From Pseudeuparius sepicola (taxonomy: Eukaryota; Arthropoda; Insecta; Coleoptera; Anthribidae), in NCBI GenBank assembly GCA_963920635.1, contig OY987298.1, positions 64,625,949-64,689,948 on the forward strand: 64,000 nucleotides of DNA, in the 5' to 3' direction. The notes below the pieces were generated by a model. It searched no databases and was not told where the DNA came from. It saw only the letters and a program-made list of their open reading frames with translations. Position numbers and translations under genes: made by a program. Of the stretch, positions 1 to 64,000 are shown in pieces; position 1 is the first letter of the stretch, and every line of letters begins with the position of its first letter.

Positions 1-2599
1 TATTCAAAGGTGATTCGTTTTTTTCTAAAAACAATTATTGAACTATAATTACCCACATCTCCGCCACTGGTTGTTAAAAGTGCTTGATATTAACATGTTT
101 AATGCTAACCCATGCCGGTATAACGTTTAAATATCTCTATTAGTTTGGTAAATATTCAATAAAGTCCACATATTTTTCCCAACTTTAACACCCTGTAACT
201 TTTTTATAAAGCCTTACAAAGATATAGTTTATGCAAGAAAGTGCGGTTATTTTTTTGTTTTCTATCACCTGTTAAAGTGATAAATAATAAAATAATAAAA
301 AAGAAAATAACCAATTTTATTTTTTCAGGATAGTTAGGAACGGCTTGAACTTTTTTCGATTTCTTTAAAGGGTCTTTTAGAGAGTATCGAAATGCGCAAC
401 TTTTTTTCTAATTTAATCTACTCTACCTCCTTCAAATTTAGTTACCAATAGTGTAAACACTAAAAGTAAACACCCTGCATAGATAAATAAGCAGTGGATC
501 GAGTTTAGAGTTAGAGCTAGGCCCTAGCAGAGCCGGTCTAGTATTTATTTTAATTTGCATTGTTTTGATAGAAAAGTAGAAGAAAAAGAAAAGAAATAGG
601 TTGTTTTTGTACCAGCGTTAGTTTTCAGTGTGTGTTTGCGCTAGGAGATCGATATTTCTGTTGAAAAACTGTTTTACTGTTTTGAATATAATTCGCATAT
701 TTCTAAAAATAAGTACCCTTGTCCTTGTCTAAATGGATAGACAAGGTACGTACCTATTTTCTAATATTTCATTTTCACTTAGTCGGGTTCTGGATTCATT
801 CATAAATGACGCCCCAAGTTCAATCGATTTATGCAATAAATATGCGTGGATAAAAATACACGCTTTGTCCTCATTTGATCCTATTATAAAAACAAAATTT
901 GAACTGCCCTGTTCTTTATTTAGGTATCTACGTCGATTTCCTTCCTCGTTCGACGGTATTTATTTACTGTGGTTCAACTGAAGAAGTTGAAATATTTAAA
1001 AATGGTATTTTGTGGGACTCTGCCATAAATAATTTATTGATCTGGCAACGTCGCATCAAGATACAATGGAATCTTCTGATGTCTCCAGTAGGTATCTTTC
1101 ATCAACCAGATTAGTAGCGCCATCGTATGGATTACTTTAGAAATACGGTTAACTGACTAGAAATGGATAGACAAGGATTAGACTTATAGGATAGTTATTC
1201 AGTTTCAGAATAGATTTTACCTTTTGTTTGTTATCAACATAGTATTGTGGACTACTAAGAGTAGTCGATCTATGTACTAAGTTTTTTTTTTATGTAGGGC
1301 CTCTAGTAATAATTACTTACTAAGCAGTTACAGCAGAGGGGAGGGCAACTAATTATTGGTAACAAAGAGACCAACATCAAATTATTGTTCTGAAAGTCGC
1401 CGGGAAAATATTTTTTATCTGCTTTGTAATATTTGGGAGGAGTACCATATTCTATGAATGTAAAACGATTTCGATGTTCGCAACGACTTCTGTTTTCTTT
1501 ATTCGAGAAAGAAACATTGTCCGAATGATTTACAGCGGCAGTTAGCAGCCTCAGCGGGGCGCTCCTGTAGGTGTCTGGCTTTCTCTTCTATTTCGAACTG
1601 GGCACAATAAAAAGGAGGGTTCAGTTTTGTGTTCTTTTAATTGGTTTTTAAAACACATTGTAGTAAAGCAACAATGCAACACTGTTAATGCGAAAAGTAA
1701 ATATAAGCGGTCGGCGGGGGCCCTAAATTGTGATGTATTGCAGGCATTGTCCATTGTTCGTGGAAAGGAACTACGCAAAATGAAAACAGACAGTCGGAGA
1801 ATTGCAATAGAAATTGACAGAATATTTCTAAGGTTTAGAGAGGGCACACCTAATGTTATAGAGACATATAATAAGGAATACTTTATATTTAAAATAAGTA
1901 AGAGTGTGGCATTAATAATGGCACAAGTATATAACTGCATATATTTTGTGCCAAAAAATTACGATTGACCTTAGCAACTACTGGCCAAAACTCAAGAGTT
2001 ACTGAGGTACAGTGGTTGTAGTTCTGGTTTTGAAATTTACCTAATTGCCAATATCTCCCAAAATAGTCAAGCTGCTGAAATGAAATTTGACACAGGTCTG
2101 TTTTTGAGGATGGAGAATAAGATGAAGATGTCAATTTTTACGTTCAATGTATCTCACAGACGTATCTCACAGATACCGCTTTAAAATTTTATAGATTAAA
2201 TTGTACCACAAATTTTAAAGTGAGAAAAAGTTCCCTATAAACATTGTACCAATAATTTTTCCCCTTCAAAATAGAACATCTTAAACTCGGAAAAAGTTTG
2301 ACACCATATTTCAAGAAATTACCAAATGCCCATTTAGCATTTTTATCTACATTTAAATGAGGTATAGGTGAAATTTATTCATTCCCCTCGCCTCGCTCAA
2401 TTCCAAGCATCATAAATTCCGAGCACCATATCCCACCCAACGAAATGGATAATGTCAAAGATCATAATACGATCTTTGATAATGTTAGGAACTATTATAG
2501 GCCTATTTCGATAATACGCAACTTCCATAAGGGTATTTGAGTTCTTGCTGTATGATCAGATATATTTCTCTATTAAGTATCTAATTTCACCACGGTAAA
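1..2599. other. AT-rich non-coding stretch
   Basis: I see no recognisable gene here. Short open frames exist (one of 113 codons at 1627-1968, plus strand), but none shows a known domain. A 16-bp sequence, aaatggatagacaagg, occurs at 731-746 and again in the same orientation at 1161-1176. At the first site it is half of a small palindrome with ccttgtct just upstream. A related ggatagacaagg occurs at 54765-54776, so it may be the end of a dispersed element. A short hairpin (caaagatc...gatctttg) lies near 2458-2480. Confidence 0.6.
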
Positions 2600-3740
2600 G
2601 GAGCGCTAGAGGACCAGAAACCTAGTACATACATCGCAGAAGCTCTTTACACTTGTCACGAGGTTGATGTGATATATACGGATTTCTCAAAGGCATTCGA
2701 TAGACTTGACCACTCCATTCTATTAGATAGACGCCAGTATGTCTTTCTAAATGGTTTCAGATCTGTCGAGTATTGATCTACATCCTGGGTGCCACAGAGA
2801 TCCGTGCTGGGTCTCCCGCTTTTCAAGAATTTCATAAATGATATATCGGAGATGCCTTGAATACGGAATTTTTACCCTATGCTGACGACTTGAAGATCTA
2901 CTCTGTTGTACAAGATGTCTTAGACTGCCATCGTGTGCAAAATAATGTTAATAAACTTAAGGACTTGTGTTTATTAAACAAGCTGAACTTAAATATTCCT
3001 ACGTGTAATACTCATATTCTCCAAAAAAGATGATTACTGAGTTTGAGTATCTACAATATTGGCCACGTAGTGCTTATATGCGAGATCTAGAAATTATGTT
3101 TGATTATTTGTGCATCATATTATTACCATTATAACGGACTCCTCTCGAATGTATGGGTTGGTTGTAAGGTGCAAAACAGAAAATAATAAAGTTATTATAC
3201 CTACTTTACTTTTGTTAGGACCAGACAGGAGTGCACTTCCATCACTTGGGCACAGGGTTACGCAGTCCACGTAGATAACCTCGAAAGGGTGCAACCTAGG
3301 TTCCTCAAACTGTTTGTTTTCAAAATTGATATACCACGAGAGTTCCCACAAGAATTCTTACTGGATAGATTCTACACACATGTCCTCACTGGGCATCTTC
3401 TCTCAGGTGTTGCTCTTGTTAAAGTACTCTCTTGTGACGTAGACAGCTCTGATATCTTGAGCCGGCTGCAATTTTCAGTACCATCATCCCAACTAGTAAC
3501 CCATTTTGTTTTAACAGCGCCAAGAAATTAATGTGCTGAATTTCTCACGACTCTACCAAATATGCAATATACATTATAAACCTGGTATTAGAGATATTGA
3601 TGTATTTAACTGTAAATTGCCACACTGGCGTAAAATTTTATATATTATAGATCTATTTAATTCTATTTTTTATTTTTGTCAAAATTTAATTGTATGTTTT
3701 AGTATCTTGATAATAAATGTACCTATATAAGTAATTTATA
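2600..3740 (+). pseudogene. Degenerate non-LTR retrotransposon (Jockey/CR1-like) reverse transcriptase
   Basis: This is a decayed reverse-transcriptase fragment of a LINE. From 2663 the frame reads VDVIYTDFSKAFDRLDHS, the typical RT motif before the catalytic core. At 2878-2898 it reads YADDLKI, the catalytic F/YADD box. The 3' part (3289-3531) keeps the C-terminal region seen in Jockey/CR1-type elements (valine-gln-pro-arg-phe-leu start, then DSSDILSRLQFSVPS). The pieces lie in different frames with stops between them, so the copy is dead and probably 5' truncated. A second tail of the same type lies at 57842-58200 on the minus strand. The assignment to non-LTR RT is firm; the clade is tentative. 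Confidence 0.65.
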
Positions 3741-3824
3741 CATTACTAAACTGTTCAAATTGGATCTGTGTTTAAATTAATGACACATATTCACGAGAGA
3801 AACCAGTGCTAAATAGGTGAAAAA

Positions 3825-5957
3825 AAAACGTGCCTGCCTTGGATATCCAAGCGTCATGTCGTTTGTTTACTCCATATAGACATACAAGTTATCCCAACGA
3901 AAACTCGACCCCCACAAATTAGAAAACCAAAAAAACTATTTAAAACATCGCCGAGAACCGTCGATTTTTGTTTTTTTTAAGTCAAGCCAACTCGATACGT
4001 TCATCCCCCTAATCCCTAGCAACCTCAACTTTAAAATTTCAGAGGGAACTATCCCACTTGTGGCATATCATTTTAAAGCCCTTTTTATTGCGAATGCAGT
4101 GATGCATCGTTTTTAGAAATCCGTTGAGATTTGTTGATCTGTTGGGGCCGCGGTGGCGTCGCTCGTACCGGCGCGGCGCTGACTTTTTAGGCTGCATGTT
4201 TTTCTGCCTTCGATCGACCTTGGTTCGAGGCAGGCACATGCACATGTCTTTAAAGAAAAACACCGCTATGGCCAAGAGCGCTGGACAAATGTGGGTTCAC
4301 GGTATTGCCTCTAAATAGCCTTATACGTGTGATTTACTAATTGTCCTACACTCACTGGGATTACTACGGTTTTCTAGGGTTTTTCGTAGTACTTGAGCGA
4401 ATGCTATCCTAGTTCTATCGGGAAAAAAAGTCGGCCCTAGCCGCAATTGGCAACGAAGACAAAATAATAGTAATTGCCCCCTCCCCCGCACCAGCATGTA
4501 GTTGCTTCTGGGGTACTCCTAGTTTGGAGTATTGTGAGGGTGAAAATTATTATTATTATTATTATTATATAGAATTATTGACTAAAAACGAAAAGTTGAT
4601 AATCCACTGTAGGTACACGTATATAGTTATTTCTACACAAATGCCCGCCATTGCTAAGTTTTTTATCTACTACACACGACCAAATTACCTAGTTTTTATT
4701 GACGTGTCGATCAGTTAACAAAAAAAGTCAGAAATGAAAAAGCTGAAGCAAAACAAAAAAAGTTCATACGAATTCAAACTTTATCTCTTTTAGGGGGATG
4801 AACATATCGAGTTGACTTGACTGTCAAAAAAGCTCCCCCGAAGAACAAAAATAAACGGGTCTCGGCGAATTTTCAAATATTTTTCGGTTTTCTAATTTTG
4901 GGGGGTCAAGTTATCGTTAGGAAAACCTGTATAAAAAAAGAATACACGGATTTGTTTACAATTTGTTAGCACGCCAACATCATTGTCAAAATTTGACAGT
5001 GATCTTGGCGTTTGATATTTATATACATATAGTATAACAATGTTGCCGTTGATACGCAACAAATAATCCTGTTGATAACTCACGTTTTATATATATATAT
5101 ATATATATTAATTACAAATTACAAAAGATTATACATGAACTCCTACATATTGTGTAAAATAGACTTAAAAATTCCAGTAGATGTTTAATAAATTTCATTG
5201 GAATGGTGTCGGTCGAGGCGAACCCGCAACTTTTCATGCTTGGTCCAAACGCCGAAGCCGGACACAGTGGCGGCGATCTTCCTGGGTCTACCACCTCTAT
5301 GTGACCATTGTGCTACAGATTTTAAAGGTTAGGCGTCTTTTACTGTTGACGCTATGCTCTTTTTCGTTGAAAGTCGATTATCCAAAACTGTAAACTCGTT
5401 CAAAATGAATTGTTTCGGAGCTATAAATATTATACAATAAATTAACAAAAGTAATTTAGTCGTGAATTATTATCAAGAAAAACTACACGTGCTGGAATTT
5501 TTGTTTTTGGTAAATGTATTGACATGCGCTACTTTGCCTTTAAGCAAGATCACTCGAACAAATTGACATTTTATTTTCAGGTAGAATCCCAAGAACTTTG
5601 CTTTCGCTTCGCTCTGAAAATAAAGAGACCAGTTTTATACTCGTGATCTTTCGAAGCAAAATAGCGCTTTCGAAAAATTTACAGGGGTAAAATCGCAAGT
5701 ACCCGAAATATTATCCAGTGATTTTACCTAAGGGCAAAACAGCGCTTAAGAATAAATTTATTAAGAAAAATTTAAGGAACGCGTGGAAGATATTTCACGA
5801 GTACTACTTTCCTTTATTAATTTCCTGTATATTTACTTCAAAGCGATATATTTTGAACGAGTTGCCTGCCTTGAATAATCGCGAAGGTTATAGCTTCGGC
5901 TGGGGAGTCCGATTAAACAAACATGACGCTTGGATGCCCAAGGCAGGCGCGGTTTTT
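3825..5957. repeat. Nested inverted repeats (foldback or MITE-like), interrupted by a SINE
   Basis: Two pairs of inverted arms are visible. Inner pair: about 3889-4014 pairs with about 4793-4925; shared blocks include cgccgaga, tcaagtcaactcgata and gttcatccccct. Outer pair: about 3830-3876 pairs with 5903-5953; shared block gcctgccttgg followed by atccaagcgtcatg. The inner pair encloses the SINE at 4137-4567, which suggests that the SINE inserted into an older palindromic element. No coding capacity is seen. Confidence 0.6.
4137..4567 (+). mobile_element. tRNA-type SINE, full-length-looking copy with (TTA)n tail
   Basis: About 430 bp with a GC-rich head that resembles a tRNA-derived SINE: ggtggcgtcgctcg as a degenerate A box, and ggttcgaggca near 4220 as the B box. 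The copy ends in a run of TTA/ATT units (about 4545-4567), as SINE tails do. The same sequence recurs inverted at 15796-16176, and its 3' end recurs at 31733-31803. Three copies sharing the same 3' end and a simple-repeat tail are the main evidence. The tRNA origin of the head is an inference. Confidence 0.65.
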
Positions 5958-6540
5958 TCGACTTTTTTATACTGATTTATTTTCTGAATGTACATAAATT
6001 TAAATAATGGTCTTATATATATATATATATATATATTATTTTTATAATATACACAGTTTATCAATACAGAACTTGAATAAATTTGTTTGTGTACCAATAA
6101 TACCGCAACATAATTTCGAGCTGCATAATTTAGAACAGATCAATTTTGGCTATAGTCCAATGTTTAATAAAGATGTGCTCGGCTTTAGGGATCGCCAAAA
6201 AATTCCAAACAGGATGATTTTTTTAGGGTTGCTATGGGGACTGCCTATTGAGTGTTCAACCAAAAGACCACACTCTAACTCCTGGTACGAATTGAGTTAT
6301 AGGGTGGTTTCCTAAACAATAGGAATGGCTTTCTAAACATTATTTTAGAGCAAAATGACCCTAATAAAAGATTATCAACTTTTCCTCATAAAAGTTTGTT
6401 GTGAATTACAGCGCACTATTCACATGACAAAAATTCCGGCCGCTGCAGGTGTGGACTTGTAAAAAAATTTTTACAAAAAATGACCTTAATAAAAGTTTTA
6501 TAGAGGATGAATTTCTGGTCAACATTTCCTTCTAAACTTT
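4926..6540. other. Non-coding stretch with AT microsatellites
   Basis: I see no gene. It contains two short (AT)n tracts (5089-5108 and 6014-6036) and the right arm of the outer inverted repeat (5903-5953). Short open frames here run across repeat sequence and show no domain. Confidence 0.55.
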
Positions 6541-6637
6541 TTTTGTGTCTCCAATACTTAATGATTTACATAGCATTTTTTTAAATTAATTTTTGTCATA
6601 TAATGCCCGGTAAATCATTAAGTATTAGAGACACAAA
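6541..6637. repeat. Hairpin with 28-bp arms
   Basis: ttttgtgtct...atgatttac at 6541-6569 is the near-exact reverse complement of gtaaatcatt...gacacaaa at 6610-6637, with a loop of about 40 bases. It is probably the core or terminal repeats of a small MITE. Confidence 0.65.
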
Positions 6638-7170
6638 CAAATGTTTACGTATAATGTATGTACCATTGGTGCAATGATCCAATATTAATTACGATTAAAA
6701 TTAAGATATGTCGTGGATTTTACCCACGTCTATTCCCAGATGCAGCGGGATCATTCCCGTTGCTACTAATACCACTCCAAACAATATCAGTCCACAGACT
6801 TTGCAAGTTTTATCTTCTCACTGGGGGACGCCGACGTCAACCAGAGGGTCACCCCCGACATACGTTTGCATAGGGTTATTTGAATATTATGCCGGAGTTA
6901 ATCTCGTATTGAAGTAATTTGTCTACTTTTATTTGCGCTGCGGCCTTAAAACAAGATTTGAGCGCAGTGCAAATAAAGTGGTGATGGTCAATTGAGGGAG
7001 GGGTTGCACGAAGGCACGAGTTATTTAAAGTGCAGATGGACCGAGCTTATAGGACAATACAATCAGTGCCGCAGCGGGGAAGGGGTTTTGGGGGCTAACT
7101 TCCTCCTTCCCCCCACCCCAGAACGACGCCTGCGAGTAGTAAATATACATGAAATTAGCTCCATATAACA
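6638..7170. other. Non-coding stretch
   Basis: No gene, domain or repeat is recognised. Two overlapping short open frames at 6658-6917 have no recognisable domain. The interval 7060-7130 is rich in G runs followed by C runs. Confidence 0.4.
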
Positions 7171-7218
7171 TATTATCACAGACCTATATAAGCGAAGCTA
7201 TATAGGTCTGTGATATTA
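7171..7218. repeat. 20-bp-arm hairpin abutting the DIRS duplicate
   Basis: tattatcacagacctatata (7171-7190) pairs with 7199-7218 across an 8-base loop (agcgaagc), with one or two mismatches near the outer end. It ends 2 bases before the left arm of the large DIRS inverted duplication begins (7221). Confidence 0.7.
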
Positions 7219-7220
7219 TG

Positions 7221-8535
7221 TATTCTATTTAACCTCTCATCCCATACACTATCCCTTCGATTAATAGTACACATCGCTGAGGTGGTGTCCACCCTACACA
7301 GTATATTACAATCAGACATCTTTCTCGAAAAATATTATAAGCCCAGGTAAACAGCTAATAATTTTAACTCATTAATATGACGCTGTTTTTCTTCGTCCGA
7401 CCAGAAAAAACATGAATCGTCTTGTTGTTGCAATGACAACCCCAGCCAGTCTTTGACGCATCTGTAAACATTTCCATAGATAATCTGTCATAACGAAACG
7501 CATTACCGAAACATTGTAACTTTCTAAGCCACCACTGAAATTCTGGTAGTAAGACTGACGATAAATTCATTATTCTATCGTAGTTTCCCTGAGTTTTTCT
7601 TAATGTAAGAAATTTTTGTCGTTCAAATTGCTTTAACTATATTTAGAAAAATATATTTAATAGCGAGAGCTACCGAAATCAAATTACCAATAAATTTAGA
7701 AAAACCTTCATTTCCAGCATTTCTTCAATAAGGGAAACTCTCTTACCAGTGCTATAAGCCTCCGACGTTTTTCAGGAGGAAGCTCAAGTGACATTTCCTT
7801 AGAGTTAAATACAAACCCTAAATATCTACAGAGCTGACTGGGGATGAGGTTACTCTTTATATCATTTATGAGATATCCTAAATGTTCTAATAAACCTATC
7901 TCCTGTATATTCTTTTGATATTGTGAAGTGTCCCTTCCTAAATCTAATATATCATCCAAATAGATAACTGAAAAGAATCCTCTTTCACTCAACCATGACA
8001 TTACTGGTCTAAAAATCATGGTAAAAATTAGAAGGGCACAACTCAGCCCAAGAGCCAACACCTTGTATTTATATATACAATTGATAAATCTAAATCTCAA
8101 AAATTTCCTGTGAGGCGGTTCTGCTAGGTACAAGATAGGTCGATGGTTCCCATAAAGATGTTTGATGTAATCAAACGCGAAACAGTTCTATAGTCCCCTA
8201 TCTTATTAACATGAGATAATTTAACGAATTTATTAAAGGACCGAAGGTTTAAAATTAAACGGTAACTACCATCCGTTTTTGGAATTATAAGGATATTAAA
8301 GATGAATCGATAGATTCTAAATCTAGAATTATATAGATGATAACATGAATCTTCTCCTTGAACCAGTTCGGGAGGAACAACCGTCTGTATTGGCCTCTTA
8401 ATAAAAGGAATGTTTATTCCCTTTATATAGGAAATAAATCTCCTATCCTTAACCAAGTCACACCAATTCTGAACAAGAACCTCTAAGGGTAGCGACGTCT
8501 CTTGTCGCTCTGAGGCTTGTGTCGATCTTGCCTCT
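7221..8535 (-). pseudogene. Inverted partial copy of DIRS-type retrotransposon RT/RNase H
   Basis: This block is the reverse complement of 9688-11005 with only scattered differences. It encodes the same RT pieces: 8456-8124, then 8133-7708 with the VIYLDD catalytic box, then 7570-7364 with the RNase H start FTDASKTGWG. The two copies share the same frame break, a 10-nt overlap of the first two frames next to the words DLSCT. The element was therefore already broken when it was duplicated. The copy lacks the gag and recombinase regions. It starts next to a hairpin and ends at a minisatellite (8536). Confidence 0.85.
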
Positions 8536-8626
8536 GAGATAAAACTCAGAATTCTGAGTTATAAGTCAGAATTTTGAGATAAAAGTCAGAATTCTGAGTT
8601 ATAAGTCAGAATTCTGACTTATCGCC
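8536..8626. repeat. 20-bp palindromic minisatellite (short array)
   Basis: About four units of the type gagttataagtcagaattct, alternating with the variant gagataaaagtcagaattct. The unit is centred on agaattct, so the array is partly self-complementary. The same unit forms the arms at 13044-13187 (opposite orientation) and 14796-15033. Here the array sits exactly at the inner end of the inverted DIRS copy. Confidence 0.8.
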
Positions 8627-8734
8627 GGATAGTGAGTGTATTATCACTAAGATAATAAAACGTAGATCGAAGAGTATTTACGAAGTATTAGGTCGAATTC
8701 GCTGCACAAGAGCCGCGGTGTGAAGATTGTTGAT

Positions 8735-8996
8735 TTGATTACGGGTAAGTGACCTCGGAGGTGCCTTGGGTAGCACTGAGTGTTACTGTTAGCAGCCACG
8801 TTCTGCCTAGGGTGGTAGACGTGTCTCTATGACCTAGGGTGGTTATATACTATTAAAAGATGTACTTGATTACGGGGAAGTGACCTCTGAGGAGCCTAGG
8901 GTGGCACTGAGTGTTACTGTTAGCAGCCACGTTCTGCCTAGGTTGGTAGACGTGTCTCTATGACCTAGGGTGGTTATATACTATTAAAAGATGTAT
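8735..8996. repeat. Two tandem copies of a 131-bp unit
   Basis: Copy 1 is 8735-8865 and copy 2 is 8866-8996; they are about 95% alike. Each contains gattacgggg/taagtgacctc at the start, gcagccacgttctgccta in the middle and tatactattaaaagatgta at the end. The words cctagggtgg or ccttgggtag recur several times inside the unit. It lies just upstream of the DIRS gag remnant and may be a terminal or leader repeat of that element. Confidence 0.8.
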
Positions 8997-9113
8997 TGCC
9001 TAGGGTGGCAATATTAAAAATATTGAAAATATTATACTCATGTCTACCTGCTATATAAGAATGCTGTATAGGGTGATCGACTTACTATAAGTGACTGGAA
9101 CCGTGCGGAAGCA

Positions 9114-9775
9114 ATGCCTCAGATAGAACCAGACAACTTATCCATATTTGGAGAGGTCGGTTCTCCGGAAAAGAGATTTTCGGATCCGGTTCAACCAGAG
9201 TTAGCTACACGTTGGGGTGCGATTCTCAAATCCGGACTGCCAGAGAACTTAAGGGCAGAATTAATTAAGAAATATACCCCCCCTCCCCGAGAATTGTCAA
9301 GAGTTATACCCACCCAAGATAAGTCCGGAAGTTAAAGTAGCGCTTACAAGAGCAAGTAATAACAAAAAAGGAGGGGGGGCAGTAAATATTTAATTCATAG
9401 AGGTGCAGGTGCTCAGCGATACTGGTAGATTACTTAGTGATATATTCCACTCTAAGTCTATATCAAGACGGGAATTGTTAATATTAAACCAAAATAAAGA
9501 CACCTCAAAAGATACCCTAATATCCGGATGACTATTTGGAAGCAACTTAGATGGCACTATCAAGAGTGTTAAGGAAACTTCAAGCGTGTATTTCTGCAAA
9601 ATAGGAGAGCGCAGCAGAGTGGACAAGTTCACCGTGCTCCCAACAGCCAACGTCGTAGATACCAATATCAGGAACAGTACCAACCGAAGAGGCAAGATCG
9701 ACACAAGCCTCAGAGCGACAAGAGACGTCGCTACCCTTAGAGGTTCTTGTTCAGAATTGGTGTGACTTGGTTAAG
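9114..9775 (+). pseudogene. DIRS-type gag remnant
   Basis: The open frame 9114-9335 begins with Met and includes RWGAILKSGLPENLRAEL, a run typical of the capsid-like ORF of DIRS retrotransposons. After a frame change near 9330 the reading continues as PEVKVALTRASNNKK. Further on (about 9400-9600) come SRRELLILNQNKDT and, after a stop, LFGSNLDGTIKSVKE, also typical. Stops and shifts mean it cannot make one protein. It leads directly into the RT region at 9767, which is the expected order for a DIRS element. Confidence 0.6.
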
Positions 9776-11525
9776 GATAGGAGATTTATTTCCTATATAA
9801 AGGGAATAAACATTCCTTTTATTAAGAGGCCAATACAGACGGTTGTTCCTCCCGAACTGGTTCAAGGAGAAGATTCATGTTATCATCTATATAATTCTAG
9901 ATTTAGAATCTATCGATTCATCTTTAATATCCTTATAATTCCAAAAACGGATGGTAGTTACCGTTTAATTTTAAACCTTCGGTCCTTTAATAAATTCGTT
10001 AAATTATCTCATGTTAATAAGATAGGGGACTATAGAACTGTTTCGCGTTTGATTACATCAAACATCTTTATGGGAACCATCGACCTATCTTGTACCTAGC
10101 AGAACCGCCTCACAGGAAATTTTTGAGATTTAGATTTATCAATTGTATACATAAATACAAGGTGTTGGCTCTTGGGCTGAGTTGTGCCCTTCTAATTTTT
10201 ACCATGATTTTTAGACCAGTAATGTCATGGTTGAGTGAAAGAGGATTCTTTTCAGTTATCTATTTGGATGATATATTAGATTTAGGAAGGGACACTTCAC
10301 AATATCAAAAGAATATACAGGAGACAATAGGTTTATTAGAACATTTAGGATATCTCATAAATTATATAAAGATTAACCTCATCCCCAGTCAGCTCTGTAG
10401 ATATTTAGGGTTTGTATTTAACTCTAAGGAAATGTCACTTGAGCTTCCTCCTGAAAAACGTCGGAGGCTTATAGCACTGGTAAGAGAGTTTCCCTTATTG
10501 AAGAAATGCTGTAAATGAAGGTTTTTCTAAATTTATTGGTAATTTGATTTCGGTAGCTCTCGCTATTAAATATATTTTTCTAAATATAGTTAAAGCAATT
10601 TGAACGACAAAAATTTCTTACATTAAGAAAAACTCAGGGAAACTACGATAGAATATTGAATTTATCGTCAGTCTTACTACCAGAATTTCAGTGGTGGCTT
10701 AGAAAGTTACAATGTTTCGGTAATGCGTTTCGTTATGACAGATTATCTATGGAAATGTTTACAGATGCGTCAAAGACTGGCTGGGGTTGTCATTGCAACA
10801 ACAAGACGATTCATGTTTTTTCTGGTCGGACGAAGAAAAACAGCGTCATATTAATGAGTTAAAATTATTAGCTGTTTACCTGGGCTTATAATATTTTTCG
10901 AGAAAGATGTCTGATTGTAATATACTGTGTAGGGTGGACAACACTTCAGCGATGTGTACTATTAATCGAAGGGATAGTGTACGGGATGAGAGGTTAAATA
11001 GAATAGCACAAAAAAATTTGCGCTTGGTATGAGAATAAAAACATTTATATTTTTTGCCTAATTCGGCTGACAATTTCGTCGCTGACAAGGCTTCTCGACA
11101 AGTACACCAAGAGATAGAATGGCCTCTGGTAGGTTATGCTTTTAGTAAAATAAAGGAGAGATTGGGTAATCCGATGCATAGACTTGTTCGCAAGTCATAT
11201 AAATAAAAATATGCGCCATATTTTTTCTTGGTTGAATAACCCAGAAGCTTTCAAGGTAGGCGCGTTCACGCTAGATTGGTTGAAATTGTATTTCTATGCG
11301 TTTTCCTCTATTCGTCTTGATCTTGGGATAAAAGTCTCCAAAAAATTATTAAGGACAAAGCAGAAGGGATTGTTGTAGCTCCTCTAGGGACCTTTCAACC
11401 GTGGTATCAGGTTTTTTGTACCTATCTCTCTTGTTGAAAGAACCAATCATCTTTGAACCTAGCGAAGCTTTACTTAGTTTTAGCGGAACAAGTCACCCAT
11501 TATCAATGAACTTTTCCCTGGTAGC
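9767..11525 (+). pseudogene. DIRS-type reverse transcriptase/RNase H (broken)
   Basis: Polymerase region of a DIRS/Ngaro-type retrotransposon. The order is: RT palm and fingers (9767-10099, with IPKTDGSYRLILNLRSFN); catalytic YLDD at 10261-10272; thumb (to 10518); RNase H with FTDASKTGWG (about 10758-10787), NELKLLAVY, RVDNTS and ADKASR, which carry its acidic residues; then the DIRS-specific segment with LFASHINKN...NPEAF (about 11180-11260). There are several frame changes and stops, so the copy is dead. The part 9688-11005 is also present inverted at 7221-8535. Confidence 0.85.
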
Positions 11526-12350
11526 ATGGAGGATATCCTGCGAGATTTACTACAAGGAAAGGTCCCAAAAGATTCACTAGATCTTTGTTTAGCTTCAGTA
11601 ACAAATTCAACCTTAAAGCAATATAATGTAGGTAAAAAGCTATGGTGGGAACATTGTTTTTTTTTTTCATGTAGCATAGATCCACTTCACGTTACTGTTC
11701 CAAATGTACTGGAATTTTTGACAAGCAGATTAAAGGATGGTGCATCCTATGGTAGTCTTAATTCTTATCGATCTGCAATTGCACAAATAGCTGGACCAGA
11801 ATTAGGAACATTGAGCTCAATAATTAATATAGACAATATTTTTCTCCAAGAAAAGAAGATCACAATTTCTTTTTGGAATAGACTTAAAACGTCAGCTCTT
11901 AATAGGTCGCAACCCCTTTGCAACATTACCCTTTTTCAATGCAGAACCGCAGTTGTGCGTAGCAAAGACTCTGAAAATATCTCAGGAGAACAAAGGGCTT
12001 GCGAGAGTCTTGCAAGTTCTTGTTCATTACCTAAAAAAAAGCCTTATTCCCGTGCCTCCTCGCAAACGATTGGCAGATGGCTAGGCACCATCCTAGAGAA
12101 ATGTGGCTTAGATACAAGTCAATATAGACCTCAAAGCATTCGCCACGTATCGGCATCTAAGGCGGAGGAGCCGGAGTAATTTTTGACACCATCAGACTAG
12201 CTGCAGGATGGACAAAAAATTCCAACACATTTGCCGTTTTTTACAATAGGCCAGTTATAGATAATACACAATTCACAACAACAGTGTTAAATTTGAACAC
12301 AAAAACTGATGTCAGTTACATTTTTGATAAAATAAATACTTATATAAATA
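11526..12350 (+). pseudogene. DIRS-type tyrosine recombinase (frameshifted near its end)
   Basis: DIRS elements integrate with a tyrosine recombinase instead of an integrase. The frame 11526-12179 carries the N-terminal SAM-like part (SLDLCLASVTNSTLKQY, FLTSRLKDGASYGSLNSYRSAI) and the C-terminal catalytic part YRPQSIRHVSASKA. A frame change at about 12165-12180 moves the rest into another frame. There AAGWTKNSNTFAVFYNRP (12200-12260) supplies the conserved Trp and the presumed nucleophile Tyr. The middle of the catalytic domain looks shortened. It is the last gene of the element that begins at about 9114. Confidence 0.75.
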
Positions 12351-12360
12351 TTATATAGGC

Positions 12361-13039
12361 TATATAGCCTAGAGAGTGGAATGTGTTGTAGCAAGTTTCT
12401 TTAAACATCTACACTCACTTATTTACGAGACGAGGCCGAATATACAGTGAGGACGAGGAGGTTGTTTTATTTTGTTACATTTTGTCACCCGTTAAAAATA
12501 AAATATTTTAAAGTTTGAAGTATGTCTTATTATACAATAGAACGTAATTATGAAAATATTCCATGCCTGACTACGTAAAAATTAAAAAAAAACAGAAAAT
12601 TAGCCATAGCTCTTTTATTTTTTGTAATAACTATGCCGAGTATTATATCTTTGGAAAGCTCAAAAAATAGCCGATTTTATAAGGCCACAGCCAACTATGA
12701 TTTACATTTAAAAAAACACAAGTTTATGTCATATCTCAAAAATCACAAACAACATAAAAAATTGGATAAGATTATCTTATTATGCCCAAAATTATCTACA
12801 ATTTTTTTCTCTACAGTTTTTCTGTATAATCAGAAATAACGGAGCTACAGAGATCTGAAGAAATAGCAAAAAATCACTTTTTTCAAAATATCTAGTGAGC
12901 CGTGAACTTTTTTAAAAATCCAAAACGGGCATTAGATTGAGCATTCAAAACTGCAATTCTTTCCCTATTTAACCTTTGCTCTAGCTCTGCTAGTTTCCGA
13001 GATCCCCATAGTGGGCAACGAAAAAAACTCGGCCTGTAT
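12361..13039. other. Non-coding stretch with a 28-bp repeat
   Basis: AT-rich and without a recognisable gene. It contains 12417-12444, a 28-bp sequence (core gagacgaggccgaatata) repeated exactly at 15229-15256. A small palindrome, tataggctatatagcctaga, lies at about 12354-12373. The first part may be the 3' end of the DIRS element. Confidence 0.5.
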
Positions 13040-15040
13040 ATTCTGACTTATAACTGACTTATAACTCAGAATTCTGACTTTTATCTCAGAATTGTGACTT
13101 ATATCTCAGAATTCTGACTTAGGTATAACTCAGAATTTTGACTTTTATCTCAAAATTCCGACTTATAACTCAGAATTCTTAGATATATGTTAGAAACATG
13201 GAAATTTCCGATTTTCAGGGAAATCTTTCCGGTAGTAGGTATCGAATACTTACAAAAAGTCGATATTGGGTCGATATTGAATAAAAAATCGAAAAATTTA
13301 AATTTCTGATTTGCAGGGAAATGTTTCAGAAAGTATCGACTAATTTTAAAACATCGATATTGGGTCGACATCGAAAGAAATCGAAAATAGGGAAATATAT
13401 TCGGTAGTATCGAATGCTTACAAAAAGTCGATATTAGTTCGATATCGAAAAAATGGAAATTTTCTGATTTTTCCGGCAGTATCAAATAAGTTGATATTAG
13501 GTCGATCTACAGGGTGTTCAACTTTAAAACTGTTCAAATCCGCAAAAATCTTCATTTTTGGAGATAATCGCCTGAATTTTTTTGTTTGAAAGGCCTTCAA
13601 AGGCCGCTTCTTTTAATCTTTCTACCATTTTCAAAATGCAAATCCGGCTCTGATTTTTTTATATCCCCGATTTTCACGAAAACCACAGCGTTAATCAGAA
13701 CACCCCAAAACCCCACTATACCAAATTTGATTAAAAAATATACAGGGAGTTTCCATTCTGCAGGGTGTCAAAGTTGTGAAAAATAAGAATTTTAACGACA
13801 TCTGCCAAGTCAAGTGTGCCATGGAATACCATCAAAACAGTGGAATGGGCAATAGGACCACTCAAGGTATTGGTGTGCAAAGTCCAATACAAAATATACA
13901 GAGTGTTCTTATCTGTTCCATCTCAAAGTACTGAATTTTTGGAACTTTATACGGGTCAAAAATCGAGTATACCTATCAAAACCGCACTATAAACAAACTA
14001 AGTGTAAAAAATACAGAAGCCTGCCAGTCAGTAAGTCCATATCAGTTAAGGTGGCTGGCCACAAGAGAAAACGCACAGAAAATGTGTACCTTCTTACTTA
14101 GACAGTGACTGAGAAAGATCCAATAATTATCGACCCAATATCGACTTTTTGTGAGTATTCGATACTACCGAAAAGATTTTCCGTGAAAATCCGACATAAT
14201 TTTTTTCTATACTTATCAACCCATTATTATCGACTCTTTACAATTATTCGATACTGTCAGAAAGATTTCCCCGAAGATCCGAAATTGACACTTTTCGAAT
14301 TTTTTTCGATATTGGTCCAATATCGACTTTTGCAAAGTTCAAAAGAAGTGTTCACGAATACCTAATACAAAATTGTTTTTATAGTGGTGATGATTTTTTA
14401 CCTTAATTTTATTCTTGTGATGTATTTCAAAACAGTTTTTGTGTATACTAATAGTGTTACAAAACCCTTTAAATATATTTTTTGTGTGACTTGCCATGTG
14501 GACTGACTGTCTGTATTTTGGTTAATAAAGCTCTACTCTACACTACTCTACCGAATATATTTCCCTAATAGAAAATTTCCATTTTTCGATTTCTTTCGAT
14601 GTCGACCCAATATCGACTTTCTAAAATTAGTCCATGCTTTCGAAAACTTTTCCCTGCAAAACGGAAGTTTCCATATTTCCATTTTTCGATTTTTTTTTTC
14701 AATATCGACCCAATATCGACATTTTGTAAGTATTCGATACCTACTACCATATGGACTTCCCAGAAAATCGGAAATTTTCACTTTTATCACTTTTATCTCA
14801 GAATTCCGAGTTATAAGTCAGAATTCTGAGTTATAAGTCAGAATTCCGAGTTATAAGTCAGAATTCTGAGTTATAAGTCAGAATTCTGAGATAAAAGTAA
14901 GAATTCTGAGTTATAAGTCAGAATTCTGAGATAAAAGTCAGAATTGTGAGTTATAAGTCAGAATTCTGAGTTATAAGTCAGAATTCTGAGATAAAACTCA
15001 GAATTCTGAGATAAAAGTCGGAATTCTCAAACACAAATTC
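13040..15040. mobile_element. Foldback-like element with minisatellite arms
   Basis: Both ends are arrays of the 20-bp unit seen at 8536. The left array (about 13044-13187) has the orientation agaattctgacttataactc. The right array (about 14796-15033, about 12 units) has the reverse orientation. Inside them, unique arms 13187-13405 and 14545-14795 are also inverted copies of each other at roughly 85% identity; shared words include gtatcgaatacttacaaaa and tcgatattgggtcgatatt. Long inverted arms that include tandem repeats are the hallmark of foldback (FB) transposons. No transposase is visible in the centre. Confidence 0.7.
13508..13940 (+). repeat. Half copy of a dispersed palindromic element
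   Basis: It begins cagggtgttcaactttaaaac and resembles each arm of the palindromic element at 27262-28055. Shared blocks include gagataatcgc, aaggccttcaaa, ccattttcaaaatgcaaat and caagtcaagtgtgccatgg. It lies in the interior of the foldback-like element, so it is either a nested insertion or captured cargo. Confidence 0.65.
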
Positions 15041-15795
15041 GGGTGGCACTTCTACGCTTTCGTACGATTCTCTAAACGCTAGCGGTGCGATGCGGTCAGT
15101 ACACACAAAAACGAAGACTGAGTGGGCCGACGGCAGTTAGCGCGAGGTAGGGGCAAGCGAATGGCGGGAGAAACCTATTTTCCTTTAAAATTTGTGGTCA
15201 GACGTACAGAAGCGAGGGTACTACATTTACTTATTTACGAGACGAGGCCGAATATAATTTATAGTTTATAGTATTTAATGAGTGTCTAAAATACGTTTGC
15301 CTTAACTGTCTTCCTTTAGGAAAAATAAAAGAAAACTTGAAAAAAAAAACTTTGGCGCCTTGTAGATATATCGAAAACCGTTAAGATATCGATACATGTT
15401 TACAAGAAAAATCTACTTATTACTTTGACGTTTTCTATAGATTCCTAAAGTTTTTTCGTTAAAAGTTTGACCAATCGGTATAAATCAAAAGGTTGTTAGT
15501 TTTATTCTAAACAAAGGATACATATATAACAACGGCAATGTAAGGTAAACTAGATTCTGTCAAAAAGTTGAGACTTGTTGGATGAAAACCAAATTTAGGT
15601 ACATTTTATTGGCCACCTATTCCAATTACTGTTTTTATAGGAAATTTACTACATAGTTATTGGCATATTAAAAAGGTGGTAATATCAACTATTAACATGT
15701 ACCTACTTACTTACAGAAAAAAAACTTTACCTACAATATTTCAAGCAAAACCAATCACTGGCAGAGGACCAACAACTGTTTTGGTTTACCCTATT
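15041..15795. other. Non-coding stretch with second copy of the 28-bp repeat
   Basis: No gene recognised. The part 15041-15200 is less AT-rich than its surroundings. The 28-bp sequence at 15229-15256 is identical to 12417-12444 in the same orientation, so the two copies flank a 2.8-kb block that contains the foldback-like element. Confidence 0.5.
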
Positions 15796-16176
15796 TAAGA
15801 TAATACTAATTCACACCCTCACAATACTCCAAACTATAGGAGTACCCCAGAAGCCACTGAATGCTTGTGTGGAAGACCCGCGGCTAGAGCCGACTTTTCC
15901 CGATAGAACTAGGATAGCATTCGCTCAAGTACCACGGAAACCCCTACAAAGTCGTAGTAATCCCAGCGAGTGTAGGACACTAATTAGTAAATCACACTGA
16001 TAAAGTTGAAAGGAGAAATACCGTCAATCCAAAATTTGTACATGGCTCTTGGCCATCAACGGTGTTTTTCTATAAAGGCATGTGAATGCCTTTGCCTCGA
16101 CGTCAGTTCGAACCAAGGTAGATCGAAGGAATGCAGTTTAAATAGTTCGGCGACGCTACGAAAATCGCCACCGATT
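15796..16176 (-). mobile_element. SINE, second copy
   Basis: The reverse complement matches 4137-4567 over most of its length. Shared stretches include tacttgagcgaatgctatcc, ctagttctatcggg, accttggttcgaa (B box) and the 3' end ggagtattgtgagggtg. The tail is short (agtattatctt). The copy differs by several indels, so it is not a recent duplicate of the first. Confidence 0.7.
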
Positions 16177-17496
16177 TAATTGCAAAGTTTAATAATTAAA
16201 CTGTATAATTATTATATACAGTTCATGCAAGCATTTATTGTGAAGTTAACAATAATTATTGCTTTAGCCTTATTGGGCATGGCACATTCGGCAACTAGAG
16301 CGATTGGGCAATTATTTACTATACGTCTTTCGAACGCGTAACCAGCTTGGAATGTGTAGTATTCAGTATTATATTTTTAACTACACTTAAGAAAGCATAA
16401 AGTTATAAAAATAGAAGCAATTTTTCTCGGGTATTAAAAAAGTCTCATAACGATATATTATCCTGTATAATATTTAAGGAGCTATATTAAAATTCAGGTT
16501 TAATTTTAGAGCAAGAATAATAAACGCTAGATCGTATCGGGCCATTTAATACCTGATAACTTGTTTAGGTTAACGTGTGTTGTGGGATATTATAAATTTA
16601 TGCTCCCATTAAATTGCAAAATGCAGCATAATATATTTCAGCTAACTTCATAAAATTAAGTTTAACTAGCATAAAGCAAATCACCGGTAACTTTACGATG
16701 CAAACAATGAAAAAACGTGTCAGAAAAGTGAGTAACCCCGCTGATTGTAAGTACGTACTGCCTCCGTATTATATGCTCATAAAGAAATTTCAAACACTTA
16801 CCTACTTTGCGAGGTAATACCTACTTATTTAAAAATAAAGCAAAAGCTGTGTTATGCAGATAACAAACCGGTATAAGTTGATATAATGCATAAATAAAAA
16901 TTTCTTAATTTTTCACTTGAACTATGAAGAGATTTTATAGGTTACCTATAATTTTTCGCTTAACTTAGAAAAAAAATGAAAATATTAATTAAAATTTCCA
17001 GAACATGGACGTCACTGCTACGGTCTATATGACGGTTTGTACCTACATGGAATAATTATTATTATAAGATTTTCTATTCTAGGAAGCAATATTGCAAAGT
17101 ATCATTTGTGTAGATTTGACTCACCTACCTCAGTAAAACCTATTAAATAGTAAGATGTTCCTCATTTAAACTGAAATTTTCCACTTTTTTAATTAAATTT
17201 ATTTAAGAGCTATCCTGATAGATGCCTCTGGCATCACAATAGAAAAAATATTTAAAAATATGCATTCTTAGCCTGAGCGCCCCCCGTCCTGCTATGTTTG
17301 CGCCGATCTGGCCCACTGCCCGCTGCCCCGCTCCCCGCAGTCCGGCGAGAATATTTTTATATAACACGCATTTTGAAACGAACTACAAAGTATAAAATAT
17401 TAATCAAAATAAGTAAAATAAAATAATAAAAAATAAAAAGTATAAAATAATATCTCCTAGCCACATAAGATGGGGCGCGTATGCAATAGAAAATAG

Positions 17497-17532
17497 CATA
17501 GAAGAATATACACCGGAGTATATTCTTCTATG
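17497..17532. repeat. Perfect hairpin, 14-bp arms
   Basis: catagaagaatata (17497-17510) and tatattcttctatg (17519-17532) are exact reverse complements around the 8-base loop caccggag. Confidence 0.8.
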
Positions 17533-17818
17533 ATAACAGTAAGGAGTGTAGAAAAGCAGCTGCCATTGGAAGACATATTTACAATACAATAGATACAATT
17601 ATTGTTAGTGACTTACATTAAGTGCATGCATCCATCATTATTATTATCTACCGCACGCGCCCCACGTTTTTTAGTCCGGTTTTTTAAAAACGTGTTATAT
17701 TAAAAAAATATTTTTTTTGTTTGTTTTTATATTACACGTGTTACTTTTATTTTAAATTTTAAACCAAAGATTATCATGATTTTTTGGCATATATTGAAGC
17801 ATAATGCGCTAAAGAGAG

Positions 17819-17866
17819 TCGCGACGTCACAGCCCACGTTGACATGCATGGGCTGTGACGTCGCGA
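17819..17866. repeat. Perfect GC-rich hairpin, 18-bp arms
   Basis: tcgcgacgtcacagccca (17819-17836) pairs without mismatch with 17849-17866 across a 12-base loop. The stem carries gacgtcac on one strand, close to a CRE/ATF site, and is GC-rich within AT-rich DNA. The sequence outside the stem does not pair. Confidence 0.85.
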
Positions 17867-18185
17867 TATTTAAAAAATTTGAAAAAATTGGATTGAATAA
17901 TTTAATTTCTTAAGTCATTCTTACTTAGTTGAAATTATTGAACTTACGTTCTTAAGACAGAAAGGTTGAGTAGTTTGATGTGTTATGGAAGATATTCGCG
18001 TTTGTGCACATGCGCGACGCGCGTTTTGAAAATTCCTGTTACATAACCTTAAAAAATTCTGTTTTTGTGAGAGGTGGTTATTCTTTTATTAAAATCCTCC
18101 CGGTCCTTTGTCTTTAAAATGGAATTACTACCGGAAAAGTGGAACATGGAAGCAGACCAGACACTAATGGGTCTAGTGGAACTGT

Positions 18186-18659
<474 letters not shown>

Positions 18660-19545
18660 AACAGCCCAAGAATGTGAAACACGGTAGGGGTGCTACGTAA
18701 CAAATACGCCAAAGAGGAGATAGGCGTAAAGCGCAAAACAAAATCAGGAGCGTCAAGAATAAGTTCTTCTTTGTGGCCCTTAATGTCAGCAATGGGTTAT
18801 AGAAAAACATATACATCCGAGAAGGTAGGATCGTGTAAGAAGTATCCGAGTTTTGGCATTTTTCGGGATTGTAACCATGCTCTCCCCTTTTCCTAGCATT
18901 ATCTCCAAAAAGTGTAAGTGCTTGGTTAAGAATAAAAGATTAAAGAAAAATGCGGCTTCAGATCGACATCAGGAAATGTAGTAGACGACAATATGGAATA
19001 TATTTCTCAGGCATCAGTTCTAACACCAATAGTATATGACTCTGTATGGAGAGAGGCAATATAGAAAACCAATTTTTTTGTGGAAACTGAAGCTAGAAAC
19101 ATAGATATACTGTCGATAGTGCAGATGAAACGATCTCTCAGCAGCAATATCAACAACTTGTAATTGAAGTCTATGTTCACCAGGAAATGGAGGAAACCAT
19201 AGAGGACGCAGGGTCCTCTCAGGCAACACCACGGCCAACACAGAGCCAAATAATGAGACAAATATCGGAAGGAAATAAAGAAAATTTGAATACAATAAAT
19301 GTAATAAATGAAACACCACAACGAACATCACAGCCAGGCTCACAGCCACCGAAACAAAGAAAGAAACGAACCCCTGAAAAAGGCCCCCTATTGAATGAAA
19401 TATTAACAGGGATAAATATTTTTTTGCCAACAACGATGAAGGCGAAAATGTTGTTGAAAGGAATTCGTAATTCTAAAAGGAAAAGACAATAATTAAAAGC
19501 TGAAATTATGACCTTAGTTGCGGAGACGGATTCAGATTCAGAATA
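18660..19545 (+). pseudogene. Degenerate MADF/BESS-like gene remnant
   Basis: At about 18690-18790 the frame reads LRNKYAKEEIGVKRKTKSGA followed by SLWPLMSAMGY, which resembles the second half of a MADF (Myb/SANT-like) DNA-binding domain. At 19187-19490 a 101-codon frame is rich in Pro, Gln and Lys (PTPRPTQSQ-like, then PPKQRKKR). The end at about 19495-19545, LKAEIMTLVAETDSDSE then a stop, resembles a BESS-type tail. Stops and frame changes separate the parts. Such proteins occur both as host regulators and as the second protein of PIF/Harbinger-type transposons; I cannot tell which this was. Confidence 0.35.
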
Positions 19546-19949
19546 AACTATATACAGTATTTTTTACACTGTCCGAACCAGTGGAGATATTTAAACCAAA
19601 TTTGATGTGTAGTACCACCTTTTTGACTACGATATTTAGTGATAATATGAAGGTCCTGAAATAACCAGTGGTGGAGTTATGGGTTTTCACTATGACTAAA
19701 TTTAAAAAGTAATTAGTACGGACCTGTCTCTCATCATCGTAAAGTTCTTTCAATTCTCTACAAAAAGTGTATCTTGACATTTTTTTGTATCTGCCACGGT
19801 TGTGTAGTAAATAAATTATTTCGTTTCCATCTCAGCCTTTTTTGCCTAAAAATGTGTTTTCTAAGATTATTGATAAATATCGCAAATAACAGAAATTAAT
19901 TATGGAACACTTATCGGATTCAGCTATTTTATTTTTAATTTTATGGAAA
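19546..19949. other. Non-coding stretch, probably 3' flank of the MADF-like remnant
   Basis: No gene seen. A word resembling an element end, tatacagtatttttt, lies at about 19549. Confidence 0.35.
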
Positions 19950-20870
19950 TAGATTTGTTAAAATATCAAAATGTTGTTTCTTTTTCAAATTTACGTAAGT
20001 GTACCAAATTTGAACGCTCTAATAAAAGATTTAGTTTTTTTGCCAATTTTTAATATTTATGAAATTTGTGAAAATTTTAAAAACTTGTAACTTGTATCAT
20101 TAGCTTTATCATTCTATTAATTTTTTATTACTATTTACCAATAAGAATAAGTGTTTTTCAAAAGAAAATGATATCAACGCTTTAAAATTCTGTTATGTTT
20201 GTGATTGTGAGGTTTTTAAAATTATTTAGATTTTACTAAAATTCTACTCATAGTCGAGATATGTTCATTTTTTTCCGGATGTCGTGCATTAAAAATTTCA
20301 GCAACTTGTCGATAGGTCACATTTTCTACACACATGAAAACAATTTAAATTTTGTCTTGTATAGTCAACATTTTTTACCTTTCTCCGTTTCAAGAGTATT
20401 AAACTGTCAAATAAAAACAATTGCTTCAATTCTCTCCATGGCCTACTCATGAATATCGATTAATGTGAAATTAAACTGAAAGTTAATAATTATTTGTTCC
20501 ATAAAACTCAAGAATTTTGCTTAGATACGTAAAATAGTTTGATGTTATTTTAATTTATTATTATTTTGGCGTCAATTTAGAACGTAATGTAACTAAATTT
20601 ATACCCTAAATGCTAAATGAAAAATACCTATTCTTATTGGTAATTAGTAATAAAAAATTAATAGAATGATAAAGCTAATGATATAAAATAGTTGTTACTA
20701 AGTTACAAATTTTTTAAATTTTCACAAATTTCATAAATATTAAAAATTGACAAAAAACAAAACCTTTTACTAGAGCGTTCAAATTTGGTACACTTATGTA
20801 GATTTGAAAAAGAAAAAACTTTTTGACATTTTAACAAATAAACTAAAGTCACATGACTACGTTTGAGTGA
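19950..20870. repeat. Palindromic element with about 220-bp inverted arms
   Basis: The arm at about 19950-20155 is the reverse complement of about 20628-20870. Shared words include tttgaacgctcta, ttagctttatcattctatta and accaataagaataag. The interior has no recognisable coding. The sequence right of the arm ends in a tip-like gaactttttggaggacactg just before the mariner element. Confidence 0.65.
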
Positions 20871-20982
20871 GTCATTTTTCATTTTATTTCAAGCAAAAGG
20901 TAACTCCATAATTAAATTTCAAAACAAAACAATAATTAAAAAATTTCCCCCTTATGGTGCGAACTTTTTGGAGGACACTGTA

Positions 20983-22864
20983 TACAGGGTGACATAGAAA
21001 AAAGTACATTACATAGTGCCACACCATAGAGGACACTAAAATAAGAAAAAAGTTCCTATGAACATGGGTCCGCAAGGCCTTCGGTTAAAAGATACGGGGT
21101 GTTGAATTGTGATTTATTTGTTTTGTTTTTTACGAATATCTTTAGCCAGAGACGCAAGAAATGGATAAAATGTGGTATACAGGTTTTTTTTATCATGCTA
21201 AATTCAAATACGCTCTACATTACACGGTTCCATCTCTATTGAATCGGTCCTAACTTTTTTGCTATACAGTGTATGTTATTTTCGACTGAAAAAATGTTAG
21301 CCCATCTTTTATACTTACGAAAGGTATACCTTGTCCAAGTCGCTAGAAGCAATGGTTCCAGTACAAATGCATCTAAAGCCGACAATGCATGCAAATTACT
21401 TATTCAAAAAGCATCAAAGTAACCTTTGCAAAAACAATGATAAGTAACAATGAAATAATGTGTCATAATGACACTTTTGTCAAACTAATTTAATAATTGT
21501 TATTAGGTAGTAGGTATTTTGTGTTCTTGTTTATGTTTTTTATTGGTTTCCCTTTGATAATTCAAAATTGATTTCAAAAATGGTTCACTATACTTTTGAA
21601 GAATACAGAGACATGATTATGTGTTACGGCGAAGCTAGATCAAATTTTTACGAAGCTCAACGTATCTATCGAGAAAGATATCGTTTAAAACAAGTTCCTA
21701 ATGTTCGAACATTTATTGATGTGCATAGGCGTTTGGGAGAAGATGGCTGTTTTAGAAAACCAAAAGTGAATAGTGGGGTTTCCAGAACTTGTCGCACTGT
21801 GCAAAACGAAGAAACTGTTTTACGAATGGTAGAAAATAATCCGAGAAGAAGCACCAGGAAAATAAGTTCAGCGGTGCGAAACGTTAACCGTGAATCAAGT
21901 AGACAAATTTTGAAAGAACAACTTCTTCGCCCATACCATTTCCAAAAAATTCATTCACTATTGCAACATGACTTTTTTCCTCGTGCACAATTTTGCGAAT
22001 GGTTGCAAAACCAAAGACAAAACATTATTTCATCAATTTTGTTTACTGATGAACCTGGTTTTAGTCGTGATGGTATTCTGAACCTACATAACATGCACTA
22101 TTGGAGTGATAAAAATCCTCATCAAACTGTAATTCGAAGTCACCAATATGGGTTTTCTATTAATGTGTGGGCAGGTATAATCGACAATTACTTAATTGGC
22201 CCATTTCGATTGCCCAATCGATTGACAGGTGCACTGTATCGACATTTCTTGGAGAATGATTTAAACACATTATTAGAGGATGTCCCATTGGCCATTACTG
22301 GAAGAATGTATTACATGCATGATGGGGCGCCAGCTCACTTTTCTCGAGTGGCAAAGGAATATTTGGACAGGAGATTTGGAAATACGTGGATTGGTCGAGG
22401 AGGGCCTGTACCCTGGCCAGCTCGTAGTCCCGACCTTAATCCCCTCGATTTTTTATTTTGGGGATTTACGAAAAATGAAGTTTATGCTGAAGCACAGTTA
22501 TGGATATGAATTATGGAATCGGCAGATAGATTTCGTAATGACCCAGGAATATTTCAAAGATGCCGTCAATCATTAAGAAGAAGAATGGAAAAATGTATTG
22601 AAGTACAAGGGCAACAATTTGAACATCTTCTAAAACCTTAATGTTTTGTTTTGATTAATCATATTTTTCATCAAACCATTACAATTTAATTGTTGGAGTA
22701 TTTATCATTGTTTTTGCAAATAAATAAAAAAAATTACAATTCAACACCCCGTATCTTTTAACCGAAGGCCTTGCGGACCCATGTTCATAGGAACTTTTTT
22801 TCTTATTTTAGTGTCCTCTATGGTGTGGCACTATGTAATGTACTTTTTTCTATGTCACCCTGTA
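20983..22864 (+). mobile_element. Mariner-type DNA transposon with about 130-bp terminal inverted repeats
   Basis: The left end (20983-about 21113) and the right end (about 22733-22864) are near-identical inverted repeats that begin tacagggtgacatag. TA lies directly outside both ends (20981-20982 and 22865-22866), as expected for Tc1/mariner insertion. The element is 1,882 bp and encloses one transposase gene. With one indel over about 130 bp between the ends, it is a fairly young copy. Confidence 0.9.
21568..22641 (+). pseudogene. Mariner-type transposase, one in-frame premature stop
   Basis: DDD transposase that would excise and reinsert the surrounding element at TA sites. The N-terminal part (residues 6-120) is a helix-turn-helix DNA-binding region starting MVHYTFEEYRDMI. 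The likely start is the Met at 21580, because the four residues before it are not typical. Catalytic acids are D161 (FTDEPGF), D252 (MHDGAPAH) and D294 (SPDLNPLDFLFWG), with 41 residues between the last two, the spacing reported for rosa-type mariners. The frame meets TGA at 22507-22509, then continues in the same frame as IMESADRF... to a stop at 22639-22641. The product is therefore cut about 45 residues short, outside the catalytic core. The stop fits CGA-to-TGA decay. Confidence 0.88.
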
Positions 22865-23122
22865 TATAATAATTAGTTGAGGTATAGGGGGGCCCCAGCT
22901 AGCTACGCCACTGGTCATGTGTCGATCCAGGGTATAGCCTATGTCCACTAAGGTGAAATTATAGAAGGCATCGCATACGGCCATCGTTACAATACTGAAA
23001 AAATACTTGTTAATGCATTATTATTAGATGCTCGACAAGACAGAAGTAAGTATACTTATCACCGTGGCGTGTTGTAATTACAAATGGCGATTTGCTTATC
23101 TGCTATCGAATAGTATGTATGT

Positions 23123-23184
23123 ACAGTCGCGGACAGTTGGTATCGAACGACCTGAAGAGGTTTCTCGTGGCTATCGTTACAGGG
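23123..23184 (+). repeat. 62-bp terminal-repeat-like sequence, left copy
   Basis: This starts at a TA followed by cagtcgcggacagttgg and is identical, inverted, to 28463-28524. The first bases resemble Tc1/mariner terminal repeats, and TA lies outside both copies. The sequence just inside the two copies is different. Confidence 0.75.
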
Positions 23185-23351
23185 CAACAGCGCGCGCCTT
23201 CGGCATCGGATGGTTCGAACGGGTGTCTTGTTCCGAGAATTCTTTGCAAGCGATTAAGCCGATGTCACCGAAAGGGTTAAAAAAAATTAAGGAATCAGTA
23301 TTAAACTATTTATTAAAACAGTTCACAAGTATACAGTATGATTTTTTAAAC

Positions 23352-24190
23352 TACCACCGCGATTTCCTCGCTTATTTTGCGCCCTACAAAAAAAACATGA
23401 GAAACAAAAAGGTGACAATTTTGGACAGCTAAGTGGCCCTGAAAAAGTAATCAACATCCATGGTCAACTTGTCGCGCAATATAAAAAAACCTCCAATTGA
23501 GCAAAATTATTAAATAGCCGTAACATACCTATTTATTTTAAGATACCGAAGAAAACTTTTATATTGAAAATTGATGGCACTGAGAAGCTTTATGCAACTG
23601 GGTGCTCAGATAGTTTCTGAAAATTACACAGGCTCTTCGGCTCTGTTGAGGCCATTGTTTTAGTTATTAAAGGCCATTGTTTTAGTTTATTAAAGTAGTT
23701 ATTTGGCTCCCTACTGAAAAATCTTAAGAAACAAAAACGTGTAAATTTTAGATAGTTGGTTAATGTTAAAAAAAAGAAGTCGGTATCCATGGCCAACTTT
23801 TCGCGCAATACCAAAAAAAACTTAAATCAACAAGAATCTGAAAACAATCAATTTATTTTGAAAGTCGAGGGAAAATTTTAATTGGAGATTAGCGGCAATT
23901 AGATCACGCAAGAACATTGACAAAAGAAAATTTTCATACAATTTGTACTAGTTTTCCCGCTAATTTGTTTAAAGTGTGAAGTCGAAATAGCAATTAAAAA
24001 CATCAACAGTTATTCAAATTAAAGACAAATTTTCTCATATTAAAGATCTTGTTTGATCAAAAAAAAATTAAATAAATTGATAGTTTTGTTTTCACATTTT
24101 TGTCGACTTGAGTTTTTTTTTGTATTGCGTGAAAAGTTGGTTATGGATGCCGATTTATTTTTTAACATCACCTAGCCGTCTAAAATTGCC
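23352..24190 (+). repeat. Dispersed repeat, copy 1
   Basis: Much of this block recurs in the same orientation at about 59350-59760. Shared stretches include ccaccgcgatttcctcgctt, atccatggtcaacttgtcgc, gctcagatagtttc and gcgtgaaaagttgg. No open frame is conserved, so I take it as a non-autonomous mobile element of unknown class. Confidence 0.6.
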
Positions 24191-24474
24191 ATATTTATTA
24201 TGCTTATATAAGCTTACTTACATAAAAAAAATATATTTAATGCAGTGATAGGGCCAAAGCGAAAAATGTTTTTCAAATAAATCAAAGTGTGCCAATTGTT
24301 TCTAAAATTGGTAGTATGGAGTATCCTTTACTTTTGAACAACTTTTCCTAGCAACTTATTTCCACATAAGAAATGTTAGCAAAGTTTTTATCAAGAGTAA
24401 CTTTTTGCGGTAAAATTAAAGATAAGAAAGTGTTCCTATTCAACACCTCTTCTGTGGACATACTGTATATACAT

Positions 24475-24700
24475 AGTGTATTTGGAAATGAAAGGAAGGT
24501 TTATGGCTTATTATAAATATAAATGCAAATTCTTTATCAGAGGCTCGAGAGTCCGTCATAAAATACTACATAACTCGCCCGAATATTAATTTGCGTATTT
24601 ATCCTCATCAGATTTTTAGCAAAAGAGCACGCCACTGAAATGGTCGAATTTTCCTTCTCAATCAATATTTATGGCCTCCTTTCATTTCCAAATACACTAA
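24475..24700. repeat. MITE with 27-bp terminal inverted repeats
   Basis: Left tip agtgtatttggaaatgaaag (about 24476) and right tip ctttcatttccaaatacact (to about 24698) are inverted copies with one mismatch in the next few bases. The length is about 225 bp and nothing in it is coding. Confidence 0.75.
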
Positions 24701-25950
24701 GTATAGTTGTCAGCGGTTTTAGACATTAAGTTAATAAATATTTTGCGTTGCAACAAAAATGTATTTTTATGTTATAATAAAAAAATATGTAGTAACACTA
24801 AAAATATATTTAGCTAATAACCCTAGAATTAAAAAAGTTAATTAAAAGGATTTTCATAAATTATTCTTTTCTTTGCAAAATAAGTATTTGTTCCAACATT
24901 TAGTTGTTAGGTCTCGTAGTCCTAAACATAAATGATTATAAAATAAAAGGGGTGTCCCTTTTATTTATTTTTTCTTATTTTTGAAGAAATTGGTCAGAAG
25001 TTTTAATAAATTGGTTTTCGTGGTGCTGCAATGCTCCATTGTTTCTCATAAAATGCCCTTCAACAGATAAATGAGATTAGGGGGTCACAGACATAAAATT
25101 ACCCTTGTAACTTAATAGAGAGTTATTGCAGAAACTGTTTTTGGCATTAAGCAGTATTTAAGACGACCTTATTTGAATACTCTCATACGTTATTTATGAT
25201 TCTGACAATAGTTATTGCAAGTCGTAATTTATGTATCCAAATTAAGGGCTTGTTTACGTTTACTTTATTGTTTTGTATTTCTACACTTTCACTAGAATAT
25301 TATGTGCTTTTATAATTTTGCTCCGGAAAAAACTGGGAAAACAGCCAAATAACCACGGAACACCAAGGTGAAAGACTAATGAAAACAAACAAGGTGCAAA
25401 CGCAAACAAGCAACGAACATTTTAGGTTAAGTCCTACTTTCACAGAACACTAGCGTTTTCTGACAAATCAGAATTTATTTTAAGAATTGTGACAAATAAG
25501 GTAAAAATAACGTATATTATGGTATACACAATAAACAAAAATAAAGGAAAATAACCTTATTATGGACGACCTTATGTCAAACTACGACTGCGCATGCTCA
25601 AATGTCAAAATAACGTCAAAAAAGAGCGCGACGTTATTTATTTCTGCAATAACTCTCTATTATTTAAATTGCATACCTTTATCAATAACATTAGAAGACA
25701 CACAGCAGGGACACGTGTCAAGCTTTACACACCTCCTGGACCTCAATGTGATTACCTGGATAAAATAAAATAATTTCAGGTGATTGAGGACTTCCACAAG
25801 CTGGATATAATGATTACGAAGTTTTATTAGAACCACCGACACAGGAAGAATCCGAAAAAACTATAAACCCATTAAAATCTTTATGACTATAACATAATTA
25901 AATAAAGGCAAGAAATCAAATGCATTTTCCATTATTATATTATATGTATA
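24701..25950. other. AT-rich non-coding stretch
   Basis: No gene recognised. A short frame at 25562-25768 has no domain. The right end is the 3' flank of the Tc1-type transposase. Confidence 0.45.
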
Positions 25951-26964
25951 TTAATATTTAGTATACCCACCTTGGGATAGGATGACTTTCTGAACTCTCC
26001 TGCTCATCGAATCTATGAGTTGGCAGCAGAGATCATGGGTTACGACTTCATCCCACGTTTGTTGAATCTTCTGCCAAAGTGCCTCCCTATTTTCGGGTAC
26101 GAAGTTCTCCATTGTCCGCGCCATTCTGCCCCACACATTCTCAATGGGATTCAAGTCAGGACTCTTCGCCGGCCATTGCAACTTTTCTACGTTGTTTTCG
26201 GTGAACCATTCGCGAACTATTCTTGCTGTATGCACAGGAGCGTTATCATGCTGGAAAACGAAGCCATCGGGATACATTTCCGTTGCAGTTGGTAACAATC
26301 CGCCTTCGAGTATCTCGCAATAGCGAGCTGCTGTGAAGCGGTCGTCGATTCTCCAACAAATGCCAGGTCCACGGTAGCTTATCCAGGCCCATATGTTGAC
26401 GGAAAAATGCCCACTCCTTTTCCTGGGTGACACAAATCTTTCGTCATATCTTGAACTCACCGAAGGTCTATATACTCGCACTTTGCCATTGTAATGGCTT
26501 TGAAAGATCTTTTCGTCGCTAAATATTACCTTCTCCCAATAATGTGGCGGTAAACGCTGAAACTCTCGGCATATCTGCAACCTGACTTCCTTATTAGCCT
26601 CGGTCAGCTGAATTTTGTTGCTGGCCGTGCGAGATTTCAGATTGGCTGCATCTAATCTCCTTCGGGCAGTTCTAACACTTGCTGGAAATTGTGTTGCAGA
26701 TAATGCTTCAACGGCGGATTTAAACGGATTTGCAAGGCAAAAATTAGCTAGTTGCTCATCTTGTTGGTCAGACGTAATTTTCACATTTCCTCCTCTATGT
26801 ATGTTTTCCACGCTTCCGGTTTCGTCATATTTCTTCTTTATATTGAAAATGGTGCTTTTAGATACACCAAATTCTTCGGCCAGTCGGGAAATAGCCCAAC
26901 CATTTTCTAGTTTGGCGATGATACGGTGCTTGACGGATTCACTCAAACGAGGCATAACGAACAC
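25951..26964 (-). CDS. Tc1-type transposase, intact reading frame
   Basis: DD34E transposase of the Tc1 family, 337 codons, which is normal full length. An N-terminal helix-turn-helix (residues 8-60; SRLAEEFGVSKSTIFNIKKK) and a second DNA-binding segment (to about 115) precede the catalytic domain. Catalytic residues are D150 (VIFSDEKIF), D240 (FQHDNAPVH) and E275 (SPDLNPIENVWGRM), with exactly 34 residues between the last two. The Met at 26964 is the first in frame; the Met four codons in (MPRLSES) is an equally good start and more like the family. There are no stops or shifts, so the protein could be functional. I could not find terminal repeats close to the gene; the identical 62-bp ends at 23123 and 28524 are candidates. 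It is the only complete DNA-transposase frame here. Confidence 0.92.
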   Translation of the reverse strand: MFVMPRLSESVKHRIIAKLENGWAISRLAEEFGVSKSTIFNIKKKYDETGSVENIHRGGNVKITSDQQDEQLANFCLANPFKSAVEALSATQFPASVRTARRRLDAANLKSRTASNKIQLTEANKEVRLQICREFQRLPPHYWEKVIFSDEKIFQSHYNGKVRVYRPSVSSRYDERFVSPRKRSGHFSVNIWAWISYRGPGICWRIDDRFTAARYCEILEGGLLPTATEMYPDGFVFQHDNAPVHTARIVREWFTENNVEKLQWPAKSPDLNPIENVWGRMARTMENFVPENREALWQKIQQTWDEVVTHDLCCQLIDSMSRRVQKVILSQGGYTKY

Positions 26965-27261
26965 TGTTAGTTACTCTCTCGAATTAGGATACTGACTAAA
27001 TAATTTTAGCCCACCCACCTTAGTATTTATACAAAGGGCTAGGACCAGGTATAATCGATATTTTCAAAATCTACATCCAATTCAATATTACAATTATTAA
27101 GTTAATCCCCTAAATTTAGTTATATTAAGTGCAGGTAGGTATAATTAATAAATACCTATTTAAAAAGATATAAATATCTATGCTAAAATATTTCAACTCA
27201 GGTAATCCGATAATCCATTAATTTTGTGCCATACATTTTCTAATTAATATTAAGAGCCCCC

Positions 27262-28055
27262 ATATCTACTTTTAAACATATTATACAAATCCTTGAAATC
27301 TTTAATTTTTGAGATAATCGCTTGATCTGTTTTTTGTCCGAAAGGACTTCAAAAGCCGCTTATTTTAGCAATCCTGCCATTTTCAAATTGCAAATCCAGG
27401 GCCGGCTACGATTTTTTTATTCCCCCGATTTTCACAAAAACCATTTAGCCATTTTTTTATTTAAAATCTGACACCACAGCGTCAATCAGGACAGTCGAAA
27501 ACCCTTTATATACCAAATTTACAAATATAGAGAGAGTTCTATTCTACAGGATGTCAAAATTGAGCAAAATAGGAAATTTAAAGAAACCTCTTCAGGCATC
27601 TCTGGCGAGTCAAGTCATAAAAATTCAGCATTTTCAGATGGGGCAGAGAAAAATACCCTGTATTGAATCTTTGCACACCAACACTTTGAGTGGTTCTGTT
27701 GACAATTAAACTATTTTGACGGGATTCCATGGCACACTTGACTCGCCAAATGCCTGTAAATTTCCTATTTTGCTGAACCTTGACATCCTGTAGAATAGAT
27801 CTCTCTCTAAATTCTTTGTTCAAATTTGGTATATAAAGGGGTTTTAGGGGGATCCTGATTAACGCTGTATTGGTAGATTTTAAATAAAAAAACACTCAAA
27901 AATCGTAGCCGGACCTGGATTTGCCTTTTGAAAATGATAGGAAGGCTAAAAGAAGCGATTTTTAAAGGCCTTTCACACAAAGAATGTTCAGGGATTATCT
28001 CCAAAAATAAAGATTTTATTAATTTGCATATGTTTAAAAGTAGACACCCTGTATA
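27262..28055. repeat. Large palindromic MITE
   Basis: Arms of about 370 bp (27266-27640 and 27655-28052) are inverted copies. Shared words include ctacttttaaacat, gagataatc, ccattttcaaa, tataccaaattt and cttgactcgcca. The right tip is gtagacaccctgtata, as in Tc1/mariner-derived MITEs; the left tip has lost the cagggtgt part. A half copy lies at 13508-13940. Confidence 0.7.
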
Positions 28056-31000
28056 TTAAATTATTGTTTTTGAGAAATTCTTCGGAATTCTATTGTGGCT
28101 CAAATTGACTATGGATTTACCTAATTTCATATTCCTAATTAATACAGGGTGCTGGCAGCAAAGGAAGGAAACTCGAGAAAAAGCAACTTTTATTGTGGTG
28201 TTGATTCTAATCTCAGCCTTGATATTTATTATTTTTTTATTTCATTATCATAAATACTAGACGGTATAGTAACATGATAAAATAGTACGAAATATTAAAT
28301 ACCAACACTGGGGTTGGAATTATTACCAGCACAAAGTTGCATTTTCCTCGAATTTTGTTCCTTTGCTGTGAGAGGCTGGAGGCTGTAATTTGCATTTTAT
28401 GGTTCTATTTTTAGCAGACCGGCCGGCTGCAGACTCCAGCGCGATGTTGCCGTCTCCGCGCGCCCTGTAACGATAGCCACGAGAAACCTCTTCAGGTCGT
28501 TCGATACCAACTGTCCGCGACTGTACGTTTCTTGTGTATTTTTCTCTGTCTTTTTGACAATGAGCCCCTGATGATGCCGCAAGGCGAAAGCCGGCTCGGA
28601 TTCTAAGTGATAAAATATATGTACCTACGTTAAAATATACTAATGGTTTCGTTCTTTCGGTATTAAGACGTGCATACAAGCGTTTTATTTTGATTGATGA
28701 TTATTATATACTTATTTATAGGTAGTTTATAGATTCCAAAAATAAAGGTGCAATATCAGCCTTACAATATATTGAAACCACTCTGTACTTGTAATTTAAA
28801 CCTATTACGCCATTAGGTACTTACCTAAAAACAAATTATACTTAAAATATTCGGTCCCTGATGGGTAAGGTTGCTTCAATGTTAACATGTTTGCCATGCA
28901 AAGCTCCGAAACAATTGGGCATATTCCACCGTTTGTAAAAGCCTTGAATAATATCTTTCCATTGGTCTTCCTTCGGTTTTGACAAAACTAGTGGCTGCAA
29001 CTTCTCCCACAAAACGGAACATGTTTCTTTTATTATAATATGTGCAGTTGTTTTTCCTATATAATTGTCGAAGGCAATTTGTCATAAATTACACCCTTCG
29101 CCTAAAAAACTAAAAATAACAAAAAACAATATAATTAGTGGAGGTGACAACAGAAATGCTACCTGGCGAGGTATATCTACACTTATTTTCAATAATAGGT
29201 ACATACATGCTAAGTACGCCTTGGCGAGATGTAAACATCAAACGCCCGTAAAAAGTGACAAAATATTCAAAACCCGGCTAATAAAGGCCCATTTAACTTT
29301 TCGTAGGCATTGCGAAATTGTTGCCTACAGCAGCGCAATCCTTCAGTATATATATTTTACTAGGTTTGAATATCAATAGATTTGTTATGGAGGCTGCACA
29401 ACAAGCAGCAGTTTGGTTTTTCTGTTCGAAGGCGCCGTGCGTCGTCATACTTGACCTAGGTAGAGCGATCGTCAAAGTCAAACAACGCCGCGCGCAGTTG
29501 GTTTATGGACGGGTGATCCCGTATAATTATTTTCTTGTCTAATGAAACATTTTTTTTCCGATTTAAAAAAAATAATATATAACGAGGAATATCCTTCTAA
29601 AAATTGACATAGACGCACAATAATTCAATACGAACATAATTTCTTAATAACCTTTTCCGGTTTCCATTCTTTATAATTTTTATTTTAAATGTCATATTTA
29701 TTTGACAGGCATATGGGCTGTAACGTTACGACTCTCTTCAAGCGCAATAGTGTACCCAAAACACGCACCAACGTAGCCCGAAACCAGATTTCTAATAATA
29801 ATTTTTTTCCCATTTGGTGCAAAGTTTATGAATATTATTGTATTTTCTGTGGATTTTTCTAATTCTTGTTTACCTATTTCAATCCAACTAAACACGTAGA
29901 CGCAATATTTCACAAAGAAAATATTTCGTTAAATTTCCCCCCCCCCCTACGCCACTGTCTTTTACGTCCATTGTGAGAACGGATTCGACGCAATGCAAAG
30001 TAAGAAATAATAATGGAAACGAAATTCTATTATTCCAGTGACCGTTCGGCTTTGCTTTTGATAGCGGTGAGAGAGAAAATGCGCATGAGCACAAAATGTC
30101 CCTTCATTAGACTAACTGCGCGGGAATACGAATATGAATTATGAGGTGGTAGCTCCCCAGCCAGAGGGTTGCAGCTGCAGCACTGCTCTGCTCTGCAATG
30201 AAGGTCCCCCTTCCAAACTAAATTGACATATTTTTGCGTTTTTTGAAAAAACAGTACTTTCTTAAATAATCCGGGTGGAGACTTTTCGTTCGCCACCCTG
30301 TATACTCTTTTAAAGGTGCATTGTCTTCGCTTCGCAGGATATTAGAGGGCAGCAAAGATCCCAGAGTACCTAAAAATCTTAAGATGGAGCTAATCGTATC
30401 TATAAAAATGCTCGACATACCTTTCTATACGACTCAGTTTTCCGTTCTTCCTGTTAAGCCGGAACGGGGCACATCACTATAGGGGCTAGGCCACGCCATT
30501 AAGTTCCTTCTAACCTGGGCTTTTGAGTTTCTCCAGCTTGGTTTCCCATAGGCAACCTTCAAATACTTGGTCTCCCGTGGCGTTTTCTAAAATATTCTAC
30601 TAGATTTTACATAAAAACCTACACATACCTAACTTACAGCGCGCCCGTACCTCTGTAAAAGTCGCCAATGGAATAACAGATGGGCTTCTGAGCCCCCAAT
30701 GTCCGAAATCGCTACGAAATTGGGAAATCGTCCACACCAAAATGAAACCAAACGACAGCTGATTACCTTCGCCTTTGTCTCGGCGCCTCCTACATAAACG
30801 CGCCTTATAATTTTTTGCCTATATGGTAGGTACTGATTTTACGAAAAATGAGGATTTCTGCCTCGATTAGTTTGTTGAAACCACTCAACAAAATCAACTT
30901 AATACTTGTCAGTCGAGCAACACCACAGGTATAAGCAGTTACAGTCGTCGACGAGTATGGTAGAATTAAATTTCGATATTTGCACAAAAGGAAGTCGGTA

Positions 31001-31106
31001 ACCAGCAATATGGGCGAATGGCCCTGTATCGAGTCAGCAATCCGACGCTTTTAATAAATCCTCTCCCAGTGCTGTTATCTTTTTTATACAATTTATCAGA
31101 TCGCCC
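28056..31106. other. Non-coding stretch containing the right 62-bp end
   Basis: No gene recognised; frames of 60-104 codons at 28882-29542 show no domain. The stretch 28463-28524 is the inverted copy of the 62-bp sequence at 23123. A run of 12 C bases occurs at 29937-29949. Words such as gccaccctgtatac (about 30292) look like ends of other small elements. Confidence 0.45.
28463..28524 (-). repeat. 62-bp terminal-repeat-like sequence, right copy
   Basis: The exact reverse complement of 23123-23184, 62 of 62 bases. Outside it stands TA (28524-28525). The inner flank continues with cgcgcggagacggcaac, which the left copy lacks. Confidence 0.75.
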
Positions 31107-31345
31107 AGAGAGCGGTGACAAAATGGAGCATTCCAGACGAAATAATTCCACCAGCCGTTTTTCATTTGTAGGACCCTGTCCCCACCCCCTTCCCCCTGCA
31201 CAAACAACCCAAGCCCACCATTATTACGTGCAGGCACGTAACAGCGTCTGGCGTCTCCCGCTCAGATGCCAAACGACGCATGTCGTGTTGTCGGGGTAAT
31301 GAGGAATCTGGTGCGAGGTGCACCGGGTTTATTAAGGCGCAATAA
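31107..31345. repeat. GC-rich repeat block, copy A
   Basis: It aligns in the same orientation with 35565-35860. Shared words include gacgaaataattccacca, ccctgtccccac, attacgtgcaggcacgta, gacgcatgt, ggggtaatgaggaatctggt and gtttattaagg. It contains the perfect short palindrome ttacgtgc-ag-gcacgtaa at 31224-31241. No conserved frame is seen, so it is a non-coding repeat or conserved regulatory sequence. Confidence 0.6.
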
Positions 31346-32135
31346 CTCTGGTACCAGACACAGGAAATTAAAATGAAATGATATAAGTAGTTAGCTTGTG
31401 TAACCTTAGGTCATCCTCAGGATAAACTTATATACCAAGTGAATGCTAAGATAGTTTTGCAGCTGCAATCAACGTTGCTATACTTTCAAGTCAATTTCTA
31501 TATCTAAGGGGTATCTTGATGTGAATATTTAGACATTTTAAACTGGTTTAAAAATTACGCCACGTTGACTAACATCCTTCTGTCCTACTGCCAACATGAC
31601 GTATGGATGTCCAGCTCACTGCATTTAGTTAGAAATTGAACTTCAATTGACTAGCTATCTACAGCCCCTATCCATTCATCAGCTAGGTCGATTTAACGGT
31701 AAAGGCGCAAGGCAAGTTGAAACAGTAACTAAAATATAATATAATAATAAAAATAATAATTCTCACCCTCACAATACTCCAAACTAAAAGTACCCCAGAA
31801 GGCATGCTCAGTTCTGAAACCCTAATGAAGGAAGAAAATTGTTTTTGTGTCATTTTCTCGTCATTTCCTCACTTACCAATTCACATATGTTTTTTTAAGA
31901 ACTGTGGTATTTAAGTAAAAAAGAAGAGTGGATTCAACAGAGAATGTTTTGGCTTTATTAGGAAGCGCTAAAGCTTCACCCAACGGCTAAAGCATTTCTC
32001 ACACTCCATCTATTCTTGAAAATTAATATCTCCATCATTAAGTTTTAATTGTACAACGTTCATTTTTTATATATTTTTTCTAAACATAAACAAAACAGTA
32101 ATTTTTCACATAGAAAACATCCTACCTTACTGCTA
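31346..32135. other. Non-coding stretch with a SINE tail
   Basis: No gene recognised. The only feature is the 3' end of a SINE at 31733-31803, annotated separately. Confidence 0.45.
31733..31803 (-). mobile_element. SINE 3' fragment
   Basis: An (ATA)n-rich tail followed by caccctcacaatactccaaa and agtaccccaga, the reverse complement of the 3' end of the SINE at 4137-4567. The rest is missing, a normal 5' truncation. Confidence 0.7.
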
Positions 32136-33425
32136 GACCGTCAGATAGTGACAGATTTAGGTGCCCCATTTTCGCATACAAGCCTCGAATAGGGTTGAAA
32201 AGTACATCGATGTTGAGTAGAATGAAGGGAAATTTACGAGTGGCCCCTAGGGATAACATATGGAAAATTTGATTTTCCTTTACAGAAATAAAAGGTGTCT
32301 GTTGCCCATGTTTTCACGCAAGCCGTGTTCACTAAATGATTAATTAATAGAACCTGGCTTCGGAAAATCAAAGGCTTGAGGATTGCAGGTGGCTAAAGAG
32401 TTTAAATAAGGGCGAAATCGAGTTTTTCGCCGATTTTTCCACACAAACCCGGCGAAAGTATATGAAGACTCAGACAAATAATAAACATAGACTAATAATT
32501 CAATACAATGCAGACCCTGCCAAGATAAAAAAATGTTTAGTAACATTATTTGTCTGAGTTAGTAATTAAAAATCAAAAACAAAACAATGTAATGATTGCA
32601 CCATTGCCAAACTTCTTCATAATTTATCTTGTACTTACGAAATAAATATATAACCGACTTTAAAAAAACATCAATTTGGAACAATTAGTTGATATGTACA
32701 ATCTACTCTACATGTAGTAAAAACTTTGACAGTTATCAGTTAACAACAAATTTTACTGATTTCGTAAATTTACTGATGCCACTTGGTCTATAAATAATAT
32801 CCTTAATAAATTGCTTATTGTGGCTAACGTGGCAACGTTGCACGAGCTCTTTGTGATCGATGCGCATTTGCTTTATTATGCCCCAACAGCTGATCCAGAG
32901 TTTGTTGAAATTTCATCGGTTTGTGTTGATCTGTTTCGAGTGTTTACTTTTGTGTTATTCTGTTTTTTTAGGAGATTTTGGGTTGTTCGACAAAGGACAT
33001 AGGTATAGTTAAGTTAGTAATTAGTGAATCAGTGTAGTTTTAAGAACGATGGGAAGAGTAAAGTGTTGGATTTGGGGCATAGGAAACGTAACCTCTTTTT
33101 ATCATATGATGCAGGCTCAAGTGTCAAATTTGTTGTTTTTGTTTTGAGTAGGCATTTTTTATGTTGGCTGATTACAATACAGCCTTTAGGGTAGTCTATG
33201 TTTATTATTTGTCTGATTATGAAAATGTATATCATCACTAGCCCGAAAAACGTAAAAAAACATATGAGGTATACATAACTAACATGTCATATATATTATA
33301 CCTATACATTATATAGGAAAATCATAAATTTCCCTTCATTCTACTCAGCATCGATGTACTTTTTAACCCTCTTAGAGGCTTGTATGCGAAAATGAGGCAC
33401 CTAAATCTGTCACTACCTGACGCTC
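32136..33425. repeat. Element bounded by about 100-bp imperfect inverted repeats
   Basis: 32136-32232 is the reverse complement of about 33322-33425; shared words include gtgacagatttaggtg, cgcatacaagcctc and catcgatg. An inner pair, cagacaaataataaacatag near 32471 and its complement near 33192-33214, supports a palindromic layout. Interior coding is absent, so it is probably a non-autonomous DNA transposon of about 1.3 kb. Confidence 0.6.
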
Positions 33426-34935
33426 TATGCGCATTTTACCACATACCAAAACATCTTGGACATCGACAAACCTTGTTAGAGATCTGATATACCTACCAAA
33501 CACATACCTGGTACGATGATGAGGTCAACATTTCCCCCGTGAAATCGTATTAGGTAATTGTGTCGCTCGTGGTTCTTTTGATCCTTCTGTTTTTGATGAG
33601 GAGACCTCCAGAAAAATTTAATGATAACTAATATTTAAAAATAGAGTAAGTCGAAACCAACTTAAATATTTCGATTCCTAATATTACAGAAAACGACGGA
33701 CCAATAACAAAGATACAAACTGAAAATGGCTGACAGTCACACGTCGCCCCCAACTACTGGCTGCCGTGGACGTTTGGGGTACGAAGTTGCAAGGGTGGTG
33801 CATTTCTGCGCTTTCTTACCATATCGACGGAGATACCGGCAGAATTGCGAGTCTTCTGTTGAGGATTACCTGGGTTCATCTTGATAGTGGCGGCAAGAAC
33901 GAGACAGTCCAGAGTCACGCGAGAATTTTCAAATGGAGCCTCTGCCTGCGCTAACCCAAGAACAGGTTTATCATTTCAGAAGAGTGGGAGGTGAGTTTAG
34001 ATTTTGTATAAAACAGGAAAACTAATAGGTTGCGCCAGAAAAATGCTGCTTGCGTAATATCCAGCGATTTGGACTTTCAGCGATAGGTATATTATAGGAA
34101 TCGATGACTCACGGTAATATAAATAATACGGTTTCTACATTAGAGGATCGGGAGGAAGAAGACGAGGTAATTTACATTGGCATTTCTTAAATTCAGTCTT
34201 TCCTATTTTGTAATGCATAGTAAATAGTTTTTTGATACACTTGTATATCGTATATTATATGCTTCGAGATACTTATATTTACAAAATAACCTAAATCGTA
34301 TCAAAAAACTGGAAACCTTGAATGTGAAAACAATAACATCTTTTTAAAGTTCCCTTTGGTAATATATCTATATCGTTAAGTACTTTTATTTATAAGCATT
34401 TTTCGAGCCGCATGATAATATAAACTTTTCTGCTTAAAATGAGTTTCTTCAACGTTAGGTTTAATTACGACCTAGGTTGTGACATTTAAAGTCAGTTTTT
34501 TATAATGCGTGCTCAGACTGGTATTTTTTAAACCTATGCTCATAAGAAAGTGTTTGCTTAAATTGGAATTTTTTACCATCAGTTTTATTTATTACATTTA
34601 CAACTGGGAACCCTATATATAAAGGTACAAACTCCACTTAAATAAATACCCACTACCTATATATTGTCGTTTTTTATTGACAAATTGTATAAACTGTGGA
34701 CTCATTCTGCGCGCGATATCTCTGAACATGCTGCAATTAGTGCAGTAATTTAAATTTCAAACATCTTTGTCGTTTTTACACACATGATGTTTAGTGAAAA
34801 TTGAATTTTAATTGACCAAGTATAAGTATGACTGCTTAACTTTTTGCACCCAGAGAAATAGTCAATTTCTCTGCTTGCACTGGATTTGGATCGAATGTAA
34901 AAAGTTACAAACCACTTGAAGTACATCGCAGGATT
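33426..34935. other. Mostly non-coding; possible exon near 33,720-34,000
   Basis: The part 33,720-34,000 is less AT-rich and less repetitive than its surroundings. A short frame from an ATG at 33932 reads MEPLPALTQEQVYHFRR and runs into aggtgagt at about 33990, a good splice-donor match. This could be a first exon of a host or transposon gene. I cannot find a convincing next exon, and every acceptor I tried leads quickly to a stop. The rest shows nothing. Confidence 0.25.
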
Positions 34936-35057
34936 ATGGAACGCAAGCAGTGTGCATAGTGCAAAAAGTGTGACAGTTAAAAGACGGTCAAGTAAAATGG
35001 AACGCAAGCAGTGTGCATAGTGCAAAAAGTGTGACAGTTAAAAGACGGGCAAGTAAA
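34936..35057. repeat. Tandem duplication, 61-bp unit
   Basis: 34936-34996 and 34997-35057 are nearly identical (atggaacgcaagcagtgtgc ... acgggcaagtaaa); one visible difference is ggtc versus gggc. Confidence 0.9.
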
Positions 35058-35111
35058 AAAGTGTGACTAATTGAACTTATCGTACGCAGCGTTAGTTATA
35101 ATGACAACGTT

Positions 35112-35370
35112 TAAGGTGGATTTATAAACTCGACGTTTGCGTTGGCGCTCGCCGTTGCAGTTTGCGTCGAAAATTCAATCCCAATATTTTATGTGTAACC
35201 GTTTATAAACGCCGCCGTCGAACGTTGCCCTCTGCGTCCGATGCCGTCCGAGATAAACTAGTTTCATCTTGCACGTTCAGTCGTTCACATTTCTGGACGC
35301 AAACTGCGAAGGTCACCGTGAACTTCGAGCTCCAACGCAAACGTCGAGTTTATAAATCCGCCTTTAATGT
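35112..35370. repeat. MITE with GC-rich terminal inverted repeats
   Basis: Left end aaggtggatttataaactcg plus acgtttgcgttgg, and right end ccaacgcaaacgt plus cgagtttataaatccgcctt, are inverted copies. A second inner pair (gcagtttgcgtc and gacgcaaactgc) extends the arms to about 55 bp. The element is about 258 bp, and TA flanks both ends if the tips are aaggygg. Confidence 0.75.
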
Positions 35371-35564
35371 TTTTTTTATTTCTTAATTTTAGGTAGTAAA
35401 ATCTTCCCTGTTGTGGCGAGACTCGCCACGCAGGCTTAGAAGGGCACCTATAGAAAGAAGCAAACTAATGCTACAGCCTAGAGCCAGCCGCCAACAATAG
35501 TTCAAGCAGAAGCAAGTAAATAAACGAATTTAAAGGAAATACCCAGGTTTTATGCAGGAAAGCT

Positions 35565-35860
35565 CGGAGAGCGGCCTCAAAACGCGGGCATTCCCGACGA
35601 AATAATTCCACCAACCGTTTGTCATTCCGCGGCGCCCTGTCCCCACGATCCCTCCCTCCCCCCCTGCCTCCCGTACAAACAACCCTCGCCCACCATCCCT
35701 ATTATTACGTGCAGGCACGTAGCGGCGTCTCCCGCCCGGATGATAAACGACGCATGTGTTCCCGGGGTAATGAGGAATCTGGTGCGCAGCGCAATTGTCA
35801 CGGGAGCAGCAGCCAAACCGCCACCGCCGCCGAGTTTATTAAGGTGTAATAACTCCGATA
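35565..35860. repeat. GC-rich repeat block, copy B
   Basis: Second copy of the block at 31107-31345, in the same orientation. It has extra GC-rich sequence (cacgggagcagcagccaaac and following) before the gtttattaagg that closes both copies. The palindrome ttacgtgcaggcacgta is at 35704-35720. Confidence 0.6.
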
Positions 35861-38437
35861 ACAGCTGCAATTTATATAATGATGCATGGATGGGTGGCAA
35901 TAAAGGGAATATGCCGTCGGATTCAGGTGCTGTTTAACCTCCGACATTTCGTGCGATAAACTTACCTACATACTCCAGGTGTTGCTATATGCATTTTAAA
36001 GAAATATTTTATTTTAAGGCACTATACATTATCACCATCTTTGTAAAAGTAATAGAGCGTGGAGTCTACTGATATCTCTAGTGGCCAATCTAGTTGCGGG
36101 TCCACTAGAAATTTATTATAAGAGCGACTCTCGGACCTCTGTAGACAATGGTGAATTAATTTTACGCAGACCATTGTACATACTGCAAGTCACTTTTCGC
36201 AATAAATGTGCTAGTGAACCATGGTATACATACTGAAAGTTAGGAATACTTTCGTTTTCTCGGAAACGAAAGTGTTTTCGGAAGAATCCTCAAACACTCG
36301 GTTTTTATTTAAAATTGAGTATATTCTAGAATCATAACATAACTCATAACGTTTGTGTTTGGCATCGTCCTTGTACTGAATATGATGTCACCAACAATTT
36401 TTTCAAACCCCAAACTTGTATAGTTTTCCAAGGAATTGAATGGCGTCAAGAAAAAAAAAACAATTGAATTTCAAACAAACTAGCCGGAAGTGATGCTTAT
36501 TTGTTCCAGCTAAGACGTTGCGAGTGATTATCGCGGTAATTTCTAACATAAATTAATGGACAAAACACAAGACTTATGTGTAGTTTTTCTCGAATAAAAT
36601 AACAAACAGTTCAAATTGAAACAAAAAAGTTATTGCCAATTTTTTCGTTACACTAGTTTAGTGAATAAAAATTGCACCGCACTCCTGAATATCATCTCAG
36701 GTTTAGCCTGACATGACTTTTTTAAAAAATAGTATTAATTTGTAGTCCTAGTTTTAGCTAGGACAAAAACGTCACATCCTATAATTTCTTCACAAAAGAT
36801 CGGTTATTTGGCTGTAAATTTTTGGTTTGAACTTGAACTTTATTTTTCTTGGTGGCATTCAATTCCTTGGAAAAACTACACAAGTTTAGTTTTGATATCC
36901 TAAAAATTACCGAGACGTCTTTGGGCTTGTAGATCTCAACTTTGCAACAGAACTGTTAGAAGATATTAGGACCCCTAGAAAAAAGAAAAATATCAACGAT
37001 CATCCCAGAATTTTAATAACTGAAAGCGAAAACGACTGAAATTGTACAACACGAGGCAGTAGAAAACGAAGACATAATAACATTTTATTGGACTGACAAG
37101 TCCACAAAAACCATGCACCTTACTTTTGACACAACAAGTTTTCCTGTTGAATCACCCTATGCATTAATATCTAGATTAGATTTTTTCTACGACTGTAAAG
37201 AAATGACCACCATTGTATGTTTTGCTTTTAATTGGGAAATGTACTTCATTGTACACGGTTTTTATCAACCTGTGCGGGAATTTTATTGTGCACGGGTTGC
37301 CACAGCAAACGGTGCGGGAATATCATTGTGCACGGTTAAGAGAAGTAGGTAATAGGAGGCCTTGGAAAAAGAAACGCGACTATTCACACGCGCGCTGGGG
37401 CGAACTTGAAAGTAAAAAAATTATATTAGTTACTTATAACAAAAATGGGCAGTTCCAGCGGCAATAAGATATAATTGACATTATCTCATATTTTGGAACC
37501 TGCAAAATGTGACGGCAGAAAATTTAATTCCAGACATTTTTCCAAAGTTTTTTTTATAACTCTAAGTACTAATATATCATTTTAATATTGTCAGCAAGTA
37601 TAGAGAAGAAATATTTTGCTAAAATTTGTCTGTAATTTAGTACTTCTTGTTCGTGTTTAAAATAATTAAATTATAAAAAATACTAAAAAAACTAAATTTC
37701 AACTCAAACACTGCTGTATTAAAAGTATAGTGCATACCTAACTAGCACGGAATGTTAATTTTCCACTCGTGATTGCAGCACTCGGCTGTGGCTCGTGTCG
37801 AAAACTGTCATACTATAGTGGAAAATGAATGCCATTCCGTGCTAATTACTCTACGTACTACTTAACTTCTAGGTTTTGACTTGTTTAAGTTTTTCATTGT
37901 TTTATATGTCTTCATAAAATTATTTATGTGAAAATTCCATACCTATCTTTTTTGACCAATCAGAGGCTCGTTTTTTGCTTCGTTGTCATGGCAACTCAAA
38001 AAATTTCCGGAAATATTCTCACTTGCTCTAGGGCAGCAGGAGGCGATTACAGCGGAAATTTTTTGACAGATGTCATTATTATAATGTGACATTGTAACAT
38101 ATACTCAACAAAAATTTTGATAATAATTTCGTTTAATTTACGTGTAGGTATGGAATTTTCTTACCGAATCCCCCATGTTCTTGAATTAATATCCGGAAAT
38201 TTTTCTCTAACACGATTTTTTTAAGACAATTCGTATACTCGAAAAATTTCCGGCAATAATATTCAAGCACTAGGGCGATTAGTAATGAGAATATTTTAAT
38301 ATTCAGACATTCAGACTAATGAATAATAAATACTACAGACAATAGTGACCAGTATCAAAATGAGACTCGTTTTTAGGCGAAATATATTCTAACGATAAAC
38401 ATTATGCATTGTGCAAAAAAATTGTATTAGAACCAAA
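35861..38437. other. Non-coding stretch with small inverted repeats
   Basis: No gene recognised. Inverted arms ttccaaggaattgaatg (about 36427) and cattcaattccttgga (about 36857) define a palindromic element of about 480 bp. Around 37247-37337 the phrase gtgcgggaat..attgtgcacgg is repeated imperfectly three times. At about 37741-37848 tagcacggaatg...ttttccac pairs with gtggaaaa...cattccgtgcta. Confidence 0.5.
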
Positions 38438-38441
38438 TTCA

Positions 38442-38853
38442 TGTTACGGGCGACGTGAAGACGAAGACTTTTTAAAAAACTTTTATTTGATTAACGCGAG
38501 TTACAGAGTTTCGGCTTAGACTACAGACAAGACTAGAATTAACACTCTTACTTTACTAGGTCCTATTTATACAGATCTGTTATGCTGAGGTGTTGTGGTT
38601 CTCATGGGAAAAGAATATAAAGACAAAGGGAAGATCAAATTCTGCAATTCTTGCAGTAAGCAAGTTTTAACAATACTCAAAAGGAATATGATATGTTCTA
38701 GTAATCATTCTAGAACAATATACAATGGAAAATGATATCTTTGTAGTAAGCATCTTGAACAATAGAGAATGAGAACATAATATCCAACAGTAAACAGAAT
38801 CAAGGGTAAAAACAAGGTTATGATCAAGGTGATGCTTGAGGTCGGATATAACA
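38442..38853 (-). repeat. 3' LTR
   Basis: 412 bp, matching 46714-47125 at 410 positions. The AATAAA polyadenylation signal (minus strand) is at 38482-38487, about 40 bases before the LTR end. Confidence 0.95.
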
Positions 38854-38865
38854 CCTTCCCCCTTA
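38854..38865 (-). promoter_or_regulatory. Polypurine tract
   Basis: On the minus strand, taagggggaagg immediately precedes the 3' LTR. This is the expected plus-strand DNA primer of an LTR element. Confidence 0.9.
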
Positions 38866-38901
38866 TATTAAAAATTTGTGTTAACAAATTTTGACATTAA
38901 A

Positions 38902-40818
38902 TTAGGCATATGTTTTAGTATTAGAATTTAGTTCAATTTCTTCTTCTTCGCGAGGTTCGTCCAATCTATACGAAGGTCTTCTTTTGACAGTAACAAATTT
39001 TCTTAAATTTTGAAAAACGCGATTTCGTGTTCTAGGAGGTTGTGGAGGATCGTCTCCGTTATTAGTAGTAATAATGCCTATTTTAATGTTCCTAGACTTT
39101 TTACATTTAAAATAAAAGTACACAATAATTAAAAGTATGATTAAAGCAATGGATAGATATGTCAATATTGGCGTATACTTATTTACAGTTGGTTCGTTAA
39201 TAATATTATCAAGATCCTTTGCATATTCGTCTAATTTATGCTTTGCGACATTTAAATCGTCATAATTAAATTTATTTAGTTGTAAAGGTTTTAAGTCAGG
39301 ATATTTTAGTTTATTTGGAGTTTCTTTGCAACATTCAAATGGTATATTAATTGGGTGAAATTTATAGGTTTGATTAGATTTATTTAAATTTTTCGTTTGA
39401 ATTTTAGTACTTCCAATATAAGCAATGCATTCAGATTTTAACGTTAAAATTGAAGTTTTGTCTAGCATTATAGTCAAAGGATTTTGATTTTTGCACTTAA
39501 TAGTTATAGGAAATATTTCACTTAAAATTATTAACCATTGATTCTCTTGAATCAATTGTACATTGTAACTTTCAATTGAAATTGTGACTATGTCACAAGT
39601 ATTAGGTAAATGGGTTTTTACCTCTAATAATTGAGCTTCACATCTTGAATGTGAGTCAATAGGAGTAGGATATAAATCTTTGCACATTATTAAATCAAAT
39701 GCTAGTTCTTTACAATTTTTTATATCATAGAGAATTACATAGAGAGTTGGGTCATCGCTTTTTGCTACAAATTTAGTATCAGTGGATACCATGTGATAAA
39801 ATCCAGTTTTATTGTCGAAAATTGGAATAGGATAAATTCTATAAAGAGTATACCATTGAGGTTCTACTAAAGGAATGTCTAATATAAAAACAAGTCTATT
39901 TTCTGTTTGAAAAACCTTTAGTTCTATAAAATCAAGATAAGTTGCAACATTTAGAAGTTGAGGAGTTAAGGGCAAATTATTTTTGTTTAAAGTTTGAGCG
40001 ATTATTTGCAAATGATGAACCAGGTCTTCAGGAGTTATAACTGACGTGTGAATAATATGTAACTTTGCAAAAGTAATAGAGTTTAGAATGTCATTTAAAT
40101 TGCTTTCGATAAAGGTATAGGATTCTAGGAGTCTTTCGGCCATCTCTAAAACTTGTAATTTTGCAGTGTAATAATTAAAATTATCAGAAATGTTATAAAT
40201 GTAATTTTCGATTTGTTTTATGTCATTATTAAAAGTAATTTCATCAATTTGTAATTTGTTGATAGAGTCGTTAAAGTTTTTGATAACTGAAGTAGTTACT
40301 AAAATTTGTTTTTTCATTAATTTTTCTAATTCGTGTTCGTCTCTGTTAATTTTGTCGATACAATCGTTATAATACTGTCCGTCTGAAGCGTCTAAATTTC
40401 CGGTAATAAATTTCCAAACTGACCCTAAACCATTAATTAAACCTCTTTTATATCTTCTTACATCAATAGCTAATTCTTCAAATTTGAGCGCAATGTTTTC
40501 GGAAAGTTGATTTAGTAAAGTGAGATGTGACTTAACTTCGCTTAGAAAGGCGGCCATTCGTACGTCTTTTGGTTGAATTATAAATTGCATATTTTCTAAA
40601 ATTTTATTATTATTTTCGAATGTTGTTTTTAGAGATGAAATGTCTTTATATACCAATAAACTCCACTTGTCATTAGAAATTTTGAGTCCGGATTGCTCTT
40701 GATAGAACACGCCTATGGTGTTATTAATTGGTCGCAGTGTATATTGTGCCATAGCGGTAGTGAACAAAGAAAATCTGTAACGAAGTTTCAGAATTAGGAA
40801 CTTGGTTCGATATAACAA
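38902..40818 (-). CDS. env: Envelope fusion protein (baculovirus F-like), intact
   Basis: A 638-codon frame in the third position of the element, as env in errantiviruses. It would make a membrane fusion glycoprotein. Visible parts: a hydrophobic N-terminus (residues 1-25) that may act as a signal peptide; a furin-type site RRYKR at 121-125, followed at once by a Gly-rich hydrophobic segment (126-145) that fits a fusion peptide; a helical, heptad-like region (about 150-260); a membrane anchor (about 548-570); and a cytoplasmic tail of 68 residues rich in Arg then Glu. It overlaps the end of pol by 25 nt in another frame. In this group env usually comes from a spliced RNA. There are no stops, in contrast to pol. 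Start choice: the Met at 40818 is the first; a Met at residue 23 is the alternative. Confidence 0.88.
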   Translation of the reverse strand: MLYRTKFLILKLRYRFSLFTTAMAQYTLRPINNTIGVFYQEQSGLKISNDKWSLLVYKDISSLKTTFENNNKILENMQFIIQPKDVRMAAFLSEVKSHLTLLNQLSENIALKFEELAIDVRRYKRGLINGLGSVWKFITGNLDASDGQYYNDCIDKINRDEHELEKLMKKQILVTTSVIKNFNDSINKLQIDEITFNNDIKQIENYIYNISDNFNYYTAKLQVLEMAERLLESYTFIESNLNDILNSITFAKLHIIHTSVITPEDLVHHLQIIAQTLNKNNLPLTPQLLNVATYLDFIELKVFQTENRLVFILDIPLVEPQWYTLYRIYPIPIFDNKTGFYHMVSTDTKFVAKSDDPTLYVILYDIKNCKELAFDLIMCKDLYPTPIDSHSRCEAQLLEVKTHLPNTCDIVTISIESYNVQLIQENQWLIILSEIFPITIKCKNQNPLTIMLDKTSILTLKSECIAYIGSTKIQTKNLNKSNQTYKFHPINIPFECCKETPNKLKYPDLKPLQLNKFNYDDLNVAKHKLDEYAKDLDNIINEPTVNKYTPILTYLSIALIILLIIVYFYFKCKKSRNIKIGIITTNNGDDPPQPPRTRNRVFQNLRKFVTVKRRPSYRLDEPREEEEIELNSNTKTYA

Positions 40819-41816
40819 ATTATTTTAATATCAGTATTTTTGAAAATATATTTGATCATAGGGAGAACTGTATCCCAATCTAATTTGTCTAATCCACAAG
40901 CTAACTTGGGTATAGCTATAATTTTATCTTTTTCATCAGTGCTCTCGAGACAATTTGTTCGTAATTCCTTCAAGCAATTAAATAAATTAGCATAAGTTGG
41001 TTTATAATAGAAAAATTCTTTAGTTATTAAATAATAAATATTTCTTGTCGGAAGTTGAAGTACTGCTATTTCACCAATTGACTTATTTTGATTTTTTAGT
41101 TCATCTACGTGTCCAAATTTATTCTTAAATTCTTTTGCAATTCCTGCATTCATTTCTAAATCTTTAGATACACAGTGAGCTAATGAAATATTTTCAGGGG
41201 CATCAAATAAGTTGCCCAGTTCAATGGAAACGTTATTATTTTCAATAGGGATTTTTCGATCTAGAGTATAAAAGAATTCTTTAACCGTTAGTTCTTCTTC
41301 CTCCAATTCGTGACATTTCTTTAGCATATCAAAATTCATTTTTGTGGTTTGGTTAGTAATTGGGTTATGTAGCAAAGCTGAATTCGTATAAATTTCTTTA
41401 ATTTTATAGGGTCCATTAAATTTGTTAGCTAGTTTATTTTTTATTTGGGACTCCTTGACATAAACCTTTTCTCCTACGCGAAATTGTCGCTGCTCCGAAA
41501 CGTGTGTATCAAATCGCTGTTTCGCCTTTTGTTTGCGCATATCCGTACGCTTTCTTGCCACTTCATAATAATGCTTTATTTTATTGTTTAAATCGCGAAC
41601 GTACTTAGAGATTAATTCTTGCTGATTATACAAAACTTCTGGAGGTCGAGACGAGGTGTGACCGAATAGCAATTCGTAAGGAGTAAAGCCGTGTGTTTTA
41701 TTTATAGAATTGTTATATGCTATACAAGCGTAAGGAAGCATTTGAAATGGGTGTTCGTTAGGATTTTCTGTACTACATGCGCGTATCATTTCAGTTAAGG
41801 TGGCATGAAATCTTTC
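40794..41816 (-). pseudogene. pol: Pol C-terminal part: integrase end fused to a TARG1/OARD1-like macro domain
   Basis: This continues the integrase frame directly after the stop at 41817-41819 and starts with the codon for the catalytic Glu (ERFH). Counting from the Met at 41789 (331 codons): residues 1-55 are the end of the integrase core (HGFTPYELLFG), 85-160 the C-terminal SH3-like GPY/F module (FRVGEKVYV, NKFNGPYKI), 161-185 an acidic linker, and 186-328 a macro domain. The macro domain has SLAHCVSKDLEMNAGIA, a GEIAVL strand, YYLITK with Lys257, and ACGLDKL with Asp301. These match the catalytic Lys84 and Asp125 of human OARD1/TARG1, which removes ADP-ribose from glutamate. The domain sits inside the pol frame, not in a separate gene, and pol ends just after it. 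The family assignment is strong by eye; activity is inferred. Confidence 0.88.
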
Positions 41817-43715
41817 TTAGGAGCCATTTGATTGCGGATGACTAACACTAGAGAAAGTTAATTTTATATTGTATAATTTACAAAGATCTTTCATTAATTG
41901 ATTATTAAATTCTTTACCTACATCGCAATAGATTCTTAAGGGAGTTCCAAAATGTTGAAAATAGAGTAACAGAGCGTCTACTACAGATCTCGCTGTTTTA
42001 TTAGGAAGTGCATAAGTTTGGGTAAATTTTGTTAGTTCGTCTCTTATGGTAAGGATATTATTTTTTACTGGGATTTCTAGGATATCGATATTTATTCTTT
42101 CGAAAGGAGTTTTAGGAGTTTCGGTAATAACTAAGGGACTGTCCAAGTTTTGTCTACAAATTTTTGTCTTTTGGCAGATTTCGCACTGCCGAATAAATGT
42201 TTCGACGTCTTTAGTTAGTCCTGTCCAATTATATTTTTGTTTGATGCGTCTAATTGTTTCGTTTATTCCTCGATGTAAGTTTGTCTTGCCTGAATGAAAT
42301 TGATCTATTATTATAGGTATTTGGTCTTCGTCTGGTATAGTCACAATGTTCTGACAAATTGTTAGTTGGAAATTTTTATCTGAGAACAAAAAATTAAACA
42401 TTTCTAAAATTGGAAAATCTGGATTGTTTTCAATGTAATAAGTTTTATTTTCTTCGAATATATCTTTACTGTAATAAAGAGATATGAAGAGTACTTGTAT
42501 TGCGGTTTCAAAATTAAAAGGAACAGGAATTATATAATATTTTCTTTTAGCTACGGTTTGACTGGAAAGAACATTTGCTTTATTATAGTTAAAATCAGGA
42601 TTTAGCTCAAGTAAATCATCAATAACTTTTTCGTGAAGGTCTGTTAATTTGTCTTGTTGAAAAATTAGTACAATGTCCTTGTGTGTTTTGTCTAAAAGTT
42701 GATTATTTGTATATTGGATTTTAGAATAGTCGATCATTAAATTCGTCTTGTATAGATCAAAAAATCTGTCAAATTCATTACAGATTATAGCAATTTCGTC
42801 AGTCTCATTATTGTCAATAGGCGGGTCAATGTCTTGAGGATTATCATGGGAAGTAGATGGTTCGTCTAGGGAAGTATGAAAGGAAACAGCTTCTTTTATA
42901 TGATTGATTTTGATTCGAGATAAAGCGTCGGCATTTCGATTAATTTTTCCAGGTTTATAAATTATTTGATAATTATATTCTTCTAATTTAAGTCGCCAAC
43001 GTGCTAAACGACTACCGGGATCTTTTATTGAGAAAAGCCAGGTTAAAGGTCTATGATCTGTAACCAATAAGAATTTTCGTCCGAAAAGATAAAGTCTATA
43101 GTTTTTTACGGCAGCAATTATTGCCAAAAGTTCTTTCTCTATAACGCTATATTTCATTTCTGCTGGACTTAAGGTTCTTGAAAAGTATGCTATGGGAAGA
43201 TCATTTCCAACAGGTCCTTGCGAAAGTACCGCGCCTACAGCAAAAGCGCTTGCATCTGTAGTTAAAACAAATTCTTTTTCAAAATTAGGATATATTAGAA
43301 TTGGTGAAGTTATTAATGCATTTTTAAGTTGTTCGAAAGATTCACGACAATCTTTATCAAAAATAAATGGTACGTCTTTTCTTAAAAGTCGAGTTAAAGG
43401 CTTTGTCATTTTTGCGAAGTTTGGAATAAACTTCCTGTAGTAACCAGTAAGACCCAAAAATTGTTTAATTTGTTTAGTATTGGCAGGTTGAGGAAAATCG
43501 ATAACAGCTTGTACTTTTTGTGGATTTGGTTTGACCCCTTCAGGTGTAATAACATGTCCTAAATAAATTACTTCTTTTCGTAAGAATTCACACTTATCTG
43601 GCTGTATTTTTAGATTTGAATTTCTTAATCTTTGAAAAACTTCAGTAATACGAGAGATATGTTCATTAATTGTGGAAGAATAAATAAAATAATGTCGTCC
43701 ATGTAAACTAAGCAC
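41817..43715 (-). pseudogene. pol: Pol central part: RT thumb, RNase H, spacer, integrase core
   Basis: A 632-codon frame. Residues 10-115 are RT thumb and connection (CEFLRKEVIYLGHVITPEG, LGLTGYYRKFIPNF). 145-265 is RNase H with D154 (TTDAS), E195, D220 (VTDHRPL) and D263 (NADALSR). 341-456 is a spacer of unusual character, described in a finding. 474-514 is the HHCC zinc finger of integrase (H474, H481, C511, C514), followed by the catalytic acids D544 and D598. The stop TAA at 41817-41819 comes one codon before the third catalytic acid (Glu), in the spacing D-35-E. The first ten codons belong to another frame: RT reading enters here by a frame change just after the YMDD box at about 43680. 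Confidence 0.9.
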
Positions 43716-44846
43716 TTTTCGTTTTGTGTCCCCATTAGTATATTATCCATAACCCTCTGAAAGGTTGAGGGCGCATTACGAAGGCCAAAGGGCATACGTA
43801 AATATTCGAAATGTCCATTTTCAACGGAAAAAGCAGTTTTCGAAATGTCTTCTGGATTCATTTCAATTTGTTGAAAACCAGAAGCCAAATCTAAAGTAGT
43901 AAAATAATGGCAATTACCCAACTGATCTAATATATCTGAAATATTAGGCAGTGGATACCTGTCATTAACTGTTAATTCATTTAATTTCCGATAATCAATT
44001 ACGATTCTCCATTTTTGTTTGCCTGAAGCGTCTAATTTTTTTGGAACGACCCATACTGGGGACGACCATGGTGAAACAGAAGGTATAATTATTCCTTGAG
44101 AAAGCATTTTATTAATTTGTGTTTTTACTTCTTCCTTGTGAACTTGTGGATATCGATAAGATTTAGTAAAAATTGGCTTAGCGTCGCCTGTATCGATAGT
44201 ATGTTTTATTTCATTAGTGAAACTTAGGAAATCTCCGTCAAAGTAAAATATATCTTCAAAATTCAAGCATAAATTAGTAATTAATTCTTTTTCTTCTTCG
44301 TTTAAATGTTCTAGCCTTAATGATTCTTTTATTTCTTCTACTCTGCTTTTCGTTTTATTAAAATTACAAATAATATTAGCACTAGCGTTCGTTTCTTTAA
44401 TGTAAGGCTCAAATTCAAATTCTTCGAAACAAATATCCTTTGTTATGGCATTAGCGTTTAATATTGTCGTATAAAAATTACCGTCTTCGTTTATTTTTAC
44501 TATAGCATTTGGCACGTATACCTTTTCTACTCGTTGTGCGCATAAAATCATTTCTTTATTCGTATATCTATTCGTATGAAACTTGCATATTTTTTCGCAA
44601 CGCGGTTCTATCGTAACCTGATTTATATTATAACTCGTATTTTCGCTTTCAAAATTATTTATATTTTCCGTGTAATCATTATTATTATTATTATTTCGTT
44701 CATAAGCGTTTATATGAAGGCTATCGTATCTTTCGTCAACATTAACTTGTCTTTTATAAACAACTCGATTATTATTATCATTATTATTCGTTAACTCGTT
44801 TAATTCATCTCCGTCTTTGAGTAATTCGTGTACCTTATAGTACGTA
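43625..44846 (-). pseudogene. pol: Pol: reverse transcriptase palm/fingers with N-terminal extension
   Basis: The RT frame is open from about 44846. Its first Met used as a coordinate is at 44551, but translation would normally come from upstream as part of Gag-Pol. The extension (44846-44552) is Asn-rich, with AAT/GAT repeats. RT motifs seen: [55 protein letters not shown] and the catalytic YMDD (residues 283-286 counted from 44551; 43705-43694). Four residues after YMDD the family sequence continues in a different frame, so this frame ends in about 18 unrelated residues (stop at 43625). A second frame change separates it from the protease. Confidence 0.88.
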
Positions 44847-45264
44847 CCTAATTAATTGTTTATTCCTAAAATCTACTACTGCACCGTACCTTTCTAAAAA
44901 GTCAGCGCCTAAAATTCCGTCGAATCCTATATCTAGATCGCAAATATAAACTTTATGGGGAGAAAGAGGACCCGTAAAAGAAACAAATACCGCTTCAGTA
45001 ATAGGAATTGATTGGCCAGAAATACCTTTAATTTGAAAATTTTCTGGACATCGATTTAAAAATTGCTGAACCGTCTCTGGTTTGAAAATTGAAATACCAG
45101 CTCCTGTGTCAATTAAAATTTTGTACTTATCGGTATTATCTTTAATATAATATAGATTGCTATTGTCAACGGTATTTATGCAAACGTTTGGTCCGTATTG
45201 GTCATACCAAGATTCTTGAAGTTGGGAATAGGATTCTGGTCCGAGGCTGTTAATTGAAAATTTT
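44835..45264 (-). pseudogene. pol: Pol: aspartic protease, reached by -1 frameshift from gag
   Basis: Retropepsin-type protease that would process Gag-Pol. In the -1 frame relative to gag it reads ILIDTGAGISIF (catalytic Asp in DTGA, about 45115-45095) and ends with the second signature ILGADFLERYGAVVD. It stops at TAA 44835-44837. The frame is open back to the heptamer in gag at 45258-45264, an overlap of about 85 nt with gag. The RT frame opens only about 10 nt before this stop and in yet another frame, so protease and RT are separated by an indel or an unusual recoding event. Confidence 0.82.
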
Positions 45265-46372
45265 CGCTTTGGCCCAGATAATGTTGTTGGGGAGTTCTAT
45301 TTTGGTTATTTGGATTTGAATTTGGGAATCTAGGAGTAAAATTTTGATTAGAAGGCTGGAAACCTGAATTATTATTAAAAGTTCTTGGGAAATTGTTTCT
45401 AGGAATATTATTAGAAAAATTTCTAGGAGGTTGATTTCTTGGTTGGAAGTTTTGAGGGTGGTTCCTAGGTTGGAAAGAAGGAGTTTGAAAATTATTTTGC
45501 TGAGGAAAAGATGGTCTTTGATGGAACCTATTTTGGGAGAAATTATTTCTTTGGGAGTTATTTTGGAAATTGTTAGAGTAGCTAGAAGGATTTGGACCAT
45601 TTCTGTAATAATTATTTTGATTTTTAGTTCGACATTCATTGATAGTATGTCCATTTCTTTTGCAATAATTACAAAATTTTGGAAAACTATTATTAGTTCT
45701 CTTAACATTATTATTGAAGACTGGTACACGATTTTGCCTCTGAAATTTTTGATTTTCAAAATAAGAAAGTTGCAATTCTCTCTTAATTAAAGCTATAGCA
45801 TCCATCATGTTGGGTGGATTGCTAGCACGAATTAGTTGCCCTATTCTTGGTTCTAAACCTGTCAAAACTGTATTTAGGCACATGCTATCGATTAATGTAG
45901 CTTGCGATTCTTTTTGTTCCCTAGTGAGAAGGCTTTGTTTTCCTATTGCGGCATACATTTTCGAGCAGTGAGTTTGAACTCTGCCTACAAAAGTCAAAGC
46001 ATTTTCATTTTGGGATTGACACATTCTTTGTAAATCTTGAATTAATGAAGTTAGATCGCGAGGATCTCCGAAATGAACGTTAAGTAATTGTTTGATTTCC
46101 CTCCAGGTACTCAAGTCTCTTGAATTAATGAGTTGGGCTGCACGTCCCTTTAATTGATTTTTAATTTTTATAATAAGTAAAATGGCTTGGTCGCCAACAG
46201 TCATTTGCATGGCCCTATCACATGCAATGATAAAAGTATTTAAATTGATTTGATCCCCATCGTATTCAGGGATGATAGAAAATATTTCGCTTAATTTAAA
46301 TGGTACTTCGTCGTTATTTGAAGCGTTTGCTTCATTGTTTACATTAGAGTTTATAGCTTCGTTATTCGGCAT
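45176..46372 (-). CDS. gag: Gag polyprotein with CCHC zinc knuckle, intact
   Basis: 398 codons. It builds the particle core and binds RNA. Residues 1-22 are Asn-rich. 23-205 is a capsid-like helical domain of the retrotransposon Gag type (FSIIPEYDGD, WREIKQLLNVHFGDPRDLTSLIQDL). C234-C247 is a zinc knuckle of the form C-X2-C-X4-H-X4-C. 248-370 is a low-complexity tail very rich in Asn, Gln, Phe, Pro and Arg. The start is the first Met in frame, 341 nt after the 5' LTR. The last 80 or so nt overlap the protease frame. No lesions are seen. Confidence 0.93.
   Translation of the reverse strand: MPNNEAINSNVNNEANASNNDEVPFKLSEIFSIIPEYDGDQINLNTFIIACDRAMQMTVGDQAILLIIKIKNQLKGRAAQLINSRDLSTWREIKQLLNVHFGDPRDLTSLIQDLQRMCQSQNENALTFVGRVQTHCSKMYAAIGKQSLLTREQKESQATLIDSMCLNTVLTGLEPRIGQLIRASNPPNMMDAIALIKRELQLSYFENQKFQRQNRVPVFNNNVKRTNNSFPKFCNYCKRNGHTINECRTKNQNNYYRNGPNPSSYSNNFQNNSQRNNFSQNRFHQRPSFPQQNNFQTPSFQPRNHPQNFQPRNQPPRNFSNNIPRNNFPRTFNNNSGFQPSNQNFTPRFPNSNPNNQNRTPQQHYLGQSENFQLTASDQNPIPNFKNLGMTNTDQTFA
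45258..45264 (-). promoter_or_regulatory. Candidate -1 ribosomal slippery heptamer
   Basis: On the minus strand the gag frame reads GA-A AAT TTT-CAA; A AAT TTT fits the X XXY YYZ rule. The -1 frame is open from here through the protease. It lies about 80 nt before the gag stop. A downstream pseudoknot was not tested. Confidence 0.55.
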
Positions 46373-46713
46373 GTTGAAATGAAAAGGTAATATCGTTATA
46401 ACGTAGAAAGTTCAATAATAGCAACGTAGAAAGTTCAAAAAAAAAATCACAAATAAAATTCACTTCAAGTTTTTCACTTACAATAGAAGTAACTTCATGC
46501 TCGCTGGATGTCGTTGATGCTGCTGTTGTTGCTGGATGCTGGCCTCAGGAGACTGTCCTTCTTAGTGCCTCCGGATCTTCCTGTCGAAGACCCTTTTCAG
46601 CTGGCTCCAATCGTAGTGGTGTGGTGACCCCCGAGGAGACTGTCCTTCTAAGTGCCTCCGGATCTCCCTCGTTGAAGACCCTTTTATCGAGGATCCCACT
46701 TCTGACACCAAAT
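46373..46713 (-). other. 5' leader of the LTR element, with internal tandem duplication and primer site
   Basis: The primer binding site tggtgtcagaagtgggat (46693-46710, minus strand) lies 3 nt inside the 5' LTR and matches the 3' end of a tRNA-Leu (acceptor arm ...TTCTGAC plus ACCA). An about 50-bp segment (aggagactgtccttctwagt gcctccggatct..., ending gaagaccctttt) occurs at 46547-46597 and again at 46634-46685. As untranslated leader it may hold the packaging signal; that is an inference. Confidence 0.8.
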
Positions 46714-47125
46714 TGTTACGGGCGACGTGAAGACGAAGACTTTTTAAAAAACTTTTATTTGAGTAACGCGAGTTACAGAGTTTCGGCTTAGACTACAGAC
46801 AAGACTAGAATTAACACTCTTACTTTACTAGGTCCTATTTATACAGATCTGTTATGCTGAGGTGTTGTGGTTCTCATGGGAAAAGAATATAAAGACAAAG
46901 GGAAGATCAAATTCTACAATTCTTGCAGTAAGCAAGTTTTAACAATACTCAAAAGGAATATGATATGTTCTAGTAATCATTCTAGAACAATATACAATGG
47001 AAAATGATATCTTTGTAGTAAGCATCTTGAACAATAGAGAATGAGAACATAATATCCAACAGTAAACAGAATCAAGGGTAAAAACAAGGTTATGATCAAG
47101 GTGATGCTTGAGGTCGGATATAACA
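46714..47125 (-). promoter_or_regulatory. 5' LTR (promoter)
   Basis: 412 bp, TGTT...AACA. A TATA box, TATAAATA, lies at 46836-46843 on the minus strand, and an AATAAA signal at 46754-46759, about 80 bases downstream. The order fits a U3-R-U5 layout. Confidence 0.92.
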
Positions 47126-47129
47126 TTCA

Positions 47130-49404
47130 TGTTTAAAATGCTGGCTATTTTTTTTTTGTAAATTAAAATAAAAACTTGTTTATTTTTGAGGGTATGCATT
47201 TTTTTTTAAATTGTTCCTGCTGTAAAAAGTTTAGTAATGAATAAATTTTTCGAAAATGCTGAACACTAATGTCAGATTTTTTATAATTATTGCTCTAGTG
47301 TTATTTATTATTTTTTTTTAATATGAATATGAAGAGCAGGGTATCTACCAGAGACAGCCCTTCCGGCTCTCACTCCCTTTCATTACAAAAAAGGAACACT
47401 CGATTATATATATCTAAACCAAACATTTTAAAAGGGTATTCACACCTAAGATGGAACTAAATTGATTACTTACCTGGAGGAATTTCGACGTCAGAAATCT
47501 AAAGTCAAAGTTGACTCGACAACGTATTGCTTCTTGCTTCTATATCTAAATCTTTAGAACTCCAATGTAGAATGAATGTACCTAAATGTTGGTTATCTCT
47601 AGTTCTTTACATATTGATTAGCCAGGTATACTATTGCTAAAGTCACTTCAAACGGCATAAAAACTCTAATTTTTAATTGGTGTCACAAAAATAATATAGG
47701 ACGTAAGGTTCACGCAGTTTTTAAAAATATACATGTTCTGCAAGCAACAATAGCAACACAATATTTCACTTTTAAGGTTGCCGTTAAACACAAGGACATT
47801 GTCAAAATGTCTCTAAAAAACCATATCGATTATAACTATTTACGCAAGTAGGTATCTATATCCTAAGATCTGTGAAATTATGGCACGGCTATCCACCGCA
47901 TTTCGCTGCACAAGTGGCCAGCCGTCGAACAGTGTAACAGTGTAACGTGTAACCCATGCATGTATTGGTAATATTATATTAGGCACGCAGTCACTTGTTT
48001 TTTCTACAATATCTATCTTCTCTGTCTCCTTCATCTCGTTTTACTACTAACACAAGGTTCGGTTAGATATGGTTAAAAAAGGGTTTTGTCTCGTATTTTC
48101 TTGCCGAGGCGCCTGTTCTCGAGCTACCCTGGTAAAGTATAAATGAACTCACTTGGAACACAGTGATATATACGAGGCGCAATCTATTTCATAGCATTTA
48201 CCACGCTCTGTTACTGGTAAAAATATACCAGACTTATAAGCAGAAATCACCCCTATAAAATTCAAAGGTTTTTTGCGGTCGACGTCGACCTAGTCACGGA
48301 GGTAGCCAATAAGAAAGCGAGCGTAGCGATTTGATTCGTAGGCGTTTCGGAGAACCACGGAGCAGGTGTCGACGTAGGCCAGTTAGGCCAGTATAATCAG
48401 TGCCGTGCACGGAAATAAGGATTGCGCTTTATTCTACGGATTTTGGTTTGGTGTATAGACTTTTGTATGGTGTTGTTTTGTGTGAAACAAAATTATTAGT
48501 TTGCTTTGGCTTGAATTATTTCAAAGTTTATTTTATTATTTTGTAGAGCATTTAAATAAAATTTTTATAAAATTATTAAGGGCCGGGCGCCGCCTGAGAC
48601 TCGGTCTTGTCTTACAAAGCAAACGCCGCGCCGCCCAAGCGCTTTTATGCTGTTCCAAGTGACTTAATTTATACCATACCTACTCGTCCGATGTCTGTTG
48701 TTATTCTGTCTTAGACAAAGCCATTCTTTACTAACGATAAAGATAAAATAGTGAAGTTTACTAAATACCCTTATCTCTTCCTTAAAATTATTATCCTTAA
48801 CCAGCATTGCTGTTTCTCCAAACTAATTAGAAGCCCGTGTATTGTATGATCGTGCTTATTTTTACATTGTGATCGCGGCGTGACCTAGGCACATCATCCG
48901 ACTTCTCCCAGTTTCCTGCATGGCCATCTACACATATAACCAAGCGGAAGAGAGGAAGTCAATAACAGGAATTTTGGGAAATACCGCGTGCTTTCTAGCA
49001 AAAGTGCAGGTATTTATATTTTATTGGCCCTAAAGTGTTCATTAAAAATAATTCTGAAAAAGAAAAAGTAAGAAATAAAATAACTCTCACACCCTATATC
49101 TCGGAACGGAAACGTTTCCCTAAAAATTTCATAATCTTTTACCAACTCCGAATCAAGGTTCATCTTTTCACGTTTTGCCCTGGTTTACCAACCTTAGCTT
49201 TTTTAATATTTTTATAATTTTTCCTTATACTCAATTTATCCACAAACGTTCCGTTTCCGAGACACACGATGTGAAAACATGAAAAAAAAAAAGTTTAAAG
49301 GCCCTGTATTGTCAGAACGGCTGGAGCAAACATATACGACATAAGTAATAATACCAATGACGTAGAATCTAACCTATACTATCGTTCCAAACTGGATGAA
49401 GCGT
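47130..49404. other. Non-coding stretch
   Basis: No gene recognised. A poorly AT-rich patch at 48570-48640 (ggccgggcgccgcc) and another at 48285-48400 stand out, but no frame or RNA gene can be supported. Confidence 0.45.
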
Positions 49405-51400
49405 AATACGTGTTCCGTTTTCTTACCGAAGTAACAGAAATCGTTCCGTAATTGGTTTCGATAACATTTCGGTAACATTACGGAACGATACACGAAGTTA
49501 CCGGAAATTACCGAAGTAATCGAGCTCCCGACCACAATAAGTTCTGTAACTTGTGGTGGGGGTAAACATTTGTAACCTATTTTCCTATTTATTCGGTGTT
49601 TTGTGGTTGTAGTTGTTTATAACCTTGGTGTTTTGTGGTTGTTTATGAAATGTGAAAGTCGAGGGAGGGCTGTTATTTTGTATTTGTTTGGCGGATATAA
49701 ACAATTTGCTTCTTCGTAATTCATTATGCACGCCCCGGTCGGATTCGTCCACAGAACACCCTCAACACAACTACAATAATAATACGGTTCTAACCTCAAC
49801 TCTTAACAACTCAAAAAAGACAAATTTGTTAGGTTGATGAAGTAACGAAGGCGTTCCGTTTTGAAAGTTATTTTTTATTACAATTGACAGAAAATACGTG
49901 TTCCGTTTTCTTACCGAAGTAACAGAAATCGTTCCGTAATTGGTTTCGATAACATTTCGGTAACATTACGGAACGATACACGAAGTTACCGGAAATTACC
50001 GAAGTAATCGAGCTCCCGACCACAATAAGTTCTGTAACTTGTGGTGGGGGTAAACATTTGTAACCTATTTTCCTATTTATTCGGTGTTTTGTGGTTGTAG
50101 TTGTTTATAACCTTGGTGTTTTGTGGTTGTTTATGAAATGTGAAAGTCGAGGGAGGGCTGTTATTTTGTATTTGTTTGGCGGATATAAACAATTTGCTTC
50201 TTCGTAATTCATTATGCACGCCCCGGTCGGATTCGTCCACAGAACACCCTCAACACAACTACAATAATAATACGGTTCTAACCTCAACTCTTAACAACTC
50301 AAAAAAGACAAATTTGTTAGGTTGATGAAGTAACGAAGGCGTTCCGTTTTGAAAGTTATTTTTTATTACAATTGACAGAAAATACGTGTTCCGTTTTCTT
50401 ACCGAAGTAACAGAAATCGTTCCGTAATTGGTTTCGATAACATTTCGGTAACATTACGGAACGATACACGAAGTTACCGGAAATTACCGAAGTAATCGAG
50501 CTCCCGACCACAATAAGTTCTGTAACTTGTGGTGGGGGTAAACATTTGTAACCTATTTTCCTATTTATTCGGTGTTTTGTGGTTGTAGTTGTAGTTGTTT
50601 ATAACCTTGGTGTTTTGTGGTTGTTTATGAAATGTGAAAGTCGAGGGAGGGCTGTTATTTTGTATTTGTTTGGCGGATATAAACAATTTGCTTCTTCGTA
50701 ATTCATTATGCACGCCCCGGTCGGATTCGTCCACAGAACACCCTCAACACAACTACAATAATAATACGGTTCTAACCTCAACTCTTAACAACTCAAAAAA
50801 GACAAATTTGTTAGGTTGATGAAGTAACGAAGGCGTTCCGTTTTGAAAGTTATTTTTTATTACAATTGACAGAAAATACGTGTTCCGTTTTCTTACCGAA
50901 GTAACAGAAATCGTTCCGTAATTGGTTTCGATAACATTTCGTTAACATTACGGAACGATACACGGAGTTACCGGAAATTACCGAAGTAATCGAGCTCCCG
51001 ACCACAATAAGTTCTGTAACTTGTGGTGGGGGTAAACATTTGTAACCTGTTTTCCTATTTATTCGGTGTTTTGCGGTTGTAGTTGTTTATAACCTTGATG
51101 TTTTGTGGTTGTTTATGAAATGTGAAAGTCGAGGGAGGGCTGTTATTTTTTATTTGTTTGGCGGATATAAACATATTTGCTTCTTCGTAATTCATTATGC
51201 ACGCCCCGGTCGGATTCGTCCACAGAACAACCTCAACACAACGACAATAATAATAAAGTTTTAACCTCAACTCTTAACAACTCAAAAAACACAAATAGGT
51301 TAGGTTGATGAAGTAACGAAGGCGTTCCGTTTTGAAAGTTATTTTTGATTACAATTGACAGAAAGTGCTCGATTAATTCTGTAAGAAAACGGAACACGTA
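49405..51400. repeat. Four-copy tandem array of a 488-bp unit with array-level inverted ends
   Basis: Copies start at 49405, 49893, 50381 and 50875. Copies 1-3 are almost identical, and copy 3 has an extra 6 bp (gtagtt duplicated). Copy 4 is more diverged and ends at about 51362. The array begins with tacgtgttccgttttcttac (49407-49426) and ends with its exact reverse complement (51381-51400); a near-copy follows at 51421-51440. Each unit holds a hairpin atcgttccgtaat...attacggaacgat. The 60-61 codon frames that recur in each unit on both strands have no known domain and are probably chance. Confidence 0.9.
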
Positions 51401-52399
51401 TAATGTGCTCGGTAAATTCTGTAAGAAAACGGAACCCGTATGTAGATTCCGAAAATCAATAATATAAAGGGCGTTCCATTAAAAAACCATTAGTTTGGTT
51501 CGTCCAGCTTTTACGGAACACCCCAGAGGCGGATCCAGGCAAATCTAAACGGGGGGGCGGTGTGGTAAAAAAATTTTCTGAGGGGCCGGGGTATAAGGGA
51601 AATTTTTAAAATATAATATGTATTTTTGTGAAGAATAAAATGATTTTTTCTCTAAACAAAAACAAAAAAATATTTAACCAAACAAAATAAAAAACAAACT
51701 TAAATAATAAACATAATAAACATAACAAAACAAAATCACAAAAAGAAACAATGATTATTTAGATTTAAAAAATATACCTACTTATCACAAAATAAAATCA
51801 TATTTTCTCTTCTTTTCTTCATTTATGGGTAAGTACATTGCGGTGTATACTTAATAGGGCTAAATTACTTAGTCTGTCTTGGACCATATATTGGTACGTA
51901 ACTAAGTTTTAATTCTTTTAAGTAAGTAAACTGGCAATTATGCAAATTACTTAGTCTGTCTTGGACCATATATTGGTACGTAACTGAGTTTTAATTCTTT
52001 TAAGTAAGTAAACTGGCAAGTATGCTCAAAAATTTCTTGCCGTTATCGGGATGCGACTTCATACTGGTGTTGCCAGAACAAGCTTTATTGCGACACTGAG
52101 GAAAATATACTAAAAACGGTCTTCAATTGTTGGTACACTAGATTGTGACAGGTAAATATTTCATATCCCTAGAATTCCCTAAAAGGCGGCCATATTGATA
52201 TTATTGATAGGTGACGGAGGACAGGGCCGTAATCAACAGAATTTACATTTTACGCACACGAATCCTAAATTTAAATAGGTAGAAATTAACACTATACTAT
52301 GTTCTTTGAAGCATAGAAAAAGGCTATAGTTTCTGTGTTTGAAGTTAGGTTAGAGCCACAGGCACAGAGACCGAATATCAAGGTTAAAGTTAGGCATCT
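51401..52399. other. Non-coding stretch with an 82-bp tandem duplication
   Basis: 51862-51943 and 51944-52025 are nearly identical copies (aaattacttagtctgtcttg ... aagtaagtaaactggcaa). The rest is A-rich and without a gene. Confidence 0.6.
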
Positions 52400-52930
52400 G
52401 TCACAAGTTCTAACGGCCGCCCCCCCCCCGCCCCCCCTGTATCCACCCTGTATCAGTTCCAACAAGACGAGGGGTGGGTGAATTGTTATGTGGATCACTC
52501 TGTATACGCTGGCCACCGGTCGCATTAGCATTTCCCATTTCCTCCGTACGTTGCGGGAGCCACGTTCGCAAACACACGCGCGTTACCCCATCGTGCATGC
52601 AACGCAAGACGGGGGACATTAGTTACAGTCCGGCGGCCGCCGCCGCCCCCGGCCATCCCGAGGGACTCGGCCCAGAGCCCCACGGCTCCGCCGCCGTAAT
52701 GGCTTCGTCAGGCTCGATTTCCGGCGTTTTTTGAGAATTAAGTTCTAGGCGACTGCGCCCCGGTCGGCACAGTATAATACTGGGCAGTGGCGGCTTCGGA
52801 GGGGGAATGCGCCCCCCCCCCTGCGTCAAGATATACACGGTGTTCGCTAAAAAACGGCGCAAGAACAGGGGTCTCCCAAATCCTGCAGTGGGAGTTTGCT
52901 CTTGTTGCGCTTTATCCCATCGAATCAACC
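52400..52930. other. GC- and CpG-rich island
   Basis: Much richer in G, C and CpG than its surroundings; it includes ggcggccgccgccgcccccg (about 52630) and runs of C. Open frames on both strands (86 and 101 codons) follow from the scarcity of stops in GC-rich DNA. It could be the first exon and promoter of a host gene or a GC-rich repeat; nothing lets me decide. Confidence 0.45.
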
Positions 52931-53826
52931 TCGAAATTTTGCTTTTTGATCTTGAAACGTTAGAGAATGAAAAGCTGAGTAGGTGTACAAAATTTCAAAG
53001 TCAAGACCTGTGCTGTGAGCGTTTCCTTTCTCCCATTTTTTAGAATAGTGATGTTTCTGTATCTTTCACGGCAGAATTTTGTTAAGGAAACTATGTAGGT
53101 ACCAAATAAATTTAAAGTTGATATCTCAATTCGTTCGAAAGTTATCGTCCAAACATATTTCTACATCGACACCAATTTTTTTAATATTTTGAATACCTAT
53201 GGCCGAAACAGTCCGACCGCCGCCGTTAGAACTTGCCTCTCGTCCTCGCTGAAAGCCATGCAAAACGCAGTTTATCTATACTTAGTCTTCTTTTTATTTT
53301 CATTTCTTTGTTTGTCAAAATTAGTGAAATAAGTACTTAGTTTTAATCAAAATGTATCAAAACACAAGGAAAACGGCGTTTTATCCATTTATACCTATTA
53401 TTAGTTAGTAAGTACACCTAGTTAAGATCTTATTCGCCCTCTAAACAATTAATTTTCTGGGCGATTATTAAAATAAAATATATGTTCCCCTGTTCATATT
53501 GATTTTAAATTAAGAAAGGAAAAATGGTTCTAAGAACTAAACTGTAAAAAAATAGTAGGTTCCAAGGTTTATTTCATTAATAATCTTCCTCTTATTTAGG
53601 ATAGGACATTTAATGACTTAGAAGGGAATCAGGGGTGAGACCAAATATCAGCCCTCAAATCTCAATATTTAATTTGCAATAAATAATTAAAGTTGTGAAC
53701 GCAAGGTATTCATTTCAAACGAAACGAAAAGCGCGGGAATGGTTGTGACGTCACACCGCTCGATCGATCGATCGGAAGGCAGTGACAGGAGTGACAGCTA
53801 CACAGAATTAGAGAAGGAAGAATGGA
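52931..53826. other. Non-coding stretch
   Basis: No gene recognised. A CRE-like tgacgtcac and a short run of cgat repeats lie at about 53737-53775. Confidence 0.45.
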
Positions 53827-54248
53827 AATACGCCATATTAGTCTGACGGCACGTAGTGGGCACTGTATTCAAACAACCTCGTAGATACACGGGCGTTTTT
53901 GTGTTTTTGACTAAAAAAATTATTTAAATCTATTTTGCACCTTCTGCAGCATCGAAACTTCGCGAAAACCCGCGGAAAAACCGAAATTTTGAAAGATTTA
54001 TGCCGTATTTACGTCCGGCCCGGCCGCTGTTTTCGCCCAACAATCGGCGCGCTATTGATCAATCAAAATTTGCACTTATAAAGTTCAGAATACACTTACC
54101 TTAACGAAGATGGATATTTGTTGTCGAAGAAACCGATTTAAATATTTTTTAGTCAAAAACACAAAAACGCCTGTGTATCTACGAGGTTGTTTGGATACAG
54201 TGCCTTGACCTACCCCACTACGTGACGTCAGCACTAATATGGCGTATT
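53827..54248. repeat. Hairpin element, about 103-113-bp inverted arms
   Basis: 53827-53929 pairs with 54136-54248; shared words include cctcgtagatacac, gggcgtttttgtgtttttgact and atggcgtatt. The loop of about 206 bases is GC-richer and contains, on the minus strand, ttaaggtaagt, a good splice-donor match. It is probably a MITE; no protein is visible. Confidence 0.7.
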
Positions 54249-57016
54249 GAACGCTAAAATAAACAGGTCGGCAACCCACTTCCAGAGGGATCTGATGTAG
54301 GTCAAAAACAATAAACGCCTAAAAGTTTAAATTTATAACAAGCACTTCAGTGAGGCCACGGAACTAATAATTCGTTGGTCCCGGGATCAATCACGCAAGA
54401 AGTTTTTTTTTTATTTATCACTGCATTCTACCTTCTATATTTATCACTGATTATCATTTTTAGTAATAATTTGACAATGGTTATTATGAAAATTATAACT
54501 CACAATCTACTCCATAGTGTATTTGAATTCAAATTACTTACCTACCTAATATGAAATTGTCAATAGCAGCAGGAAAAATGACATACATTGATCGATGCGT
54601 AAGCTCTTTTTGGCCTCGGAGAGAGTTTTAAGACCCGAGGCAACACGGGCGTTAAACAACCTCCTCCGCCAACAAATGCGCTTACGCATCTCACAATGTA
54701 AAGAACTATTTAATACAGCACACATTATCAACAATATCAAGACTGAGATAGACTATAATAAGACGGATAGACAAGGATAGGGCGTTCTCGTTGCTCTTTC
54801 CAAACAAAGCGTGCGTGAAGCTGTAGTTTTGATACATATGCCGCCCATATTAGTTTATACATGGTACCGCCGCCCACCAGAGGCGCCACAACCGCCACTT
54901 GACGTCACAACCAAGGAGGGCGGGTTACAAGAATGAAAAAATTAGTTTTTTTTTGTGAATTGTGGTTCATTTAATGGCAATAAATTACGTTTGAAAGTTA
55001 TATTTTGCAAATTTAATTTTTGTGCAAGTTCCCCATTTTGACAGAAATTTAATATAATAATATTAATTGCTCAGAATGGTATTTTTTCTTGGTAAATGTA
55101 GGTACCTAATTATGTATTTTGGTGGTTAAAACGAGAAAAAATATTATTTATGTGTGATACATCATAACACATTGTGTCATCGATTGATTTCGAAATAGGC
55201 AATAAAATATCCAAGTCAATATTTAAAAAAATGAACAAGATCCCAGAAACGAAATGGCGGCTCAAAAATCTAAAAATACCAGGATGTAGACGAGAAGAAG
55301 TTGCAATGAGTTAGTTTAATTTTTTTTTCAATATTTTTTTAAATGGCACCAGAAAAATTATTCTAATTTCAAAAATTCACTTTTTCCTAAATATATATCA
55401 GCCACCTATGAAAATATTTTAACTTTCTCAAGTCACCCAAAGGCGCAACTTTTCCTCAATATATATCTGTTGAGGTTTCGGAGATCCCCATGTTGAGAAC
55501 CGAAACTGAATCACCCTGAATTAGCACCAATCGAAATATGTGGAAAAAACGTATATGATATTATAAGATTTATCATGTTCACTCCCTATGAGCCCCATAT
55601 GACCAATGACCATATCCCATATTCTACCCAACTAGAATAATAATTAATTCCTAGAAAGTCTCGGCGGGCCGCGGCTCGAGTGACCGACCAGCCCGCCCGA
55701 TCCACCATTTTTCTGGCTTTCCGGCTGGCGAAACATGTTCAATGGTCGGTGACCGGCTATAACTCACTCCGGCTACCATAAAACGCCTGTTGTGCCCGAC
55801 GTTTTAAATACTTTGGTTTGCGTCCGAGGAGCGAAGGTAGCTTGATGGATGGCCCGAAATTGTCTTAAAGCGAGATTAGACGCGAGGCGGACGGGCCACC
55901 CATAAAGGCAAATAGGCGGCGGGCGGGCTTTCGCACTTCTGTTTTGATTTGCCCGGTGATGAATCGTTGTTTGCATGCGCGACGGGAAATTCCCGTCTCT
56001 GCTTCTAGCTGCGGGTATACATGAGGATGTTGACTGTCAATCTCGTCTTCCGTCTTTCGATGTTTCAATGAAGACACTTCGGCCAACTTTAATGGCATTA
56101 AAAGAACTATTTGAAATTGATTGCGCGCGGCTATTTTATTTGAAAAGCTATGTAAAATTGACAAAATGAACTATAAAAGACCCAATAGGGGCGATGTTAA
56201 GAGTATTCCCAAACTGAAAATGAGCACCTGGTAGATGGATGGATAGAGAAATGAGATACTTGTCCAGCTTACCTTTAGTCCACACTTAGTCTGGCTGGTT
56301 TGCTGGTCTTCTCGAAGTACTTCTGGTATAGGTATTACAGCTTCGTGGCAGCTCCCGTTTGTGATAACAGTCTCGCGCTCGGCGTGACACAACACCGAGA
56401 GATATAAGCTAGTTTTCGGACAAAACAAAGGAATCGACGGTTATCTTCATATCGCGATATAGCGAGCAGAGCAGTGCAAAATTGGAGAAATTCAAGAAGC
56501 ACGGCGATTTTTGCGGTTACATAGAAAACCGGTATGCTTCCATGTGCACGGCCATCAAGGAAGTCCGTGTCTCGTCATAATTAATTGAATGATGTATTAA
56601 TAAACAGATAATTTGGGAATACTTTCTTTTCAAAATTACCCATAACTTAAATTAGCTATTGTGAACAGAAATTATTCTAAAATTATCCTTTAATATCTTT
56701 AAAACAAAGTTCGATTCCGGTTCGGATAGATATGCCAAGTGAGTATTTTTTGAAAATCTGTCCTCTGTGACAATTACTGTATTTCTGTAATTTCATATCC
56801 TTGGTGGTGCTCTCAAAAGATGCTATTTTCCTGATGAATTAAAAAGTTCAATAACACTTGCAAGGAATTTCTGGGGTTTGTTCCAACAGCGGATTTTAGT
56901 AGTTCTGACAAAGTTCTAGATAATCAGAATACGGAAAGGTAATTCCAGAACTTTGTTGTTGGAACAAAGCTATTATGTACTAGTGGTGTTTTTAAAAATA
57001 TATCTTTTACTATTAT
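54249..57016. other. Non-coding stretch with GC-rich patch and a small hairpin
   Basis: No gene recognised. gatgcgtaagc (54593-54603) pairs with gcttacgcatc (54680-54690). 55660-56010 is GC-rich (cggcgggccgcggctcgag and gaggcggacgggcc) with no domain in any frame. ggatagacaagg at 54765-54776 repeats the word seen near 731 and 1161. Confidence 0.45.
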
Positions 57017-57207
57017 TTATTTATTAATTTTTTAATTCAAGAAAATATAATCCGCCATTTTTGAGCGGCGGCCATATTGAATTTAGTGTTGTCACTAACT
57101 TTATCCTTTTATACTCTTCAAGCCCTTTCATTTGATACCCATATTAAGAGGGTTGACAAAAAATATATCATCCGCCTTCTTGGAGCGGCGGCCATTTTGA
57201 AAGTACC
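57017..57207. repeat. Two copies of a short motif ending gagcggcggccatnttgaa
   Basis: About 57050-57080 and 57168-57198 share atccgcc..ttnttggagcgg and gcggccat, then an a/t and ttgaa. The spacing is about 118 bp. The core gcggccatnttga also occurs near 52188. Confidence 0.55.
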
Positions 57208-57841
57208 ACAATATTGGGTATTACTTATTGTATTGTCACCAGAACTAAAGGTGTATGCAAAATTTCAGCTCAATCGGATGTCAAGAAGTGGTTCTGATTC
57301 AGCTTGGAAGATTTTACTTAAACAAACTAACATAATATCTACATCATTGCAAGTTAAATAAAAGCTTGAAAAAAATAACTTAATTTTTTTTATTTTACAT
57401 ACTCGCCAGCACGCCTAAAATACTAACCTATACAGAGTACAGAGTGCTTCAGAGACAACAATTATCTGATTAAAATATACGAAAATGTTACATATAATAT
57501 ATTTTTATATTTACTAATTAAACACATACACTTAGTAGGTATACGGTACATATTTCTTCTACGACGTACAAAATAAGTATAGGGTGTCAATGTTAAAAAT
57601 TTTATCGATTTTACTATTCAAATTTGGGACTAACTCAATGCTTCTTGCATATTAAATTTATCATTTCAATCTCTGGGTGTATGAGAAAAATTAATAATAA
57701 TTTTAAATTTAAAATAATAATAATTGTAGAATGTTTTTTTTGTGTATTTTGCATCCTTTATTTTTATTAGTGCAAAATAATATAGTAATTTTTTTATTAA
57801 TGAAATAGTTATTATTATTTTTTTTATTTATACACTACCCA
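57208..57841. other. Non-coding stretch
   Basis: No gene recognised. The sequence is AT-rich with A/T runs. Confidence 0.4.
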
Positions 57842-58200
57842 ACAGGCGAACCCATTTATGGGGTAGGAAAATACAATAACAATAGTTACAGAAACATTAT
57901 TACAAAACATACACATTTTAGCTCAAACTTTTTAAACATGAAATTTTACAACTAAGTATGTCAACCTGAGGACTTACTATATTGTTATAGTTGTCACACA
58001 TATTATATAAGGGAGAATATTTTTGAACATTCACTCTAGCAGTCGGCAAGTAGAACAGGTTGCAGTTTCTGGACAAGACACGTGGAACATGAAAGTCAAG
58101 TCTGTGCAGTATATCCGGGCAGTCAATTTTTCCATGAACAATTTTAAAAAGCAAAATTTGTTGACTTTGTAATCTTCTTTGCGCAAGACTTTTTATAGAG
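57842..58200 (-). pseudogene. Non-LTR retrotransposon 3' fragment (Jockey/CR1-like)
   Basis: The minus-strand frame 58154-57918 reads LFKIVHGKIDCPDILHRLDF then HVPR and a Pro/Arg-containing tail, the typical C-terminus of insect Jockey/CR1-like RTs. It parallels the tail at 3289-3531. The rest of the element is missing, as expected from 5' truncation. Confidence 0.6.
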
Positions 58201-58214
58201 AAGCGCTCAAGTCA

Positions 58215-60470
58215 GTTTGATATCATGATCCCCCAGTTTTTATCAAGGTCCTTCCTAATCATTCCAAATGCATGAATTGAGAAAATTTGTTAGGCGAAAA
58301 CTACCCCCACTACCCCTTAAGGCAAAAAAATGATAACCTTCATTGTACGATTCCCACCGTTTTAGCAAGGACGTTCGTAATGATTCCAGATGCACTAAAT
58401 CGTGGTTGAAAAAATTTCTTGTTTCAAAACTACCCCCAGCAAAAAAATATAATTTTCACCATTGCCGTTTTTAGCAAGAACGTATCTAATAAATCCAAAT
58501 TTGTGATTTTAAAAAAATGTTGGGCGAGAACTACCCCCAGAACCTCTTCATGAAAAAATGATAAATTCATTGTCGAATCCTCCCTGATTTTAGCAAGGAC
58601 GTTCGTAATGATTTCAGATGCACAAATTCGTGGTTTAAAAATTTTCTTGTGCGAAAATTACCCCTAGTAGCCCTTTAAAAAAAAAATTCCATTGTACGAT
58701 CCCCACCGTTTTTAGCAAGGACGTATCTAATTAATTCCAGATGCACAAATTCCTGGTTTAAACAAATTGTTGGCCTGATAACTTCATTTTCGAATTCTCG
58801 CCGATTTTAGCAAGGTCATTCGTAATGATTCTAGATGCACTAAATCGTGGTTGAAAAAATGTCTTGTACGAACACTACCCCAGCACCCCCTTAAGATCAA
58901 AAATGATAACTTCATTGTCGGATCTTGGCCGATTTTAGAAAGTACGTTCATAATGATTCCAGATTCACAAATTTGCGGTTGAAAAAATTTGTTGGGCGAA
59001 ATCTACTAATTCCTGTTCCCACCCAACGAGAGATTGTTTTTGATCCGATTATTCCCGCAATTTTTCCAACCACGTGTTCGTGAAATAAGGTATATAGTGA
59101 TTGTTTTTTCAAAAGGCGACAATAATCAAATTAAAGACATAACCTTTCGTGGGTGGGAAAGGGTAGTTTTTCCCCGCAAATGTTTTCAAGCACGCTTTCG
59201 TGAAATAAGGGACATAGTTATTGTCGTTTCAAAAAACAACAATCATTAAATTAAGAACAACCTTTCGGGGCTGGGAAGGGGTGTAAGGGGTAGTTTTTCC
59301 CCGCAAATGTTTTCAAACATGGATTCGAATATAGGACGATTTATTTAGGAATACCACCGCGATTTCCTCGCTTATTTTGAGCCCTACAAGAAAAACGTAA
59401 GAAACAAAAATGTGGAAATTTTTGACAGCTAAGTGGTTCTGAGAAAGAAATTGGCATCCATGGTCAACTTGTCGCTCAATATAAAAAAAAACTCAAATTG
59501 AGCAAAACTATTAATAGTCGTGGAATGTTTATTAGGAAAACCGGTTGATGGCATTGAGAAGCTTTATCCATCCAGGGGCTCAGATAGTTTCAGCAAATTA
59601 TACAGAGTATTCGGCTCTCCTGAGGGCATGGAAATTTTTGTGGATTTGAAGTTTTTTTAGCACAGCGTGAAAAGTTGGGCGTAGAGGCCCATTTCTTTTT
59701 AACATCGCCTGATGGCTGTCCAAAATAGCCATATTTTATTTTCTTAAGTATTTTCTGTAAAAAAAATTCTTTTGCAGCACCTCTTAGCTGTCAAAAATTG
59801 CCAAAAATTAGCGAGAAAATCGCGGTGGTAGTTCTAAAAAAATCATGCTGTATAGTGAATGCCTTTTTAAAAAAAGAAAGTAATCAGATCAAAAACAACC
59901 TTTCGAGGGTGGAAAGGGGTAGTTTTCGCCGCAAATGTTTTCAACCACGGATTCGTGAAATAAGGTATATAGTGAATGCCTTTTCAAAAAAGGAAAATAA
60001 TCAAATCAAAAACAATCGTTCGGAGTGGGAAGGGGTAGTTTTTCCCCGCAAATGTTTTCAACCACGGATTCAAAAAATGACTAAATAATCGTCTTAAAAA
60101 CAATCTCTGGTGGAGGGGATAGTTTTTCCTGACAAATTTTTTCAACCACTAATTGGTCAATCTGGAATCATTTGTAACGTCCTTGCTTAAACGGTGAAGA
60201 TCGGACTAAGAACAATCCAATTATCAATTTCTTCAGGGGTGCATGGGGTGTTCTGCTAATTTTTTCTACCACTTCCAAAAAACTACGATAGTCGGACCAA
60301 AAGCCATCTATCCGAAGATTGAAAGGGGTAATTTTATTTTTGTCTGGATTTTTTTTCTACCACGGGTTCATGCATCTGGAATAATTTGCAACGTCGTTGC
60401 TAAAAACGGCGCACATAATCGGACCAAGAACAATGGAGTTCTCCATCGGCATCGGAATAAATCGAGGATT
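58215..60470. repeat. Inverted satellite-like array with a dispersed-repeat core
   Basis: 58215-59010 holds about six degraded tandem units of about 130 bp. Each has a form of agcaaggacgttcgtaatga, ccagatgcac, aaattcgtggttgaaaaaat and gcgaaaactaccccc. 59030-59340 and 59870-60470 carry the reverse complement of such units (gggtagtttttccccgcaaa, tgttttcaaccacg, gattcgtgaaataagg). Between the last two, 59350-59760 is the second copy of the dispersed repeat at 23352-24190. The layout is palindromic around about 59020. Confidence 0.65.
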
Positions 60471-60808
60471 AAAATCTAAAGTTCCTGGTCTATATAATAT
60501 GGGAGTACCTACCTATACTGATAAACTTCATTATTCATATTGGGAATGATTTATAAATTTCCATTAATGTGAATTTTTGATTTGAAAAATGGCCGGCAAA
60601 ATAACATATTTGAAAACACCACAAATATTCTCGCCCAACGTGTAATCAATTCTACGTTATGGAATTAGTATTTAAATTATGAAAAACAAAACAACAGAAA
60701 ATCGCCCCTCTAGCCCTAAGGGGAGTAGGTATATATGCGCCGGCCTAGTGTCAATAATTGCAAGTAACACTTAGTGTTATTGGGTTCGCGGCGCTGACGC
60801 CATAAATT
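60471..60808. other. Non-coding stretch
   Basis: No gene or repeat recognised. Confidence 0.4.
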
Positions 60809-61204
60809 TTAAAAAATCCTCTGCTTGGAGTATTCCGCAGTTTCCCGGCCCCAGGGACACCGTGCGCGCATACAGAGGGCGTCTCCGGAGGGTCTTTTCA
60901 CGAAATTCCAAACATGGGCGTACGCGGAAAAAGGCAAATAAAATGTTCCCTTTCTATCTTGTTTTATGGCAATCTGGCGCCGTAGACGGGATGATTGCAA
61001 GAAAGATGTTCCATAGAAAATCCGTGGTCTTCCACTTTTTGGGAAGTTCAAACATGGTATTCCCTGCTCGCACTCCGCTATGGTGCGATAAAAAATTACC
61101 CTACGTGAAATATCTTCGTTCTCCAAGATCCGGAATATTTCAGCATTGGGCACCCGCTCAACCAATTTATAGATACTTTTTCGGAGTTCCAATTTATACG
61201 ACAT
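60809..61204 (-). pseudogene. Mariner-type transposase N-terminus (remnant)
   Basis: The 131-codon frame begins MSYKLELRKSIYKLVERV, then RVIFYRTIAECEQGIPCLN and FPKSGRPR. That is the helix-turn-helix and linker of a Tc1/mariner-like transposase, whose hallmark is the GRPR motif. After about residue 65 the homology fades and no catalytic DDE/D motifs follow. It is therefore a truncated dead copy. Confidence 0.55.
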
Positions 61205-61393
61205 TGTAACACCAAAACTTGACAGAAATGAACTGTCATCCCAAAGTCAACAACGTAAGCAATGTTTTGTTTCCAAAGGCAACTTGATATTATTTTATTT
61301 TTAGTTTTATTTAAAGCCGTTGAATGTTGTGCCAAAACTTTTAGGACATATACGTTATATTTTGTAGTAATAAAAATAAAAACAGGCATTATA

Positions 61394-62094
61394 CAGGGTG
61401 TTAGTAAATAAGTGCGACAAACTTTAAGGGGTGATTCTAAATGAAAAAATAATGACAGTTTGCTATATAAACGTAGGTCCGCAAATGCTTCGTTTCCGAT
61501 ATACAAGTCAAAAGTTTTTTAAAAAATGATAATTTATTTATTGTTATAGCTATGCGCACCTAACTAAAAATGTTTTATTCGAGATATTTTTATTTTCATT
61601 TGTTGTTTTGATTTATTGTTGCTGTATAGGATAGGTTTTTGATATTGTAATAGAAATTAAATATACGCGTTGTGTTGTTTTTTTTTTGCATAAAAATGGC
61701 GGCCCCTGTAAAAAAAAGGTAGGAGATCTTTTTTGTCACTAATTAAACGGGGATTTTAAAAACATTTTTTATTTTAAATTATCTCAGTGGCGTATCATTT
61801 ATTTTCTTAAAAATATCGAGGTCATTTCCCCTATGCACGCCACTGATTAACATAAAATTTTTAATCGGGTGTCAAAAAATGCGCTTTCTAGTCCTCTTAA
61901 AACCCACAAAATTTCATTTGAATATCTTAATCCGTTTCAGCGCAATAAATAAATTATCATTTTTTTTACACTTTGACTCCCTGTATATCGGAAACGAAGC
62001 ATTTGCGGACCTACGTTTATATAGCAAACTGTCATTATTTTTTCATGTAGAATCACCCCTTAAAGTTTGTCGCACTTATTTACTAAGACCCTGT
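61394..62094. repeat. MITE with about 110-bp terminal inverted repeats
   Basis: 61394-61504 and about 61975-62094 are inverted copies. The tip is cagggtgttagtaaataagt on the left and acttatttactaagaccctg on the right, and gtccgcaaatgcttcgtttc lies in both arms. The interior (about 470 bp) is non-coding. The left end is preceded by TA; the TA on the right is not preserved. The tip resembles mariner-type ends. Confidence 0.75.
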
Positions 62095-62343
62095 TTAAAA
62101 TTAATTAATTATGTATTTTAACAATTTGTTCCAAAAAATCGATTTTTTTGGGAGGTCATTGACCAATTAAGTATTGACCTTTAATAAAAGCCGCCACTGT
62201 GTTGTAGTAGTAGGTATTCTTGAAAGAAAGGAGCGTCTATCTATAGCCTGCCATCACTCTCGACAACAACAAAATTTCAGGTTTTTGGACTATACGTTAT
62301 AATTAGCTGCTTCGGAACTGATTTTGAAAAATTACCGTAAACC

Positions 62344-62605
62344 GGGGGAACTTCGACAGGTTTTTGACATATTTAGCCTCGCCCACTAAAATGTGTCAAC
62401 TAAAAACCGTTGACTCTTATGCCATTGTAGCACTTGATGTCTTGGCTTTCAACCATGAAAAAATTAATTTTGTCCCCCACCCCTTCTCCTTTTTTTTTTG
62501 GTCTCTTTTTTGTGTCGAAGTTACCCCGTATATGGGGTAACTTCGACACCTTATGTATTTTAGCGAATTGTCGAACTAGAGAAGCTCCTGGGTAACTTCG
62601 ACACC
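62344..62605. promoter_or_regulatory. Repeated aacttcgaca motifs, probable transposon end with transposase-binding sites
   Basis: gggggaacttcgacag (62344-62360), a perfect palindrome gtgtcgaagttacccc-gtat-ggggtaacttcgacac type (62512-62549, 16-bp arms) and gggtaacttcgacacc (62590-62605) share one motif. They lie downstream of the pogo-type transposase gene, where the left end of that element should be. Confidence 0.55.
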
Positions 62606-63019
62606 AAAAAAAATAAAATCAGATTAATTTTACATAGTTTCGTCATATTTTAAAGTTTAAAAGTATTAGCTAAGCCTAGGTAATAAAAGACCATAATGTT
62701 ATAAAACGATTTTATAAAAATAAAAACCTTTGGTTTCAAGACAAATTTGGTAAAAAACAAATCACATTCTTTAAAAAATAAAACTAAAAGGAACATTCTC
62801 AACAAAAGTAAACAAACAAAGTAAACAACGTAAGTAAACAAAGTAACACATAATATTGAACATATTAAACATAATATTAAAATAAAAACCTTTGGTTTCG
62901 AGGCACATTTGGTTTAAAAAACAAATCACATTCTTTAAAAAATAAAAAAAGGAAGATTCTCAAAAAGATTAAAAACGTAAACAAAGTAAAACATAATAAT
63001 ACTAATTATTAGAAAGGCT
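62606..63019. other. A-rich 3' flank of the pogo-type gene
   Basis: No gene. Two imperfect copies of aataaaaacctttggtttcr (about 62718 and 62880), each followed by caaatttggt- or aaacaaatcacattcttt-like sequence, indicate a diverged tandem duplication. Confidence 0.5.
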
Positions 63020-64000
63020 TTAGTCATCATCATCGCAAACAGGACATTCGTAATTCGCTCGTTTTGAACCATTATTACAATTTCCACAAACCCATTTGTT
63101 GCATGTTACGCACTTAATCCAAGCCTTTCGATTAGAGTACTCACAAAAATCTATCAAGCAAATTGAGCACGAGGCACAGGAACGACATTCATATTGGGGG
63201 TCATTCGAACCAAGATTACAACTGCCACAGACCCACTTTAAGCAGGAGACGCAACATATCCAATCATTTTTTCCAGTGTAATTATTATAACTGCAATTGC
63301 ATAGTGAGCAGTAAGAGTCAGCATTATTGCTGCCAGTATTGCTACCAATATTTTTGCCTGTTAGACCACGTGACGTTGAGGGTACTGGCTCCGCGGTGTT
63401 TACGTCAGGGTTAAAGCAGGTTGTCATTGATTTTTTCTTCTTTGAATTGGGTTTGGCAACAGTCTTTTTAGGCAACTTTGGTGGTAAAACATCATGTTCT
63501 TCGGTGTCTGAAGAATTGGGGAACTCAGTAGCTGCTTCACCTGGTAAAACATCAAGCTTTTGGGCAACTGCAGATTTGGGGGCCATTGTAGCCGGTTTCA
63601 TTTTCATTTGTTCACCTGGTCTTGTGGAAACTTTCTTTCCCCTTTTACGAACTGCAGTATCATCTTTGTTACCACGAGATTCCTTCAGAAACTCCAGTAG
63701 ACTTTCATCCAAAGACCTTTCCGAATTTGACTGTGTCGATGGAAGCTTTGCCAAAACGGTTTCTGGGTTAAAAGGGCTTATGCCTGTTGTCCGAAATCCG
63801 GACTTCAGGTTCTTCGCTGCATTGTCTTTTATGTGTACCCATAACCGGTTTAACAGCGATGGGAACTGCTCCTTCGGGATGGACCCTTTTCGACGCGATT
63901 CCTTTCTCCAGCCATCTAAAACCTCCCTCCACTTTCTTTTCATCGGAGCAAAAAAACTGACATCCAGCGGTTGCATTAAGTGTGTAGAATTTGCCGGGAG
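63020..64000 (-). CDS. Pogo/jerky-type (DDE_1) transposase, 3' part, with two Cys-rich PHD-like fingers; runs off the window
   Basis: The frame is open to the window edge, so the N-terminal CENPB-type helix-turn-helix and first catalytic residues lie outside. From the edge it reads LPANSTHLMQPLDVSFFAP, the end of the DDE_1 domain; the Asp in QPLD is the third catalytic acid. Counting from the Met at 63976 (318 codons): 10-72 is the conserved tail of the catalytic domain (GFRTTGISPFNP), 80-220 a Lys/Pro/Ser-rich linker, and 223-267 and 270-314 two copies of a Cys-rich module of the form C-X2-C...W-I-X-C-V-X-C-X-K-W-V-C-G-X-C. These resemble PHD-type zinc fingers. The end is four Asp residues and TAA/stop at 63020. 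It could be an active transposase or a domesticated relative; the subterminal motifs at 62344-62605 favour a transposon. Confidence 0.82.
   Translation of the reverse strand, partial: LPANSTHLMQPLDVSFFAPMKRKWREVLDGWRKESRRKGSIPKEQFPSLLNRLWVHIKDNAAKNLKSGFRTTGISPFNPETVLAKLPSTQSNSERSLDESLLEFLKESRGNKDDTAVRKRGKKVSTRPGEQMKMKPATMAPKSAVAQKLDVLPGEAATEFPNSSDTEEHDVLPPKLPKKTVAKPNSKKKKSMTTCFNPDVNTAEPVPSTSRGLTGKNIGSNTGSNNADSYCSLCNCSYNNYTGKNDWICCVSCLKWVCGSCNLGSNDPQYECRSCASCSICLIDFCEYSNRKAWIKCVTCNKWVCGNCNNGSKRANYECPVCDDDD

What the first reader, a model, noticed from the sequence alone, without database searches (positions are those of the whole stretch)
40794..41240. TARG1/OARD1-like macro domain fused to the C-terminus of a retrotransposon Pol
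Seen: in the same frame as integrase, after the GPY/F module and an acidic linker, residues 186-328 (counted from 41789) form a macro domain that ends only a few codons before the pol stop. Its motifs run in the order of OARD1/TARG1: AHCVSKD, MNAGIA, GEIAVL, YYLITK, ACGLDKL. Known: TARG1 removes ADP-ribose from glutamate using Lys84 and Asp125, and several RNA viruses carry macro domains that counter host ADP-ribosylation. Both residues have counterparts here (Lys257, Asp301). Inference: an LTR element captured a host-type ADP-ribosyl hydrolase and delivers it with integrase, perhaps to undo PARP marks on chromatin at integration sites or on its own proteins. I do not know of a described errantivirus with this fusion, but cannot search.
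Basis: partly seen in the sequence, partly recalled or inferred. Interest (0 to 1): 0.92.

Follow-up and report, generated by a model that had tools for sequence, protein, structure and literature searches.

The report
ADP-ribose eraser in beetle retroelement Pol
A retrovirus-like element in what looks like a beetle genome carries, at the end of its polymerase-integrase protein, a copy of the enzyme that strips ADP-ribose tags, and related elements carry the same domain elsewhere in that protein, which suggests that such elements need to undo a host or self modification.

Summary
Confirmed. Residues 186-328 of the ORF at 40794-41789 (-) form a TARG1/OARD1-type macro domain. Human OARD1 matches by sequence at 3e-37, the predicted fold superposes on TARG1, and Lys257 and Asp301 sit at the catalytic positions. 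The element is a young, env-bearing errantivirus-like LTR element: 412-bp LTRs with 2 mismatches, duplication TTCA. This copy's pol is broken, but at least 121 genomic copies carry the same fusion, 54 of them in 1490-1499-aa frames. Of 24 copies found by RNase H alone, 20 carry the fusion. Eight relatives (the named ones from beetles) end pol right after GPY/F, so the C-terminal domain is a lineage-specific gain.

(1) Other Ty3/errantivirus families in the same genome carry a TARG1-type macro between RNase H and integrase. The catalytic-type retroelement macros form one supported clade, so the window's domain probably came from another retroelement rather than straight from a host gene. (2) The window family's own RNase H-integrase linker is predicted, at moderate confidence, to be a degenerate TARG1 fold.

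Function is inferred: a hydrolase delivered with integrase. Ten searches of the paper library found no insect Ty3/errantivirus macro described.

The parts
38438..38441 (.). target-site duplication TTCA, left
38442..38853 (-). 3' LTR, 412 bp (reads TGTTACGG...ATATAACA on the + strand)
   Evidence: 2 mismatches to the other LTR
38902..40818 (-). env ORF (638 aa from TTG; first ATG 22 codons in), Baculovirus F protein family; overlaps the last bases of pol
   Evidence: PF12259 E 3e-39
40806..41234 (-). TARG1/OARD1-type macro domain, residues 186-328 of the 331-aa ORF, fused to the C-terminus of pol
41019..41021 (-). codon of Lys257 (counterpart of TARG1 Lys84)
40887..40889 (-). codon of Asp301 (counterpart of TARG1 Asp125)
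41235..41789 (-). integrase C-terminal part with GPY/F module and acidic linker
   Evidence: 58-70% identical to P0001-P0008 over about residues 1-161; P0001, P0004, P0007 and P0008 are named as beetle proteins, the others are unnamed
41817..41819 (-). in-frame stop inside integrase (this copy is broken)
41817..43715 (-). pol ORF: end of RT, RNase H, linker, integrase zinc finger and part of the core
   Evidence: RT_RNaseH, Integrase_H2C2, rve
42339..42737 (-). RNase H-integrase linker predicted to be a degenerate TARG1-like macro domain
   Evidence: moderate-confidence model
43625..44551 (-). RT ORF in another frame (frame change against the next pol ORF)
45176..46372 (-). gag ORF
   Evidence: Retrotrans_gag, E 0.005, below cut-off
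46714..47125 (-). 5' LTR, 412 bp
47126..47129 (.). target-site duplication TTCA, right

Best explanation
The feature is a real, fixed Pol domain of a recently active errantivirus-like family: RT - RNase H - (degenerate macro, likely) - integrase - TARG1-type macro, followed by env. Shown: sequence match, predicted fold, retained catalytic residues, presence across copies. Partly shown: constraint (small sample in this family, two family pairs among the sister macros). Inferred: the domain was taken over from another Ty3/errantivirus family whose macro lies between RNase H and integrase, and it is an active ADP-ribosyl hydrolase that enters particles as part of Gag-Pol and works beside integrase. 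The most likely substrate class is ADP-ribose on an ester or phosphate bond close to the integration complex, either on cDNA ends or on Pol, Gag and chromatin proteins marked by host PARPs; removing it would free the ends or proteins for integration. The identity part is about 0.95 likely, retained catalysis about 0.75, action at the integration step about 0.35.
For: OARD1 match E 3e-37; PF01661; model pLDDT 94 with TARG1 rows 1-8 and bacterial DarG next in Foldseek; NCBIfam's only hit is DarG, a DNA ADP-ribosyl glycohydrolase, E 4.9e-9, below its 250-bit cut-off. Lys257 and Asp301 invariant in 46 of 46 rows. 121 of 121 scored copies (of 3322 candidates) keep the fusion, one with an internal stop, 54 of 121 in frames of 1490-1499 aa. 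Of 24 rows that matched by RNase H alone, 8 are full-length, 11 of the 15 fetched align over at least 945 of the 993 positions and one over 864 up to the end of its stretch; 2 are partial and 2 have no match. Segregating changes in the macro: 8 nonsynonymous and 6 synonymous over 352 and 86 sites, ratio 0.33, Fisher p 0.038, six sequences. RNase H-integrase macros in the same genome: dN/dS 0.098 between one copy each of families B3 and B4; B1 against B2 dN 0.19 with dS saturated. Retroelement macros other than family C form one clade, 98/94.
Against: No activity was measured. Residue 37 of the fragment, in the MNAGIA loop, is N where human TARG1 has G; relatives vary there too. The pN/pS sample is small and only marginally significant for the macro alone. 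The B3 and B4 copies compared are single and partly decayed. No host OARD1 of this insect could be identified, so direct host capture is not excluded. The clade was computed on 142 columns with a bootstrap that had not settled, and the degenerate family C macros fall outside it on a long branch. Relatives live without the C-terminal domain, so it is not essential to such elements in general.
Confidence: 0.75

Rival explanations
1. The domain removes ADP-ribose from nucleic acid: host PARPs or related transferases tag the phosphate ends of viral cDNA or RNA, and the integrase-tethered domain, working like TARG1 and bacterial DarG, cleans the LTR ends before strand transfer.
For: Foldseek places the DarG macrodomains directly after TARG1 and NCBIfam's only hit is DarG. 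The domain sits on or next to integrase in both architectures. TARG1 and DarG acting on ADP-ribosylated nucleic acid is recalled, not looked up.
Against: Nothing in the sequence tells a nucleic-acid from a protein substrate; the DarG hit is far below its cut-off.
Confidence: 0.3
2. The domain removes mono-ADP-ribose from proteins, countering host PARP marks on Gag, Pol or chromatin, as the macro domains of coronaviruses and alphaviruses are thought to do (recalled).
For: TARG1 is known for Glu/Asp de-ADP-ribosylation (recalled, and as stated in the finding). The Foldseek list for the window macro also includes coronavirus and alphavirus macro domains, far below TARG1.
Against: The domain is of the TARG1 type, not of the viral nsP3/nsp3 type; no substrate is known.
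Confidence: 0.35
3. The domain is kept as a binding or structural module and not as an enzyme, as the degenerate macros of family C and (likely) of the window's own linker suggest can happen.
For: Family C macros (L041, L042, L045) have lost the first ADP-ribose loop while keeping the profile match; by register the window linker has lost the catalytic motifs.
Against: The C-terminal macro itself keeps both catalytic residues and nearly all conserved loop residues.
Confidence: 0.2
4. Direct capture of this insect's own OARD1 gene by the window family, independent of the other macro-bearing elements.
For: Eight relatives lack the domain, so the gain is lineage-specific. No host gene of this insect is in the tree.
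Against: The window macro groups with P0010, P0017 and P0026 (100/92) inside a retroelement clade (98/94). P0010 is an RNase H-macro protein whose macro is 63% identical to it. A fragment of P0018, used as a stand-in for a host OARD1 (its source is not named), found nothing closer than 58% in the genome, although the element's own copies filled that list of 150.
Confidence: 0.2

Closest known systems
TARG1/OARD1 (C6orf130) terminal ADP-ribose glycohydrolase
   Same: fold, catalytic Lys and Asp, motif order, 46-47% identity in the structural alignment
   Different: cellular TARG1 is a stand-alone protein; here it is the C-terminal domain of a retroelement Pol
Errantivirus / Ty3 (Metaviridae) insect endogenous retroviruses
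   Same: LTRs with 4-bp duplication, gag, pol with RT, RNase H and integrase, env of the baculovirus F family
   Different: extra macro domain; the eight closest relatives that reach that point end pol after GPY/F
Fish epsilon-like endogenous retroviruses with macro-domain ORFs (Basta et al. 2009, seen only as cited in a passage of PMC4977317)
   Same: a retrovirus-like element that carries a macro-domain protein
   Different: described there as additional open reading frames; host, virus group and position differ; whether that macro is of TARG1 type was not visible
dUTPase domains of non-primate lentiviruses (between RNase H and integrase) and ERV-L (C-terminal to integrase); recalled, no call
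   Same: an accessory enzyme carried by Pol at the same two positions
   Different: dUTPase is unrelated in fold and chemistry
Bacterial DarG macrodomain
   Same: next-best fold match and the only NCBIfam hit
   Different: a bacterial antitoxin; score far below the family cut-off

Membership tests
TARG1/OARD1-type macro domain | macro fold with TARG1 as nearest solved relative | tested here: met
   phmmer E 3e-37; Foldseek rows 1-8
TARG1/OARD1-type macro domain | catalytic Lys (84) and Asp (125) | tested here: met
   Lys257, Asp301; invariant in 46 aligned proteins
TARG1/OARD1-type macro domain | hydrolysis of ADP-ribose from Glu/Asp or nucleic acid | not testable with these tools
   needs an assay
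Errantivirus (Ty3/Metaviridae with env) | LTRs, 4-bp duplication, gag-pol-env order | tested here: met
   the gag assignment rests on a match below cut-off and on position
Errantivirus (Ty3/Metaviridae with env) | F-type (baculovirus F-like) envelope | tested here: met
   PF12259 E 3e-39
Errantivirus (Ty3/Metaviridae with env) | RT falls in the errantivirus clade | not tested
   no RT tree was made
DarG antitoxin (NF048014) | score at or above the equivalog cut-off of 250 bits | tested here: not met
   35.9 bits
macro domain, for the RNase H-integrase linker of the window family | macro fold | tested here: inconclusive

The most novel reading that the evidence does not exclude
Insect errantiviruses have had a long association with TARG1-type ADP-ribosyl hydrolases. 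An ancestral macro domain became part of the RNase H-integrase linker and decayed there (family C still shows it by sequence profile, the window family only by predicted fold). Catalytic copies were regained and passed between element families, landing in the linker or, in the window's family, behind integrase. The enzyme acts at the integration complex, for example by clearing ADP-ribose from cDNA ends, so that ADP-ribosylation would be an unrecognised barrier to retroelement integration in insects.
Probability: 0.25. Interest if true: 0.92.

Novelty: new variant of a known kind. Interest (0 to 1): 0.78.

Why it matters
Macro domains are known as viral counter-measures in RNA viruses, but I found no report of one inside the Pol of an insect Ty3/errantivirus element (searches). 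Presence at two Pol positions, signs of constraint in the sister families and a likely decayed copy in the linker suggest that ADP-ribosylation acts on retroelement replication or integration, or on host control of it. A purified-domain assay can test this directly.

Tried and rejected
Rejected: chance motif match. Rejected: insertion peculiar to this copy. Considered: the pre-integrase domain of families like L034 as another degenerate macro. Profile comparison does not support it (against family C 16 of 40 shuffles score as high; against the TARG1 profile it beats 40 of 40 shuffles but the reversed control scores higher). It does resemble the window linker (27.9, 0 of 40 shuffles reach it), so it stays open. 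Host OARD1 of this insect: an 85-aa fragment search was filled by macro copies at 55-58% identity. A DNA pattern for P..IGCG(L/I)D gave 69 places, 0 in the reversed control; I could read four stretches, which by eye are a retroelement-type macro (L089), two with stops or frame changes (L091, L092) and a partial one (L090). The host gene was not identified. Viral contigs: 16 stretches matched a pattern, none encodes a relative. Ten paper searches, read as listings only except passages of PMC4977317, gave no macro domain in an insect Ty3/errantivirus element. Basta et al. 2009 is not held. A guessed DOI opened an unrelated paper. The first position-based comparison of 15 copies made 9 of 15 look unrelated, because of shifted coordinates; by alignment 5 of those 9 carry the ORF. 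The pN/pS counts rest on the six sequences, window included, that lined up without gaps. One search assumed the wrong orientation for some loci; nothing rests on it.

Full report
OBSERVATION. Pfam Macro matches residues 207-311 at E 2.6e-6, above its cut-off. phmmer against the PDB sequences finds human OARD1/C6orf130 (TARG1) at E 3e-37. In an alignment of 46 macro proteins, window included, chosen by me from the proteins returned, K80 and D124 of the fragment (Lys257 and Asp301 of the ORF) are invariant. The AlphaFold2 model has mean pLDDT 94. Its first eight Foldseek matches are TARG1 entries, then DarG.

THE ELEMENT. Two 412-bp LTRs at 38442-38853 and 46714-47125 differ at 2 positions and are flanked by TTCA on both sides. 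On the minus strand lie gag (45176-46372, weak Pfam match), RT, RNase H and integrase ORFs, and an env ORF of the baculovirus F family, E 3e-39. In this copy pol is broken by a frame change in RT and by one in-frame stop at 41817-41819. The window lies in a 769-Mb, 16-contig genome. The named proteins that match the integrase part or the fusion come from beetles (Acanthoscelides, Anoplophora, Molorchus, Aromia, Coccinella), so the host is inferred to be a beetle; no species was established.

THE FUSION IS A FAMILY FEATURE. A search of the own genome scored 121 of 3322 candidates. All 121 match 99-100% over the ORF (one over 2-331), one has an internal stop, and 54 of 121 lie in open frames of 1490-1499 aa. 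Because those copies were ranked by this very region, I also looked at 24 rows that matched another protein, P0010, through RNase H alone. Eight of them appear full-length. I fetched the expected place for 15 others: by blastn 11 of 15 align over at least 945 of the 993 positions (three with 8, 24 and 76 gap positions), two are partial and two have no match. The last one (L067) aligns over 864 positions up to the end of its stretch. So 20 of 24 carry the fusion as far as read. Among six gap-free sequences the macro has 8 nonsynonymous and 6 synonymous variants (ratio 0.33, Fisher p 0.038) and the integrase part 10 and 11 (0.23, p 7.5e-4). This is a small sample.

RELATIVES WITHOUT IT. Of 13 homologous proteins with integrase sequence (P0001-P0009, P0011, P0013, P0015, P0016), 8 (P0001-P0008) end within a few residues of the same point after the GPY/F module, and none of the 13 continues into a macro domain. 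P0009 and P0016 run on a little further without one; P0011, P0013 and P0015 are truncated or rearranged. P0001, P0004, P0007 and P0008 are named as beetle proteins; the other four of the eight are unnamed. The C-terminal macro is therefore most simply a gain in the window's lineage.

THE SAME DOMAIN ELSEWHERE IN POL. P0010 joins a Ty3 RNase H to a macro domain 63% identical to the window's. Used as a query in the own genome, its best 39 rows all run over the whole RNase H-macro length, at 44-49% identity (116 of 6436 candidates scored). Of 30 loci mapped (L031-L060, the ten best plus my picks), 28 show RNase H followed by a macro domain and in 24 of these an integrase match follows; two (L056, L057) have RNase H and integrase without a macro. 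An L034 stretch matches Pfam Macro at 1.1e-8, and the same copy has env downstream (L059, PF12259 E 1.2e-15). L061, L062 and L065 are, by eye, close relatives of L043/L048 without the macro, so it has been gained or lost within that group. P0017 of the ladybird Coccinella joins a macro to the same pre-integrase region, and P0026 reads like a macro joined to an RNase H-integrase connector (by eye). P0014, with a GDSL esterase, a macro and a sub-threshold PHD finger, looks like a LINE ORF1 (recalled architecture) with yet another macro.

ORIGIN. A maximum-likelihood tree of 121 rows and 142 columns puts the window macro, P0010, P0017, P0026 and four own-genome families in one clade (98/94), with the window, P0010, P0017 and P0026 together (100/92). 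The two degenerate family C macros sit apart on a long branch. Of the 130 proteins returned, 113 were used; those with short matches, and P0012, which seems interrupted by a LINE piece, were left out. The bootstrap had not settled and no host OARD1 of this insect is in the tree. Within these limits, transfer between elements is more likely than a fresh host capture.

CONSTRAINT. Between one copy each of families B3 and B4 the macro has dN/dS 0.098 (105 codons; both copies partly decayed). Between B1 and B2 dN is 0.19 with dS saturated, against dN 0.032 for RNase H. The linker macros look constrained but evolve faster than RNase H.

MECHANISM. The domain most likely is an active TARG1-type hydrolase delivered with Gag-Pol and acting near integrase. 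Whether it cleans nucleic-acid ends or proteins is open. The two Pol positions mirror those of retroviral dUTPases (recalled), enzymes that keep cDNA free of lesions.

LITERATURE. Ten full-text searches (listings read) returned no description of a macro domain in an insect Ty3/errantivirus Pol. The one related passage says that some fish epsilon-like retroviruses carry macro-domain ORFs (PMC4977317, passages read). The library lacks most subscription papers, so this is not proof of novelty.

Noticed in passing
own genome, 69 places; L089, L091: Further macro-bearing sequences: 37 of 69 pattern hits are identical and code PMIGCGIDK (L089 shows a full TARG1-like macro); L091 is a degraded macro 53% identical to the window's.
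   Followed up: partly
own genome C1:80545805, C4:54866643, C2:69455718, C5:24149765, C3:24536142: Among the best rows for P0014: macro domains in open frames of 300-673 aa, perhaps other element types such as LINE ORF1; could not be fetched.
   Followed up: no
P0014: A protein with macro and GDSL esterase domains and a weak PHD finger, which looks like a LINE ORF1 with a TARG1-type macro.
   Followed up: partly
49405-51371: Tandem array of about four 488-bp units, up to 100% identical, next to the element.
   Followed up: no
7221-8535 and 9688-11005: Inverted pair of 1.3-kb repeats, 99% identical.
   Followed up: no
25954-26970: Long open frame of a Tc1/mariner-like transposase (DDE_3, HTH_Tnp_Tc3_2).
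   Followed up: no
21514-22506: Open frame with DUF4817 and a sub-threshold DDE_3 match, probably a transposase.
   Followed up: no
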